Origin: Mesorhizobium sp. CAU 1732
GTDB taxonomy: Bacteria > Pseudomonadota > Alphaproteobacteria > Rhizobiales > Rhizobiaceae
Length of the DNA: 64,000 nucleotides
Assembly: GCF_039888675.1 (NCBI RefSeq)
Contig: NZ_JBDQQR010000001.1
Span: 2,356,001-2,420,000 of the forward strand
Reading direction: 5' to 3'
The notes under the pieces are model-generated. The model saw only the letters and a program-made list of their open reading frames with translations, made no database searches and was not told the DNA's origin. Below, piece by piece: positions 1-64,000 of this stretch; position 1 is the stretch's first letter, and each line of letters opens with the position of its first letter. The position numbers were made by a program, and so were the translations under genes.

Positions 1-266
1 TGAGGATGCCGCACCGGTTCGCCCGAACTGTCGTCGAGCAGGTTCTGCTCGGACACATATGCCACATACTCCGTCTCGTCGTTCTCGGCGAGCAGATGAT
101 AGAATGGCTGGTCCCTGCGGGGCCGCACTTCGGCAGGGATGGCGTCGTACCATTCCTCGGTGTTCGCGAACTCGGGGTCAACGTCGAAGATGACACCTCT
201 GAACGGGAAAAGCCGGTGCCGGACCACCTGACCAATTCGAAACTTCGCTAGTTTTGCTTCACGCAT
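1..266 (-). CDS. hspQ: Heat shock protein HspQ (partial, C-terminus off the left edge)
   Basis: Reading the minus strand from the ATG at 266 gives MREAKLAKFRIGQVVRHRLF, followed by FRGVIFDVDPEF, an EEWYDAIP segment and DQPFYHLLAENDE. This is the pattern of the small HspQ/YccV hemimethylated-DNA-binding family. In E. coli, HspQ is a small heat-shock protein linked to DnaA turnover and Lon specificity; that role is family knowledge. About 88 codons are visible and most of the roughly 100-residue family length is present, with the 3' end beyond base 1. The plus-strand frame over the same bases is a shadow. The gene is divergent from the carrier gene starting at 407, leaving about 140 bp for both promoters. 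Confidence 0.88.
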   Translation of the reverse strand, partial: MREAKLAKFRIGQVVRHRLFPFRGVIFDVDPEFANTEEWYDAIPAEVRPRRDQPFYHLLAENDETEYVAYVSEQNLLDDSSGEPVRHP

Positions 267-406
267 GCGCCTGTACCTTGAGCCCTATTTGGCGCATTGC
301 AGCGCACAATTCAATCCTTCCCCAACTTGACGTCACATCACGGAACAGTTAGCCGCGAACTGTCTTCGTAGCTTTCAGCCGGTTTCGTCCAAGATTTCGA
401 GCAAAC

Positions 407-1369
407 ATGGCAGACATTTTCGGGCTCGTTCTGCCCTTCTTCGGCATGATTTTCCTGGGCGCCCTGGCTGCCCGGATATCGAAGCAGCCGATCGAAGCGC
501 TCGGCTGGATGAACATTTTCATCATCTATATTGCCCTGCCTGCGCTGTTCTTCCAGCTTCTGGCGCGCACGCCGATCGAGCAACTGACCGAATGGCGCTA
601 CATTTTCGGTGTCGTGTTTTCGACCTACATCGTCTTCACGATCATGTTCGTCGGCGCACTTGTCGTCTCGCGCGGCGCGATCGCCGAAAGCACGATCCAG
701 GGCCTTGCCGCCGCCTATGGCAATATCGGCTATATGGGGCCAGGTCTGGCTTTGCTCGCCTTCGGGCCGGAGGCCGCGGTTCCGGTGGCGCTCATCTTCT
801 GCTTCGAGAACATCGTCCACTTCGCTGTGGCGCCGACGATGATGGCTCTGGCGGGCGGCGAGAAGGCATCGCCCATGCAACTCGCCATCGGCGTGGTCAA
901 GCGCATCGCGCTTCACCCGTTCATCATCGCGACCGCGATCGGCGTGGTTGCGGCATGGGCGCAATTCGAACCGCCAGCACCGATAGCGCGGCTTCTGGAG
1001 TATCTGGCGCAGGCAGCGGCGCCCTGCGCGCTCTTTGCAATGGGCGTGACCTTGGCGCTGCGTCCGCTGCAACGGATGCCGCTCGAATTGGCGCCGATCG
1101 CCGCGCTCAAGCTGATCGTTCACCCGATCCTGTGCTACGTCGTGCTCAGCGCGATCGGCAATTTTTCCGAAGTGTGGGTGTTTTCGGCCGTTCTGCTTGC
1201 CGCACTGCCAACGGCCACGAACGTGTTCGTGATCGCCCAGCAATATGGCGTCTGGGTTCAGCGGGCGTCGGCGAGCGTTCTCGTCACCACGCTTTTGTCC
1301 GTCGGCACGGTGACTGCGCTTTTGTATCTGATCAAGTCGGGCATCCTGCCGCCCGACCTATTTCCCTGA
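407..1369 (+). CDS. AEC-family transporter (auxin efflux carrier/malonate permease type)
   Basis: The 320-residue protein is almost entirely hydrophobic, with about ten membrane segments split into two five-helix halves around a polar middle (near residues 140-170), as in the AEC/Mem_trans family. The N-terminal FFGMIFLGALAARI and the AAYGNIGYMGPGLAL stretch are typical. Members export or exchange organic anions in the inner membrane; the substrate cannot be told from sequence. It is divergent from hspQ and its last 12 bases overlap the convergent end of the UbiH-like gene, so the two may interfere transcriptionally. The ATG at 407 leads directly into the first membrane helix. Confidence 0.88.
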   Translation: MADIFGLVLPFFGMIFLGALAARISKQPIEALGWMNIFIIYIALPALFFQLLARTPIEQLTEWRYIFGVVFSTYIVFTIMFVGALVVSRGAIAESTIQGLAAAYGNIGYMGPGLALLAFGPEAAVPVALIFCFENIVHFAVAPTMMALAGGEKASPMQLAIGVVKRIALHPFIIATAIGVVAAWAQFEPPAPIARLLEYLAQAAAPCALFAMGVTLALRPLQRMPLELAPIAALKLIVHPILCYVVLSAIGNFSEVWVFSAVLLAALPTATNVFVIAQQYGVWVQRASASVLVTTLLSVGTVTALLYLIKSGILPPDLFP

Positions 1370-2551
1370 CGCGGCGAACAGGCTTCCAAATCCGCTTCCG
1401 GTCCGCAGGCCTTCGCGCATGAAGAGCGCGCGAAGCGGGGGCAGCGCGCCGAGCAGGGCAAGGCCGCCTGCGCGTGCGGCCTGGACAGGCAGCATGTCGG
1501 AGAGAAGCGACCGGTTGAGCAGGTCGACCGCGGATGCGCGCGCCAGAATGTCGGGACGCCTGCTGCGGTCATAGGCGCTCAGCGCGTCGGGGGCTCCGGG
1601 GTCGCCGACATGCCGGGCCAAGATCGCATCTAGGCTTTCCAGATCGCGGATACCCAGATTGAGGCCCTGCGCGCCGATCGGCGGGAAGATGTGCGCCGCC
1701 TCACCGACCAGCGCCACGCGCCGCGCCGCGAACCGGTCGGGCAAAGCGGAACTCAAGGGATAGACCTGACGGCCGGCCTCAACCTCGATGCGGCCAAGCA
1801 TCGATTGCATGCGTTCTTCGATGAGACGAGCAAGGGCGGCATCGTCCAATCCGGAAAGCTCCTTGGCTCGCTCCGGCCGCGTAACCCAGACGAGGCTCGA
1901 CCGGTTGCCGGGCAGGGGAACCTGCGTGAACGGACCGTCCTCGGTGTGAAACTCGGTCGAAATATCGTCGTGAGGCCGCGTATGCGTGAACGTCAGGACC
2001 AGCGCCGCTTGCCTGCTCTCTTTCGTGCGCACCGCGATGCCGGCCGCTTCGCGCGCCGGCGACAGACGGCCGTCGGCGGCGACCGCAAGCTTCGCCGTGA
2101 CTGAATCGCCATCGGACAGACGCCCCACGATCTCATGCTCGCCCGGTTCCCAATGTGCGATCATCGTCTTGCGCCACTCGACGCCGGGCGTTGAATCGAC
2201 CGCGTGAGCCAGGACGTCGAGCAGGCGCGCATTCGGGATGTTGAGGCCGAACTCGTCCTCGTCGATTTCGGCCGCGCGGAAGGTCACGACGGGGCTGCGC
2301 AACAGGCGCTGCGTCGCATCCGCGATCCGCATCACCCGCAGCGGCGCGGCATGCGTTCGCACATCATCGAGCACATCGAGCCGTTCGAGGAAGTTCAGCG
2401 ACGGTTTCATGAGCGCCGTCGTCCTGCGATCGGAGAGGTTCACATCGGGACCCGCCAGCAGGACGAGCAAACCGCTCCGGCCAAGCAACAGCGCGGCCAT
2501 CAGACCCACGGGACCTGAACCAGCTACGATGATATCGTACTCACGCGTCAT
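1358..2551 (-). CDS. UbiH/UbiF/COQ6-family FAD-dependent hydroxylase
   Basis: This is a 397-residue flavoprotein monooxygenase, about the usual 400-residue length. The FAD Rossmann motif GSGPVG is near residue 10. A DG motif (AADGRLSP) lies mid-protein, and a late GEAAHIFPPIGAQGLNLGIRD block corresponds to the usual GDAAH...GxGxNxGhxD signature with Glu in place of the first Asp. Family members hydroxylate the ring of ubiquinone precursors; which ring position is not decidable here. The ATG at 2551 is preceded by GAGGAG at about 8 nt. An upstream ATG at 2599 would add 16 residues without a good ribosome site. The gene is convergent with the AEC gene (12-base overlap). Confidence 0.85.
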   Translation of the reverse strand: MTREYDIIVAGSGPVGLMAALLLGRSGLLVLLAGPDVNLSDRRTTALMKPSLNFLERLDVLDDVRTHAAPLRVMRIADATQRLLRSPVVTFRAAEIDEDEFGLNIPNARLLDVLAHAVDSTPGVEWRKTMIAHWEPGEHEIVGRLSDGDSVTAKLAVAADGRLSPAREAAGIAVRTKESRQAALVLTFTHTRPHDDISTEFHTEDGPFTQVPLPGNRSSLVWVTRPERAKELSGLDDAALARLIEERMQSMLGRIEVEAGRQVYPLSSALPDRFAARRVALVGEAAHIFPPIGAQGLNLGIRDLESLDAILARHVGDPGAPDALSAYDRSRRPDILARASAVDLLNRSLLSDMLPVQAARAGGLALLGALPPLRALFMREGLRTGSGFGSLFAASGK

Positions 2552-2886
2552 CCCGGGTCTCCTCAAGCGCCACCACATGGTTGCGTCGACGGCACTCATA
2601 TAGGGGCGATCTCGCTACCTGATCAACGTGTCGAATTGGCCCATTGCGCGGTGTTGTCGATGCCGGAAACGGCTCCTGAGCGTCCCGATAACCGCATAAC
2701 GGACAGGAACACATTCGATCTCTCTCCGTTGCGACAAGGCCGCGCCTTGCGAGGCGCGCCATCCGGTTTCATGCTACCGCTTGTTGAAAACCGGGACGGG
2801 TGGTCGATCTCAGCCCCAGGCGAGCGCTATAGCGCTTGTGCAGGCGAAGCGGCTGCCTGTAGTTTCGGCGTTTCGGAGGAGTACGG
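2552..2886. other. Gap without a recognised gene
   Basis: These 335 bases carry the promoter region of the minus-strand hydroxylase and the leader of the pcs transcript. Open frames here are short and lack recognisable protein features. I see no RNA gene, IS end or clear terminator. Confidence 0.4.
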
Positions 2887-2997
2887 ATGGCGCAAGCCGA
2901 GTGGTCGATCGGGAATGACAGTGTGACAGTGCCGCAAGCCCTGCGAGAATTCGGACGCGCCCCGCGTATCCTGCGGACGTGCGGACGCCGGCCGTGA
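2887..2997 (+). CDS. Short upstream ORF (36 aa) before pcs
   Basis: An ATG at 2887 follows a strong AGGAG at 2877-2881 with five spacer bases. The frame runs 36 codons to a TGA at 2995-2997. The peptide begins MAQAEWSIGNDSVTVPQA and ends Arg-rich (RTCGRRP); I recognise no family. Its stop codon lies in the GAGGA that would serve the pcs GTG at 3006, and overlaps an alternative pcs GTG at 2994 as GTGA. That geometry is typical of translational coupling. It could be a leader peptide or a chance ORF with a good ribosome site; there is no homology evidence. Confidence 0.4.
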   Translation: MAQAEWSIGNDSVTVPQALREFGRAPRILRTCGRRP

Positions 2998-3005
2998 GGA
3001 AGGGT

Positions 3006-3761
3006 GTGACGCGCCGAAAGCTCTCCGAGCGTATTCCGCGCCCGCGCAAGAAGGTCACGTGGCCGCAGGCTCGTGCCTTTTCCGTTCATCTGCTGACGGC
3101 TTCGGGCTCGTTCCTGGCATTCCTGTCGCTCGTGGCAGCCGCCGAAAAGCAATGGACCGCCATGTTCCTTTGGCTCGGGCTGGCTCTCTTCGTCGACGGC
3201 ATCGACGGCCCCATCGCGCGCAAGCTCGAGGTCAAGGAAGTGCTGCCGACATGGTCGGGCGAACTCCTCGACAACATCATCGACTACGTCACCTATGTTC
3301 TGATCCCCGCCTTCGCGCTCTATCAGAGCGGCTTCATGGGCGAGGGGCTGTCGTTTCTCTCGGCAGCGATCATCGTCGTGTCGAGCGCGATCTACTACGC
3401 GGACGTCGGGATGAAGACGAAGGAGAACTTCTTCAAGGGCTTCCCCGTCGTCTGGAACATGCTGGTCTTCGCGCTTTTCGTGCTCCAGACCGGCGAGTAT
3501 GTGTCCTTCGCGGTCGTGGTCGTGGCGGCGATCCTGTCCTTCGTGCCCATCAATTTCCTGCACCCGGTGCGGGTGAAACGCCTGAGACCGTTGAACCTCG
3601 GCGTCTTTCTGGCTTGGTGCGCCTTTTCCTGTGCTGCGCTGGCGCAAGGCATGCAGGCATCCTTGCCCGTGCAGGTGGGCGTCGGCATCACCAGCATCTA
3701 TCTCTTCGTGATCGGCGGCGTCATGCAGCTGTTCCCAACACTTGGACTGAGGAAGGCCTGA
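3006..3761 (+). CDS. pcs: Phosphatidylcholine synthase
   Basis: This inner-membrane CDP-alcohol phosphatidyltransferase condenses choline with CDP-diacylglycerol to make phosphatidylcholine, a pathway characteristic of rhizobia and relatives. The catalytic signature reads DGIDGPIARK...SGELLDNIID, matching DG-x2-AR-x8-G-x3-D-x3-D, with multiple membrane segments after it. SSAIYYADVGMKT, GFPVVWNM and NFLHPVRVKRLRPLN are strongly conserved in rhizobial Pcs. From the GTG at 3006 the protein is 251 residues, close to the roughly 240 usual, and GAGGA lies five bases upstream. GTGs at 2979 and 2994 are in frame alternatives with poorer ribosome sites. A quinone oxidoreductase gene follows one base after the stop. 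Confidence 0.93.
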   Translation: MTRRKLSERIPRPRKKVTWPQARAFSVHLLTASGSFLAFLSLVAAAEKQWTAMFLWLGLALFVDGIDGPIARKLEVKEVLPTWSGELLDNIIDYVTYVLIPAFALYQSGFMGEGLSFLSAAIIVVSSAIYYADVGMKTKENFFKGFPVVWNMLVFALFVLQTGEYVSFAVVVVAAILSFVPINFLHPVRVKRLRPLNLGVFLAWCAFSCAALAQGMQASLPVQVGVGITSIYLFVIGGVMQLFPTLGLRKA

Positions 3762-3762
3762 C

Positions 3763-4740
3763 ATGTCGAAAGCCGTTATGATCCACCAACATGGTGGACC
3801 AGACATGCTGCGCTATGAGGATGTCGAAGTTGGTGCGCCGGGCGGGGGCGAAGTTCGCATCCGCCACACGGCGATCGGATTGAATTTTCTCGACACCTAC
3901 TATCGCAGCGGGCTCTATCCCGCGCCGAACGGACTTCCGCTTGTTCCCGGCGGCGAGGCGGCAGGAATCGTGGAGGCTGTCGGGGACGGGGTGACCTTTC
4001 TCAAGAAAGGCGATCGTGTCGCCTACACCACGCCGCTCGGCGCCTATTGCGAGGAACGGCTGATCCCGGCGGAAAAGCTGGTGAAGGTGCCCGGCGCGGT
4101 GAGCGACGAGGACGCCGCAGCGATGATGCTGAAGGGCATGACGGCGGAATATTTGCTCCGGCGCACCTATCCGGTGAAGGCGGGCGACACCGTCCTCTAT
4201 CACGCGGCGGCGGGCGGCGTCGGCCTGATCTTCGGCCAGTGGGCCCGCAAGCTGGGCGTCACGCTCATCGGAACGGTCGGATCGGCGGCGAAGGCCGAAC
4301 TCGCGAAAGCGAATGGCTACGAGCACGTCATCAACTATGCCGAAGAGGACTTCGCAGCCCGCGTGAAGGAGATCACCAGCGGCAAACTGTGCGATGTCGT
4401 CTACGATTCCGTCGGCAAGGACACCTTCGAGGGATCGCTGAACTGCCTGCGGTCGCGCGGCATGTTCGTGACGTTCGGCCAGTCGTCGGGGCCCATCCCG
4501 CCTTTCAACCTCGCCCTCCTGTCGCAGAAGGGATCGCTTTACGCGACGCGCCCGACCTTGTTCCAGTACATCGCCAAGCGCGCGGAGCTCGAAGAGTCCT
4601 CCGCCGCTCTGTTCGACGTCGTGGGATCAGGCGCGGTGAAGATTCTCATCAACCAGCGTTATGCCCTGAAGGATGTCGCGCAGGCGCATGCGGATCTGGA
4701 AGCACGGCGCACGACGGGCACCACGATCCTCATTCCATGA
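3763..4740 (+). CDS. qor: NADPH:quinone oxidoreductase, zinc-independent MDR family
   Basis: The 325-residue medium-chain reductase has an N-terminal GroES-like domain (residues 1-120, GLNFLDTYYRSGLYP and VPGGEAAGIVEAVG). A Rossmann nucleotide-binding half follows, with AAAGGVG near residue 148. It lacks the Cys/His zinc ligands of alcohol dehydrogenases, placing it with quinone oxidoreductases (QOR/zeta-crystallin), which reduce quinones with NADPH in the cytoplasm. It begins one base after the pcs stop, so the two are probably cotranscribed. The physiological acceptor is not known from sequence. Confidence 0.88.
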   Translation: MSKAVMIHQHGGPDMLRYEDVEVGAPGGGEVRIRHTAIGLNFLDTYYRSGLYPAPNGLPLVPGGEAAGIVEAVGDGVTFLKKGDRVAYTTPLGAYCEERLIPAEKLVKVPGAVSDEDAAAMMLKGMTAEYLLRRTYPVKAGDTVLYHAAAGGVGLIFGQWARKLGVTLIGTVGSAAKAELAKANGYEHVINYAEEDFAARVKEITSGKLCDVVYDSVGKDTFEGSLNCLRSRGMFVTFGQSSGPIPPFNLALLSQKGSLYATRPTLFQYIAKRAELEESSAALFDVVGSGAVKILINQRYALKDVAQAHADLEARRTTGTTILIP

Positions 4741-4855
4741 GTTTGCGTTGAAAATCTTGAAGCACTTTCAAGCTGGGCGCGCATTTGCACCATCGCCGTA
4801 GCGCGCCTACGATGTTTCAGGGAACAAAAACAAAATCTGACTCAATGGGGGCGTA

Positions 4856-6423
<1,568 letters not shown>

Positions 6424-6424
<1 letters not shown>

Positions 6425-7521
6425 TGCGTCTCGAAATCGTCAAGCGTCCGCAACAATCCAGGCTCTTCAGCGCGCTTTCGCCGTTCCTCGCATTCGGTCT
6501 GACGATCATCGCAGGCGCGATCCTGTTCATGCTGCTTGGCAAGAACCCCGCGACGACGCTCTACTACTACTTCATCGATCCGCTGATGGAGGAGTGGTCG
6601 CTGCATGAACTGGCGATCAAGGCAGCGCCTTTGATCCTGATCGCGGTCGGTCTTTCGGTCTGCTTCCTGTCGAACAACTGGAACATCGGCGCCGAAGGCC
6701 AGTTCATCATCGGCGCGGTGGTGGGCTCGACGCTCCCGGTCCTCTTTCCCGATTTCCAAGGCTGGTACGTCCTCCCGCTGATGATGCTGATGGGCATTGC
6801 GGGCGGTGCTGCCTACGCCGCAATTCCGGCGTTTCTCAAGGTGCGATTCAACACCAACGAAATCCTGACGAGCCTGATGCTTGTCTATGTGGCGCAGCTC
6901 TTCCTCGACTGGCTGGTGCGAGGCCCGTGGCGCAATCCGGAAGGGTTTAATTTCCCGGAGACCCGGACGTTCCACGACTATGCGATCCTGCCGGAAATCT
7001 GGTCGGCATCGGGCCGCGCGCATTGGGGTTTCGTCTTTGCGTTGGTGCTGGCCGTCGTCGTCTGGTTCATGCTGTCGAAGACGCTGAAGGGCTTCGAGGT
7101 CAAGGTGATCGGCCAAAGCCCGCGGGCAGGGCGCTTTGCAGGCTTCTCCGCCGGGCGAATGGTGATCTTCGCGTTCCTTGTCTCAGGCGGCATGGCCGGT
7201 CTCGCGGGCATTGCCGAAGTATCCGGCGCGATCGGGCAGCTTCGCCCGACATTCTCGCCCGGCTACGGCTTCACCGCGATCATCGTGGCGTTTCTCGGGC
7301 GACTGAACCCGCTCGGCATCGTTGCGGCGGGCCTGGTTCTGGCACTCACCTATCTCGGCGGCGAGGCGGCGCAGATTTCGGTCGGCCTGTCGGACAAGGT
7401 GGTTCGCGCTTTCCAGGGCATGATCCTGTTCTTCGTGCTGGCCTGCGACACGCTCATTCACTACCAGATCCGGCTCGTGCGCCCGCACGCCAATGCGGCG
7501 GGGGAGACCTCCCATGTATGA
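6424..7521 (+). CDS. BMP-type ABC transporter permease 1
   Basis: The 365-residue integral membrane protein is of the branched-chain/nucleoside permease superfamily (BPD_transp_2). NWNIGAEGQFIIGA near residue 80 and the SGGMAGLAGIAEVSGA block near residue 255 are the conserved cytoplasmic-loop motifs of NupB/YufP proteins. Its ATG overlaps the ATPase stop by one base. Its own end overlaps the next permease start by eight bases. It forms one half of the heteromeric membrane channel in the inner membrane. Confidence 0.88.
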
Positions 7522-8428
7522 GGCGATTTTCATCACCATCGCCACCGCCGCGACCCCGCTGCTGATCGCGGCCATGGGCGAACTGGTGACCGAACGCTCC
7601 GGCGTCCTCAATCTGGGCGTCGAAGGCATGATGATCATGGGCGCGGTGACGGGCTTCGGCGTCGCGCTTGCGACCGGTTCGGCATGGCTCGGCGTCTTCG
7701 CCGCGATCCTCGTCGGCGCGCTGTTTTCGCTGCTCTTCGCGTTCCTGACATTGACGCTGGTGACCAATCAGGTGGCGACGGGTCTGGCGCTCACGCTTCT
7801 CGGCCTGGGGCTGTCGGCCATGATCGGCGAAGGCTTCGTCGGGCTGCCCGGTGTGCGCATGGCGTCCCTCTACATCCCGTATCTGACGGACCTGCCCTAT
7901 GTCGGGCGAATGCTCTTTGGCCAGGATCCGATCTTCTACATATCTCTGCTCCTCACCGCCGGCGTGGCGTGGTTCCTGTTCTACACGCGCGCGGGGCTGA
8001 CGCTGCGCTCGGTGGGCGACAACCACGCATCCGCCCATGCGCTCGGCATCAACGTCATCGGCATCCGCTATCTCGCGGTGATGTTCGGCGGCGCCTGTTC
8101 GGGGTTGGCGGGGGCGTATCTCGCTCTCGTCTACGTGCCGCAATGGGTGGAAGGCATGAGTGCCGGCCGTGGATGGATCGCGCTGGCGCTGGTCGTCTTC
8201 GCGTCGTGGCGGCCGTGGCGCGTTCTGGCGGGAGCCTACCTCTTCGGTGCGGTGACGATCGGGCAGCTTCATGCGCAGGCGCTGGGCTGGCCGATTCCTT
8301 CTCAACTGCTTTCTGCGCTTCCCTATCTGGCGACCATTATCGTTCTCGTTCTAATTTCGCGGAACAGGCGACTGACATTGGTGAACACACCGGCATCTCT
8401 GGGGCGGCCGTTTGTTCCTGATCGCTAG
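7514..8428 (+). CDS. BMP-type ABC transporter permease 2
   Basis: The 304-residue permease pairs with the preceding one (NupC/YufQ-like). [18 protein letters not shown] near residue 25 and [17 protein letters not shown] near residue 190 are the hallmarks. I chose the ATG at 7514 ([17 protein letters not shown]); the frame extends upstream to 7493, but that would only lengthen the overlap with permease 1. About 57 bases separate its stop from the binding-protein gene. Confidence 0.88.
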
Positions 8429-8485
8429 TCAAGAATCACAAGATGGGATGAGCCCCCTTCGAAATCTCAACAGAGGAAGAACACA

Positions 8486-9556
8486 ATGAAAAAACTGCTC
8501 TTTGCCCTGGCCGCTTCGGCAGCGATCCTGCTGCCCGGCGCCGCCAGCGCGCAGGACAAGACCAAGGCCTGCTGGATCTATATCGGCCCGACAGGCGATT
8601 TCGGCTGGTCCTACCAGCATCATCAGGGCCTGCTCGAAGTTGAGGAGACGCTCGGCGATGCCGTCGAGACCTCCTATCTGGAAAGCGTGCCGGAAAGCGC
8701 CGACGCCGAGCGCTCGCTCGAGCGCCTCGCGCGATCGGGTTGCGACATCATCTTCACGACGTCCTTCGGCTACATGGACCCGACCAACAAGGTCGCCGGC
8801 AAATTTCCGGATGTGAAGTTCGAGCACGCGACCGGTTACAAGCGTGAACATGCGAACGTCTCGACCTACAATTCCAAGTTCCACGAAGGCCGCTACGTAC
8901 AGGGCGTGATCGCCGCGAAGATGTCGGAAAAGGGCGTGGCGGGCTACATCGCTTCCTTCCCGATCCCGGAAGTCGTCATGGGTATCAACGCGTTCGTGCT
9001 CGGCGCGCAGTCGGTGAACCCAGACTTCAAGGTCAAGGTGGTGTGGGCGAACACCTGGTTCGATCCCGGCAAGGAAGCGGACGCAGCCAAGGCGCTGATC
9101 GACCAGGGCGTCGATATCATCACGCAGCACACCGACTCGACCGGCCCGATGCAGGTCGCGGCCGAGCGCGGAATCAAGGCGTTCGGCCAGGCTTCGGACA
9201 TGATCAAGTTCGGTCCGGAAACCCAGTTGACCTCGATCATCGACGATTGGGGCCCGTATTACGTCGAGCGCGTGAAGGCGGTCATCGACGGTACGTGGGA
9301 ACAGCACGATGTCTGGGGCGGAATGGCCGAAGGCCACGTCGTGATGGCACCCTACCTGAACATGCCCGACGACGTGAAGAAGCTCGCCGAAGAGACCGAG
9401 GCGAAGATCAAGTCCGGCGAGTTCAACCCCTTCACCGGACCGATCAAGAAGCAGGACGGAACCGAATGGCTGAAGGACGGCGAAGTCGCCGAGGACGGCG
9501 TTCTGCTCGGCCTGAACTTCTATGTCGAAGGCGTGGACGACCAGTTGCCGCAGTAA
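8486..9556 (+). CDS. BMP-family substrate-binding lipoprotein-like protein
   Basis: The 356-residue protein starts with a signal peptide (MKKLLFALAASAAILLPGAASAQ), with no lipobox cysteine. The mature part has the BMP/PnrA fold signature ACWIYIGPTGDFGWSYQHHQG and the DIIFTTSFGYMDP loop. Family members bind purine nucleosides or related compounds in the periplasm. It is the last gene of the transporter operon and is followed 25 bases later by a strong rho-independent terminator. A binding protein placed last rather than first is common for BMP operons. The ATG follows an AGAGGAAGAA ribosome site. Confidence 0.88.
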   Translation: MKKLLFALAASAAILLPGAASAQDKTKACWIYIGPTGDFGWSYQHHQGLLEVEETLGDAVETSYLESVPESADAERSLERLARSGCDIIFTTSFGYMDPTNKVAGKFPDVKFEHATGYKREHANVSTYNSKFHEGRYVQGVIAAKMSEKGVAGYIASFPIPEVVMGINAFVLGAQSVNPDFKVKVVWANTWFDPGKEADAAKALIDQGVDIITQHTDSTGPMQVAAERGIKAFGQASDMIKFGPETQLTSIIDDWGPYYVERVKAVIDGTWEQHDVWGGMAEGHVVMAPYLNMPDDVKKLAEETEAKIKSGEFNPFTGPIKKQDGTEWLKDGEVAEDGVLLGLNFYVEGVDDQLPQ

Positions 9557-9581
9557 GTTTGCGAGATAGCGAAATCGAGAT

Positions 9582-9610
9582 GGGCGCCCACGTGGCGCCC
9601 TTCTTTTTTG
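9582..9610 (+). terminator. Rho-independent terminator of the BMP transporter operon
   Basis: A GC-only stem GGGCGCC/GGCGCCC (9582-9588 with 9594-9600) with a five-base loop is followed directly by TTCTTTTTT. Confidence 0.9.
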
Positions 9611-9626
9611 CGCAACGGTCCCGTTT

Positions 9627-9650
9627 CTCCTGACAGTTTGCTGTCAGGAG
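9627..9650. promoter_or_regulatory. Perfect 10-bp inverted repeat upstream of the GST gene
   Basis: CTCCTGACAG, TTTG, CTGTCAGGAG lies 43 bases before the GST start and after the previous terminator. The symmetry and place suggest an operator for a dimeric repressor. No regulator gene is adjacent, so it would be an unlinked one. It could also fold as an RNA hairpin, but there is no T-run after it. Confidence 0.5.
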
Positions 9651-9692
9651 CCGCCTGCTACAGTTCCTCAAGATCAAGAGAGGATACTGGTC

Positions 9693-10340
9693 ATGCTCAA
9701 ATTCTATCACGCCCCGTGGTCGCGCTCGTCGGGGATCTTGTGGCTTCTAGAGGAGCTTGGCGCCGACTATGACCTCGTCGAGATCGATATCCGTCAGGAG
9801 GGCGGCGTTCCCGAAGAGTACAGGCTTATCCAGCCAAGCAAGAAGGTGCCGGCGATCGAGCATGACGGCGTCGTCATCACCGAGCGGGCCGCCATCACCA
9901 CCTATCTCGCCGACGCCTTCCCGAATGCGGAGCTTGCGCCGAAGATCGGCGATCCGATGCGTGGTCCGTACCTCACCATGCTGGTCTATTGTGACGCGGT
10001 CTTCGATCCGGCTCTGTCAGCGCAGGTGCAGGGCTGGACATACGAAAGCAATCGCTTTTCGTTCGGCCTCGCCGAGGAAGCGATCGACTATCTCGACCGC
10101 GTGCTGACGGAGCGGCCCTTTGCGGCCGGCGACCGCTTCACGGCTGCCGACACGCAACTCGCGTCCGGGATCGGCTACACGATGGACATGATGAAAGCGC
10201 TGCCCGAACGCCCCTCGTTCCGCGCCTATATGGACCGCGTGAAGGACCGCCCGGCCAATCTTCGTGCCGCCGGCAAAGACCAGGACATGGCGATGAAGAC
10301 GCCGTTCTTCCAGAAGCAGTTCGCCGGGCAGGCGGGCTGA
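9693..10340 (+). CDS. Glutathione S-transferase family protein
   Basis: The 215-residue protein has a thioredoxin-like N-terminal half (MLKFYHAPWSRSSGILWLLEELG; residues 1-80, with the cis-Pro KKVPAI and ITERAAITTYLAD glutathione-site segments). An all-helical C-terminal half follows, with FTAADTQLASG. Such enzymes conjugate or reduce with glutathione in the cytosol; the substrate is unknown. The promoter region carries a perfect palindrome (9627-9650). The stop abuts the convergent rimO stop without a gap. AGAGAGG precedes the ATG. Confidence 0.88.
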   Translation: MLKFYHAPWSRSSGILWLLEELGADYDLVEIDIRQEGGVPEEYRLIQPSKKVPAIEHDGVVITERAAITTYLADAFPNAELAPKIGDPMRGPYLTMLVYCDAVFDPALSAQVQGWTYESNRFSFGLAEEAIDYLDRVLTERPFAAGDRFTAADTQLASGIGYTMDMMKALPERPSFRAYMDRVKDRPANLRAAGKDQDMAMKTPFFQKQFAGQAG

Positions 10341-11654
10341 TCAGACGGCAGTCCCGTAGAGGTCGTAGGCATCGGCGCGGTCGATCTTGACCGTGACGAT
10401 GTCACCGACCTTGAGCGGCCTGCGGGAATCGAAATGGACGTTGCCGTCGATCTCGGGCGCGTCGTATTTGGTGCGGCCCTTGGCCGACAAGCCGTTCGCT
10501 TCATCGATGATGACGGGCAGGCGCTTGCCGACCTTCTTCTTCAGGAGTGACGCGGATACCTTTTGCTGGCGCTCCATGAAGCGGCGCCAGCGCACGTCCT
10601 TGATCTCCTCGGGCACTTCGGCAAGGCCGAGATCGTTGGACCGCGCACCCTTCACTGGCTCGTATTTGAAGCAACCGGCACGGTCGATCTTCGCGTCATC
10701 GGTCCAGTCGAGGAGCATCTCGAAATCATCCTCGGTCTCACCGGGAAATCCGACGATGAACGTGGAACGTAGGGCCAGATCGGGACAGACCTCGCGCCAG
10801 GCGCGGACGCGATCCAGTGTCTTTTCCTGATGGGCGGGGCGGCGCATCGATTTCAGAACCGACGGCGAAGCGTGCTGGAAGGGAATATCGAGGTAGGGCA
10901 GGATCTTGCCGTCGGCCATCAGCGGGATCACCTCGTCGACATGGGGGTAGGGGTAGACGTAGTGCATGCGCACCCACACACCCATGTCACCCAGTTCTTT
11001 GGACAGGTCGTAGAATTTCGCGCGGACGTCGCGATCCTGCCACTGGCTGGTCTGGTACTTGATATCGACGCCATAGGCCGACGTGTCCTGCGAGATGACG
11101 AGGATTTCCTTGACGCCGGCATTCACCAGCTTTTCCGCCTCGCGCAGCACGTCGCCGACAGGTCGTGACACCAAATCACCCCGTAGTGCCGGGATGATGC
11201 AGAACGAGCAGCGGTTGTTGCAGCCCTCCGAAATCTTCAGATAGGCGTAGTGACGTGGCGTCAGCTTCACGCCCTGTGGCGGGATCAGGTCCAGATAGGG
11301 TTCGTGCATGGGCGGTGCGGCCTCATGGACCGCGCTCATCACACTTTCATAGGCCTGAGGGCCGGTGATCGCGAGCACGTTGGGATGCTTGGCGCGAATG
11401 ACGTCCGGCTCGGCACCAAGGCAGCCGGTGACGATGACGCGGCCGTTCTCCGACATCGCGGAGCCGATCGCCTGCAGCGACTCGTCGCGCGCCGAATCCA
11501 GAAAACCGCAGGTGTTCACCACCACAAGATCCGCGCCATCGTGCTTGCGGGATATCTCGTAGCCCTCGGCTCGAAGGCGCGTGATGATGCGCTCGGAATC
11601 CACCAGGGCCTTCGGACAACCGAGACTCACAAAGCTGACGCGGGGTGCGGACAT
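10341..11654 (-). CDS. rimO: Ribosomal protein S12 methylthiotransferase RimO
   Basis: The 437-residue radical-SAM enzyme methylthiolates the conserved Asp of ribosomal protein S12. The N-terminal UPF0004 domain starts [16 protein letters not shown] and holds its 4Fe-4S cysteines (SLGC, NTCGF, TGCLG). The radical-SAM motif CNNRCSFC is near residue 160 and a C-terminal TRAM domain follows. The [12 protein letters not shown] form separates RimO from MiaB. The ATG at 11654 gives the usual length; an upstream frame to 11738 adds only low-complexity residues. Confidence 0.95.
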
Positions 11655-11766
11655 AAAGGCTGAACTCTTTTGGGAACAGGAGAATGCGCGCGCCATAGCA
11701 TGAAAGGCCGCCCGGGCAAATCGAGCTGGCCAACACATCGATGAATTGCGGCTATTTGGGCCGAAG

Positions 11767-12693
11767 CTACATATCGAAGCGGTCCGCCACCACGCGCCGG
11801 CCGAACATGAAGGCGTCGGCGACGTGAATCAGCGGGGCGATGTCCGCCTCGCTCTCGCCCCGCGCGATCAGGTCTGCGAAACGTGCGTAGAGCCCGTCAT
11901 ACTCCCGGTCCTCGCCTTTGGAGACGAGCTTTCCGTCGATTGCGAGTTCCGCCCCGCCTGACGACAATTTCAGTGTCCCGGCGTCGGTTTCGATGGTGAT
12001 GTCCCATGTCTGAGGCCCGGTCTGGCGCCAGTCGAAATCGGCCGTCATCGCCGCTCCCTGATGATCGGCGAAATCGATGCGGGCTGCGATCGGCGCGTCG
12101 CGGCCCTCGGGAAAATCGAGTTCCGCAGCAATGACGTGGACCGGGTGGGGCATGATCTCAGTCAGGATCGACAGGGCGTTGATGCCGGGATCGAAGACGC
12201 CGAGCCCGCCCGGCTGCCAGATCCACTCCTGGCCGGGATGCCAGCGGCGGACATCCTCCTTCCAGACGATGCTTACGGACGTGATCGAACGCGACGCAAG
12301 CCAGGCCTTCGCCTCGGGCACGGCATGGGCGAAGCGTGAATGCCAGGTGGCGAAAAGCGTCAGATTCTTGTCTTCGGCCAGGCGGGTGAGCGCCTGAACT
12401 TCCGCGATGGTCGCGCCGGGCGGCTTTTCCAGCATGACGTGCTTGCCGGCGGACAGTGCAGCCCACGCCGCTGCGAAACGCGATTGGGGCGGCATGCAGA
12501 GCGCAACCGCAGCGATGTCGGGGCGAGCCGCCAGCAACGCATCGATCGTCTCGAAAGTCTCGACGCCGTCGACCTTTGCGTTGCGGCTGACCGCGGCGGC
12601 AAGGCGGAACGCGTCGGATCGCCCGATGGATGGCAAATGCTGGTCGCGCGCGATCTTGCCGACGCCGACGATTGCAATGTCAGTGACTGTCAC
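11767..12693 (-). CDS. Gfo/Idh/MocA-family sugar 1-dehydrogenase (D-galactose/L-arabinose type)
   Basis: The 308-residue NAD(P)-dependent oxidoreductase has an N-terminal Rossmann motif ([17 protein letters not shown]) and the family EKP motif in [12 protein letters not shown]-terminal alpha/beta domain includes [13 protein letters not shown]. The length and HLPSIG...[15 protein letters not shown] pattern resemble galactose and arabinose 1-dehydrogenases that open the non-phosphorylative pathway. It is the last gene of the chvE-ggu operon and overlaps the dehydratase end by 14 bases. The chosen GTG at 12693 has AAAGG eight bases upstream; a GTG at 12711 is possible. Substrate specificity is inferred from the neighbours. 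Confidence 0.82.
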
Positions 12694-14422
12694 GGGGCAC
12701 GGCCTTTCCACGGTGGCCTTTCAGGAAGTCGAAATCCGCGCCGGTGTCCGCACCTTGCACATGGGCGTGGAACAGCTTGGCGTAACCGCCGGCCGGCTCC
12801 TCGACGGGCGATGCCCACTGCGCCAGTCGATCTGCGATCTCCGCTTCGGGCACATCCAGATGCAGCTTGCGGTTGGGCACATCCACTTCGATGAAATCGC
12901 CCGTTCGAACGATCGCCAGCGGCCCGCCGACAGCGGCTTCGGGCGACGTGTGCAGGATTACGGTCCCGTAAGCGGTGCCTGACATCCGCGCATCGGAAAT
13001 GCGCACCATGTCCTTGATGCCCTTTTTCAGCACCTTCGGCGGCAAGCCCATATTCCCGACCTCGGGCATGCCCGGATAACCCTTCGGCCCGCAGTTCTTC
13101 ATGACCATGACGCAGGTCTCGTCGATATCGAGCGCATCGTCATTGATCCGGGCCTTGTAGTCGTCGATGTCCTCGAAAACGACGGCGCGGCCGCGATGCG
13201 TAAGGAGATGCGGGCTCGCGGCGGAGGGCTTCAGCACCGCGCCATTCGGCGCCAGATTGCCCTTGAGGACGGCAATTCCGCCATGCTGTGTCAGCGCCTT
13301 TTCGACCGGCAGGATCACGTCCGCGTTCCAGTTGCGCGCATCCTTGACCTCGTCCCAGACGGTTTCGCCGGACACCGTGATCGTATCGCGGTTCAGCAAC
13401 CCGGCTTCCCCGAGATGCTTGATGACCACCGGCAACCCACCCGCATAAAAGAATTCCTCCATCAGGTACTGTCCGGAGGGCATCAAATTGACGATCGTGG
13501 GGATATCCCGGCCGAGCCGGTCCCAATCGTCCAGCGTCAGGTCCACGCCGACGCGTCCAGCGATCGCAAGCAGGTGGATAACCGCGTTCGTCGAGCCGCC
13601 GATCGCTCCATTGGTGCGGATCGCATTCTCGAAGGCGGGCTTGGTCATGATGTCGGACGGTTTCAGGTCGTCCTTGACCATCTGGACGATCCGCCGGCCA
13701 GTCAGATGCGCCATCACGCGCCGACGGCTGTCGACCGCCGGGATCGCCGCGTTGCCGGAGAGCGCCATGCCGAGCGCTTCGGTCATCGACGCCATCGTCG
13801 ATGCCGTGCCCATCGTGTTGCACGAACCGGGACTGCGCGACATGGCCTGTTCGGCGTCCAGGAAATCCTCCGTGCTCATCTTGCCGGCCTTGATGTCTTC
13901 CGACATCTGCCAGAGCGCGGTGCCGGAGCCGACGCGGTTGCCGCGGAACCAGCCATTGAGCATCGGACCGCCGGACACGGCAATGGCCGGAATGTCGACG
14001 CTTGCCGCGCCCATCAAAAGCGCCGGCGTGGTCTTGTCGCAGCCGACGAGCAGCACGACACCGTCGAGCGGATTGGCGCGTAACGCTTCCTCGACATCCA
14101 TCGCCGCGAGGTTTCGATACATCATGGCGGACGGGCGCAGCGAGCTTTCGCCCGTGGAGAAGACCGGGAATTCAACCGGCAGGCCGCCCGCCTCGTAGAT
14201 GCCGTGCTTCACCCGTTGGGCCAGATCACGCAGATGCGCGTTGCACGGCGTGAGTTCCGACCACGTGTTGCAGATGCCGATCACCGGCCGGCCGTCGAAC
14301 AGATCGGCGGGCAGTCCCTGGTTCTTCATCCAGGAGCGATGGTAGATGTGGTCGCGCGACGTGCCGCCATACCATTCGTGAGAACGGAGCTTTCGCGGCC
14401 AGTCGGCCTTCTGGAATGTCAT
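12680..14422 (-). CDS. IlvD/Edd-family aldonate dehydratase (L-arabinonate/D-galactonate type)
   Basis: The 580-residue iron-sulfur dehydratase has cluster cysteines in GICNTWSELTPCNAH, LLVGCDKTTPALLMGA and SPGSCNTMGTAST. The active-site block DARMSGTAYGTVILH lies near residue 470. The N-terminus (RSHEWYGGTSRDHIYHRSWMKNQG) is that of sugar-acid dehydratases such as L-arabinonate dehydratase rather than IlvD. It converts an aldonate to its 2-keto-3-deoxy acid in the cytoplasm. Its place between gguC and the sugar dehydrogenase makes a linear pathway: sugar to lactone to aldonate to keto-deoxy acid. No lactonase gene is present here. Confidence 0.85.
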   Translation of the reverse strand: MTFQKADWPRKLRSHEWYGGTSRDHIYHRSWMKNQGLPADLFDGRPVIGICNTWSELTPCNAHLRDLAQRVKHGIYEAGGLPVEFPVFSTGESSLRPSAMMYRNLAAMDVEEALRANPLDGVVLLVGCDKTTPALLMGAASVDIPAIAVSGGPMLNGWFRGNRVGSGTALWQMSEDIKAGKMSTEDFLDAEQAMSRSPGSCNTMGTASTMASMTEALGMALSGNAAIPAVDSRRRVMAHLTGRRIVQMVKDDLKPSDIMTKPAFENAIRTNGAIGGSTNAVIHLLAIAGRVGVDLTLDDWDRLGRDIPTIVNLMPSGQYLMEEFFYAGGLPVVIKHLGEAGLLNRDTITVSGETVWDEVKDARNWNADVILPVEKALTQHGGIAVLKGNLAPNGAVLKPSAASPHLLTHRGRAVVFEDIDDYKARINDDALDIDETCVMVMKNCGPKGYPGMPEVGNMGLPPKVLKKGIKDMVRISDARMSGTAYGTVILHTSPEAAVGGPLAIVRTGDFIEVDVPNRKLHLDVPEAEIADRLAQWASPVEEPAGGYAKLFHAHVQGADTGADFDFLKGHRGKAVPRDSH

Positions 14423-14449
14423 GTCTGAAAAGCCTCTGGGCGCGCCCGA

Positions 14450-15454
14450 TCAGAGCGCATGAACTGCAACGCGGCTCGACTGGTGAGCCGTATTTTCAAC
14501 GGCAAGGGGGTTGCGGAGCGGGAGGCCGAAGCCCGGCGCCTCGATTTCGAATTCGTCACCCGGCTCGGTCCTGATGCCATCGGCGAACGACAAGGTGGCG
14601 GTGCCGAACATGTGGACGTGGACATCGCCCGGCTGGCGAAACAACCCGTATTTGAAATGGTGGTGTTCGAGGTTGGCGATCGAATGCGACATGTTCGCTT
14701 CGCCCGACAGGAATGGCTTCTCGAAGATCACCTTGCCGGTGCGCCTGATGCGCGACGTGCCGCGAATGTCTTCGGGCAGGGCGCCAATGCGGATTTCCGG
14801 GCCGAACGATGCCGGACGCAACTTCGAGTGCGCCAGATAGAGATAGTTCTGCCGCTCCATGACGTGGTCGGAGAATTCGTTGGATAGCGCAAAGCCGAGA
14901 CGGAACGGCGTGCCGTCCGCACCGATAACGTAGATGCCGGCAATCTCCGGCTCCTCTCCGGCATCATCCGCGAAGGCGGGTGAAGACAGGGCGGCTCCGG
15001 GCGCGGCCACGGTCGCCCCGTTTCCCTTGTAGAACCACTCTGGCTGCACGCCCGCCGTCCCATTTTCGGGCTTGCCTCTTTCCAGCCCCATGCGGAACAT
15101 CCGCATGGAATCCGTCAGGCTCTCCTCCGCCTGCGTGGCTTTCTGGTGCATCGCGTCGCGTGTCGCGGCCGAGCCAAGATGCGTGAGCCCGGTCCCGGTC
15201 AGGTGCAGATGGGCCGGATCCGGGTGATGAATCGGCGACAGCAATCGCCCTTCCTCATATGCCTGTTCGAGATCGACGGCCGCGCCGAAGCCGAGGCTTC
15301 CGATGTGTTTCGCTAGGCTGGCGCCCTGCGTATCCGAGCAGTGAAGCGCAAGCGCGTAGACGCTCGCAGCCCCCCTCACTTCGTAGGCTTCCTTGCCTTC
15401 GCGTGCGACGACGGCGATCGTGCCGTCCGGTTTCCTGATCTGGGAGAGCAGCAT
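14450..15454 (-). CDS. gguC: GguC/AraD1-family 2-keto-3-deoxy sugar acid processing protein
   Basis: The 334-residue protein is of the fumarylacetoacetate-hydrolase-like AraD1 family. The middle LHLTGTGLTHLGSAATRDAMH and the acidic EPEIAGIYVIGADG/NEFSDHVMER segments are characteristic. Relatives act on 2-keto-3-deoxy-L-arabonate or its analogues, and the same gene sits at the end of gguABC in Agrobacterium. It follows gguB by 11 bases, with GAGGA nine bases before the ATG at 15454. A GTG at 15469 overlapping the gguB stop is an alternative start. Metal-bound dehydratase activity is inferred from the family. Confidence 0.88.
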   Translation of the reverse strand: MLLSQIRKPDGTIAVVAREGKEAYEVRGAASVYALALHCSDTQGASLAKHIGSLGFGAAVDLEQAYEEGRLLSPIHHPDPAHLHLTGTGLTHLGSAATRDAMHQKATQAEESLTDSMRMFRMGLERGKPENGTAGVQPEWFYKGNGATVAAPGAALSSPAFADDAGEEPEIAGIYVIGADGTPFRLGFALSNEFSDHVMERQNYLYLAHSKLRPASFGPEIRIGALPEDIRGTSRIRRTGKVIFEKPFLSGEANMSHSIANLEHHHFKYGLFRQPGDVHVHMFGTATLSFADGIRTEPGDEFEIEAPGFGLPLRNPLAVENTAHQSSRVAVHAL

Positions 15455-15465
15455 TCGTCCGGTCC

Positions 15466-16668
15466 TCACGCCTTGTTCTTGTTGTAGACATCGAAGATCA
15501 CGGCCGCGAGCAGCACGAGACCCTTGATGACCTGCTGGTAGTCGATGCCGATCCCGAGGATCGACATGCCGTTGTTCATCACGCCCATGATGAAGGCACC
15601 GATGACCGCGCCGACGATCGTGCCCACGCCGCCCGACATGGACGCGCCGCCGATAAAGACGGCCGCGATCACGTCGAGCTCGAACGACAGGCCGGCTTTC
15701 GGGGTAGCGGTGTTGAGACGGGCCGCGAAGACGAGGCCGGCCAGCGCCGCAAGCATGCCCATATTGGCGAAGGTCAGGAAGACGAGCCGTTCCGTGCGGA
15801 TGCCCGAAAGCTTCGCGGCCTTCTCGTTGCCGCCGATCGCATAGATGCGCCGGCCGATCGTCGTGCGATTGGCAACGAAGGAATAGACCGCGATCAGGAG
15901 CGCCATGACGATGAAGACGTTCGGCAGACCACGGAACGACGCCATGAGATAGCTCATGTAGACGAGCGCCACGAAGATGAGGGCATTCTTGACCGCGAAG
16001 ATCGCGAAGGGTTCTTCCACGATGCCGCGCTTCTGCTCCTGCCGTCTGCCGCGCACGGCGAGATAGAGCAGCAGCGTGGCAACAGCGATGCCCGCGACGA
16101 GCGAGAAGATGTTGATGCCGTCACCGCCAAAGATATCCGGCACGAAGCCCGACGCGATGAGCTGGAAGGTCGGCGGGAACGGACCGACGGACTGCCCGGC
16201 GAGCATCCACAAAGTCAGGCCCTTGAAGACCAGCATGCCCGCAAGCGTCACGATGAAGGACGGTATCTTGTAGTAGGCGATCCAGAAGCCTTGTGCCGCA
16301 CCGATCGCCGCGCCGACGGCGAGACACAGGATCGCCGCGACGACGAAATTCATGTTCCATTGCACGATCATGACGGCGGCAAGCGCGCCGACGAAGCCGA
16401 GCACCGAGCCTACCGACAGGTCGATGTGACCCGACACGATGACCAGCAGCATGCCCACCGCCATGATGACGATGTAGCTGTTCTGGAGGATCAGATTGGT
16501 GAGGTTCACCGGACGCAGGAGAATACCATTGGTGGCGAACTGGAAGAACGCCATGATCACCACGAGGGCGATCAGGATGCCGTATTCGCGCATGTTGTTG
16601 CGCAGGAAGTGCGTGCCGGAAATCCGGTGTGTCGTCTTTTCGGCACGGGGCGTGACGGTCTGATCCAT
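15466..16668 (-). CDS. gguB: Multiple-monosaccharide ABC transporter permease GguB
   Basis: The 400-residue permease of the CUT2 (RbsC/XylH) type has LLVIVSGHIDLSVGSVLGFVGA near residue 85 and MGMLAALAGLVFAARLNTATP. The ELDVIAAVFIGGASMSGG loop, which contacts the ATPase, lies near residue 330. The protein is longer than RbsC because of an extra cytoplasmic loop with charged residues (RGRRQEQKRGIVEE), as in XylH/GguB. It lies four bases downstream of gguA and just upstream of gguC. Confidence 0.92.
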   Translation of the reverse strand: MDQTVTPRAEKTTHRISGTHFLRNNMREYGILIALVVIMAFFQFATNGILLRPVNLTNLILQNSYIVIMAVGMLLVIVSGHIDLSVGSVLGFVGALAAVMIVQWNMNFVVAAILCLAVGAAIGAAQGFWIAYYKIPSFIVTLAGMLVFKGLTLWMLAGQSVGPFPPTFQLIASGFVPDIFGGDGINIFSLVAGIAVATLLLYLAVRGRRQEQKRGIVEEPFAIFAVKNALIFVALVYMSYLMASFRGLPNVFIVMALLIAVYSFVANRTTIGRRIYAIGGNEKAAKLSGIRTERLVFLTFANMGMLAALAGLVFAARLNTATPKAGLSFELDVIAAVFIGGASMSGGVGTIVGAVIGAFIMGVMNNGMSILGIGIDYQQVIKGLVLLAAVIFDVYNKNKA

Positions 16669-16672
16669 AGGC

Positions 16673-18199
16673 CTATCCGCCTGCCTTGATGATCATCGAC
16701 ATGATCTTTTCCTGTGTTGCGGTTGCCGACGGCAATTCGCCGACGAAACGCCCCTTGTTCATGACGTAGAGGCGGTCGGTGATGCCGAGCAGTTCGGGCA
16801 TTTCGGACGAGATGACGATCAGCGATTTGCCGGACGCCGCCAGGTCGCGGATGATCGTGTAGATCTCGAATTTGGCGCCGACATCGATGCCGCGCGTCGG
16901 TTCGTCGAGGATCAGGATGTTGGGGTCTGCGAACAGCCACTTCGACAGGACGACCTTCTGCTGGTTGCCGCCCGACAGATTGAGCGCGATCTGCTCGATC
17001 GACGAGCTCCTGATGTTGACGCGCTTGCGGTAGTCTTCCGCAATGACGCTCTCGCGGTGCTTGTCGATCACGCCGCCATTGGCGATCGCTTGAAGGTTGG
17101 CGAGCGGAACGTTGCGGCGGATCGTCTGGTCGAGCACCAGCCCGTAGGTCTTGCGGTCTTCGGTGGCGTAGGCAAGGCCCGCATCGATGGCGCGCGGAAC
17201 GGTTGAGAGATCGACCTTATTGCCGCCGATGAAAGCCTCGCCGCTGATCGCTTTCCCGTAGGATCGGCCGAAAAGGCTCATGGCGAGTTCCGTGCGCCCG
17301 GCACCCATGAGACCGGCGATGCCAAGCACCTCGCCTTCTCGAAGCGTGAAGCTAACGTCGTCCACGACCTTGCGCTCGCCGTCGATGGGATGGTGGACCG
17401 TCCAGTTCCTGACTTCCATCACGGTCTTGCCGATCTTCGGCTCGCGCGGAGGATAGCGGTCGGAGAGGGGGCGTCCCACCATGTCGCGGATGATGTCGTC
17501 TTCGCGCACGACGCCGCCGACGCAATCGAGCGTGCTGACCGCCGTTCCGTCGCGCAGCACGGTAATCGTATCCGCAACCTTCGAAACCTCGTTGAGCTTG
17601 TGGGAAATCAGGATCGATGAAATCCCGCGTTCGCGCAGTTCCGCGAGAAGTTCGAGCAGCGCGTCGCTGTCGGTCTCGTTGAGCGACGACGTCGGTTCAT
17701 CGAGGATGAGGAGTTTGACTTCCTTGGACAGCGCCTTGGCGATTTCGACGAGCTGTTGCTTGCCAAGGCCGAGATGCATCACCTTGGTTTCGGGCTTTTC
17801 CGTCAACCCGACGCGGGCGAGAAGCTCCGCGGTGCGCCGGTTGGTCTCGCGCCAGTCGATGACGCCGCGCGTCGCGCACTCGTTGCCGAGGAAGATGTTT
17901 TCGGCAATCGACAGGAGCGGTACGAGTGCGAGTTCCTGGTGGATGATGATGATGCCGTCGCGTTCGCTGTCCGCGATGCCCGAAAAGGCTTTCGTCTCGC
18001 CGTCATAGACGATGTCGCCGTCATATTTTCCGTGCGGGTAAACGCCGGAAAGAACCTTCATGAGCGTCGATTTGCCGGCGCCATTCTCGCCGACGAGCGC
18101 ATGGATTTCGCCGCGCCTGACCTTGAAGCTCACATTGTCGAGCGCCTTCACACCGGGAAATTCCTTGGTGATGCCGCGCATTTCAAGAATGGTATTCAT
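16673..18199 (-). CDS. gguA: Multiple-monosaccharide ABC transporter ATPase GguA
   Basis: The 508-residue protein has two fused ABC domains, the CUT2 pattern. The first has Walker [13 protein letters not shown] near residue 35 and Walker [14 protein letters not shown]. The second has a divergent Walker A ([10 protein letters not shown]), signature [10 protein letters not shown] and Walker [15 protein letters not shown]. It energises uptake of the sugars bound by ChvE. The ATG at 18199 ([21 protein letters not shown]) is the natural start; the frame extends seven codons further to 18220. It is separated from chvE by about 98 bases containing a GC-rich hairpin (18259-18284). Confidence 0.92.
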
Positions 18200-18258
18200 G
18201 ATCGTCCGTGCCGTTCTCACAGCCTGTCTCAGCGCCGGCTATGGCGAAAGACAAGAAT

Positions 18259-18284
18259 GGCGGGCGGGTCCGTGCCCACCCGCC
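18259..18284 (-). promoter_or_regulatory. Intercistronic hairpin between chvE and gguA
   Basis: GGCGGG (18259-18264) pairs with CCCGCC (18279-18284), with further G/C pairs inside. There is no T-run, so it more likely protects the 3' end of the chvE segment or attenuates transcription partially than terminates it. Confidence 0.5.
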
Positions 18285-18297
18285 AGTCGGGAAGAGG

Positions 18298-19365
18298 CTA
18301 TTCGATCTGGTCGGCCTTGTAGTAGCCGCTGTCGACCAGCACCTCGCGCCAGTTCGCCTCGGTGACCGGTACCGGCTCGAGAAGATAGGACGGCACGATC
18401 TTCACGCCGTTGTTGTAGGTCTTCGTGTCGTTGATCTCCGGCTCGCCGTCGTTGAGAACGGCTTCCACCATGCCGACCGTGACACGGGCAAGCTCACGCG
18501 TATCCTTGAAGATCGTCGAATACTGCTCGCCGGCCAGGATCGACTTGACCGACGGCACTTCGGCGTCCTGGCCCGAGACGATCGGCATCTTCATGTCGCC
18601 GGACCCGTAGCCGACGCCCTTGAGCGAGGACAGAATGCCGATGGACAGGCCGTCATAGGGCGACAGCACGCCATGGACCTGATCGTCGGTGTAGTTGGCC
18701 GACAAAAGATTATCCATGCGTGCCTGGGCGACCGAGCCGTCCCAGCGCAAGGTGCCGACCGTCTGCATGCCGGTCTGTCCCGACTTGATGACAATATCGC
18801 CGGCGTCGATCATCGGCTGAAGCACCGACATGCCGCCATCGTAGAAGAAGAAGGCGTTGTTGTCGTCCGGCGAGCCGCCGAACAGCTCGACATTCCATGG
18901 TTTCACGTCAGGAAAGCGTTCCTTCAACCCGGCAACGAGCGTTTCGGCCTGCTGTACGCCGACCTTAAAGTTGTCGAACGTCGCGTAATAGTCGACATGC
19001 TCGCTGTCGCGGATCAGGCGGTCATAGGCGATGACCTCGATGCCCGCGGCATCGGCATTCGCGAGCGCGTTTGATAGGGTCGTGCCGTCGATCGCCGCGA
19101 TGACGAGCACGTTCACACCCTTTGTGATCATGTTCTCGATCTGGGCGAGCTGGTTTGGAATGTCGTCTTCCGCATATTGCAGATCGGTCTCGTAGCCGGC
19201 TTCCTTGAACTGCTCGACCATCGAGTTGCCGTCGGAAATCCAGCGTGCCGACGATTGCGTGGGCATCGCGATGCCCACAAAGCCCTTGTCCTGAGCCATC
19301 ACTGGCGACGACAGCAGGACAGCCGTCAATGCCGTCGCGCCGAGCGCGAGTTTGAAGAATTTCAT
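18298..19365 (-). CDS. chvE: Periplasmic multiple-sugar-binding protein ChvE
   Basis: The 355-residue periplasmic binding protein has a cleavable signal peptide ([20 protein letters not shown]...AMAQ-like, cleavage near residue 25). The mature protein opens [20 protein letters not shown] and contains [16 protein letters not shown], both typical of ChvE. In Agrobacterium it binds galactose, arabinose, xylose, glucose and fucose for transport, chemotaxis and, in virulent strains, VirA signalling. It is the first gene of chvE-gguABC and is divergent from gbpR. GGGAGGAAA precedes the ATG. Confidence 0.93.
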
Positions 19366-19463
19366 GATTTCCTCCCAAAAGAATTGGCGGCCGATCCTCC
19401 ACCGGCTTCACAAGCGATAGGGCTGGCCGATATGCCGGTCAAATTTGCTTTGACGAGACGGAT

Positions 19464-19479
19464 ATATCGCGATTGATAT
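19464..19479. promoter_or_regulatory. Candidate GbpR (LysR) operator between chvE and gbpR
   Basis: ATATC-GCGATT-GATAT is an interrupted palindrome of LysR-box dimensions (T-N12-A). It lies in the 141-bp divergent interval, about 28 bases before gbpR and 99 before chvE. The assignment rests on the divergent LysR arrangement and symmetry only. Confidence 0.45.
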
Positions 19480-19506
19480 GTCGAAGCCGGTCTGGGAGTG
19501 AAAGCG

Positions 19507-20499
19507 ATGCATGGCAGACATGAAATAGGCACCGATCTGGGGCGCGACCGCCTGCTTCGGAGGGGGCTTAAGCTGACACAGCTTCGGCTACTGGCGACGA
19601 TCGCCGAGACTGGCCAGGTCAGCGCGGCTGCCATCCAGCTCGCGATCTCCCAGCCGGCGGCGTCCAGGATGCTCAGCGAGCTTGAAGGCATCGCCGGCGA
19701 AAAGCTCTATCTGCGGCATCCGCGTGGCATCGAACTGACCGAGGCCGGCGGCAAGTTGGCGGATTGGGCGCACAAGGTCCTGCGCGACCTCGACGCAGCG
19801 GACCGGGAAATCGGCGAGATGGGTGCCGGACAGCGCGGTCTTGTTTCCATCGGATCGGTGACCGGCCCGGCGCTCGAGATGGTGCTGCCGGTCCTGAGAC
19901 AGATGCGGGTTACCCATCCCGGCATCACGGCCAATGTGGTGGTCGACACGAGCGACAAGCTGGCCGAACTGCTTCTGACCGAACGGCTCGATTTCTTCGT
20001 GGGCCGCGTCCCGCGCGACGTGGACCATACAGCGTTCGCCGCCCACGTGATCGGGCCCGAGCCTCTGGGGCTGATCGTTCGCGAGGAGCACCCGCTGATG
20101 CGCTATCAGGAGGTCACGCTCGATCAGTGCGTCGAATATGACTGGGTGTTGCAGGCGCCGGGCGGACTTCTTCGCCATACGGTCGAGACCTATCTTCTGG
20201 AGAAAGGCGTCCGTCTCCCGGCACGCGTCATGAGCACGTCGTCCATGCTGATGACGCTCGCCTTCATTTCGCGGTCGAACGCAATCGCGCCGATCGCGCG
20301 TTCGGTTGCCGAATTCTTCGGCGGAAGCGAGGGCCTGGACGGGCGTATCGCGATCCTGCCCGCGGCGGACGATCTGGCCGTCTCGCCCTATTCGATCCTG
20401 CGGCCTGTCGCGCGGCCACTCTCTCCCGCATCGCGTGTCTTTCACGACCAGATCAAGGCACTGGTCGAGACGAAAGCGTCGGAAGACCGTCAACTCTAG
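19507..20499 (+). CDS. gbpR: LysR-family regulator GbpR of the chvE sugar operon
   Basis: The 330-residue LysR regulator has its winged helix-turn-helix in LKLTQLRLLATIAETGQVSAAAIQLAISQPAASRMLSELE (quoted in parts: the recognition helix is QLAISQPAASRML, near residue 50). The C-terminal inducer-binding domain runs from about residue 110. Divergent placement from chvE is the same as for Agrobacterium gbpR, which activates chvE in response to sugars. The ATG at 19507 has GGGAG eight bases upstream; a GTG at 19498 lacks spacing. It sits between two different sugar transporters and could influence both. Confidence 0.88.
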   Translation: MHGRHEIGTDLGRDRLLRRGLKLTQLRLLATIAETGQVSAAAIQLAISQPAASRMLSELEGIAGEKLYLRHPRGIELTEAGGKLADWAHKVLRDLDAADREIGEMGAGQRGLVSIGSVTGPALEMVLPVLRQMRVTHPGITANVVVDTSDKLAELLLTERLDFFVGRVPRDVDHTAFAAHVIGPEPLGLIVREEHPLMRYQEVTLDQCVEYDWVLQAPGGLLRHTVETYLLEKGVRLPARVMSTSSMLMTLAFISRSNAIAPIARSVAEFFGGSEGLDGRIAILPAADDLAVSPYSILRPVARPLSPASRVFHDQIKALVETKASEDRQL

Positions 20500-20548
20500 A
20501 TGGAAAACCGTTCTGAACGGGTCAGCCGAAATACGAGTTTACAAAAAT

Positions 20549-20561
20549 ATTATAGTATGAT
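20549..20561. promoter_or_regulatory. Candidate operator upstream of ytfQ
   Basis: ATTATA-G-TATGAT is a near-perfect 13-bp palindrome in an AT-rich island, 45 bases before ytfQ. It is a plausible site for the FCD-type GntR regulator encoded at the end of this operon; no binding data support this. Confidence 0.35.
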
Positions 20562-20565
20562 TTTT

Positions 20566-20602
20566 TCTCCTCCGGGCCTGTTGCCCGCCTTTTGGGAGGA
20601 GA
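20566..20602 (+). promoter_or_regulatory. Leader hairpin that sequesters the ytfQ ribosome site
   Basis: TCTCCTCC (20566-20573) is the exact complement of GGAGGAGA (20595-20602), the Shine-Dalgarno of ytfQ. An inner stem GGGC (20574-20577) with GCCC (20583-20586) and a five-base loop extends it. Folded, the ribosome site would be fully paired. Confidence 0.6.
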
Positions 20603-20605
20603 AAC

Positions 20606-21565
20606 ATGAACTCGAAATTTTGGATCGGCGCGGGCCTTCTCGCGTCGGTAGGCCTCATGTCGTCCGTAGCATCCGCGCAGACGATCGGCTTTTCTCAGAT
20701 CGGATCGGAATCGGGCTGGCGCGCCGCCGAGACCACGCTGACGCGCTCGGAAGCCGAAAAACGCGGTATCGACCTTAAATTCGCCGACGCCCAGCAGAAG
20801 CAGGAAAACCAGATCAAGGCCCTGCGTTCGTTCATCGCGCAGGGTGTCGATGCGATCCTCATCGCGCCGGTCGTCGCGACGGGCTGGGATTCAGTCCTCA
20901 AGGAAGCGAAGGAAGCCGACATCCCCGTCGTGCTGCTCGACCGCATGGTCGATTCATCCGACGACCTCTATTTGACCGCGGTCGGCTCCGACCTCGTTCA
21001 CGAAGGCAAGGTTGCCGGCGAATGGCTCGTCAGCGATGTCGGCGACAAGGAATGCAACGTCGTCGAACTTCAGGGCACGACCGGCTCGTCTCCCGCGATC
21101 GATCGCAAGAAGGGCTTCGAAGAGGGCATCGCCGGCCATGACAACATCAAGATCGTGCGCAGCCAGACGGGCGACTTCACACGCGCCAAGGGCAAGGAAG
21201 TCATGGAAAGCTTCCTGAAGGCCGAGGGCGGCGGCAAGAACATCTGCGCGCTTTACGCCCACAATGACGACATGGCCGTCGGCGCGATCCAGGCAATCAA
21301 GGAAGCAGGCCTGAAGCCTGGCACCGACATCAAGGTCGTCTCGATCGATGCCGTGCCGGACATCTTCCAGGCCATGGCCGCCGGCGAGGCGAATGCCACC
21401 GTCGAACTGACGCCGAACATGGCCGGTCCGGCCTTCGATGCGCTGGAGAAGTTCATGGCCGACGGCACCATGCCTCCGAAATTCATCCAGACGGAATCGA
21501 AACTCTACACGCAGGCCGATGACCCGGCTGCGGTCTATGAGGAGAAGAAGGGCCTCGGCTACTGA
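20606..21565 (+). CDS. ytfQ: Sugar ABC transporter substrate-binding protein (YtfQ-like)
   Basis: The 319-residue periplasmic binding protein has a signal peptide (MNSKFWIGAGLLASVGLMSSVASAQ). The mature start IGFSQIGSESGWRAAETTL and the QQKQENQIKALRSFIAQG segment are the pattern of YtfQ galactofuranose-binding proteins. RKKGFEEGI and CALYAHNDDMAVGAIQAIKEAG complete the periplasmic-binding fold. It opens a CUT2 operon with an ATPase and two permeases, the YtfQRT-YjfF composition. Its ribosome site is buried in a leader hairpin and a second hairpin follows its stop. Galactofuranose is the likely but unproven ligand. Confidence 0.9.
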   Translation: MNSKFWIGAGLLASVGLMSSVASAQTIGFSQIGSESGWRAAETTLTRSEAEKRGIDLKFADAQQKQENQIKALRSFIAQGVDAILIAPVVATGWDSVLKEAKEADIPVVLLDRMVDSSDDLYLTAVGSDLVHEGKVAGEWLVSDVGDKECNVVELQGTTGSSPAIDRKKGFEEGIAGHDNIKIVRSQTGDFTRAKGKEVMESFLKAEGGGKNICALYAHNDDMAVGAIQAIKEAGLKPGTDIKVVSIDAVPDIFQAMAAGEANATVELTPNMAGPAFDALEKFMADGTMPPKFIQTESKLYTQADDPAAVYEEKKGLGY

Positions 21566-21571
21566 TATCCC

Positions 21572-21601
21572 GATGCCGGCGGCGTATTCGTCGCCGGCAT
21601 C
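21572..21601 (+). promoter_or_regulatory. Intercistronic hairpin after ytfQ
   Basis: GATGCCGGCG (21572-21581) and CGCCGGCATC (21592-21601) form a perfect ten-base stem seven bases after the ytfQ stop, without a T-run. Such hairpins after binding-protein genes usually stabilise the upstream message. Confidence 0.65.
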
Positions 21602-21670
21602 ACCCCTCGCGAATGGGCGCTGCAAGGCATCCGCGTCGCGCGAAAACCATCAGACCAAGTCGAGACAAAG

Positions 21671-23218
21671 ATGACTGCCGTGCCAGATCGCCCGCCGCTG
21701 CTGCGCGCGGAGCATGTGTCGAAATCGTTCCCCGGAACCAAGGCGCTCGACGGCGTGTCCCTTGCGCTTCATGCGGGCGAGGTTCATGCGCTGCTGGGTG
21801 AGAACGGCGCCGGCAAGTCGACGCTCATCAAGTGCCTGACAGGCGCCTATCGAAGGGACCTCGGCGACATCCTGCTCGACGGTCAATCGATCGATCCCAG
21901 AAATACGCTCGAAGCCCAAAAGCACGGTATCGGCACGGTCTATCAGGAGGTGAACCTCCTGCCGAATTTGAGCGTCGCGGAAAACCTGTTTCTGGGTCAC
22001 CAACCGACGCGCTTCGGCATGATCGCCACACGGCGTATGAATGCCGGCGCTGCCGCCATGCTTCAGGAATATGGGCTCTCCATCGACGTGACGCGCACGC
22101 TCGATACCTATTCGGTCGCCGTGCAGCAGGTCATCGCCATCGCGCGCGCGGTGTCCCTGTCCGGCAAGGTTCTGATCCTGGATGAGCCGACGGCAAGCCT
22201 CGACCAACAGGAAGTGCAGATGCTCTTCGCGGTCGTGCGACGATTGAAAGAGCGCGGGCTAGCCATTGTTTTCATTTCGCATTTTCTCGATCAAGTCTTC
22301 GCCATCAGCGACCGCATCACGGTGCTGCGCAATGGTCGCCTTGTCGGCACCGAACCGACGGCGAACATCGACCGCGTCAAGCTGATCAACATGATGCTCG
22401 GGCGCGAACTTGCCGAGGAGACGCGCAAGACGGGTCGCGCCGGACCTGTCCACGACCAGGCGCCAAAATACGTCTTCCGGCACATGGGGAGGCGAGGGCG
22501 CATCGAACCGTTTGACCTCGACATTCACCGCGGCGAAGTCGTCGGCATCGCAGGGCTCCTCGGTTCCGGCAGAACCGAGACGGCGGAAGTTCTGTTCGGG
22601 ATCACGCCAAGCGATAGCGGCGAGGCGACGAGGGATGGCAAGACGATACCGCTCGCATCCCCGCGCGACGCGGTCGCGGCCGGGTTCGGCTTTTCGCCCG
22701 AAGACCGCAAGAGCCACGGCATCATTGCGGAACTCAGCGTCCGCGAAAACATCGTGCTGGCGCTGCAGGCGCGCATCGGCTGGGCGCGGCGGATCCCCAC
22801 ACGCCAGCAGAAGGCGATCGCGGACGACTTCATACGCCGCCTCGACATCAGGACATCCGACGCGGAGAAGCCGGTGGGGCAACTGTCGGGCGGCAACCAG
22901 CAAAAGGTCATGCTTGCCCGCTGGCTGGCGACCAATCCCGAATTTCTCATTCTCGATGAACCCACGCGCGGCATCGACGTGGGTGCTCATGCCGAGATCA
23001 TCCGCCTCATCGAGGATCTCTGCGCGGAGGGAATGTCCCTGCTCGTGATTTCGTCGGAACTGGACGAACTCGTGGTCTACAGCCACCGCGTCATCGTCGT
23101 GCGCGACCGCCGTCATGTCGCGGAACTCGTCGGCGAGGACGTCACCTCCGACCGCATGGTGGCGGCAATCGCCGCACAGGGCGCATCGCCTGCCGGTTCC
23201 GAGGATGTACGCGCATGA
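21671..23218 (+). CDS. ytfR: Sugar ABC transporter ATPase (YtfR-like)
   Basis: The 515-residue CUT2 ATPase has two ABC domains. The first has Walker [13 protein letters not shown] (near residue 45) and VLILDEPTASLDQQE. The second has GLLGSGRTETAE, signature [14 protein letters not shown] and [14 protein letters not shown]. The lead segment LRAEHVSKSFPGTKALDGVS is typical. Its stop overlaps the next permease start as ATGA, so the ATPase and permeases are translationally coupled, while ytfQ is set off by a 105-base spacer with a hairpin. Confidence 0.9.
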   Translation: MTAVPDRPPLLRAEHVSKSFPGTKALDGVSLALHAGEVHALLGENGAGKSTLIKCLTGAYRRDLGDILLDGQSIDPRNTLEAQKHGIGTVYQEVNLLPNLSVAENLFLGHQPTRFGMIATRRMNAGAAAMLQEYGLSIDVTRTLDTYSVAVQQVIAIARAVSLSGKVLILDEPTASLDQQEVQMLFAVVRRLKERGLAIVFISHFLDQVFAISDRITVLRNGRLVGTEPTANIDRVKLINMMLGRELAEETRKTGRAGPVHDQAPKYVFRHMGRRGRIEPFDLDIHRGEVVGIAGLLGSGRTETAEVLFGITPSDSGEATRDGKTIPLASPRDAVAAGFGFSPEDRKSHGIIAELSVRENIVLALQARIGWARRIPTRQQKAIADDFIRRLDIRTSDAEKPVGQLSGGNQQKVMLARWLATNPEFLILDEPTRGIDVGAHAEIIRLIEDLCAEGMSLLVISSELDELVVYSHRVIVVRDRRHVAELVGEDVTSDRMVAAIAAQGASPAGSEDVRA

Positions 23219-24210
23219 ACGGGACAACGCGCTTTGTGCGCCGCATCGCCCCTCAACTCGTGACGCTCGCCGCCGTCATTGCGCTGATCGCCATCGTCTT
23301 TCCCGGCTTCTTCGACATCTCGATGGCCAACGGCCGGCTCTATGGCAGCCCGATCGACATCATGAATCGGGGCGCGCCGGTCGCGCTGCTCGCGATCGGC
23401 ATGACACTGGTGATCGCGACCGGTGGGATCGACCTGTCGGTCGGCGCGGTGATGGCGATCTGCGGCGCGGTCGCCGCGTGGTGCGTGCATCAGGGATTCG
23501 GGCTGCCGGCAACGCTCCTGATCAGCCTCTCGGCCGGCCTCGCATGCGGGCTATGGAACGGGTTTCTGGTGGCGGTGCTGCGCATTCAGCCGATCGTCGC
23601 GACGCTGATATTGATGGTTGCGGGCCGTGGCATCGCGCAGTTGATCACGGAAGGCGCCATCCTGACCTTCAACGACCCGGGTCTGATCTTCCTCGGATCC
23701 GGCTCTCTGGCCGCCGTTCCGACGCCGATCGTATTGTGGTTCGCGATGGGCGCGCTGGTGACGTTCATCGTCAGGCGAAGCGCGCTTGGGCTGTTGATCG
23801 AAGCGGTTGGCGTCAATCAACGCGCCTCGATGCTCTCGGGCGTCAATGCGCGCGTGTTGCTGATCGCGGTCTACATGACATCCGGTCTCTGCGCAGCGCT
23901 GGCCGGCATCATCGTCGCGGCAGACATTCGCGGCGCCGACGCCAACAATGCCGGCCTGTGGCTGGAGCTCGACGCGATCCTCGCGGTGGTTATCGGGGGC
24001 ACGTCGCTCCTCGGCGGACGCTTCTCGCTAATTGCCTCGCTCATCGGGGCGATGATCATCCAGTCGGTCAACACCGGCATCCTGCTCTCCGGCTTCCCGC
24101 CCGAATTCAACCTCGTCATCAAGGCCGGCATCATCCTCGTGATCCTGGTCCTTCAATCGCCAGCGATGCGCAACACATTCACCTTCTTCGCGCCGGAGAA
24201 ATCGCCTTGA
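23215..24210 (+). CDS. ytfT: Sugar ABC transporter permease (YtfT-like)
   Basis: The 331-residue CUT2 permease has GMTLVIATGGIDLSVGAVMAICG near residue 65 (given here in part as GGIDLSVGAVMAICGA) and the EAA-like loop LWLELDAILAVVIGGTSLLGG near residue 250. The hydrophobic profile predicts eight to ten membrane helices. Both ends overlap the neighbours as ATGA. Another plus-strand frame that runs from the ATPase end through this gene is a shadow until it becomes the true yjfF frame at 24210. Confidence 0.9.
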   Translation: MNGTTRFVRRIAPQLVTLAAVIALIAIVFPGFFDISMANGRLYGSPIDIMNRGAPVALLAIGMTLVIATGGIDLSVGAVMAICGAVAAWCVHQGFGLPATLLISLSAGLACGLWNGFLVAVLRIQPIVATLILMVAGRGIAQLITEGAILTFNDPGLIFLGSGSLAAVPTPIVLWFAMGALVTFIVRRSALGLLIEAVGVNQRASMLSGVNARVLLIAVYMTSGLCAALAGIIVAADIRGADANNAGLWLELDAILAVVIGGTSLLGGRFSLIASLIGAMIIQSVNTGILLSGFPPEFNLVIKAGIILVILVLQSPAMRNTFTFFAPEKSP

Positions 24211-25184
24211 TGAATGCGCGCATGCTTCCGCTCGCCGCCACGGTCCTGATCTTCCTGGTGTTCTATGCGATCTGCTACATCCAGTTCCCGGCGATGCTGT
24301 CGACGCGCGTCATCGGCAATCTGCTGACCGACAACGCCTTTCTGGGCATCATCGCGGTCGGCATGACCTTCGTCATCCTGTCGGGCGGGATCGACCTGTC
24401 GGTCGGGTCGGTCATTGCCTTCTCGGGCGTGTTCATCGCCGTCATGCTGCGCGACACAGGCCTCGATCCCTTGCCGGTCTTCGCGATGCTGCTGATCATC
24501 ACGACGCTTTTCGGGGCGGCGATGGGCGCGACCATCTACTTCCTCGAAATGCCGCCCTTCATCGTCACGCTCGCCGGAATGTTTCTGGCGCGTGGCATGG
24601 CCTATGTGCTGTCGATCGACAGCGTTCCAATCACCCACGAGACCTACCAGACACTCCAGGGGCTGTACTGGCTGATGCCGGGGAAGGGGCGCTTGACCCT
24701 GATTGGCGGCCTGATGCTGATCGTTTTCCTGGCCGGAATCCTGCTCGCGCACCGCACGCGCTTCGGCACCAACGTCTACGCGCTTGGCGGCGGCGTGCAC
24801 ACCGCGCGCCTGATGGGTGTGCCGGTCGCGCGCACGACGATCCTGATTTACGCGCTGTCGGGAGGCCTCGCGGGCCTTTCGGGTATCGTGTTTTCCTTAT
24901 ACACATCCGCGGGTTATTCGCTTGCGACGGTCGGCGTCGAACTCGACGCGATCGCCGCGGTGGTGATCGGCGGAACCTTGCTCACGGGGGGCAGCGGTTT
25001 CGTCGCCGGTACGCTGATCGGCGTGCTGATTATGGGATTGATCCAGACCTACATCATCTTCGACGGCACGCTTTCGAGTTGGTGGACGAAGATCGCGATC
25101 GGCCTTCTGCTGCTGGCGTTCATCGTCCTGCAGAAGGTGCTGGTATGGGCCACCAACCGCAGGCAGCGCGCCGTCGCGCCGTGA
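24210..25184 (+). CDS. yjfF: Sugar ABC transporter permease (YjfF-like)
   Basis: The 324-residue second CUT2 permease of the operon has MTFVILSGGIDLSVGSVIAF near residue 55 and VELDAIAAVVIGGTLLTGG near residue 245. Two distinct permeases forming a heterodimer is the YtfT/YjfF arrangement. The ATG at 24210 overlaps the ytfT stop. Translation upstream of this point in the same frame is not coding. A GntR regulator gene starts 15 bases after the stop. Confidence 0.9.
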   Translation: MNARMLPLAATVLIFLVFYAICYIQFPAMLSTRVIGNLLTDNAFLGIIAVGMTFVILSGGIDLSVGSVIAFSGVFIAVMLRDTGLDPLPVFAMLLIITTLFGAAMGATIYFLEMPPFIVTLAGMFLARGMAYVLSIDSVPITHETYQTLQGLYWLMPGKGRLTLIGGLMLIVFLAGILLAHRTRFGTNVYALGGGVHTARLMGVPVARTTILIYALSGGLAGLSGIVFSLYTSAGYSLATVGVELDAIAAVVIGGTLLTGGSGFVAGTLIGVLIMGLIQTYIIFDGTLSSWWTKIAIGLLLLAFIVLQKVLVWATNRRQRAVAP

Positions 25185-25199
25185 ATTGAAAGGACGTCC

Positions 25200-25937
25200 G
25201 TGCTCAGATCCGCCATCTCCGGCCATGTTGTCAGGAACAGCCACGCACATGTGGTCAACGAGATTGGCAAGTCGATCGTGGGCGGCGCTTACGAAAGCGG
25301 CACGATCCTGCCCGGCGACACCGAGTTGGCCGAACGGTTCGCCGTCTCCCGCACCGTCCTGCGCGAGGCGATGAAGACGCTGACGGCCAAGGGAATGGTC
25401 ATCCCTAAGGCGCGCATCGGAACCCGCGTCACGGCGCGCACCAAGTGGAATTTCTTCGATGCGGACGTGCTGAGCTGGCACCTCGAAAACGGGGTGGACA
25501 AGACCTTCCTCCGCCATCTGGCCGAGATGCGCCTGTCGTTCGAGCCCTATGCGGCGCGCCTCGCGGCAGTTCAGGCGACCGACACCGACATTGCACTGCT
25601 CTATGAACGTGCGGAAGCGATGGACAAGGCAATGTCGATGGAAGGCTTCGCCTTGGCCGACCTCAATTTCCACATGGCGCTTCTCGACGCATCCAAGAAC
25701 CCGTTCATGTATTCGGTCGGAACGCTGATCGAGGCGGCGCTTGTCACGACTTTCCGGCTGAGTTCACCGTTCGGGGAGCCGGCGCGCCATCGCGCAAATG
25801 CGGCCGCACACCGGCGCATCGTCGACGGCATCGCCGCCCGCGACGCCGATGCCGCCGCCAAAGCGGTCGAAAACGTCATCGTAGACGGCCGCGACCGGAT
25901 CGCCAGGGCAGGGGAACTGGCCGAAGCGATGCGGTGA
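25200..25937 (+). CDS. GntR-family (FadR/FCD subgroup) transcriptional regulator
   Basis: The 245-residue protein has an N-terminal GntR winged helix (ILPGDTELAERFAVSRTVLREAMKTL in part: ELAERFAVSRTVLREA near residue 40). An all-helical FCD ligand domain follows (LAEMRLSFEPYAARLAA; FHMALLDASKNPF). The GTG at 25200 has AAAGGA seven bases upstream. As the last gene of the ytf-like operon it probably represses it in the absence of the sugar or a metabolite. A 13-bp palindrome upstream of ytfQ is a candidate site. Confidence 0.88.
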   Translation: MLRSAISGHVVRNSHAHVVNEIGKSIVGGAYESGTILPGDTELAERFAVSRTVLREAMKTLTAKGMVIPKARIGTRVTARTKWNFFDADVLSWHLENGVDKTFLRHLAEMRLSFEPYAARLAAVQATDTDIALLYERAEAMDKAMSMEGFALADLNFHMALLDASKNPFMYSVGTLIEAALVTTFRLSSPFGEPARHRANAAAHRRIVDGIAARDADAAAKAVENVIVDGRDRIARAGELAEAMR

Positions 25938-26041
25938 AGGCGCACGAAATGCTAGAGCGCCGTGCATCCTCACGGACGCACACATGGCGATCTATCTCTT
26001 TGTTTGAGCATCGGAACAATCCGAGAATCGGATCCCACTTT

Positions 26042-26931
26042 TTATGCCGACAACGTCTCGGACAGCATGGAGATCAAACGACCGAAGGCTTCGCGTTCGC
26101 TGGGCGCGTGATCAGGATTGACCTCGGTCACCGTCAGCGCGCGCCAGTTCGGAGCCGCGACCAACGGCGCAAGAGCCGCTGAAAGCGCCTCGAAGCTCAG
26201 CCGTCGCAGCGGCGGACATTCTCCGCGATGGGGAAGTCGGTGAAGCTCAGCACATCGACATCGAGATGGATGAGAAGGCGTTCGTAGCGCGTGCCCCAAT
26301 CCACGGCGCGCCGGGCCGCGCCGACCGGATCGGCCCTGACCTCCGCGAGCCCGATGCGCTCCAGATCGAGCGCGTCCACCGTCTTTGCCTCTGCGGGAGT
26401 GATGTTGTCGGCCGCGAAATACAGAATATCGGCCGGAGCGAGCATCGGCCGACGTGGGCCGAGACCGCTCAATGCCGCCTCCGTACCCGGGAGGTCCAGC
26501 AGATGCGCGACGCCGGTCCAATCAAGCGCGCCGTCGCTCGTCTCCGGGACATTCAGGTCAACGTCGAAATCAATGTAGACGAGCCCGACCGAATGGTCGT
26601 CGCGCAGCGCCCCGGCCACGGTTCCAAGCTCGACCGTGCAGTCGCCGCCAAGCATGAGTACCGCTTCGCCGCAGGCCAATGCATCCCCAACCCTGTCGGC
26701 CACGGCAACCGCCACCCGTCGCACTTCATCGACATTCATGGCCTTGGGCCGTTGCGGGTCCGGCCGCCAGCGGAAGCCCCGTATATCTCCCCGGTCATTC
26801 ACGTGCAGACAGGATTCCACCAGCGCCGAAACCAACCCATGGCGCCGAAAGGCGGCCGGAGCCTTCTCCTGCCCCGGCGCATAGGCGCCGGCGCTCGAAG
26901 GTGCGCCAACGAGACCAAGAGTGCGGATCAT
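26042..26931 (-). pseudogene. Arginase/ureohydrolase-family gene with a one-base frameshift
   Basis: From the ATG at 26931 the frame reads MIRTLGLVGAPSSAGAYAPG, then metal-site motifs LMLGGDCTVELG, YIDFDVDLN and LLIHLDVDVLSFTDFPIAEN. It runs into a TGA at 26197-26199. The expected continuation (LSFEALSAALAPLVAAPNW...VTEVNPDH) is intact in another frame from about 26200 to the stop at 26042. Adding one C within 26198-26201 (GGCTGA to GGCCTGA) restores one ORF of about 296 codons, the normal family length. All other coding features are intact, so the lesion is recent or is a sequencing error. Enzyme type (arginase, agmatinase, formimidoylglutamase) is undecided. Confidence 0.78.
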
Positions 26932-26977
26932 CGTCGCAGATCCTGAGCTCATGGTGGATATCAACCCAGCAGGCTTG

Positions 26978-27328
26978 TTACCCGCGCAGAATTTTCGCCA
27001 TCGCTCGCCCCTTGGCGAGTTCGTCGATCAGTTTGTCCAGGTAGCGCATTTCCCGCATGAGGGGTTCCTGGATATCTTCCACGCGATAGCCGCAAATCAA
27101 ACCTGTGATAAGCGACCGCGCAGGGTTCAGACGCGGCGCGTGCTCGAAGAAATCCTCGAAGGTTGTTTTCTTCGCCAGCTCATCATCAAGCGTCTCCTGG
27201 CTATGCCCGGTCAGCCAACAGATGATTTCATCGACTTCCGCTTTCGTGCGCCCCTTCTTTTCCGCCTTGGTGACATAATGCGGGTACACGCTGGCGACGC
27301 TGATTGAATAAACGCGGTGTTTCTTCAT
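26978..27328 (-). CDS. DUF2200 family protein
   Basis: The 116-residue protein starts [20 protein letters not shown], with [21 protein letters not shown] and the [23 protein letters not shown] ending (given in parts). This is the conserved DUF2200 pattern of small, charged cytosolic proteins of unknown function. It lies 46 bases downstream of the ureohydrolase start, on the same strand. A clear ATG with AGGAGG (in the reverse of ATGCATCCTCC) precedes it. No function can be assigned. Confidence 0.85.
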
Positions 27329-27747
27329 GCATCCTCCTGAACGACATCAGGCAATCCGGCCGCATAACCGATCGCCTCGTCGTCGCAGACCCGAATGCAT
27401 AATAGCCTACATCTGAAACGGCGCATATCGGGCGCTTTGCAACCAAAAGCGCAAACAGAAACCCACATGTTTGCGGCAAATGGCGGGGCGAAGCCGACGA
27501 AACGGAGAACTACGTCTACGCTATAGCCTCCAAAATTGAGGAACGAGCCTAATAAAGCTGGCTTTGTTCGACTTGACGTCGCTTTCTGCCGTCGTTGGCC
27601 TTCACGATATGTCGATATCGGGCTGTAGCGTAGAATGGGCGGGCAGTACCGCTCTCGTGGAGCACTCCGCGGTGAGCAGGGGCGTGCGGAGCCTTGAAGG
27701 CCGGACAAACCCCGGCCTTGGGCTCCACGCGAGGCGTCAGCCCGAGG
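27329..27747. other. Intergenic stretch, lower GC, no gene recognised
   Basis: It holds an inverted repeat CGCAAAC/GTTTGCG (27450-27456 with 27469-27475) and a hairpin AAGGCCGG/CCGGCCTT (27697-27704 with 27712-27719), the latter near the 3' end of the TetR gene. Open frames crossing it have no recognisable domain. Base composition is more AT-rich than its surroundings in 27400-27620, suggesting eroded accessory DNA. Confidence 0.4.
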
Positions 27748-28374
27748 TCACGGCCTTTCTTCTCGCAGGGGTGCGACCATTGTGGCGGCGACGGCGGCGA
27801 TTCTTTGCGCCATCTCACCGGCTGTCTCGGCGGGTGTGTCGTCGTGCAGCCAACGGACCATCAGCCACATGGCGCCGCCGGCCATGACCGTCATGAGATC
27901 GTCCTTCCGCGCTGCCTGCCGGCTGGCGGCAAGCTCGAAGGCGTCGGGAAGGAAACGCCCGGCCAGAAAAGAGACGATTTCGTCGAAAAACGCCGCGTTG
28001 CCGGCTCCGTCGAGTACTCGCAGGTAGAACTCCCGATGTTCGCGCAGATGCTCGATCACGGGCAGCGCCTCTCCCACCACATGCTGAAAGATGTTCTGAG
28101 TGCTGGCCTCGAAGTCCTCCGGAAACGGCTCGGGCAGGGGGAAGGCGGCGTCCAGACGCGTCAGCGCCGCCCGGCGGACAGCGTCGGGAATATCGGCGAA
28201 GTGCTGGTAGAAGGTCGGGCGCGTCACCCCCGCCGCCTGGACAAGCGCGGTGATGGAAATCTCCTCCAGCGGCTTTGCATCAACCAGTTCGAGAAGGGCG
28301 GCGTGAAGCGCCCTCAGGCTTCGCTGAAACCGCGGGTCGTCTTCTCGCGGCTGGCGTGGGTTCGCTTCTGGCAC
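27748..28374 (-). CDS. TetR-family transcriptional regulator
   Basis: The 208-residue protein has an N-terminal TetR helix-turn-helix (LEEISITALVQAAGVTRPTFYQHF in part: ITALVQAAGVTRPTFYQHF near residue 45). A helical ligand-binding domain follows. It starts at a GTG (28374) and is divergent from the CYP102 gene, with 93 AT-rich bases between them. In Bacillus, CYP102-type fatty acid hydroxylases are controlled by adjacent TetR or related repressors (FatR) that release DNA on binding fatty acids. A similar role is inferred here. Confidence 0.88.
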   Translation of the reverse strand: MPEANPRQPREDDPRFQRSLRALHAALLELVDAKPLEEISITALVQAAGVTRPTFYQHFADIPDAVRRAALTRLDAAFPLPEPFPEDFEASTQNIFQHVVGEALPVIEHLREHREFYLRVLDGAGNAAFFDEIVSFLAGRFLPDAFELAASRQAARKDDLMTVMAGGAMWLMVRWLHDDTPAETAGEMAQRIAAVAATMVAPLREERP

Positions 28375-28386
28375 TTTACAAATCCA

Positions 28387-28414
28387 TTTTCCATATCTAT
28401 TTTACATTCGAAAA
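28387..28414. promoter_or_regulatory. Candidate TetR operator in the TetR-CYP102 interval
   Basis: An imperfect inverted repeat TTTTCCAT (28387-28394) and ATTCGAAAA (28406-28414) lies centrally in the AT-rich divergent promoter region. Place and symmetry suggest the repressor site; the arms are not perfectly complementary. Confidence 0.35.
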
Positions 28415-28467
28415 CTACATAGAGCGAACTGTCCCGTCAACCCGAACCGGCCTTCAAGGTGAGCCCC

Positions 28468-31400
28468 ATGTCCAGCCAGCCGAACGTTCCCCAGCCTCCC
28501 GTAAAGCCCATCATCGGCAACCTCACCGAGATCGACCCGGAGGCGCCGGTGCAAGCCTTCATGGAGCTTTCGCGCAAATACGGCCCGTTCTTCAAGATGC
28601 AGATATTCGACCGCACGGTGTACATCGCCAGTTCGCAGGAACTGGTCAATGAGCTGTGCGACGAAACTCGCTTCAACAAGCGTGTCCATCCGCCGCTCGA
28701 AGAGATTCGGGCATTTGCAAAGGACGGCCTGTTCACCGCCTATAGCGAGGAGCCCAACTGGGCCAAGGCGCACCGTATCCTGATGCCCGCCTTCGGTCCC
28801 ATCGGCGTGCGCGGCATGTTCGACCAGATGCTCGACATCGCCGACCAGATGTTCGTGCGCTGGGAGCGCTTCGGTCCGAGCACGGTCATCGACGTGCCGG
28901 ACAACATGACCCGGCTGACACTGGATACGATCGCGCTCTGCGCCTTCGACTACCGCTTCAACAGCTTCTACCAGGATGAGATGCACCCCTTCGTCGGCGC
29001 GATGGTGGGCGCGCTGAAGGAGAGTGGGCAGCGGACCCGACGGCCGAAGCTGGTGAGCAACCTGATGTTGTCGACCGCCCGGCAGTACCAGGCGGACGCC
29101 GACCTGATGCGCAACGTCGCCAAGGAGCTGATCGATGAGCGTCGGCGGGACCCGCAGGGTGCGGAGAAGAAAGACCTTCTTAACCTGATGCTGAACGGCG
29201 TTGACCCGGTAACGGGCGAGAAGCTCGATGACGAGAACATCGGCTACCAGATGATCACCTTCCTGATCGCCGGGCACGAGACGACCAGTGGCCTGCTGTC
29301 CTTTGCGACCTATCTGCTGCTCAAGAATCCCGAAGCCTTGCAGAAGGCCCGCGCCATTGTCGATGAGGTGCTGGGTGACGAGATGCCCCGAATCGAGCAT
29401 CTGGCCCAGCTTCGCTACATCGAGCAGATTCTGATGGAGAGCCTCCGCATCTGGCCGACGGCGGCCGTGTTCGGCGTAAAGCCCCTGGAGGACACGATGC
29501 TGGCCGGCAAGTATCCGCTGACGACGGAGGATACGGTGCTGATCCTCGAACCGATGCTGCACCGCGATCCCAAGGTCTGGGACGAGCCGGAGGCATTCCG
29601 CCCGGAGCGTTTCGTGCCGGAGAATGCCGAGAAGCTGCCGCCAAACGCCTGGAAGCCGTTCGGCAGCGGCGCGCGCGCCTGTATCGGGCGTCCCTTCGCC
29701 ATGCAGGAGGCGCAACTGGTGCTGGCGATGATGCTCCAGCGCTTCGACTTCGTGTTCGACGATCCGTCCTACCAGCTCAAGGTGCACGAGACGCTGACCC
29801 TCAAACCCGAAAACCTGAAGATCCGGGCGCGCGCGCGCCGCTCCTCGGCCACACTGGCCCGAGGCCGCTCGATTGCGCGCCAGCCGCAGGTGCTCACGCA
29901 GCCGGCCGCGGCCGACAGGAAGCTGGACGCGGACGCGCCACGCCTTCTCGTCCTTTACGGTTCCAATACCGGCTCCTCGGAAGCCTTCGCCAACCGCATC
30001 GCGGGCGATGCGGCCGGGCACGGCTTCGCCGCGACCGCCGCACCGATGGACGACTATGCCGGCATGTTGCCCAAGGACGGTGCACTGGTCGTCGTCACCG
30101 CCTCCTACGAGGGCCAACCGCCGGACAATGCCCGCCAGTTCATCGCCAATGTCGAGGCGCTGGACGCAGGCGCCCTTTCGGGCGTTAAATTCGCCGTCTT
30201 CGGCTGCGGCAACAGGCAATGGGCGCGGACATATCAGGCGATTCCCAAGCGCGTCGACGCCGCCCTCGAAAAGGCGGGAGGCCTGCGCATAGCCGGTCGC
30301 GGCGAGGCGGATTCGGGTGGCGATTTCTTCGGTGCCTTCGACGAATGGTATGCCACGTTCTGGCCGGCCGCTTCCGAAGCCTTCGGCAAGAAAGCCTTGC
30401 CCATTGAAACTACCAGCAAGCTGGAAGTCACTTTCGTGCGGGGCGGTCGCGAAAGCGCCCTCCGGCTTGGTGATCTCAAACAGGGCACGGTGGTCGGGAA
30501 CCGCGAGCTGGTCGACATGAGCGCGACCAATGCCCGCTCAAAGCGCCACATCGCGCTCGCGCTCCCCGAGGGCATGACCTATCAGGCCGGCGACTATCTC
30601 GCCGTTCTGGCGCGCAACCCGGCCGGCCTCGTCGACCGCGTGCTGCGCCGCTTCGGGATAGCCCACGACACCCAGATCGTCATCTCGGGTGGTTCGGGCA
30701 CTACCGGTCTGCCTACTGGCCACCCGGTTTCCTGCGGCGACCTGCTCGAAAGCTATGTCGAGCTTGCACAGCCCGCCACCCGGGCGCAGGTTTCCGCTCT
30801 TGCCGCATCCACGCGCTGCCCGCCGGAAAGGGTTCCGCTCAACGAGCTGGCCGGCGAGAAATACGAGGCGGAGGTGCTTGGCAAGCGGATGAGCGTCATC
30901 GACCTGCTCGACCGGTTCCAGGCGTGCGAACTCGACTTCGCCGGCTACCTTTCCATGCTGCCGCCGATGAAGGCGCGGCAGTACTCGATCTCCTCCTCGC
31001 CGCTGTGGAAGCCGGACCACGTCACGTTGACGGTCGCCGTGGTCGATGCTCCGGCCCTGTCGGGCAATGGCCGTTATCAGGGCGTGGCCTCCAGCTACCT
31101 CGCTTCGCTCGAGCCCGGCGACCGTATCTCGATCGCCGTCAGACCTTCAAACGCCCGCTTCCACCCGCCGGCAAATCCGCAGACACCGATGATCATGATC
31201 TGCGCGGGCTCGGGCATCGCGCCGTTCCGCGGCTTCCTTCAGGATCGCGCGGCCCAGAAGGCCGGCGGGCGGGAGATCGGGCCATCGCTGCTATTCTTCG
31301 GCACAAACCATCCCGATGTCGACTATCTCTACCACGACGAGTTGTCCGCATGGGAGCGCGACGGCGTCGTCGAGGTGCTGCCCGCCTTCACCGACCGGCC

Positions 31401-31644
31401 CGAAGGCGACGTCAAGTTCGTGCAGCATCGCGTCTGGGCAGCGCGCGAGCGCATGGAAGACCTCTTCAAGAAGGGTGCCACCGTCTTCGTCTGCGGCGAC
31501 GGCAGGCACATGGCCCCGGCCGTGCGCGAGACGCTCATCCGCATCTATCGAGAGGCGACCGGCGTCACGGAATCCGAAGCCGACCAGTGGGCGGACAAAA
31601 TCGAACGCGAGCACGGTAGATATGTCGCTGATGTTTTCGCGTAA
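28468..31644 (+). CDS. Self-sufficient cytochrome P450/NADPH-P450 reductase fusion, CYP102 (P450 BM3) type
   Basis: The 1058-residue soluble fusion hydroxylates fatty-acid-like substrates using NADPH. The P450 domain (1-460) has the I-helix AGHETTS (Ala268 on) and heme ligand Cys405 in FGSGARACIGR. The FMN flavodoxin domain (from about 490) has LYGSNTGSSEAFANRIA. The FAD/NADPH reductase part (from about 650) has RQYSISSSPLW, CAGSGIAPFRGFLQDR and VFVCGDGRHMAP. Like BM3 it keeps a Phe in the DGLFTAYSEEPNW segment (BM3 Phe87 position) and an Arg aligned with Arg47, but Tyr51 appears to be Ile. The ATG at 28468 follows AAGGTGAG. It is divergent from a TetR gene. Confidence 0.95.
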   Translation: MSSQPNVPQPPVKPIIGNLTEIDPEAPVQAFMELSRKYGPFFKMQIFDRTVYIASSQELVNELCDETRFNKRVHPPLEEIRAFAKDGLFTAYSEEPNWAKAHRILMPAFGPIGVRGMFDQMLDIADQMFVRWERFGPSTVIDVPDNMTRLTLDTIALCAFDYRFNSFYQDEMHPFVGAMVGALKESGQRTRRPKLVSNLMLSTARQYQADADLMRNVAKELIDERRRDPQGAEKKDLLNLMLNGVDPVTGEKLDDENIGYQMITFLIAGHETTSGLLSFATYLLLKNPEALQKARAIVDEVLGDEMPRIEHLAQLRYIEQILMESLRIWPTAAVFGVKPLEDTMLAGKYPLTTEDTVLILEPMLHRDPKVWDEPEAFRPERFVPENAEKLPPNAWKPFGSGARACIGRPFAMQEAQLVLAMMLQRFDFVFDDPSYQLKVHETLTLKPENLKIRARARRSSATLARGRSIARQPQVLTQPAAADRKLDADAPRLLVLYGSNTGSSEAFANRIAGDAAGHGFAATAAPMDDYAGMLPKDGALVVVTASYEGQPPDNARQFIANVEALDAGALSGVKFAVFGCGNRQWARTYQAIPKRVDAALEKAGGLRIAGRGEADSGGDFFGAFDEWYATFWPAASEAFGKKALPIETTSKLEVTFVRGGRESALRLGDLKQGTVVGNRELVDMSATNARSKRHIALALPEGMTYQAGDYLAVLARNPAGLVDRVLRRFGIAHDTQIVISGGSGTTGLPTGHPVSCGDLLESYVELAQPATRAQVSALAASTRCPPERVPLNELAGEKYEAEVLGKRMSVIDLLDRFQACELDFAGYLSMLPPMKARQYSISSSPLWKPDHVTLTVAVVDAPALSGNGRYQGVASSYLASLEPGDRISIAVRPSNARFHPPANPQTPMIMICAGSGIAPFRGFLQDRAAQKAGGREIGPSLLFFGTNHPDVDYLYHDELSAWERDGVVEVLPAFTDRPEGDVKFVQHRVWAARERMEDLFKKGATVFVCGDGRHMAPAVRETLIRIYREATGVTESEADQWADKIEREHGRYVADVFA

Positions 31645-31891
31645 TCGACAGACTCGGACATCGCATGACGACGACGACCGCTCCGGTCTCGCTGACGTCA
31701 AACCGGGAGGCAACCGGATAAGCGCGCCGCCGCTTGCGCCAATCGGCGGTGTTTGGCGGTCGCAGCGAAGGGCTATGCTAACTGGTAGGGCGTGCGAGAA
31801 CCCGTGCCCGTAGGGTAATCGCCCGGAGGGCGTTATCCGTTTGATATTTAAAGAGATAGATGATCAATTTGTGCGGCAATCGGCGGGTATA

Positions 31892-31981
31892 TGGCGGAGG
31901 GAGTGGGATTCGAACCCACGGAGGACTTGCATCCTCGCCGGTTTTCAAGACCGGTGCCTTAAACCGCTCGGCCATCCCTCC
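31892..31981 (-). tRNA. tRNA-Ser (anticodon UGA)
   Basis: The minus strand reads GGAGGGATGGCCGAGCGG at the 5' end, a CTTGAAA anticodon loop giving UGA, a long variable arm and TTCGAATCCCACTCCCTCC-G, then an encoded CCA (complement of bases 31892-31894). The seven-base acceptor stem is perfect. Length with CCA is 90 bases, typical of a class II serine tRNA. Confidence 0.96.
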
Positions 31982-32405
31982 GGCTGACGGCGCTTATGCT
32001 GCATGGGTCGGAGTTTTTCAAGGCGTCACGTGTGCGCATGAAATTCATCATGGCTCATTCGCGCGCCTTCAGCACCGTCGACTCGAATCAAGGAGCAGGG
32101 CTCTTGCAGGCGCCCGCTGTAACGTCCCGACACCACGGAAGACACTTTACCGGACCGGCGACGCCTTGATTTACGGGGGCCGAGATGACGGGCTCGACGG
32201 GAGTGCCCGGAGCGCCGATTGAGCCATCCTGGCTGACCGGGCGACGCTTGATGCCGCGATGCGCCATAAAATTGCCCCTTTGCCGCCCGATTCGATTAAC
32301 AGGCCGCTAAACAATTGATGTGAGATACTGCGGCTCTGTAAGTGTGGGGATTGGGGAAAGCGGCGTCCGCCGGCTTTCTCTCCAGTGAGTGGATAAAGTC
32401 GGCGT
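31982..32405. other. Gap between tRNA-Ser and the rlpA gene
   Basis: It contains the tRNA promoter (minus strand) and the rlpA promoter (plus strand). A CtrA-like sequence TTAA-CAGGCCG-CTAA (one mismatch to TTAA-N7-TTAA) is at 32296-32310. I see no gene in it. Confidence 0.4.
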
Positions 32406-33623
32406 ATGAGCGACATCACGGATGCGGGTATACGGCGCAGGCCTTTGCGTACCGCAGCGGCAAGAGTGCCGCTGTTTGCTCTTTTGCTGGGGTCGGCCGC
32501 TTTTCTGGCTGCCTGCGCGTCCCAAGAAACCGCATCCGTCGCTCCCAAGAAGCGCTCCAAGGAGTATTTCGCGGAATCCGAATACGGCGTGAAGGCGAGC
32601 CCTCGCGTCAGCAATCTGCGCTCGAACCTTCCCCGTGGCGGCGGCCGCGACCAGACCGGCAAGCCCTACAAGATTCGCGGCAAGTGGTATCATCCGAAGG
32701 AAGATCCCAACTATCGCAAGGTGGGCGCCGCATCCTGGTATGGCGATGCCTTCCATGGGCGCCTGACCGCCAATGGCGAAATCTACGACATGACGCATCT
32801 GACGGCGGCACATCCCACGATGCCGCTGCCCAGCTATGCACGCGTCACCAACACGACGAACGGATCTTCTGTGATCGTGCGCGTCAATGATCGCGGTCCC
32901 TATGCGCATGGGCGGATCATCGACCTGTCGCGCCAGGCAGCCCAGATGCTGGACTATACGCACCATGGCATCGCCAAGGTCGAGGTTGAGTATCTCGGCC
33001 GCGCGCCGCTGCACGGCCAGGACGATGCCTTCCTGATGGCGTCCTATCGTCCGGGCGGAGCAGCGCCCGACCCGTCCGACGGCATGCCCACGGGCGTGAT
33101 GATCGCGATGAACGGCCCGACCCCGACATCGCGGGCATCGGCGTCGGCGGCTTTCCCGCTGTCGCAACAAGCGCCTGCCTTCGCCGGGCCATCCAGCGCG
33201 GGCGATGTGGTCCTTCCAGAATTCGCGCCGATCGCGCCGGAGCGTCCAGGCCAGGACATTGCGGCGATTGGCTTCGCACCATCACCGGCGCTTGCCTATG
33301 CGGACGAACGCGTAAAACGTGCTTCGGCGGCAATCGATGCATTCGCCTCGGGTGAATTGACGCCGGAGGCATTGGCGCAACGCTATGCCTCCCGGACGAA
33401 CGCGCAATCGGACTATGTGGCGGTCGGCACCTATGGCGATCAGGGGGCGGCCGAGACGATCGCGAGAGCGCTCGCAAGTGCTGGACAGGTGCGTATCGAC
33501 ACCGACTATGCCGGTGATGGCTTTGCCGTGAGCCTCTATCCGGACGGGCGCCTGCCCGTCGATGACCTGCTGAAAGCCGCATGGGCAGCAGGCGCTCCTG
33601 ACGCTTTGACCGTCCGCGAATAG
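32406..33623 (+). CDS. rlpA: Septal ring lytic transglycosylase RlpA-family lipoprotein with SPOR domain
   Basis: The 405-residue lipoprotein has a lipobox FLAAC with Cys37. The double-psi beta-barrel core contains GAASWYGDAFHGRLTANGE (near residue 112) and VNDRGPYAHGRIIDLSRQAA (near 160). A long Pro/Ala linker and a C-terminal SPOR domain (about 335-400; YVAVGTYGDQGAAETIARAL) follow. RlpA cleaves denuded glycan strands at the septum, and the SPOR domain binds those strands. It opens the envelope/replication cluster and lies upstream of the D-Ala-D-Ala carboxypeptidase, both peptidoglycan enzymes. Confidence 0.92.
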   Translation: MSDITDAGIRRRPLRTAAARVPLFALLLGSAAFLAACASQETASVAPKKRSKEYFAESEYGVKASPRVSNLRSNLPRGGGRDQTGKPYKIRGKWYHPKEDPNYRKVGAASWYGDAFHGRLTANGEIYDMTHLTAAHPTMPLPSYARVTNTTNGSSVIVRVNDRGPYAHGRIIDLSRQAAQMLDYTHHGIAKVEVEYLGRAPLHGQDDAFLMASYRPGGAAPDPSDGMPTGVMIAMNGPTPTSRASASAAFPLSQQAPAFAGPSSAGDVVLPEFAPIAPERPGQDIAAIGFAPSPALAYADERVKRASAAIDAFASGELTPEALAQRYASRTNAQSDYVAVGTYGDQGAAETIARALASAGQVRIDTDYAGDGFAVSLYPDGRLPVDDLLKAAWAAGAPDALTVRE

Positions 33624-33735
33624 CCCACGGGCATCACGCATTCGGTGACCGATCGCGGACAATGCCCTTGATCGTCCTCATGACGCCTTGTTACGGTCGT
33701 ATCAGGGGCTCGGGACGAAATTCGGGGTAGGGTGG

Positions 33736-34899
33736 ATGAAGCTGTCTCAACTGTTTCGCGCGGTGGTTGCGTGTCTCGTCGTTCTCGTGGGCGGCGTGGG
33801 CATTGCGCATGCCCAGCTTTTCGAGACGAAGGCCAAACAGGGGTTCATGATCGACGCCGAGACCGGCACGGTTCTGTTCTCCAAGGACCCCGACACACCG
33901 TTTCCCCCAGCGTCGCTCGCCAAGCTGATGACGATGGAGGTTGTCTTCAATGCGATCAAGTCCGGTCGCCTGACCATGAACGACGAATTCGTGGTGTCCG
34001 AAAACGCGTGGCGGACCGGCGGCGCGATGTCGGGCGGCTCCACGATGTTTGCCGAGCTCAAGTCCTCGATCCGCCTCGAAGACCTCATTCAGGGTGTCAT
34101 CGTGCAGTCGGCTAACGATGGCTGCATCATCATCGCGGAGGGCATGGCAGGCTCGGAGGAGAATTTCGCGGTGCTGATGACCGAGCGCGCTCGCGAGCTC
34201 GGCCTGACAAAATCCGTGTTCAAGAACGCGACCGGTCTGCCCGCGGAGGGCCAGGTGGTGACGCCCCGCGAACTCGTCCAGCTCGCATCGCATATCTGGC
34301 GCACCTATCCCGAATTCTACAAATTCTACGGCCAGCTCGATTTCACCTGGAACAAGATCCTGCAGCGCAATCGCAATCCGCTGCTGCGCATGAACATCGG
34401 TGCCGACGGCCTCAAGACCGGTTTTACGGAAGAGTCCGGATACGGCATTGTGGGATCGGTCGACCGGGACGGCAAGCGCGTCTTCGTGGCGTTGAGCGGC
34501 ATGGAGAGCGACGCGCAGCGCGCGGAAGAAGCGCGCAAGATCCTGGACTGGGGCATGCGAGCCTTCCGTAAGACCGATCTCTTCGCGGCAGGTGAAACCG
34601 TCGGTGAAGCCAAGACCTATGGCGGCGAAAAGTCGAGCGTCGCACTGCGCGCGGACGGCCCGATCGCGATCTTCGTGCCCATTACGAACCAGGACCGGCT
34701 GATTGCGAGGATCGTATATGACGGCCCGGTGGTCGCCCCAATCGAGGAAGGCACACGCATCGGAACGCTGAAAGTCTGGATAGGCGACATGATGAGCCAG
34801 GAAACGCCGCTCTACGCGGCCGAAAGCATCGGAACCGGACGGATACACCGGCGCGCGATGGATGCTGTCGAGGAACTTCTGGTCGGGTGGATGCGATAG
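33736..34899 (+). CDS. dac: D-alanyl-D-alanine carboxypeptidase (penicillin-binding protein 5/6 type)
   Basis: The 387-residue exported protein has a signal peptide to about residue 27 (...GVGIAHAQ). The catalytic motifs are SLAK (Ser60, Lys63), SAN (Ser125-Asn127) and LKTGFT. It trims the terminal D-Ala from peptidoglycan stem peptides in the periplasm. A C-terminal PBP5-like beta domain (residues 285-380) is present. The ATG at 33736 follows GGGTGG and gives a proper signal peptide; an upstream frame to 33688 does not. Confidence 0.93.
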   Translation: MKLSQLFRAVVACLVVLVGGVGIAHAQLFETKAKQGFMIDAETGTVLFSKDPDTPFPPASLAKLMTMEVVFNAIKSGRLTMNDEFVVSENAWRTGGAMSGGSTMFAELKSSIRLEDLIQGVIVQSANDGCIIIAEGMAGSEENFAVLMTERARELGLTKSVFKNATGLPAEGQVVTPRELVQLASHIWRTYPEFYKFYGQLDFTWNKILQRNRNPLLRMNIGADGLKTGFTEESGYGIVGSVDRDGKRVFVALSGMESDAQRAEEARKILDWGMRAFRKTDLFAAGETVGEAKTYGGEKSSVALRADGPIAIFVPITNQDRLIARIVYDGPVVAPIEEGTRIGTLKVWIGDMMSQETPLYAAESIGTGRIHRRAMDAVEELLVGWMR

Positions 34900-35047
34900 C
34901 GGCAAGGCGGCTGGCAGCAATCACACCATCTCGGGGAAAGAGTGACGGGATAAACCGTTCCTATCGCGGGCCAACTGTCTTATGTGACACCGACGCGCAT
35001 GTGGTGCGCGTATCATGGGAAGCTCGGGATTCGCGAAAAGGTCTGGT

Positions 35048-35716
35048 GTGTCGCGCGGTATTTTCATCACGTTCGAAGGCGGCGAGGGGGCGGGCAAGTC
35101 CACCCAGATTCGCACGCTCGCCTCGGCACTGGAGGAGATCGGTCGCGACGTGCTGGTGACGCGCGAGCCCGGCGGTTCTCCCGGTGCCGAGGCTGTGAGG
35201 CACGTGCTTCTGTCAGGCGCCGCCGAGCCCTTTGGACCGGGCATGGAGGCAGTGCTGTTCGCCGCCGCCCGCTCCGATCATGTCGAGCAGGTGATACGGC
35301 CGGCGGTCGAGCGCGGCGCGATCGTGCTCTCCGATCGCTTTCTCGATTCCAGCCGCGTCTACCAGGGCGTTACCGGCAATCTCGAACCGGACTTCATGCG
35401 CACGCTTGAAAAGGTCGCCATCCACGGGATGACGCCGGATTTGACGATCATCCTCGATCTCGACCCTGAAGAGGGCCTTCGCCGCGCATCGGCACGCCGC
35501 GGGGACGAGATTGCGGATCGCTATGAAAAGGAAACGCTCGCCGTTCATCGCAGGCGGCGAGAGGCGTTTCTCGACATCGCCGCAGCGGAACCGGAACGCT
35601 GCGTCGTGGTCGATGCGAGCATGCCCCCCGACGAGGTTGCCGCAGCCATAGCGGACGCGGCATACGCCGTGATTTCACGTGTCGGCGACGAGGCGGGACA
35701 GGAGGTTGGGCAATGA
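35048..35716 (+). CDS. tmk: Thymidylate kinase
   Basis: The 222-residue kinase phosphorylates dTMP to dTDP. The P-loop [12 protein letters not shown] is near residue 10, [12 protein letters not shown] forms the DRx motif and the LID carries [12 protein letters not shown] chose the GTG at 35048 because AAAAGG lies six bases upstream and the protein then begins two residues before the conserved strand. The in-frame ATG at 35015 has no ribosome site. It overlaps holB by four bases. Confidence 0.95.
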
Positions 35717-36768
35717 CATTTGTCCGCCTCGCGCCCGAACAGTTCGATACGATTCCCGAAATCGCGGAGCCCGCCGAAAACCCCGTGCTGGTCGGACATG
35801 ACGAGGCGGCGACGCAACTTGCGACCGCTTACCGGTCTGGAAAACTCCATCACGCCTTGCTGCTCGCAGGCCCTCCCGGGATCGGCAAGGCGACGCTGGC
35901 GTTCCATATCGCCCATCATCTCCTCTCCAATCCCGATGCATCCATCGCCCCGGAAACGCTCCAGCCGATGGATGCCACGTCGCCGCTCTTCAGGCAGGTG
36001 GCTCAGGGTTCGCATCCGGCAGTGCTGCATCTGACGCGGCCGATGAACGACAAGACGAAGGCGTTCAAGTCGGTCGTCACGGTCGATGAAATCCGCAGGG
36101 TCACGCGCTTCCTGTCGATGACATCGCACAACGGCGCCTATCGCATCGCGATCGTCGATCCCGCCGACGACATGAACGTCAATGCGGCGAACGCACTCCT
36201 GAAAAACCTGGAGGAGCCGCCGCCGCGCACGCTTTTCATTCTGATCGCTCATTCGCTGGGCAGCCTGTTGCCGACGATCCGTTCGCGCTGCCAGTTGATC
36301 AAGTTGAAGCCGCTCGAGGATGCAGCACTCGTGAACGTGCTCGCGAACCTTGACGCCGAGATGCCCGACGATGCCGGACAGCGGGCGGAACTCGCCAGGC
36401 GGGCGGGCGGCAGCGTGCGCGATGCTTTGCTGATGACGCAATTCGGCGGTCTGGACATAACGGACGCGATGACGCGGGTCGTGATCGCGGGTCGTTTCGA
36501 CGTGCAGCAGGCTTGGCGCGTTGCAGAGGCGGTGAGTGGCCGCGATGCGACCATCCAATTCGACATCTTCAACCAGGCGGCGCTCGACATGATCGCCGGA
36601 TGGGCCCGCGAGGCAGCGGCGGCCGGGCAACTGGATGCCGCGGCCGCGCACGCGGATTTGTGGCGCGAGGCGGATCGACTGGTGAACGAGACGAACACCT
36701 ACAACCTCGACAAGAAGCAGCATGTGAACGGCATGCTGCGCCGAATGTGGCAGGCGCTGGCAGGCTAG
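35713..36768 (+). CDS. holB: DNA polymerase III subunit delta-prime
   Basis: The 351-residue clamp-loader subunit has a P-loop [19 protein letters not shown] near residue 57, the [21 protein letters not shown] segment and [22 protein letters not shown] (parts). The length is typical for alphaproteobacterial HolB. The start overlaps the tmk stop as ATGA, the same tmk-holB pairing seen widely in bacteria, so the two are translationally coupled. Confidence 0.95.
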
Positions 36769-36848
36769 GCCCCAATTCCTAGGATAGCCAATGCTGCTGC
36801 GATGCGCTATCTGACCGCGCAGAAACCGTATTCCGGAATTCAGGCCAC

Positions 36849-38402
36849 ATGCCCAGCGAACGCTTTTACATCACGACCGCGATCTCCTATCCAAACGGCA
36901 AGCCCCATATCGGTCATGCCTATGAATTGTTGGCAACCGACGCCTTGGCGCGGTTCCAGCGGCTCGACGGCAAGCAGGTCTATTTCCTCACGGGCACGGA
37001 CGAACACGGCATCAAGATGCTGCAGACGGCCCGCAAGGAAGGCATTGCGCCGCGCGAGCTTGCCGACAGAAACGCGGCTGAGTTCCAGCGGATGGCCGAT
37101 GCGCTGAATGCGTCGAACGATGATTTCATTCGCACCACCGAAGCGCGTCACCACGCAGCCTCGCAGGCGATATGGACCGCGATGGCGGCGAATGACGACA
37201 TCTACAAGGGCGGCTATTCGGGCTGGTACTCGGTACGTGACGAGGCCTATTTCGACGAAGACGAAACGGAGCTTCGCGACGACGGCGTCCGCTATGGCCC
37301 GCAGGGCGCGCCTGTCGAGTGGGTGGAGGAAGAGAGCTACTTCTTCCGCCTGTCCGCCTATCAGGATCGGCTCCTGAAGCTGTACGAAGAACAGCCCGAT
37401 TTCGTCGGCCCCAACGAGCGGCGTAACGAGATCGTCAACTTCGTGAAGTCTGGGCTGAAGGACCTTTCCATCTCCAGAACGACGTTCGACTGGGGCGTTC
37501 CCGTGCCGGGCGATGAAAAGCATGTCATGTATGTGTGGGTCGATGCCCTCACAAACTACATGACCGGCGTCGGGTATCCCGATGAAAACAATGCGCTTTG
37601 GGACTTCTGGCCTGCCGATTTGCACGTCATCGGCAAGGACATAACGCGCTTCCATTCGATCTACTGGCCGGCCTTCCTGATGTCGGCTGGCATACCGCTG
37701 CCCAAGCGTGTCTTTGCGCATGGCTTCCTGTTCAATCGCGGGGAGAAGATGTCGAAATCGGTCGGCAACGTCGTCGACCCGTTTACGATGATCGAGCATT
37801 ACGGCCTCGACCAGATGCGCTATTTCTTCCTTCGCGAGGTTCCGTTCGGCCAGGACGGAAACTACAGCCATGAGGCGATCGTCAACCGGACAAATGCCGA
37901 TCTTGCCAATGATCTCGGCAATCTCGCGCAGCGTTCGCTGTCGATGATCGCCAAGAATTGTGAGGGCAAGGTGCCGGCGCGCGGCGAACTCGTGGAAGCC
38001 GATATCGCCATTCTTGGCATGGCGACCGATGCACTCGCGGCCAGCCGAAAGGCGATGGGATCACAGGCGATCCACCAGGCGCTTGCCGCCGTCTTTGCCG
38101 TGGTCGCGGAAGCCAATCGCTACTTTGCGGGGCAGGAGCCTTGGGCGCTGAAGAAGACCGATCCGGCGCGCATGGAGACGGTGTTGTGGACGACGGCTGA
38201 AACGATCCGGCGGATTGCCATTCTGTGCCAGCCCTACATTCCGCAATCGTCGGCGAAGTTGCTCGATCTTCTTGCGGTCGACGCCAGCGCGCGGAGCTTC
38301 AGGCATGTCGGAGACGAGCACGCGCTTGCCAGCGGTGGACCGTTGCCGGCACCGCAGCCCGTCTTCCCGCGCTATGTCGAGGCGGAAGGCGCGACCCAGT
38401 AG
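36849..38402 (+). CDS. metG: Methionine-tRNA ligase
   Basis: The 517-residue class I synthetase charges tRNA-Met. The HIGH motif reads HIGHAYE near residue 21 and KMSKSVGN near residue 302. The connective peptide lacks the zinc cysteines, and the protein ends without the C-terminal EMAP/Trbp111-like domain, as is usual in alphaproteobacteria. It lies about 80 bases downstream of holB and is followed after three bases by tatD. Confidence 0.96.
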
Positions 38403-38417
38403 AGCGTGGCAGACAGG

Positions 38418-39209
38418 ATGCTCGTAGACAGCCACTGCCATCTTGATTTTCCCGACTTCGCGGAAGAGCGCGATGCCATCGTCACGCGCGCCTTGCAGGC
38501 GGGCGTGAAACGGATGGTGACGATCTCGACGCGGGTACGGCGGTTCGAACAGATTCTGGCCATTGCGGAAGCCTACCCGGACGTTTTCTGTTCCGTCGGC
38601 ACGCACCCGCACAACGCGGCCGAAGAACTCGACGTCACCGCGGATGAACTGATCTCGCTGTCGCAGCATCCAAAGGTGGTTGCGATCGGCGAGGCGGGCC
38701 TCGACTATTTCTACGATCACGCGCCACGCGACGCGCAGGCGAGGGGGATTCGGACACACATCGCAGCCGCGCGCGCGACCGGACTGCCCCTGGTGATTCA
38801 TTCGCGCGACGCAGACGACGACATGGCATCGATCTTGAGCGATGAAACAGGGAAGGGCGCCTTCCCCTTCATTCTGCATTGCTTTTCGTCCGGCGCGGCG
38901 CTGGCAGAGACCGGCGTGGCGCTTGGCGGATACGTGTCGTTCTCCGGCATCCTGACCTTCAAGAAATCAGAAGCGCTACGCGACATCGCACGAACCGTAC
39001 CGCTCGACCGGCTTCTGGTCGAAACGGACGCACCCTACCTTGCGCCCATGCCGCACCGCGGCAAGCGCAACGAACCGTCCTTCGTCGTGGAAACCGCGCG
39101 CGTGCTGGCTGAAACGCTTCGCATCCCGGAAGCGCGGATCGCCGAAGCAACGACAGAGAACGTCTTTCGTCTCTTCACCAAGATGCCGCGGCCGCAAAGC
39201 GATGCCTGA
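38418..39209 (+). CDS. tatD: TatD-family metal-dependent DNase/hydrolase
   Basis: The 263-residue TIM-barrel protein starts MLVDSHCHLDF, the HxH metal motif. It has GEAGLDYFYDHAP (metal Glu), PLVIHSRDAD, LHCFSSG and ETDAPYLAP, the TatD signature set. Family members have 3'-5' DNase activity. The ATG at 38418 gives the usual N-terminus; a GTG at 38406 would add four residues. It is followed by an MBL-fold gene overlapping by eight bases, a partner conserved across Hyphomicrobiales. Confidence 0.92.
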   Translation: MLVDSHCHLDFPDFAEERDAIVTRALQAGVKRMVTISTRVRRFEQILAIAEAYPDVFCSVGTHPHNAAEELDVTADELISLSQHPKVVAIGEAGLDYFYDHAPRDAQARGIRTHIAAARATGLPLVIHSRDADDDMASILSDETGKGAFPFILHCFSSGAALAETGVALGGYVSFSGILTFKKSEALRDIARTVPLDRLLVETDAPYLAPMPHRGKRNEPSFVVETARVLAETLRIPEARIAEATTENVFRLFTKMPRPQSDA

Positions 39210-40017
39210 CCGGCTGCGCCTGATCATCACCGGTTGCGGCTCGTCGCCCGGTACGCCGCGCATCATCGGCGATTGGGGCAATTGCGATCCGACAAACCCG
39301 AAGAACAGACGACGGCGCACAGCGGCGGTCATCGAGCGTATCTCGGGAACCGGTGTGACGAGGGTCGCGATCGATACAGGGCCGGATTTTCGCGAGCAGA
39401 TGCTGGACGCGGGTGCCGATCGTCTCGATGCGGTCGTCTACACGCATGCCCATGCCGACCATATCCATGGCATTGACGATCTGCGGGGCTATTTCCTGGC
39501 CCAGCGCAAGCTCATCGACATTTATGCCGACCGGCCAACGCTCGACCGGCTCAAGGGCGGGTTCGGCTATTGCTTCGAGACTCCGCCCGGCAGCACCTAT
39601 CCGCCAATCGTCGCGCCGCATCCGATCGCACACGACGTTCCGTTTGCAATCGACGGGCAGGGCGGGCCGATTACCTTCGAGCCGCTGACGCAGATCCACG
39701 GCGACATCCTGTCGCTCGGCTTTCGGATAGGCTCACTCGCCTACTGCCCGGATGTCAGCGACTTTCCGTCCGAGACCGCGGCCCGGCTCAAGGACCTCGA
39801 TCTTCTCGTCATCGACGCGCTGCAGTACCAGCGCCATCCGAGCCACCTCTCACTCGACGAGGCACTCGAATGGATCGAACGGCTGAATCCCAAGCACGCG
39901 GTGCTGACGCATATGCACATCCCGCTCGACTACGAGACGGTGCAGGCGGCAACGCCGGCGCATGTGGAGCCGGCGTTCGACGGGATGGTGATCGAAATCC
40001 CGCTTACCGGCGCTTGA
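39202..40017 (+). CDS. MBL-fold metallo-hydrolase (PhnP-like)
   Basis: The 271-residue metallo-beta-lactamase fold protein has the zinc motif THAHADHIHGID near residue 80. Further ligands lie in HGDILSLGFRIG and LTHMHIPLDY. The N-terminal GCGSSPGTPRIIGDWGNCDP matches PhnP-like phosphodiesterases; in this clade the substrate is unknown. The ATG at 39202 overlaps the tatD end. It ends the envelope/replication cluster and is convergent with the GGT-family gene seven bases away. Confidence 0.9.
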   Translation: MPDRLRLIITGCGSSPGTPRIIGDWGNCDPTNPKNRRRRTAAVIERISGTGVTRVAIDTGPDFREQMLDAGADRLDAVVYTHAHADHIHGIDDLRGYFLAQRKLIDIYADRPTLDRLKGGFGYCFETPPGSTYPPIVAPHPIAHDVPFAIDGQGGPITFEPLTQIHGDILSLGFRIGSLAYCPDVSDFPSETAARLKDLDLLVIDALQYQRHPSHLSLDEALEWIERLNPKHAVLTHMHIPLDYETVQAATPAHVEPAFDGMVIEIPLTGA

Positions 40018-40024
40018 CGATCCG

Positions 40025-41821
40025 CTACCGACCGACCGCATAGGCCTGCATGAGACGCGGCGTTGCGGCGGCCCGCAACAGGCCGTCCTCGTCGCGCGCG
40101 GCCGCCACCATGCGCCCGATGGACCATTCCGGCGCAACCTCCATTTGATGGCCTCGTGCCTTAAGTTCAGCGATCGTCGCCGCGCCAAAATTCTCCTCGA
40201 TGGCGAGGTTTCCGGGCTTGCGGTCGCGCGGATAGAACGAGTTCGGAAAATGCGCGGTGTGCGACATGGGCATGTCGATCGCTTCCTGGAGGTTCAGACC
40301 ATGGTGGACATGACGCAGGAAGAACTGCAACTGCCACTGTTCCTGCTGATCCCCGCCGGGCGTACCGAAGACCATGTAGGGCCGACCGTCTTTTTCCGCG
40401 AGGCTCGGCGTCAGTGTCGTGCGCGGGCGCTTGCCCGGCGCGAGGCTGGCGGGCAGGCCTTCCTCGAGCCAAAACATCTGCGCACGGGTGTTGAGCATGA
40501 ACCCCAGTTCCGGGATGAGCGGCGACGATTGCAGCCAGCCGCCCGACGGCATGGCGGCGACCATGTTGCCCTCCGCGTCGATCGCATCGATGTGCACGGT
40601 ATCGCCGCGCCGCACCGAGCGCATATCGGCCATCGTCGGCTCGGCGGAAGCCTGGTCCGGCGTGGAGATGCGTGACAGGCGATCGAGCGCGTCCGCCATG
40701 CGCGCGACCTGATCCTCGTATCCGGGAATGTGGCCCGGCCTCAGATCGTAGGATGCCGTATCGGCGATCAGCTTGCGGCGCTGGTCATTATAGGCGTCCG
40801 ACAAAAGCGTCTCGATCGGGACGTCGATGAAATTGGGGTCGCTGTAATAATATTCGCGATCGGCAAAGGCGAGTTTCATCGCCTCGGTCAATGTGTGCAC
40901 GAAGTCAGGTCCGCGCGTATCCATCGCACCGATGTCGAAGCCTTTGAGAAGCGCGAGCGTTTGCAGGAACACCGGACCTTGGCCCCAGGCGCCGATCTTG
41001 TTCAGCCTGTATCCGTGATAGTCGTAGGTCAGAGGCTCTTCGTAGGTCGCCTGCCAGCCGGCCATGTCGGCAGCGGTGATGATGCCGCGATGAGCGTTTC
41101 CGCTTTCGTCCATCACCGCGTTGGATTGCACGAAGCGTTCGATCGCCTCGGCAACGAACCCGCGATAAAAGGCGTCGCGGGCGCGCTCGATGCAGCGCTC
41201 CCGGCTGCCGCCGCCGGAATTTGCCTCCGAGATGATGCGTTTCCACGTCGCGGCCAAGGCCTCGTTGCGGAAGAGCTTTTTGGCTTCCGGCAGACGGCCG
41301 CCCGGCGCGAAGAACGCAGCCGATGTCGGCCATTCGCGCTCGAAGAAGTCCTTCAGGCCCGCGATCGTGTTTGCCACGCGCGGGAGCATCGGATGGCCGT
41401 TCTGTGCATAGTGGATGGCGGGCGCCATCACCTCGGCGATCGGCAGCGACCCATGGTCCCGAAGAAGCTGCATCCAGGCGTCGAATGCGCCCGGGATCAC
41501 CGCCGGCAACAGGCCGTTTCCGGGGATCAATGTCAGTCCTTCGGCCTTGTAACGCTCGATGGTGGCCGCGGCCGGCGTCGTGCCCTGTCCGCAAAGCACC
41601 TCCGTCTTGCCCGTTCGCGCGGAATGAAACACGATCGGGACCTCGCCGCCCGGTCCGACAAGATGCGGCTCAACCACCTGCAGCACAAAGCCGGCAGCAA
41701 CGGCCGCATCGAAAGCGTTGCCGCCGCGCTCCATCATGGCCATGCCTGCCGACGACGCCAGCCAGTGCGTGGACGTGACGACGCCGAACGTTCCGAGGAT
41801 CTCGGGGCGGGTGGTGAACAT
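40025..41821 (-). CDS. Gamma-glutamyltransferase-family protein
   Basis: The 598-residue Ntn-hydrolase matures by self-cleavage. The predicted nucleophile Thr408 is in RRGDTVHIDAIDAEGNMVAAM (given here in part). PSGGWLQSS, GKRPRTTLTPSLAEKDG and GTPGGDQQEQW form the small-subunit core. No signal peptide is visible, unlike classical periplasmic GGT, so it resembles the cytosolic YwrD/oxamate amidohydrolase-like branch. It ends a peptide-type ABC operon, which suggests it hydrolyses an imported gamma-glutamyl or amide substrate. The ATG at 41821 was chosen because it begins at the conserved GTFGVVTSTHWLAS segment. Confidence 0.88.
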   Translation of the reverse strand: MFTTRPEILGTFGVVTSTHWLASSAGMAMMERGGNAFDAAVAAGFVLQVVEPHLVGPGGEVPIVFHSARTGKTEVLCGQGTTPAAATIERYKAEGLTLIPGNGLLPAVIPGAFDAWMQLLRDHGSLPIAEVMAPAIHYAQNGHPMLPRVANTIAGLKDFFEREWPTSAAFFAPGGRLPEAKKLFRNEALAATWKRIISEANSGGGSRERCIERARDAFYRGFVAEAIERFVQSNAVMDESGNAHRGIITAADMAGWQATYEEPLTYDYHGYRLNKIGAWGQGPVFLQTLALLKGFDIGAMDTRGPDFVHTLTEAMKLAFADREYYYSDPNFIDVPIETLLSDAYNDQRRKLIADTASYDLRPGHIPGYEDQVARMADALDRLSRISTPDQASAEPTMADMRSVRRGDTVHIDAIDAEGNMVAAMPSGGWLQSSPLIPELGFMLNTRAQMFWLEEGLPASLAPGKRPRTTLTPSLAEKDGRPYMVFGTPGGDQQEQWQLQFFLRHVHHGLNLQEAIDMPMSHTAHFPNSFYPRDRKPGNLAIEENFGAATIAELKARGHQMEVAPEWSIGRMVAAARDEDGLLRAAATPRLMQAYAVGR

Positions 41822-41840
41822 GGTGGACTGCTCCGGATTG

Positions 41841-42707
41841 TCAGTTGTCGCGAGGGTCGAGCGCGTCGCGCAGGCCGTCACCCAGAAGGTTGAAGCCGAG
41901 AACGACGAGGAAGATCGCACCGCCCGGAATGATCGACATCCAGGGGGCTTGCGTCATGAAGTTCTTGGCCGTGTTCAGCATCGACCCCCATGAGGGGTTC
42001 GGTGGCTGCTGGCCGAGGCCGAGAAACGAAAGGCTCGCTTCCGCGATGATGGCGGTCGCGATCGTGATCGTCGCCTGAACCACGATCGGAGGAAGCACGT
42101 TTGGGAAAATGTAGCGCGTGATGATGAGCGTGTTCGGCAGGCCGATCGCGCGCGCGCCCTCGACGTAGTCCTCGGTCTTGACCGCCATCGCCTGCCCACG
42201 CGTCAGGCGAATGAAAAGCGGGGTCGCAGACAGACCGATCGCGATCATCGCATTGGTGAGGCTCGGCCCCAGAAACGCGGCAAGCGCGATGGCCAGAATG
42301 AGGAACGGAATGGCGAGCAGCGCCTCCGTGACGCGCGACACGACAGCGTCGACCCAGCCACCGAAATAGCCAGCCAGTAGGCCGAAGGGCACCCCCACCA
42401 GAACGGCAATGGACACGGACACGACACCCGCAAGCAGGGACGCACGCGCGCCGTAGAGCATGCGCGTGAAGATATCGCGCCCGAGTTCGTCAGTGCCAAG
42501 CCAGTAGTCCGCCGACGGTGCCTTGCGGATCGCGCCAAAGCTCGTCTGGAACGGATCATGCGTTGCTATGATCGGTGCAAAAAGTGCCAGCAGCACGAAG
42601 ACGAGCACGAGCACGCCGCCGAAGACGGCGCTCTTGTTGGACAGGAACTTGGTTGCGGTGCGGCCCAACCGACGGCGTGGCGCGACCGCTTCTGCCTGCA
42701 TGGTCAT
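41841..42707 (-). CDS. Peptide-type ABC transporter permease (DppC/GsiD family)
   Basis: The 288-residue permease has the N-terminal segment typical of OppC/DppC (FLSNKSAVFGGVLVLVFVLLALFAP in part), YWLGTDELGRDIFTRMLYGAR near residue 80 and the EAA loop EGARAIGLPNTLIITRYIFPN. The ATG at 42707 overlaps the preceding permease stop as ATGA. It is 20 bases upstream of the GGT-family gene. Confidence 0.9.
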   Translation of the reverse strand: MTMQAEAVAPRRRLGRTATKFLSNKSAVFGGVLVLVFVLLALFAPIIATHDPFQTSFGAIRKAPSADYWLGTDELGRDIFTRMLYGARASLLAGVVSVSIAVLVGVPFGLLAGYFGGWVDAVVSRVTEALLAIPFLILAIALAAFLGPSLTNAMIAIGLSATPLFIRLTRGQAMAVKTEDYVEGARAIGLPNTLIITRYIFPNVLPPIVVQATITIATAIIAEASLSFLGLGQQPPNPSWGSMLNTAKNFMTQAPWMSIIPGGAIFLVVLGFNLLGDGLRDALDPRDN

Positions 42708-43651
42708 TGCGGGTGCCTCAGGCGGGGATTGATGAGGATGTAGAGGATGTCGGCGACGAGGTTCATGAAGATGAAGCCGACCGCCGTGCACAGGACAACA
42801 CCCTGGACGACCGCGTAGTCGCGGGTGAACACGGCATCGACGATAAGCTTCCCGAAGCCAGGGATGGTGAACACCTGCTCCGTCAGCACCGCGCCCGCCA
42901 GCAATTCGCCGAACAGGAGCGTAAGCAGCGTGACGATCGGCATCAGCGCGTTGCGAAGCGCGTGTTTCATGATCACCGACTTCGGCAACAGGCCCTTGGC
43001 TCGCGCCGTTCGGATGTAATCGGACGACAGAACGCCGAGCATGGCCGAGCGCGTATGACGCATCAGATAGGCCGCCAGCGCAGTCGCCAGCACGAAGGAC
43101 GGCATCAGCATGGTGCGGATCGACTGCACCGGATCAACGCTGAGCGGCACGTAGCCGGAGGCGGGGAGAAGCCGCCACTGCACCGACACGACCATGATCA
43201 GGATGATCCCGAGCCAGAAATTGGGGATCGACATGCCCGAAAGAGCAACCGCATTCGCGGCGTAGTCGGTCGGCGTGCCCTTGCGCACGGCGGACAGAAC
43301 GCCGGCAGGGATGCCGATGAGCATCGCCATGATGATCGCCATAACCGCCAGTTGAAGCGTGACCGGCAGTTTCTGGGCGATCAGGGTTGCGACAGGAACG
43401 CCGGTGCGCAGCGACTGGCCGAAATCACCGACCAGCACCTTGCCGAGCCAGGCAAGGTATTGAACGTAGAACGGATCATCCAGCCGATACTTCTCGCGCA
43501 GGAACGCCAGCACCTCCGGGTCGCGTTCCTCGCCTGCCATAGTCAGCAGAGGATCACCCGGCAGGATCTTCTGCAGGCCGAACACGATCAGCGACACGAG
43601 GATCAGTGTCGGTATAGCAACGAAGACGCGTCGGGCGATGATCTGGAACAT
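42704..43651 (-). CDS. Peptide-type ABC transporter permease (DppB/GsiC family)
   Basis: The 315-residue permease begins MFQIIARRVFVAIPTLILVSL, with GDPLLTMAGEERDPEVLAFLREKYRLDDP near residue 35 (quoted in part) and the EAA loop YIRTARAKGLLPKSVIMKHALRN. The segment ending AVLTEQVFTIPGFGKL is typical. It follows a binding-protein gene after 60 bases that contain a GC hairpin, and it couples to the DppC gene. Confidence 0.9.
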   Translation of the reverse strand: MFQIIARRVFVAIPTLILVSLIVFGLQKILPGDPLLTMAGEERDPEVLAFLREKYRLDDPFYVQYLAWLGKVLVGDFGQSLRTGVPVATLIAQKLPVTLQLAVMAIIMAMLIGIPAGVLSAVRKGTPTDYAANAVALSGMSIPNFWLGIILIMVVSVQWRLLPASGYVPLSVDPVQSIRTMLMPSFVLATALAAYLMRHTRSAMLGVLSSDYIRTARAKGLLPKSVIMKHALRNALMPIVTLLTLLFGELLAGAVLTEQVFTIPGFGKLIVDAVFTRDYAVVQGVVLCTAVGFIFMNLVADILYILINPRLRHPQ

Positions 43652-43681
43652 TGGTCCGGCAATTCCTTCTGGGAGGGGAGC

Positions 43682-43701
43682 GGCGGCGCGAGGTCGCCGC
43701 C
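43682..43701 (-). promoter_or_regulatory. Intercistronic hairpin between the second binding protein and dppB
   Basis: GGCGGCG (43682-43688) pairs with CGCCGCC (43695-43701) around a six-base loop, ten bases after the binding-protein stop, with no T-run. Confidence 0.5.
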
Positions 43702-43711
43702 CCGATGCGCC

Positions 43712-45208
43712 TTACTGCGCCAGCGAGACACCCTGCAGCCGCAGCATCCCGTCGGGATACGCCTTGAAGCCTTCGACGGCTGACGAGAGCACGAAAGGCC
43801 ATGGCTGGTGATAGATGTAGATGATCGGCAGTTCGTCCTGAAGGATGTCCTGCGCCTGCTTGTAGAGAGGCTGCCGGGCCTGCGTATCCGGCGTAACACG
43901 CGCTTCATCGAGCAGGCGATCGACCTCCTCGTTGCAGTATTTGGAATCGTTGAGCGTGCCCTCACAGGTGACGAACTGATGCAGGTTTCCGTCCGGATCG
44001 ACGCGGCCGGACCAGCCGATCTGCGCAGCCTGATAATTGCCGGACTTCATTTCCTGCTGCATGGCCGCGAACTCTGTCGGCCGAAGGCTGATGTCGAACC
44101 CGGCTTCCGTAGCCATCGCCTGGATCAGTTCGTTGATGGCCATGGCCGTGGTGTTGTTGCCGAACGAGAGTTCGAACGCGACGCGCTCGTGGCCAGCTTC
44201 GGCAAGCAAAGCCTTGGCCGCGTCTACATCGCGCGCGACAACGGGAAAGTCAGGGCTGTTGAAGGGGCTTGCGGGTGGGAAGGGCTGCTGTGCGGGTTCG
44301 AAAAGACCGTTGCCCACCACATCGTTGATGATGTCGCGCCCGATGGCGAGCTGGAACGCCTGACGCACACGCTTGTCGGTGCCGAGCGGATTGTCCGCCT
44401 TGGCTCCGTCGCCCGTATTGATCGTGATTCCCTGATAGCCGAGGCCCGCGACGGTGACGAACTGCAGGTTGGCGTCACCACGCACCGTTTCCGCATCGGA
44501 TGGGTTCAGGCGCTCGAGCATATGAAGATCGCCCGCCTGGAGGTTTGCGAGGCGCACCGTCGAATCGGGAATGGGCTGAAACACAAGGCGTTCGAAACTG
44601 AATTCATCCGCATCGGGATGATCGGCGAACTTCTCCAGCACGATGCGATCGTTCTGCACCCGGCTGACAAACTTGTAAGGGCCGGAGCATACCGGACTGG
44701 TGCCGACATCGGTCTCGAAACTCGCCGGCGACAGGAGCATTCCCGCACGGTCCGAGAGTTGCGCGAGAAGCGTCGCGTCTGGCTGGGCAAGGTTGAGCGC
44801 GACCGTCGTCGCGTCGATCGCCTCTACGCTCTCGACCGAGGCAAGTTCACTACGTCGCAGGCTGTCGGGCAGCGTGCGGGCGCGCTCAATGTTGGCCGCG
44901 ACGGCTTCCGCATCAAGCTTCGAGCCGTCGTGGAAAACCATGTCATCTCGGATCGTCATGGTCAGCGTCTTGTTTTCGTTGCTCCACGCCCATTCGGTCG
45001 CGACACGCGGCACGAAGTTCAGTTCCGCATCGACATCGATCAACTTGTCGCACAGCGACGTGAAGACGATGCGGCCGACGAAGGTGCGCGCCTTGTGCGG
45101 ATCGAGGACATCCGGGTCTTCCTGAAGTCCGATACGGAATTCCTGTGCCGATGCGGCGGTGGCGGCCAGCATCGTCGTGGCGAGCAAGGCGGAGAGTAGT
45201 GTCTTCAT
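43712..45208 (-). CDS. Peptide-type ABC substrate-binding protein (second of a tandem pair)
   Basis: The 498-residue SBP_bac_5 protein has a signal peptide (MKTLLSALLATTMLAATAASAQ). EFRIGLQEDPDVLDPHKART and FVGRIVFTSLCDKLID start the mature part. It is closely similar to the protein encoded next to it at 45277-46770, sharing long identical runs (for example RTFVGRIVFTSLCDKL and ISLRPTEFAA). The two are a recent tandem duplication that has diverged. It binds oligopeptide-like ligands in the periplasm; the exact ligand is unknown. Confidence 0.9.
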   Translation of the reverse strand: MKTLLSALLATTMLAATAASAQEFRIGLQEDPDVLDPHKARTFVGRIVFTSLCDKLIDVDAELNFVPRVATEWAWSNENKTLTMTIRDDMVFHDGSKLDAEAVAANIERARTLPDSLRRSELASVESVEAIDATTVALNLAQPDATLLAQLSDRAGMLLSPASFETDVGTSPVCSGPYKFVSRVQNDRIVLEKFADHPDADEFSFERLVFQPIPDSTVRLANLQAGDLHMLERLNPSDAETVRGDANLQFVTVAGLGYQGITINTGDGAKADNPLGTDKRVRQAFQLAIGRDIINDVVGNGLFEPAQQPFPPASPFNSPDFPVVARDVDAAKALLAEAGHERVAFELSFGNNTTAMAINELIQAMATEAGFDISLRPTEFAAMQQEMKSGNYQAAQIGWSGRVDPDGNLHQFVTCEGTLNDSKYCNEEVDRLLDEARVTPDTQARQPLYKQAQDILQDELPIIYIYHQPWPFVLSSAVEGFKAYPDGMLRLQGVSLAQ

Positions 45209-45244
45209 CGGTCGTTCCCCTTTGTTGTCTTTTTGACGTGCGGT

Positions 45245-45272
45245 GATGGGACCGACGACGGCCGGCCCCATC
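45245..45272 (-). promoter_or_regulatory. Intercistronic hairpin between the two binding-protein genes
   Basis: GATGGG (45245-45250) pairs with CCCATC (45267-45272), extended by inner C/G pairs, five bases after the stop of the first binding-protein gene and without a T-run. Confidence 0.5.
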
Positions 45273-45276
45273 GGGA

Positions 45277-46770
45277 TCATTCCGCCATGGTCACGCCGGC
45301 AAGGCGGATCATGCCGTCCGGATAGGCGACGAAGCCCTCCAACTCCGCCTTGTGCACGAACGGCCAAGGCAGATAGAACAGGTGGATGACCGGCATGTCC
45401 TCGCGCAGGATGATTTGAGCCTCGTCGTACAATGCCTTGCGCGCGGCCTGGTCGGTTACGGTACGCGCCTCGTTCAAGAGGCGATCGACCTCTTCATTGC
45501 AGTATTTCGCGTCGTTGAGACCACCTTCGCAGGTGACGTACTGATGGATGTTGCCATCGGGATCGACGCGCCCGGACCAGCCGGACTGGCCGACCTGAAA
45601 GTCGCCGCTCTTGAGGACCGACTGAAGTGCCGCGAACTCGGTCGGTCGCAGGCTGATGTCGAAGCCGGCTTCCGCACCCATGGCCTGAACCAGCTCGAAC
45701 ACCTGCTGCATGACGGTGTTGTTGCCGAAGGTCAGTTCGAACGCGACGCGCTCGTGACCGGCTTCCGCCAGCAGGGCCTTTGCCTTTTCGACGTCGCGGC
45801 CGCCTTTGCCGATCTCCGGATCATAGGCGAAGCTTGCGGGCGGAAACGCCTGATAGGCGGGCGTGTAAGTGCCAGCGCCGACGACTTCGTTCAAAACGTC
45901 GCGGTCGATAGCCAGATCTAGTGCCTGGCGCAGGCGCTTGTCCTGCCCGAGCGGGTGATCGGCCTTCGCGCCATTGGCGATATTGACCTCGATCGCCTGA
46001 TAGCCGAGGCCCGTCACCGAGGCGAGCTTGATGCTGTCGTCGCCGGCGACCGCTTCGAGATCGGACGGCGCGACGCGTTCGATGATGTCGACGTCGCCGG
46101 CACGCAAATTGGCCAGGCGCACGGTCGTATCCGGGATCGGCGTATAGATCACGCGGTCAAAGGCATACGCGTCAGCGTTCCAATGCTCGGCGAATTTCTC
46201 CAGCACGATGCGATCGTTCTGGATGCGTTCGACGAACTTGTAGGGACCCGAGCAGACCGGCTTCTGGCCCGGATCGGCGTCGAAGGACGCGGGCGACATC
46301 AGCATGCCGGCACGATCAGTCAACTGCGCGAGAAAGGCTGCATCCGGCTGCGACAGGGTGATCGCAACGGTGTTTGCGTCGACCACGGCCACGTCCGAGA
46401 TCGAGGCAATCTCGCTCTTGCGCAGGCTCTCATTGTCGGTGCGCGCACGATCAAGATTGGCTTTGACCGCCTCGGCATCGATGGCCGCGCCATCGTGGAA
46501 CGTCGCACCCTCGCGGAGCGTCATCGTGACGACCGTATTGTCGTCGTTCCATGCCCATTCGGTGGCGATCTGGGGAATGATGTTCAGCTTCTCGTCGATG
46601 TCGACGAGCTTGTCGCAGAGCGACGTGAACACGATACGCCCGACGAAGGTGCGGGCGCGATGCGGGTCGAGGACGTCGGGATCGTCCTGCAGCGCGATGC
46701 GCAGATCGGCGGCGGACGCGGTTCCCGCCATAAGCATGGCGCCCAGCGCCATCGTGATCATTCTTTTCAT
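45277..46770 (-). CDS. Peptide-type ABC substrate-binding protein (first of a tandem pair)
   Basis: The 497-residue SBP_bac_5 protein has a signal peptide (MKRMITMALGAMLMAGTASA). The mature part opens DLRIALQDDPDVLDPHRART. It is the paralogue of the neighbouring 43712-45208 product, with the same domain layout and a similar C-terminal GFVAYPDGMIRLAGVT. Its ATG overlaps the dppF stop as ATGA and GAAGGAGG precedes it. Two binding proteins sharing one permease pair can widen the ligand range. Confidence 0.9.
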   Translation of the reverse strand: MKRMITMALGAMLMAGTASAADLRIALQDDPDVLDPHRARTFVGRIVFTSLCDKLVDIDEKLNIIPQIATEWAWNDDNTVVTMTLREGATFHDGAAIDAEAVKANLDRARTDNESLRKSEIASISDVAVVDANTVAITLSQPDAAFLAQLTDRAGMLMSPASFDADPGQKPVCSGPYKFVERIQNDRIVLEKFAEHWNADAYAFDRVIYTPIPDTTVRLANLRAGDVDIIERVAPSDLEAVAGDDSIKLASVTGLGYQAIEVNIANGAKADHPLGQDKRLRQALDLAIDRDVLNEVVGAGTYTPAYQAFPPASFAYDPEIGKGGRDVEKAKALLAEAGHERVAFELTFGNNTVMQQVFELVQAMGAEAGFDISLRPTEFAALQSVLKSGDFQVGQSGWSGRVDPDGNIHQYVTCEGGLNDAKYCNEEVDRLLNEARTVTDQAARKALYDEAQIILREDMPVIHLFYLPWPFVHKAELEGFVAYPDGMIRLAGVTMAE

Positions 46771-47900
46771 ATCGTGCCTCCTTCGGAAACGTCTCTTGGA
46801 ATGGTGGTGCCCGACGCGTCTTTGCGCGCCTGGAACGATCGGTAGAGTTCGAGCCGTGTCTCCAGCGCGGGGCTACCTTCGGGTTCCGGTGCCTTGACCT
46901 GCTCCAGCGCGCGGATCTCCTGCCAGAAATGACAGGCGACGCTGCGGCCATCGCCGACCGCCTCCAGAGGTGGATGCTCTCGAGAGCAGAGCTCCCGAGC
47001 ATGCGGGCAGCGGGTATGGAAGCGGCAGCCTGAAGGCAGGTCGGTCGGGTTGGGAACGTCACCCTTGATGAGGGACGGCGCTTCGCGCGCATGCGGCGTA
47101 GGCGAGGGGATCGCCTTCAAAAGCGCCTGCGTGTAGGGGTGCAACGGCTGCTCGTAGAGCGGATCGACGGGGGAGAGCTCGACGATCTCGCCAAGATACA
47201 TCACCGCGACGCGATCGCTCATATGCCGGATCACGGCGAGATCGTGCGCGACGATGACGAGCGTCAGCCCGAACTTCTCCTTCAAATCCTCCAGCAGATT
47301 GATCACCTGCGCCTGGATCGACACATCGAGTGCGGAGACCGGCTCGTCACCGATGATGAGCTTGGGTTCGCCGGCCAGAGCACGCGCGATACCGATCCGC
47401 TGGCGCTGGCCGCCGGAGAATTCGTGCGGATAGCGATCTGCATATTCGGGCCGAAGGCCGACGATACGCAGCAACTCGGCGACCTTTTCCTTGACCGCGC
47501 GACCGCTCGCAAGCCCGTGCAGCCGGATCGGTTCGGCGATGATACTGCCGACGGTCATGCGCGGGTTGAGAGATGCGAACGGATCCTGGAAGATGATCTG
47601 CATGTCCCGGCGCAGCTTGCGCATCGCGCGCGCGTCAAGCGTCGTGATCTCCTCGCCTTGATAGAAGACTTGCCCGGCACTCGGTTCGATCAGTCGCAGC
47701 AGAAGCCGGCCGAGCGTCGATTTTCCGCACCCGGACTCGCCGACGATGGCGAATGTCTCTCCGGGCTGGATCGACAGCGAGACGTCGTTGACCGCATGAA
47801 CGGTGGGCGACGACTGGAACATACCCCGACGACCGCCGAAGCGTTTCACCAATCCACGCGCCTCGAGGATTGGCTTGGCGGGATCCGACACGGCGCTCAT
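46767..47900 (-). CDS. Peptide-type ABC transporter ATPase (DppF family)
   Basis: The 377-residue ATPase has Walker [18 protein letters not shown] near residue 60, signature EFSGGQRQRIGIARALAG, Walker B LIIGDEPVSALDVS and the C-terminal oligopeptide/dipeptide extension GCRFHTRCPHARELC with its Fe-S cysteines. A GRRGMFQSSPTVHAVNDVS insertion is usual for DppF. The ATG at 47900 overlaps the dppD end; upstream in-frame sequence is the shadow of dppD. Confidence 0.92.
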   Translation of the reverse strand: MSAVSDPAKPILEARGLVKRFGGRRGMFQSSPTVHAVNDVSLSIQPGETFAIVGESGCGKSTLGRLLLRLIEPSAGQVFYQGEEITTLDARAMRKLRRDMQIIFQDPFASLNPRMTVGSIIAEPIRLHGLASGRAVKEKVAELLRIVGLRPEYADRYPHEFSGGQRQRIGIARALAGEPKLIIGDEPVSALDVSIQAQVINLLEDLKEKFGLTLVIVAHDLAVIRHMSDRVAVMYLGEIVELSPVDPLYEQPLHPYTQALLKAIPSPTPHAREAPSLIKGDVPNPTDLPSGCRFHTRCPHARELCSREHPPLEAVGDGRSVACHFWQEIRALEQVKAPEPEGSPALETRLELYRSFQARKDASGTTIPRDVSEGGTI

Positions 47901-48937
47901 TGGCGCGCCTCCATCGTCTTCTCGAGCGGCGCATACCAGCATGCTGCCTCGTGACCATCGCCGAAGGAGACGGCCGGCGGCACCTCGGAGAAGCATCTGC
48001 TGTCGGAAAACGGGCAGCGTGGCGCGAAGCGGCACCCCGCCGGCATCAATTCGAGCGGCGGAACCGAGCCCTTCACGGTTGCGAGCCGGCCCTGACGGCG
48101 GCCAAGCGAGGGAACGGAGCCGAACAGCCCGATCGTATAGGGGTGTTGCGGGTCCGAGAAGATCGCCTCGACCGGACCTTTCTCCACGATCCGGCCGGCA
48201 TACATGACCGCCACGTCGTCGGCCACCTCGGCGACGACGCCGAGATCGTGGGTGATAAGGATCATCGCCGTTCCGGTTTCCGCCTGAATCTGGCGAATGA
48301 GCGTCAGGATTTGCGCCTGGATGGTGACGTCGAGCGCCGTCGTGGGTTCGTCCGCGATCAGCAGTTGCGGCCGGTTGGCCAGTGCCATCGCGATCATCAC
48401 CCGCTGGCGCATGCCGCCCGACATCTGATGCGGATAGGCGTCCAGCCGCTTCTCGGGCGCGGGAATCCGTACAAATTCCAGCATCTTCAAAGCCTGGGCA
48501 CGAGCCTCCGCCTTCGAGACGTTTCGGTGGCGAATGATCCCTTCGGCGATCTGGTGACCAATGGTGAAGGCCGGATTGAGCGAGGTCATCGGCTCCTGGA
48601 AAATCATCGCGATCTCGTTGCCGCGAATATCGGCGCGCTCGCGCTCGGGCATGGAAAAGAGATCGCGGCCGCCGAACGAGGCGCTTCCCGACACGATACG
48701 GGCCGGCGGCGAGGGGAGGAGGCCCATCAAGGCGAGGGACGTCACGCTCTTCCCGCAGCCGGATTCCCCGACGATGCACAGGGTCTTGCCGCGTTCGACC
48801 GAAAACGAGACGTCCTGCACGAGATTCGTCTTCGCCTTTTCTGAAAAGGTCAGCGTGAAGCCGGTGACATCGAGGACCGGTGCACCGCCGGGGCCATAAT
48901 CCGCCACCGCTCTCTCGTCGATGCTCGCGTCGCTCAT
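47897..48937 (-). CDS. Peptide-type ABC transporter ATPase (DppD family)
   Basis: The 346-residue ATPase has Walker [19 protein letters not shown] near residue 55, [18 protein letters not shown], signature [17 protein letters not shown] and Walker [15 protein letters not shown]. The C-terminal [15 protein letters not shown] holds the cysteines of the oligopeptide extension. It overlaps both the GntR gene and dppF by four bases, so the regulator and transporter are one transcript. Confidence 0.92.
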
Positions 48938-49725
48938 GCCGATGTCCTGATCTGCTCGCCGTCGGTCACCGTGACCTCGGCTGGCTCGTGTTCGTCATCG
49001 TCGCTGCCAACGACGATCGATTGCAGATTCGCGTTGATTGCGTTGAGATGGCGGCGCATCGCGCGTTCCGCGCCTGCGCCATCGCGGCCGGCGATCGCAG
49101 CGACGATCTCCTCATGCTCGCGAAAGGAAAGGCTCCGGCGGTCCTCGTTCCGCGCCTTGGCGCGAAGCAGCCGCCAATCAGGCTCCTGCCTGATCCGCTG
49201 CACCACATCGAAAAGCGACAACAGCAGCCCGTTACCGGCGCATTCCGCAATACGTCTATGAAAGGCGCTGTCCCACAGTTCCCAGCCATCATCATCGAGC
49301 GCTGCGGAGGTCTTCTGGGCAAGCCTCTCGAGAGCAGCGATATCATCCGCTGAACACCGCATGGCGGCCATTCGCGCCAATGCGGGCTCCATCTGGAGGC
49401 GCGCCTCCATAACCTCGAGCGGATTGGTGCGGCCGGCGATGTTGCCGACAAGTTGGGGCTGTATCGCGGGACGACGTCCGACAAAGGTTCCCTTGCCTTG
49501 CTGCCTCCAGACAAGCCCCTCGGCCTCGACAACCTCCATCGCCCGGCGAATGGCGCGGCGACCGACGCCAATGAAACGCGCCAGTTCGCGCTCTGGCGGC
49601 AGCCGCCATTCCACATCCTCGCGATGCTCGCGCACGAGTTGACGCAGTTTTTCAAGCGCGAGAAGCGAATTAAGAATGGGACGTTCAGGCAGCAATCGAG
49701 ACCCTCTACGGAACCTTTTTGACAA
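48934..49725 (-). CDS. GntR-family (FCD) regulator heading the peptide-transporter operon
   Basis: The 263-residue protein has a GntR helix-turn-helix (WRLPPERELARFIGVGRRAIRRAMEVVEAEG, in part ERELARFIGVGRRAIRRAME, near residue 55) and a helical FCD domain (VMEARLQMEPALARMAAM). The TTG at 49725 has AAGGG upstream; a TTG at 49695 with AGAGGG six bases upstream is an equally good start and would remove ten N-terminal residues. A palindrome overlies this start region, which suggests autoregulation. Its stop overlaps dppD, so it is the first gene of the operon it probably controls. Confidence 0.85.
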   Translation of the reverse strand: MSKRFRRGSRLLPERPILNSLLALEKLRQLVREHREDVEWRLPPERELARFIGVGRRAIRRAMEVVEAEGLVWRQQGKGTFVGRRPAIQPQLVGNIAGRTNPLEVMEARLQMEPALARMAAMRCSADDIAALERLAQKTSAALDDDGWELWDSAFHRRIAECAGNGLLLSLFDVVQRIRQEPDWRLLRAKARNEDRRSLSFREHEEIVAAIAGRDGAGAERAMRRHLNAINANLQSIVVGSDDDEHEPAEVTVTDGEQIRTSA

Positions 49726-49733
49726 ATGGTTCC
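49710..49733. promoter_or_regulatory. Palindrome GGAACC-N12-GGTTCC at the gntR start
   Basis: Perfect six-base arms (49710-49715 and 49728-49733) flank TTTTTGACAAAT. It overlaps the start codon or 5' leader of the minus-strand gntR gene, a fitting autoregulatory operator for a GntR dimer. Confidence 0.5.
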
Positions 49734-49893
49734 CTTGGCATCATCCTTTTTGGTTCATGCACTGGATGTCAAGGCGCAATAGCGCTCCCTGGGCCACGCA
49801 CGCGGCGAACCAACCGAGAAATGCGCGTCGCCACCCATTATCGCACACCCATAAGTTCCATAATCTATCTTATGCGATCTTTGCATCTGTAGA

Positions 49894-51002
49894 GGTGGGT
49901 TCAAGGATGAAGTGCGACTTGCGAATGATACCAATGAGTTATCATACGCAAGGAAGATGCAATGAGACGCACCTACTCCCATATCGGCCTGGATGAACGT
50001 CGTAAGATTGCTCGCTGGCGGATGGCCGGCCTGAGCATCGAGATCATCGCAGAAAAGCTTGGACGGCATCGCTCGACGATCTTTCGCGAGATCAAGCGCA
50101 ATATGTTCGTCGACAAGGTCGTTCCAGATCTCAACGGCTACTATTGCGTGACGGCCCACGGCATGGCTTGCGAGCGCCGCGCCAAGCTGCGGAAGCTGGC
50201 GCGTTTCTCACACGTCCGGCAGTCCGTTATCGACCGGATCATACATGGATGGTCGCCACAGCAGATCGCCGGTCGCATGCGCCTGGAGCGTCATCCGATC
50301 TCGGTCAGCCACGAGACGATCTACAAGTTTGCGTATTCGGCCGATGGCCAGGCCATCAAGCTGTGGCGGCATCTGCCGGAGCATCGAGCCAGGCGCCGCC
50401 CCCGGCATGCAAGGCGCAGACATGGCCGGCGCTTCAGCCCGGAACTGAACATCCTGCGCCGCCCGGATGTCGTTGCCGACCGTAAGCAGTTCGGACACTG
50501 GGAATGCGACCTGATCCAGTTCCGCAAGAAGTTCGGCAAGGCCAACGTCACATCGCTGGTCGAACGGGTCAGTCGCTTTGCCATCTTCCTGCGCAACAAT
50601 GATCGACAGTCCCGGCCCGTGATGGATGGCGTCATACAGGCGCTACAGGCCCTACCCCACCTCGCTCGCCGTTCGATCACATTCGACCGTGGCACGGAGT
50701 TCACCGACTGGCCCTACCTTCAGGCAAGCATAGGCACCCAAACGTGGTTCTGCGACCCGCAATCTCCCTGGCAGAAAGGCACCGTCGAAAACACCAACGG
50801 CCGGGTGCGGAAATGGCTTTCGAGAGAGGTCGATCCATTATCTGTGACCGATGCCGACCTGATCGAGATCTGCAATCGGCTGAATGCGACGCCTCGCAAA
50901 TGCCTCGGCTACCGAACGCCAGCGGAGGTCTTTCGAAAGAAACTGCTCGCCCAGATGAGGCATGCCGGCTAGCTTGAACCCACCCGCAAGTCGCATCTCA
51001 GC
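49894..51002 (+). mobile_element. IS30-family insertion sequence
   Basis: A full-length IS30 transposase gene (49962-50972) is bracketed by inverted sequences. On the left GATGAAGTGCGACTTGCGAATG (49906 on) matches the complement of CACCCGCAAGTCGCATCTCAGC (50981-51002) around TGCGACTTGCG. A second 12-base inverted pair, GGTGGGTTCAAG (49894-49905) with CTTGAACCCACC (50973-50984), is perfect. The exact termini and target duplication cannot be fixed from one copy. Confidence 0.75.
49962..50972 (+). CDS. IS30-family transposase
   Basis: The 336-residue DDE transposase has the N-terminal HTH typical of IS30 (YSHIGLDERRKIARWRMAGLS and EIIAEKLGRHRSTIFREIKRN, quoted in parts). The catalytic core has GHWECDLIQF (first Asp), FDRGTEFTDWPYL (second Asp) and QKGTVENTNGRVRKWL with the Glu. 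The length matches intact IS30 enzymes. AAGGAAG precedes the ATG. No frameshift or stop is seen, so the element is probably active. Confidence 0.93.
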   Translation: MRRTYSHIGLDERRKIARWRMAGLSIEIIAEKLGRHRSTIFREIKRNMFVDKVVPDLNGYYCVTAHGMACERRAKLRKLARFSHVRQSVIDRIIHGWSPQQIAGRMRLERHPISVSHETIYKFAYSADGQAIKLWRHLPEHRARRRPRHARRRHGRRFSPELNILRRPDVVADRKQFGHWECDLIQFRKKFGKANVTSLVERVSRFAIFLRNNDRQSRPVMDGVIQALQALPHLARRSITFDRGTEFTDWPYLQASIGTQTWFCDPQSPWQKGTVENTNGRVRKWLSREVDPLSVTDADLIEICNRLNATPRKCLGYRTPAEVFRKKLLAQMRHAG

Positions 51003-51015
51003 ATGACTCCACACC

Positions 51016-51255
51016 GCAAAGTTGGAATGTCCTGTTTCTGCAAAGTTGGAATGTCACGCTCCCCGGGTCTGAACGACGCCTGGGAGATTGCAGATGGGAT
51101 TGATAACGATGAGCGAGCGCGATCTGCAGAGGATCGAGATTTTATCGAAGGTGATCTTCGCGCTGACCGAACTTCCGGCCGGCATTCTCTCGGTCCTCAT
51201 CGGCTGCGAGCCGGTTGCGGCATGCCTTGGCCTGAGACGCGGCGTGGCAAAATAG
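51016..51255 (+). pseudogene. Remnant of an ISNCY-type element (left end and transposase N-terminus)
   Basis: Two direct copies of GCAAAGTTGGAATGTC (51016-51031 and 51040-51055) resemble the end of ISNCY/IS1202-like elements. An ATG at 51094 then gives MGLITMSERDLQRIEILSK, the usual start of that family's transposase. After about 20 codons the similarity ends and the frame stops at 51255. The rest of the element is absent, so this is a decayed scar. The identification is from remembered family patterns. Confidence 0.55.
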
Positions 51256-51389
51256 CCACGCGCGGTGAACTGCGCATGTCATTCAGGCTGGAAACGATGG
51301 GGATAACGGTGCCTGCCGCGCGCGGCCATCTTGTTGCCACAGAGATGACCCGAAAAGGTCCTTTCCGTTACCGGGAGCCCAATCGAACC

Positions 51390-51734
51390 ATGCTTCGCCA
51401 AACGTCCCTCGCCTGCTGCGCGCTGTCCGTGCTTGTGCTGACCGGCTGTGTCCGCACGTCCGACGGCAGCATCGAGCCCCGATACGCGCCGACCGTCCAG
51501 CATGTCGGGCCGGTGCCGGTTGTCGCGATGCGACCAGCCCGGCGGGAAGTCAGCGATACGTTGCGCCAGCGATATCCCGCGCGTCCCGTGCCGAGCCTCG
51601 TCACCTATTCGCCGCCGAGGGCCACGCGCTCCGTGCGCCGCGCCGCGCCGGTCGAAATCCGGTCGTCTTCGGGCGGCGTCTCCTGCCAGGCCCCATCCAG
51701 ACAGGGCGAGCGCGTCAGGATGGATTGCCGCTAA
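51390..51734 (+). CDS. Small putative lipoprotein
   Basis: The 114-residue product has a short signal peptide with lipobox VLTGC (Cys20): MLRQTSLACCALSVLVLTGC. The mature part is Arg/Pro/Ser-rich and ends SCQAPSRQGERVRMDCR, with two cysteines that could pair. I recognise no family. The long upstream reading frame from 51003 crosses the IS remnant and is not the natural start. It is followed immediately by a mosaic repeat. Confidence 0.6.
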   Translation: MLRQTSLACCALSVLVLTGCVRTSDGSIEPRYAPTVQHVGPVPVVAMRPARREVSDTLRQRYPARPVPSLVTYSPPRATRSVRRAAPVEIRSSSGGVSCQAPSRQGERVRMDCR

Positions 51735-51747
51735 GAGCTTTCGAATA

Positions 51748-51872
51748 CCCCCTCCACCACGCTTCGCGTGGTTCCCCTCCCCCGCTCCGCAGGGGAGGAC
51801 CCGGCGTTGCGGCCATCCGCGACCTGGATCCTCCTCCGTTTACGGGGGAGGTGGCGCGAAGCGACGGAGGGG
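51748..51872. repeat. Mosaic intergenic palindromic repeat
   Basis: The stretch opens CCCCCTCCACCACGCTTCGC and closes GCGCGAAGCGACGGAGGGG, with internal hairpins CCCCTCCCCC...GGGGAGG and CCTCC...GGGGGAGG. It is the CTCCACC/GCGAAGCG type of repeat widespread in Hyphomicrobiales intergenic regions, here in the convergent gap between the lipoprotein and the exporter gene. Confidence 0.75.
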
Positions 51873-51878
51873 TGCGCT

Positions 51879-53606
51879 TCACGCCTCTGAGTGGCTGGAA
51901 TCCTGCGCCAGATGCATGCGGCGATAGAGCGTGTCGCGGGCGAGCAGTTGGCGGTGCGTTCCCTGTTCGGCGATGCCCGAGCGGTCGATCACCACGATAC
52001 GGTCGGCATTGCGGATCGTCGCCAGACGGTGGGCGATGACGAGCGTCGTGCGGCCCTTCGACAGTTCGGCGAGCGATTTCTGGATTTCGCGTTCCGTCTG
52101 CGTATCGAGCGCTGACGTCGCCTCGTCGAGGATGAGGATCGGCGGGTTCTTCAGGAAGATGCGCGCGATGGCGAGCCGCTGCTTCTGGCCGCCCGACAGT
52201 TTTACGCCGCGTTCGCCGATGATCGTGTCCATGCCGTCGGGAAGATCGTCGATGACGGCATCGAGATGGGCGCGCCGCGCGGCCTCCGTGATCTCGGCCT
52301 CGGTCGCCCCGAGACGGCCATAGGCGATGTTCTCGCGGATCGTGCCGCCGAACAGGAACACGTCCTGCTGCACGATGCCGATCTGGCCGCGCAGCGAGGC
52401 GAGCGTCATGTCGCGGATGTCGATCCCGTCGATCGTGATCGCGCCCTCCTCGACGTCATAGAAGCGCGGCAGGAGTGAGCAGATCGTGGTCTTGCCCGCG
52501 CCGGACGGGCCGACGAAGGCGATCGTCTGGCCGGCCTCGATGTCGAGGCTGACATCCGTCAGGATTTTGCGGCCGTCGGTGTAGCCGAAGCCGACATTGT
52601 CGTAGCGGATCGTGCCGGTGAGCCTTGGCGCGGTCCGCGCATTGGGGCGGTCCGCGATGTCGGGCTCGGTGTCCAGAAGTTGCGTGTAGCGGCGGAAGCC
52701 GGCGATGCCCTTCGGATAGGTTTCGATGACCGCGTTGATCTTCTCCACCGGGCGGAAGAACACCGTGACCAGCAGCAGGAAGCCGATGAAGCCGCCATAG
52801 CTCAACTCGCCGCGCATCACGTAGTAGCTGCCGGCCAGCATGACGACGAGCTGGATCAGCCGCATCGACATGTAGCTGAGCGACGTCGACGCGGCCATGA
52901 TCTTGTAGGCCTCGAGCTTGGTCGAGCGATAGCCCTCATTGTCCTGATCGAACAGCGCGCGCTCATGGTGTTCGTTGGCGAAGGCCTGCACGACGCGCAT
53001 GCCGCCGACGTTCTCCTCGATGCGGACGTTGAAATTGCCGACCTTGCCGTAGAGCGACTGCCAGTTGCGCGTCATGCGCCCGCCATAGCGCGTCGTCACC
53101 CAGCCGACGATCGGCACGATGACGGCGGTGATCAGTGCGAGCTCGACATTGACCATCATCATCAGGATGAAGGCTCCGATGAAGGTCATGATGGCGAGGA
53201 ACAAATCCTCGGGGCCGTGATGGGCGACCTCGCCGATCTCCTCGAGGTCCTTCGTCACCCGGGCGATCAGGTGGCCGGTCTTGTTGTTGTCGTAGAATCG
53301 GAAGGACAGCTTTTGGAGATGGTCGAACGCCTTGCGGCGCATGTCGGTCTCGATGTTGATGCCGAGCATGTGGCCCCAATAGACCACGACGGCCGTCAGC
53401 CCGGTGGTCGCGACATACATAACGAGGAGCGCAGACGCCGCGAGGAGGATCAGCGACCAGCTTCCGCTGGGCAGCAGATCGTCGACGAAAAGCTTCACCG
53501 CCATCGGGAAAGCGAGCTCCAGAAGGCCCGCCAGAACCGCGCAGGAGAAGTCGAGCATGAAGAGCCGCTTATACGGCGCGTAATAGGCAAAGAAGCGAGC
53601 GAGCAT
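51879..53606 (-). CDS. MsbA-like ABC exporter (fused permease-ATPase)
   Basis: The 575-residue half-transporter has six membrane helices (residues 1-310) and a C-terminal ATPase. Walker A is GPSGAGKTTICSLLPRFY, signature KLSGGQKQRLAIARIF, and Walker B ILILDEATSALDTQTE. The loop LSFRFYDNNKTGHLIARVTKDLEEIGE is characteristic of lipid or drug exporters. It works as a homodimer or heterodimer in the inner membrane; the substrate is unknown, and lipid A or multidrug export are both possible. There is no partner exporter gene beside it. Confidence 0.88.
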   Translation of the reverse strand: MLARFFAYYAPYKRLFMLDFSCAVLAGLLELAFPMAVKLFVDDLLPSGSWSLILLAASALLVMYVATTGLTAVVVYWGHMLGINIETDMRRKAFDHLQKLSFRFYDNNKTGHLIARVTKDLEEIGEVAHHGPEDLFLAIMTFIGAFILMMMVNVELALITAVIVPIVGWVTTRYGGRMTRNWQSLYGKVGNFNVRIEENVGGMRVVQAFANEHHERALFDQDNEGYRSTKLEAYKIMAASTSLSYMSMRLIQLVVMLAGSYYVMRGELSYGGFIGFLLLVTVFFRPVEKINAVIETYPKGIAGFRRYTQLLDTEPDIADRPNARTAPRLTGTIRYDNVGFGYTDGRKILTDVSLDIEAGQTIAFVGPSGAGKTTICSLLPRFYDVEEGAITIDGIDIRDMTLASLRGQIGIVQQDVFLFGGTIRENIAYGRLGATEAEITEAARRAHLDAVIDDLPDGMDTIIGERGVKLSGGQKQRLAIARIFLKNPPILILDEATSALDTQTEREIQKSLAELSKGRTTLVIAHRLATIRNADRIVVIDRSGIAEQGTHRQLLARDTLYRRMHLAQDSSHSEA

Positions 53607-53815
53607 TGCGTGAGCGGGGCCGCTGGGGCGACCGTTCCTTTGGTAGCGCCGCGAGGCGGCCGATGTGAGCGTGTCTCCGAGGGCTTATCCCCTTCGCGCC
53701 GATATCGCCATGGGCCACGTGACGATTGATGACCCGACAGACGGTTTTGGTCGCCCTCCCCTCCCCGCATCCTTGCCGCAGACCAGGCTGCAGCAGACTT
53801 GTGTTTTGTCCTGAT

Positions 53816-53830
53816 CTGGACTATATCCAG
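53816..53830. promoter_or_regulatory. Palindrome upstream of the Xre-RES pair
   Basis: CTGGA-CTATA-TCCAG is a perfect interrupted palindrome 25 bases before the antitoxin start, in the position of an autoregulatory operator/promoter. Confidence 0.55.
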
Positions 53831-53854
53831 AACCAGACATAAGGATGCTGACTA

Positions 53855-54382
53855 ATGAGCCAGGCTGCAAGACGAGACGTGCCATATGTGGAGACCGGTG
53901 TCCCACGGCTCGACCTGTCGCGCTTCGCGCCGGCCAGCCGCCGCCGGCTCAGCGCGCCCGCATTGCGCACCTTCCTCACCATCGCCGATCTCTGGGGCCT
54001 CAACGAAGAAGAGCGCAGGCTCATTCTTGGCTACCCGTCGCGATCGACCTATCATGGCTGGGCGAAGCAGGTGCGCGAGCATCGCGAGCTGACGCTCGAC
54101 GTCGATGTCCTTACCCGGATTTCCGCCGTGCTCGGCATCCATCAGGCGCTCGGCGTGCTGTATGAAACCGAACGCGAGGCCGTCGCGTGGCTGCGCGGGC
54201 CGCATGACGGGGCGGTGTTCGGCGGGAGGCCGCCGCTGGCGTTCGTGACGAGCGGCCTGCAGGACGGTCTCATGACGGTCCGGCGCTTCCTCGATGCCGC
54301 GCGCGGCGGCATCTACATGGAGCCGAACGCGCTCGATGCCGGCTTCGAGCCCTATGACGATCGGGACATCGTCCTGCGGTGA
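53855..54382 (+). CDS. Antitoxin Xre/MbcA/ParS family
   Basis: The 175-residue antitoxin has an N-terminal helix-turn-helix region (FLTIADLWGLNEEERRLILGYPSRSTYHGW, in part) and a C-terminal DUF2384 toxin-binding domain. The latter includes VFGGRPPLAFVTSGLQDG and LMTVRRFLDAARGG. This is the antitoxin half of RES-Xre systems. It precedes the RES toxin with a GTGA overlap, the usual antitoxin-first order. A palindrome lies in its promoter. The ATG at 53855 has AAGGA about nine bases upstream. Confidence 0.92.
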   Translation: MSQAARRDVPYVETGVPRLDLSRFAPASRRRLSAPALRTFLTIADLWGLNEEERRLILGYPSRSTYHGWAKQVREHRELTLDVDVLTRISAVLGIHQALGVLYETEREAVAWLRGPHDGAVFGGRPPLAFVTSGLQDGLMTVRRFLDAARGGIYMEPNALDAGFEPYDDRDIVLR

Positions 54383-55053
54383 GCCACGCAAGGTCGCCGG
54401 CGCCGCAGCCGGCATTCCGTCTCATCCCGTCACGGTTTCCGCCGGTCGGCCTGTTCGACACGGTCGCGACGGCCAACGACCTCTACGCCGTGATGGAACT
54501 CGTCGGCTGGACGAACGATCGCCTGGTGGGCGAACGCATCGACCGGTTGCCGCGCGACGAATGGGTCTATGGCCGCCCGAATGCGAGCGTCGTCATGGCC
54601 GCCTTCCTGCACGTCGCGCCCGGCGGATCGCGGTTCAACGGGCCTGATCTGGGCGCGTGGTATGCGGCAGGCGATGTCAGGACATCGGCGGCGGAAGTCG
54701 GCCATCATCTGCGCCGTGAGGCAGTGGCGCGGCGGCTTCCGAAACTGAGCCGCGTCTACCGCTCATATGCCGCGCGCCTGCCGGGCGAGCATGTCGACAT
54801 CAGGGGCATGCAGGCCGCCCTGCCCGGCCTGTACCGGCCGGACAGCTACGAGGAAACGCAAATCTTCGGCGAAGCGATGCGGAAAGCCGGCGAACCCGGC
54901 ATCCTCTACGACAGCGTGCGGCTGCGTGGCGGAGAAAACGTGGTGGCGTTTCGTCCGTCGATGATCCTCGATGTCACCCAGAGCGACCATTTCGAGGTCA
55001 CCGTATCGGCTGCGGAGAGAACCATCGACGTACGAAAGCTGAAATCGGCCTGA
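54379..55053 (+). CDS. RES-domain toxin (NAD+ phosphorylase)
   Basis: The 224-residue RES domain protein has the conserved Arg85 (SRFNGPDLGAWYAAGD), Tyr95, Glu106 and Ser179 (ILYDSVR) that form the active site of MbcT/RES toxins, which deplete NAD+ by phosphorolysis. It begins at a GTG overlapping the antitoxin stop. Gene order, overlap and the intact key residues make it a functional RES-Xre toxin-antitoxin module. It is chromosomal and close to nrdB. Confidence 0.9.
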   Translation: MSHARSPAPQPAFRLIPSRFPPVGLFDTVATANDLYAVMELVGWTNDRLVGERIDRLPRDEWVYGRPNASVVMAAFLHVAPGGSRFNGPDLGAWYAAGDVRTSAAEVGHHLRREAVARRLPKLSRVYRSYAARLPGEHVDIRGMQAALPGLYRPDSYEETQIFGEAMRKAGEPGILYDSVRLRGGENVVAFRPSMILDVTQSDHFEVTVSAAERTIDVRKLKSA

Positions 55054-55065
55054 GGCCGGGATGGC

Positions 55066-55290
55066 TCAGGCCATGCCGCCGTCCGGCAGGCCAAGCGCCG
55101 CCGCGAGACGGGCGACCTTCGCGCTGTCGGTGTCGATGCCGTCTTCGAGTTCGACGATTTCAGACGTGGCGAGGCCGGAGACGACGGCCAGTTGTTCGAT
55201 CGTGTAGCCGGAGGCTTCGCGAAGAGCGGTGACGGGATTGGCGCCGGATGACAGCGCTGCAGAGACTGCGTCGGCAAATTCTGCGACCAT
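55066..55290 (-). CDS. Small helix-turn-helix (XRE-like) protein
   Basis: The 74-residue protein reads MVAEFADAVSAALSSGANPV, then ALREASGYTIEQLAVVSGLATSEIVELEDG (parts), an HTH_3-like fold with LAAALGLPDGG as the last helix. An AGGAT lies before the ATG. It is convergent with the RES gene, 12 bases from its stop. It may be a stand-alone DNA-binding regulator; no link to the toxin-antitoxin pair is shown. Confidence 0.7.
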   Translation of the reverse strand: MVAEFADAVSAALSSGANPVTALREASGYTIEQLAVVSGLATSEIVELEDGIDTDSAKVARLAAALGLPDGGMA

Positions 55291-55422
55291 GATTCAAATC
55301 CTGTTGCTGCGAAATGTGCTCGGAAGGGAGCCAAAATGTGGCTGCGAGCATCTGCGAATCTGGAAATACTGAGTGCAGATTTCAAGATTATGTCGAACAC
55401 ATGCGCGTGACAGGCCCTCACG

Positions 55423-56538
55423 TCAATCCCAGGAAAGCGCACCGCCGTTCTGATATTCGATGACGCGGGTCTCGAAAAAGTTCTTTTCCTTCTTCAGATC
55501 CATCGCCTCCGACATCCACGGGAACGGGTTTTCCGTTTCCTTGAACACCGGTGCCAGGCCCAGCTGCGCGCAGCGGCGGTTGGCGATGAAGTGCATGTAC
55601 TGCTCGCACAAAGCCGCATTCAGCCCGAGGAACCCGCGCGGCATCGTATCGCGCCCGTAGGACGCTTCCAGTTCGGCAGCATTGGCGATCATGCCGCGCA
55701 CCTCGTCCTGGAATTCCTTCGTCCAGAGATGCGGGTTTTCCAGCTTGATCTGGTTGATCACGTCGATGCCGAAGTTCAGATGGATCGACTCGTCGCGCAG
55801 GATGTACTGGTACTGCTCGGCAATGCCGACCATCTTGTTGCGGCGGCCCAGCGACAGGATCTGCGCGAAGCCGGTGTAGAACCACATGCCCTCGAAGATC
55901 ACGTAGAACGCCACCAGATCGCGCAGGAAGGCGGTGTCGGTCTCCGGCGTGCCGGTCTTGAAATCGGGATTGTCGAGGTTCTGCGTATGCTTGAGCGCCC
56001 ACGCCGCCTTGTCGGTGATCGACGGCACCTCGCGATACATGTTGAACAGCTCGCCCTCGTCGAGGCTCAGGCTTTCAACGATGTATTGGAAGGTGTGCGT
56101 GTGGATCGCCTCCTCGAACGCCTGCCGCAGCAGATACTGGCGGCATTCGGGATTGGTCAGGTGACGGTAGATCGCGAGCACGATGTTGTTCGCCACCAGC
56201 GATTCCGACGCGGCAAAAAAGCCGAGATTGCGCTTGATCATGTGGCGCTCGTCGTCCGTCAGCCCGTCCTTCGACTTCCACAGCGCGATGTCGGCCTGCA
56301 TGGAAACCTCGGTCGGCATCCAGTGGTTGTTGCAGCCGGACAGGTATTTTTCCCACGCCCAGCGATATTTCAGCGGCAGTAGCTGGTTCACGTCGGCGCG
56401 GGCGTTGATCATGCGCTTGTCGTCCACCGACACCCGCGCCCCGCCCCGCTCGATCTCGCCGAGGCCGGTGGCATCGGTTTCGACATTCGCCGGGGTGAGA
56501 TTGGTCGGCATGGATTTCGGTTCTGACCAGTCGAGCAT
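55423..56538 (-). CDS. nrdB: Ribonucleotide reductase small subunit, class Ic-type NrdB
   Basis: The 371-residue ferritin-like radical subunit has predicted metal ligands Glu112, Glu143, His146, Glu216, Glu250 and His253. In the segment [12 protein letters not shown] the position of the radical Tyr is Phe150, and the first ligand is Glu rather than Asp. Identity and spacing (31, 3, 73, 34, 3; Phe seven after the second Glu) match the Mn/Fe class Ic enzyme of Chlamydia. It therefore probably uses a Mn(IV)/Fe(III) cofactor instead of a tyrosyl radical. AAGGAGAA precedes the ATG. A composite repeat separates it from nrdA upstream; the two share a transcript. Confidence 0.93.
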
Positions 56539-56575
56539 TTTGTTATTCTCCTTGGAATTTTCTTGAAGCGACGGC

Positions 56576-56706
56576 GCTGCCCCTCATCCGCCCTTCGGGC
56601 ACCTTCTCCCCGTGAACGGGGAGAAGGGAGGAGCGGAGCCGTCGCGGCCAATCCCCCTTCTCCCCGCCTGCGGGGAGAAGGTCCCGGCAGGGGGATGAGG
56701 GGCAGC
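56576..56706. repeat. Composite palindromic repeat inside the nrdA-nrdB interval
   Basis: Outer arms GCTGCCCCTCATCC (56576-56589) and GGATGAGGGGCAGC (56693-56706) are perfect 14-mers. Two inner hairpins of the CCTTCTCCCCG/CGGGGAGAAGG type lie between. It is a typical Hyphomicrobiales intergenic mosaic element, here transcribed between two cistrons. Confidence 0.8.
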
Positions 56707-56729
56707 GCGGACCTTGCGCGATCAGGCCC

Positions 56730-59621
<2,892 letters not shown>

Positions 59622-59739
59622 TCTTATCCCCGTGGCGTTGTGGGCGGGGATGGCAAAGGATGCGGGACGGCGCGAAGCGGCACAGGCCGCCTTCATGCCA
59701 GCGCACCACCAGGACACCCCGCCCGAGGTTCGATCAAGC

Positions 59740-59902
59740 TGTCAGGGCAGGTCTCCTGGCTCGCAGGTCATCGCTTTCGTCGGCCTTCCCGGTGCCCGAG
59801 GCACCAGTGGCATAACTCGACGCAAGCTCTCTGCTTACAGTTGCGGGGGCAGCTCCGGCTTTCCCTGAAACGGGGCACCGGCTTCCCTCTTAGCTCCCGA
59901 AC
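59740..59902 (-). promoter_or_regulatory. Cobalamin riboswitch controlling nrdAB
   Basis: On the minus strand the leader contains AAGAGGGAAGCCGGTGCC, GCTGCCCCCGCAACTGTAAG, the GCCACTGG segment and the B12 box GAGCCAGGAGACCTGCCC. These are the conserved cobalamin aptamer elements in order. It lies 118 bases before nrdA. Cobalamin would repress this B12-independent reductase. Confidence 0.93.
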
Positions 59903-59926
59903 CAACGTGATTCGGAAGAACCATGA

Positions 59927-59973
59927 CGACTACATCTAGCGGCTATCGCGGTGCGGCTGTCAATTTGTTGCGG
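59927..59973 (-). promoter_or_regulatory. Two NrdR-box-like sites over the nrdA promoter
   Basis: CGACTACATCTAGCGG (59927-59942) and TGTCAATTTGTTGCGG (59958-59973) resemble the 16-bp NrdR consensus (A-C-A-C-x6-G-T-G-T type) and are centred 31 bp apart, the spacing required by NrdR. A TTGACA -35 on the minus strand (complement of 59958-59963) overlaps the second box and the -10 region overlaps the first. Confidence 0.65.
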
Positions 59974-60072
59974 GCATTTTCGGGCGCTCGTCCACATCCC
60001 GCATCGATGCCGCGGCGATTCGGAACCACCGTCGCCCAAAACCGTTTTCCAAACCCACGTCAGGAGACACCC

Positions 60073-60414
60073 ATGGCAGACAATGATTCCCCACGCACAT
60101 CCGCAGCCGACAAGCAGGACGCGCTCGAAAAACAGATCGCGCAGATGCGCCGCGAAATCAGTTCGCTGAAACGCTCGCTTGCCGCGCGCGCCGAAGACGC
60201 CGCCGACGAAGTGTCCGACTGGATGGACACGGCCTCCGACAAGGCCAGCCGCGCGGCCTCCGCGATCAAATCGCAGGCGCAGGACGTTTCCGGCGTGGTG
60301 CAGGCGAACCCGGTGACCTTTTCCGCGACGGCGCTGGTGTTCGGCGCACTCGGCTTCCTGCTCGGCATGGCCGCGGCTCAGGCCGACACCCACAGCCACC
60401 GCCGCTGGTACTGA
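60073..60414 (+). CDS. DUF883/ElaB-like membrane-anchored protein
   Basis: The 113-residue protein has a charged, coiled-coil-prone N-terminal part (KQDALEKQIAQMRREISSLKRSLAARAED) and a single C-terminal membrane helix (FSATALVFGALGFLLGMAAAQ). It matches the DUF883/ElaB-YqjD pattern; relatives in E. coli are inner-membrane proteins that bind ribosomes in stationary phase. CAGGAGA lies before the ATG at 60073. The longer frame upstream to 59923 overlaps the NrdR-like sites and is not favoured. It is divergent from nrdA. Confidence 0.75.
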   Translation: MADNDSPRTSAADKQDALEKQIAQMRREISSLKRSLAARAEDAADEVSDWMDTASDKASRAASAIKSQAQDVSGVVQANPVTFSATALVFGALGFLLGMAAAQADTHSHRRWY

Positions 60415-60479
60415 GGCCCGATTGGACCGGGCCTGATCTGGCCCAATCGGAAATCGTTCTGGATCAGCGAGAAATGCAA

Positions 60480-60616
60480 AAGCGCTGGTTGAACGCGGGT
60501 CGCCGCAGACCCATTTCAGCGTCGCACGGGGTCTTTCCTCCCATTGGCCCCGTGCGTTCCCCTCTGGAGGTTTTGACCTTCACACCTCGGCCAGGCATTC
60601 GTGTCTGGCCTTTTTC
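60480..60616 (+). ncRNA. Candidate small RNA with anti-Shine-Dalgarno loop and terminator
   Basis: Three hairpins follow in order: CGCACGGGG/CCCCGTGCG (60523-60531 with 60548-60556) with a 16-base loop containing CTTTCCTCCC; GAGGT/ACCTC (60567-60571 with 60584-60588); and a GGCCAG/CTGGCC terminator. There is no coding frame. The C/U-rich loop can pair with Shine-Dalgarno sequences, as in alphaproteobacterial trans-acting RNAs of the alpha-r14 (NfeR1) type. The 5' end is uncertain. Confidence 0.55.
60589..60616 (+). terminator. Rho-independent terminator
   Basis: GGCCAG (60589-60594) pairs with CTGGCC (60605-60610), followed by TTTTTC. It ends the candidate small RNA and could also serve read-through from the ElaB-like gene. 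Confidence 0.85.
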
Positions 60617-60730
60617 TTTGGGCCATTGTCGCGTCTGCTCGGCGCCGCAAGACACCCCTCGATTCACATCGTGACATAGTCGCCACGCCTCTCTCCGGAC
60701 GTATCGCAAGACGGGGGACGACGTCGAAAA

Positions 60731-60746
60731 TTAACCATTTGTTAAC
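60731..60746. promoter_or_regulatory. CtrA-binding site upstream of minC
   Basis: TTAA-CCATTTG-TTAAC is an exact match to the TTAA-N7-TTAAC consensus of the cell-cycle regulator CtrA, 41 bases before the minC start. A further TTAAC half-site lies at 60778-60782. Confidence 0.75.
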
Positions 60747-60786
60747 CATTCGACCGATATCCCTCGGCTACGAAAAATTAACAAAG

Positions 60787-61527
60787 ATGTCCGAAGTGTT
60801 AACTGAAGCCCGGCCGATCCGCCTCAAGGGTCGCTCATTCCTCGCGCTCGTCCTGACGCCAGAACTGCCCTTCGACGGCTGGCTGGCGCGCCTCGACGAT
60901 CTGGCGGCCCGTTCCGCTGGGTTTTTCCTGCGCAGGCCCATCGTTCTGGATGTCGACGGGCTCGACATCGACCGGGCGCAACTGCGCGAGCTGGTCGAAC
61001 AGCTCGGCACCCGCAACGTGCGAATCATGGGCATCGAAGGCGCGCGGGCCTCGCTGCTCGACGGCGGCCTGCCGCCTGCCATGACCGACGGCCGTCCGGC
61101 CTCCGATTTCGAGGCGCCCGTCGCCGACGATGGCGATGCGGCAGAGGCCGAAACCGATGAAGCCGCACCCGCCTACACCGCGCAGGTCGGCAAGGCCGTG
61201 CCGTCGCTGGTCGTCACCCAGCCGGTGCGCTCCGGCCAGTCGCTGATATTCCCGGAAGGCGACGTCACGATCGTCGGGTCGGTCGCCTCGGGCGCGGAAG
61301 TCGTCGCCGGCGGCTCGATCCACGTCTACGGAACGCTGCGGGGACGCGCGCTGGCGGGCACGATGGGTGACGCCGCGGCACGCATCTTCTGCCGCAAGCT
61401 CGAGGCCGAGCTGATCGCGATCGACGGCTTCTACAAGACGGCCGAGGACATGGAGCCAGGATTGCGCGGCCAGGCCGTCCAGATCTGGCTCGAAGGCGAG
61501 ACGATTTTGGCGGGAACACTGGGCTGA
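60787..61527 (+). CDS. minC: Septum site-determining protein MinC
   Basis: The 246-residue division inhibitor has an N-terminal domain (MSEVLTEARPIRLKGRSFLA, LTPELPFDGWLARLDDLA) and a C-terminal beta-helix domain. The latter has TQPVRSGQSLIFPEGDVTIV, GSVASGAEVVAGGSIHVYGTLRGRALAG (parts) and the IDGFY loop. It blocks FtsZ assembly away from midcell when bound to MinD. The ATG at 60787 starts the conserved N-terminus; the longer frame to 60601 crosses the promoter and terminator. It precedes minD by 34 bases and has a CtrA-type site upstream. Confidence 0.94.
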   Translation: MSEVLTEARPIRLKGRSFLALVLTPELPFDGWLARLDDLAARSAGFFLRRPIVLDVDGLDIDRAQLRELVEQLGTRNVRIMGIEGARASLLDGGLPPAMTDGRPASDFEAPVADDGDAAEAETDEAAPAYTAQVGKAVPSLVVTQPVRSGQSLIFPEGDVTIVGSVASGAEVVAGGSIHVYGTLRGRALAGTMGDAAARIFCRKLEAELIAIDGFYKTAEDMEPGLRGQAVQIWLEGETILAGTLG

Positions 61528-61561
61528 GCCGATGGCGGAACAAGAACAACAGGAGAGGTCT

Positions 61562-62377
61562 ATGGGCAAGGTAATCGTGGTCACATCGGGCAAGGGCGGC
61601 GTCGGCAAGACGACGTCGGCCGCCGCACTGGGCGCAGCCCTTGCGCAGACCGGCGACAAGGTCGCGGTCGTGGATTTCGACGTCGGACTGCGCAATCTCG
61701 ACCTCGTGATGGGCGCCGAGCGGCGCGTCGTCTACGATCTGGTCAACGTCATCCAGGGCGAAGCCAAGCTGACGCAGGCGCTGATCCGCGACAAGCGCGT
61801 GGAAACGCTGTTCCTGCTGCCGGCCTCGCAGACCCGCGACAAGGACAACCTCACGCCGGAGGGCGTCGAGAAGGTCATCGCCGCGCTCAAGAAGGCCTTC
61901 GACTGGGTGATCTGCGACAGCCCCGCCGGCATCGAGCGCGGCGCGACCCTGGCCATGCGCCATGCCGACATCGCCATCGTGGTGACCAACCCTGAAGTCT
62001 CGTCGGTGCGCGATTCGGACCGCATCATCGGCCTGCTCGATTCCAAGACGCTCAAGGCCGAGAATGGCGAGCAGATCGAAAAGCACCTGTTGCTGACCCG
62101 CTACGATCCGGCCCGCGCCGAGCGCGGCGACATGCTGAAGGTCGACGACGTGCTCGAAATCCTGTCGATCCCGCTGCTCGGCATCATCCCCGAGAGCATG
62201 GACGTGCTGCGCGCATCGAATGTCGGCTCGCCCGTGACGCTGGCCGATGGAAACAGCGCGCCGGCAAAGGCTTATTTCGACGCGGTGCGGCGTTTGAAGG
62301 GCGAAACCGTTCCGATCAGCATTCCGGGCGAAAAGCGCGGCTTCTTCGGCAAGATCTTCGGGAGGAAAGCGGCATGA
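61562..62377 (+). CDS. minD: Septum site-determining protein MinD
   Basis: The 271-residue ATPase has the deviant Walker A KGGVGKTT near residue 11, [24 protein letters not shown] and a C-terminal amphipathic membrane helix ([12 protein letters not shown]). MinD binds the membrane in its ATP form and recruits MinC and MinE. The ATG at 61562 has AGGAGAGG six bases upstream; an in-frame ATG at 61532 would add ten residues with no ribosome site. It overlaps minE by four bases. Confidence 0.96.
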
Positions 62378-62643
62378 ACCTGTTCGGTTTCTTTTCGCGT
62401 CCCCAGTCGTCGGCGCCTGCCGCGCGGGAGCGCCTGCAGGTCCTGCTCGCGCATGAACGTGCGTCGGTCGGCGATTCGGACCTCGTCACCAAGCTTCGCG
62501 ACGAAATCCTCAAGGTCATCGCGAAGCACATGAAAATCGACGACGAAAAGGTCAGCGTGAAGATGGAACGCGGCGACAAGGTCTCGACGCTGGCCGTTGA
62601 TGTCGAAATCCCGTTCAACGCCGGCAAGAAGAAGGCGGCCTGA
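62374..62643 (+). CDS. minE: Cell division topological specificity factor MinE
   Basis: The 89-residue protein starts MNLFGFFSR, with the anti-MinCD segment [11 protein letters not shown] (near residue 22) and a C-terminal topological domain ([21 protein letters not shown]). The ATG overlaps the minD stop. It stimulates MinD ATPase and sets up the pole-to-pole pattern that keeps the division site central. Confidence 0.95.
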
Positions 62644-62698
62644 CGGGCCGCCTCGCGCACAGGAACGCCACAACCGCTGATCGACAAGGAGAACCATC

Positions 62699-62899
62699 AT
62701 GACCCGACTCGCACTTCTCGAACGGCTCAAGACGCTCCAGCAAACGCCAGCGCACCAGAAGCGTGACATCACCACGGTGAGCGCGCTTCTCTCCAACGAG
62801 GCGCTGGCCCGGCACGTCGAGCACTGCGAAGTGGCCGCCGGCGCTTCCGCCTCGCGCGATGCTGCAAGCAACAAGGCACCGCAGCCGCGCCCGCACTGA
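62699..62899 (+). CDS. Small hypothetical protein downstream of minE
   Basis: The 66-residue product starts MTRLALLERLKTLQQTP, with an Ala/Ser-rich end (AAGASASRDAASNKAPQPRPH). A clear AAGGAGAA ribosome site lies upstream. It starts 56 bases after minE and ends exactly where cobD ends on the other strand. I recognise no family; the strong ribosome site and codon use support a real gene. Confidence 0.5.
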   Translation: MTRLALLERLKTLQQTPAHQKRDITTVSALLSNEALARHVEHCEVAAGASASRDAASNKAPQPRPH

Positions 62900-63928
62900 T
62901 CAGATCGCCGAGCGATCCCGCCAGCGCGTGAGCGATGCCGCGAGCCGGTCGAAGGCCGCGTCGTCGCCGGGAAGGCCGAACCGCAGCGCATCGTCCATCG
63001 CGTCGAAATTCCGCACCAGAATGCCGTTGCGCCCGAGCTGATCGTAGATCGACGGCGCGTGCGGTGTCCTGACGAAGCGGTAGAGGCTGGTCCCGCCCGC
63101 AACCGTCAATCCGGACTGCAGAAGCAGCGCATCGAGCCGTGAGGCGTCGTGCGCGAGGCGCTGGCGCATCCGGGCCTGCCAATCCATATCCGCAAGCGCC
63201 ATGCGGCCATAGGCGAGCGCCGGCCCTGCGACCGCCCATGGCCCGAGACGGGACCGCAGCTTGGACGCGACCGGCTCGGCGGCGAGCGCGAAGCCCAGCC
63301 GCACGCCTGCAAGGCCGAAGAACTTGCCGAAGGAGCGCAGCACGACGAGGCCTCCCTGCCCCACATTTCCGGCCACGCTCCGGTCGCGCGGGCCGACTTC
63401 CATGAACGCCTCGTCCACGACGAGCAGCCCGCCCTTGCGGTGCAGATGGCGCGCGAGGTCCAGAAGCATGTCGCGCTCGATGACCCGCCCGTCGGGATTG
63501 TTCGGATTGACCACGATCGCGAGATCGGCGTCGAAGAGACGCGCGACGTCGGTGACCTCGGAAACGCCGTGCCCGACAAGACGCGCCGCCCGTGCGTGCT
63601 CCGCATAGGTGGGCGACAGCACGGCCGCCCTGCCCTGCCCGGCCAGTTCCATCACCAGCGGCAGCAGGATCTGCGTGCCTGGCGCGGCGACCACCATCCG
63701 GGGCGACGGCGCGCCGTAACACGCAGCAGCGATCGTGTTCAGCTCCGCGACGTCCGCCGCCTCCGGCAGTCTCGTGAAGGCATCGGCCGGCAGGTCCGTG
63801 AGCGGATAGGCATGCGGATTGATGCCGGTCGACAGATCGAGCCACGGCGTCGGCGCATCCGGGAACAGTGCCGCCGCCGGCGCGAGACTGCCGCCGTGAT
63901 CGGAGATGTCGTCAATATGCTCGTCCAT
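62900..63928 (-). CDS. cobD: Threonine-phosphate decarboxylase CobD/CobC-like (PLP enzyme)
   Basis: The 342-residue fold-type I PLP enzyme makes aminopropanol phosphate for the lower-ligand arm of cobalamin. It has LDLSTGINPHAYP (near residue 30), VVNPNNPDGRVI (near 140), DEAFMEVGP and the PLP Lys202 in LRSFGKFFGLAGVRLG. The STGINP motif distinguishes it from histidinol-phosphate aminotransferase. No other cobalamin synthesis gene is in the window; upstream genes lie beyond the right edge. Confidence 0.92.
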   Translation of the reverse strand: MDEHIDDISDHGGSLAPAAALFPDAPTPWLDLSTGINPHAYPLTDLPADAFTRLPEAADVAELNTIAAACYGAPSPRMVVAAPGTQILLPLVMELAGQGRAAVLSPTYAEHARAARLVGHGVSEVTDVARLFDADLAIVVNPNNPDGRVIERDMLLDLARHLHRKGGLLVVDEAFMEVGPRDRSVAGNVGQGGLVVLRSFGKFFGLAGVRLGFALAAEPVASKLRSRLGPWAVAGPALAYGRMALADMDWQARMRQRLAHDASRLDALLLQSGLTVAGGTSLYRFVRTPHAPSIYDQLGRNGILVRNFDAMDDALRFGLPGDDAAFDRLAASLTRWRDRSAI

Positions 63929-64000
63929 GCCGGCCCCGCTTCGTCAGCCCGCGCCATACCAGATTTCCGCGCCGCGTTACGATAGGCATTTCCCGGCTCG

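Follow-up and report, generated by a model that had tools for sequence, protein, structure and literature searches.

The locus analysed here raises the question of which oxidant starts turnover in a class I ribonucleotide reductase (RNR) whose small subunit has no tyrosine at the radical position, and what such an enzyme would do in a bacterium that also encodes the B12-dependent class II enzyme NrdJ. The locus lies in the window, a stretch of 64,000 nucleotides from Mesorhizobium sp. CAU 1732. The reading favoured here, with a probability of roughly four in five, is that NrdA and a class Ic small subunit (R2c) form an O2-dependent RNR that acts as a B12-free backup for NrdJ.

The nrdAB Operon and Its Surroundings

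The nrdB gene (55423..56538, (-) strand) features an intact, stop-free ORF of 371 residues and was identified as a class Ic-type R2 from its translation and from profile and alignment matches. A PF00268 search of the genome (5.4 Mb, listed completeness 99.9%) gave NrdB alone, and a second R2 gene was rejected on that ground. The nrdA gene (56730..59717, (-) strand), identified from its ORF and domain matches, encodes an R1 with ATP-cone, all-alpha and barrel domains; in-frame ATGs at 59696, 59621 and 59570 leave its start uncertain. nrdB sits downstream of nrdA on the same strand. NrdA retains the catalytic and radical-path residues C350, N562, C564, E566, C579, Y880, Y881, C937 and C940, which we take to be the counterparts of the functional residues of the E. 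coli protein.

Several other features surround the operon. Downstream of nrdB, an Xre-type antitoxin gene (MbcA/ParS C-terminal domain) and a RES-domain gene at 53855-55053 (+) are likely a toxin-antitoxin pair, and an IS30-family transposase (259 bits) lies at 49962-50972 (+); both the pair and the IS30 element were rejected as operon parts, having no evident role. On the other side, minC, a minD-like ATPase gene and minE follow consecutively at 60601-62643 (+), and a match to the alphaproteobacterial sRNA ar15 (60524-60615 (+), 56 bits) overlaps the start of the long ORF containing minC.

Active-Site Residues of NrdB

Class Ic is recognised here by a residue other than Tyr at the radical position, by Glu in place of Asp at metal site 1 with the other five ligands kept, and by an R1 partner with radical-transfer residues in both subunits. 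The translation of NrdB contains E112, E143, H146, F150, E216, E250 and H253, as well as W73 and Y245. A phmmer alignment places the six ligands and F150 at positions 89, 120, 123, 127, 193, 227 and 230 of the Chlamydia R2 chain 1syy, numbered through two one-residue gaps that both lie ahead of E112, and the alignment is gap-free from the first ligand to the last. The radical-Tyr column is fixed because PDB entry 2ani is titled as the F127Y mutant of Chlamydia R2. The initial annotation had placed Phe150 at the radical-Tyr position and Glu112 where class Ia has Asp, and both assignments hold in the alignment, with Chlamydia Phe127 and Glu89 as the respective partners. It had also described the ligand spacing as identical to that of Chlamydia R2, which is correct, with 31, 3, 70, 34 and 3 residues in both proteins; its third value, 73, corresponds to counting from E143/E120. 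The five remaining ligands are kept, and the radical-transfer residues are present in the adjacent NrdA (Y880, Y881, C564) and in NrdB (W73, Y245, Y362), where the C-terminal Tyr362 stands in an invariant alignment column.

The residue pair at positions 112 and 150 comes in two states, Glu/Phe (E/F) and Asp/Tyr (D/Y). Among 531 aligned R2s, a set biased by its origin in three protein searches with E/F queries as seeds and the best 120 matches of each, 460 are E/F, 70 are D/Y, one has a gap at 112 with Phe, and none is mixed; Glu occupies position 112 in 0 of the 70 with Tyr in the radical column. The 200 distinct R2 stretches recovered from DNA loci, which take in draws across the order and the phylum, divide into 108 E/F and 92 D/Y, again with no mixed pair. 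Two database proteins of 531 and 548 residues (P0056 and P0080) combine an R1 barrel domain and R2 in a single chain, which may reflect genuine fusion or faulty assembly.

Class and Predicted Metal Content

The closest PDB entry by sequence is 6y2n (689 bits), followed by the Chlamydia chains at 445-447 bits and then by a next entry at 150 bits. A fold search with an AlphaFold model of NrdB (37 rows, mean pLDDT 75.7, with residues 1-26, 28-61 and 347-371 below 50) also ranked 6y2n at the top, with 13 Chlamydia NrdB chains next, at large rmsd values of 9.8-16.2 Å, and therefore adds little beyond the fold. Structures of class Id type rank well under the Chlamydia chains in this search (5olk at 23, 6sf5 at 27 and 8dq3 at 38), on which ground a class Id reading was rejected, and a class Ia reading was rejected for the absence of Tyr from the radical column. 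Class Ic is the best reading of NrdB and is well supported by sequence, with a Mn/Fe centre predicted.

A Mn(IV)/Fe(III) cofactor in NrdB is suggested by analogy with the Chlamydia enzyme, for which section 6 of PMC8463856 describes Mn at site 1 as the oxidant. According to the same section, H2O2 can activate this enzyme as well. The initial annotation had attributed resistance to nitric oxide and peroxide to this type of cofactor, a claim that finds no support in PMC8463856, given the activation by H2O2 and a main text in which the term "nitric oxide" does not occur. It is unlikely that the site holds Fe/Fe or Mn/Mn in vivo and uses another oxidant, as a class Id-like di-Mn form or an Fe-only form of low activity would. 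Phe150 excludes only Tyr, the metal is unreadable from sequence, and mismetallation of the R2 scaffold is noted in the part of PMC8463856 that deals with it; against this, the site-1 Glu travels with Phe in 530 of the 530 sequences in which both columns are filled, and the class Id-type structures have low ranks. It is scarcely credible that NrdB is an R2-like ligand-binding oxidase (R2lox) rather than an RNR subunit, since, even though R2lox likewise lacks the radical Tyr and binds Mn/Fe (as the R2lox passages of PMC3824934 describe), NrdB scores 680 bits against the RNR beta equivalog NF005550 (cut-off 309) and 24 to 52 bits against five R2lox models, each score below the model's own cut-off, shares an operon with an R1 gene and keeps the C-terminal Tyr362, R2lox being expected to have neither partner nor tyrosine.

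Phylogeny of NrdB and the Origin of the E/F Pair

Two NrdB trees, of 72 and 48 rows, were built with the two trait columns removed. The 72-row tree dropped rows at least 84% identical to a kept row, rows shorter than 270 residues and one row gapped at 112, and kept just four haloarchaeal rows out of those listed as P0208-P0240; for the 48-row tree a further 13 haloarchaeal rows were removed, together with eleven that were long or distant. The check proposed in the initial annotation, a phylogeny confirming the class Ic branch, was borne out in part. At 100/99 (72 rows, bootstrap unsettled) and 100/98 (48 rows), NrdB from the window forms a group with 6y2n and five other E/F rows. Chlamydia and the haloarchaea join this branch only weakly: E/F as a whole lies to one side of a split at 80/35 (72 rows, the same unsettled bootstrap) and 59/17 (48 rows).

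In the topology tests, the groups were named after the trees had been seen, except for the family discussed in the next section, which is a predefined taxonomic group. A topology that unites the Chlamydia and haloarchaeal E/F rows with beta-type D/Y, and so splits E/F, is worse by 0.15 log units (AU p 0.48). Window-type E/F NrdB forced with beta-type D/Y is marginally rejected (p 0.0496), and forced with gamma-type D/Y it is not rejected (p 0.194). A single origin of the class Ic E/F pair is thus neither demonstrated nor rejected by these alignments, and one or two origins fit (AU p 0.48). If E/F arose twice, the Mn/Fe assignment would rest on the residue pattern only.

Earlier accounts of this group differ. 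RNRdb already calls such proteins NrdBPhe, according to its description in PMC2795772. The relevant passage of Lundin et al. 2010 (PMC3019208) places subclass Ic in Chlamydia and some haloarchaea and mentions other bacteria. Sections 15 and 19 of PMC3824934 report R2c as monophyletic, from Chlamydia and haloarchaea only, and recount that the 2010 study had found it polyphyletic, the chlamydial sequences having gammaproteobacterial, actinobacterial and alphaproteobacterial neighbours.

Distribution of the Gene

An even draw of 199 genomes across the order gave 31 with any R2 match, and 19 of the 199 carry an NrdB 82-100% identical to that of the window (E <1e-200). A class I R1 barrel match adjoins the close NrdB copy in all 19. 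A search of genome contigs confirmed at least 589 relatives of NrdB, the best 80 of which are 84-94% identical and are E/F in every case. These numbers, 19 of 199 order genomes and at least 589 relatives, weaken the initial view that finding such a gene here is noteworthy. Plasmid records at 80% identity or more number seven, in Phyllobacterium, Methylocella and Aureimonas. On a Teredinibacter purpureus plasmid (L178), nrdB precedes nrdA, the opposite of the order in the window. In Pseudomonas phage vB_PpuM-Lauda (L179) the match to NrdB is divided between the annotated small subunit and a hypothetical gene upstream of it; such two-piece matches occur in nine related phages among the matches listed, and nrdB is perhaps interrupted there.

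Different Histories of NrdA and NrdB in One Family

E/F genomes also occur outside the class of the window, in one other Pseudomonadota family (f94). In a 35-row NrdA tree, two of these genomes (G239 and G529) group with a D/Y genome (G557) of the same family at 100/100, and a topology that unites their NrdA with that of the window-type E/F genomes is rejected (177.7 log units, p 6e-71). Among 81 genomes drawn from f94, NrdB is E/F-like in 10 and D/Y-like in 45, one genome has a match split in two, and 25 have distant R2 matches only. The E/F-like copies belong to three genera (6, 3 and 1 genomes), and 10 of 10 read as E/F; 23 of the 45 D/Y-like copies were read, and all 23 are D/Y.

The two subunits disagree within this family. 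Across four pairs that cross the two types, NrdA is 77-81% identical and NrdB just 65-66%, and the E/F NrdB of two of the cross-pair genomes is 75-77% identical to that of the window. An NrdA tree with 19 f94 rows holds the family together at 100/99, and forcing its seven E/F NrdA rows into the window's branch is rejected (AU p 2e-30). For NrdB, a single f94 clade is rejected (145.9 log units, AU p 8e-5); the D/Y rows separate at 88/99, with no firm branching order among 6y2n, the f94 E/F rows and the window's branch. One f94 row (L102) is sister to 6y2n in the 72- and 48-row NrdB trees (99/87 and 99/90). On the best NrdA trees the E/F trait requires three changes; two are also possible, because the NrdA data do not reject window-type and haloarchaeal E/F as one group (p 0.459).

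Judged from these trees, nrdB alone was apparently replaced in three f94 genera and nrdA was retained, although an old duplication followed by opposite losses would look the same. The broader proposal built on replacement is somewhat better than an even bet: the Mn/Fe radical generator would be a transferable module, R2c having replaced the resident class Ia-type nrdB in f94 while nrdA was kept, so that an R1 of class Ia descent would use a metal oxidant, and across the wider set E112/F150 versus D112/Y150 would be a locked two-residue cofactor switch distributed at odds with the R1 tree. Such a small-subunit replacement is unreported in the listed open-licence titles and abstract starts on class Ic, on nrdAB under B12 riboswitches and on nrdB transfer, which does not prove it new. 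A second mismatch of subunit histories is seen at two D/Y loci (L198 and L199), where NrdA is 63-64% identical to that of the window and NrdB only 39-40%.

NrdJ was found in 0 of the 10 f94 E/F genomes searched and a cobalamin riboswitch at 0 of the 7 f94 E/F loci scanned, and therefore the class Ic enzyme in that family would not be a B12 backup.

Cobalamin Riboswitch, NrdJ and B12 Context

The leader of nrdAB contains a cobalamin riboswitch aptamer at 59729..59940 (-), 5' of nrdA, that matches the whole RF00174 model with 133 bits against a gathering threshold of 31.5. The B12 control alluded to in the initial annotation has a basis in this aptamer, the switching itself being predicted. Out of 80 related loci, 74 could be assessed, nrdA being missing from one (L015) and truncated at a contig end in five others. 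A riboswitch signature precedes nrdA in 72 of these 74, 71 by a core motif and one (L049) by Rfam, where the motif was sought in the 700 bases upstream of nrdA and is the sole basis at 65 of the 74 loci. Rfam models applied to nine of the 74 gave seven matches and two misses. At two loci (L045 and L086) the operon is present and neither the motif nor an Rfam riboswitch was found before nrdA.

All 23 E/F genomes from the class of the window that have a full-length match, the present one among them, encode NrdJ above the TIGR02504 cut-off and apart from NrdA; one genome with an nrdB fragment only (G558) is omitted from this count. In this genome NrdJ lies at C1:1989607-1992003. Among D/Y loci scanned with nrdA, a cobalamin riboswitch was found at one of 29 (L199, 71 bits), which means that B12 control also occurs outside class Ic. 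NrdJ apart from NrdA occurs in 6 of 16 D/Y genomes, one of which is the riboswitch carrier; the other five have no riboswitch beside nrdA, and NrdJ thus does not always bring the switch. Haloarchaeal E/F loci gave 0 riboswitches in three scanned.

Other genes of B12 metabolism bear on this context. The B12-synthesis gene cobD, for threonine-phosphate decarboxylase, lies 3 kb off at 62900..63928 (-) (TIGR01140, 334 bits against a cut-off of 290.55). Of the genome's other three riboswitches, one precedes a btuF-like gene adjoining metH and one a btuB-like gene, as judged by eye. The gene for the B12-free methionine synthase, metE, was found within ~5 kb of nrdAB in 10 of 25 E/F genomes searched and at full length in 14 of 25, one of these with an internal stop. 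The operon is therefore often beside a second B12-sparing gene, though not here: a search of the present genome gave no metE match, and the linkage was rejected for it. At L008 (G000:C1:772682-772880), a cobalamin riboswitch precedes a Rieske-type oxygenase-like gene, an unusual target judged by eye. Aquamicrobium zhengzhouense has two nrdB copies on two contigs (L015 and L019), and the L015 locus, where nrdA is absent, shows a weak cobalamin match (40 bits) 3' of nrdB.

In the branch of the window, the gene content and leader make the nrdAB operon look like a backup for B12 shortage, with its regulation predicted. The folding of the leader compared with shuffled sequences gives a z of only -1.66 and thus no sign of an expression platform. 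This unexceptional fold would suit an operon that is silent or run mainly by an input other than B12, such as NrdR or metals, with the riboswitch minor; that account is nonetheless quite improbable, since 72 of 74 testable relatives carry the signature ahead of nrdA and an NrdR-box consensus found no match in the window at up to three mismatches.

Proposed Mechanism and Significance

In the proposed mechanism, NrdB would assemble a Mn/Fe centre like that of the Chlamydia enzyme, and its oxidised site-1 Mn would take the place of the missing tyrosyl radical and oxidise the NrdA cysteine via the conserved radical path. With AdoCbl plentiful and NrdJ working, the leader riboswitch would turn nrdAB off, and with B12 scarce it would permit expression.

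If this is correct, free-living bacteria hold class Ic under a B12 switch, and the Mn/Fe and B12 solutions could be compared in one cell. Sister genera with shared nrdA and differing nrdB would then be a natural experiment on whether a metal-based oxidant is accepted by an R1 that descends from tyrosyl-radical enzymes, and on whether metal choice is set by one or two substitutions.

Comparison with Known Systems

The class Ic R2 of Chlamydia trachomatis (1syy, 4d8f, 4m1i) shares with NrdB the six ligands, the Phe at the radical position, the radical-path Trp and Tyr and the C-terminal Tyr. It differs in being 57% identical and in pairing with the haloarchaea in the trees, where its join to the window's branch is weak. 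The nearest solved structure, the R2 of Saccharopolyspora erythraea (6y2n), is also E/F and is 85% identical over the aligned columns, but it is actinobacterial. It comes from serial-crystallography work in which the protein is named an R2 subunit, with no cofactor given in the part of PMC7467353 that introduces it. Pseudomonas-type NrdB is also similar, the window protein being 69% identical to a P. aeruginosa plasmid copy. This type, which we take to be class Ia, differs in carrying Asp112 and Tyr150. In the Streptomyces nrdABS system, a B12 riboswitch controls a B12-independent class Ia isozyme with NrdJ as its partner, and the window resembles it in combining a riboswitch on the B12-independent isozyme with NrdJ.
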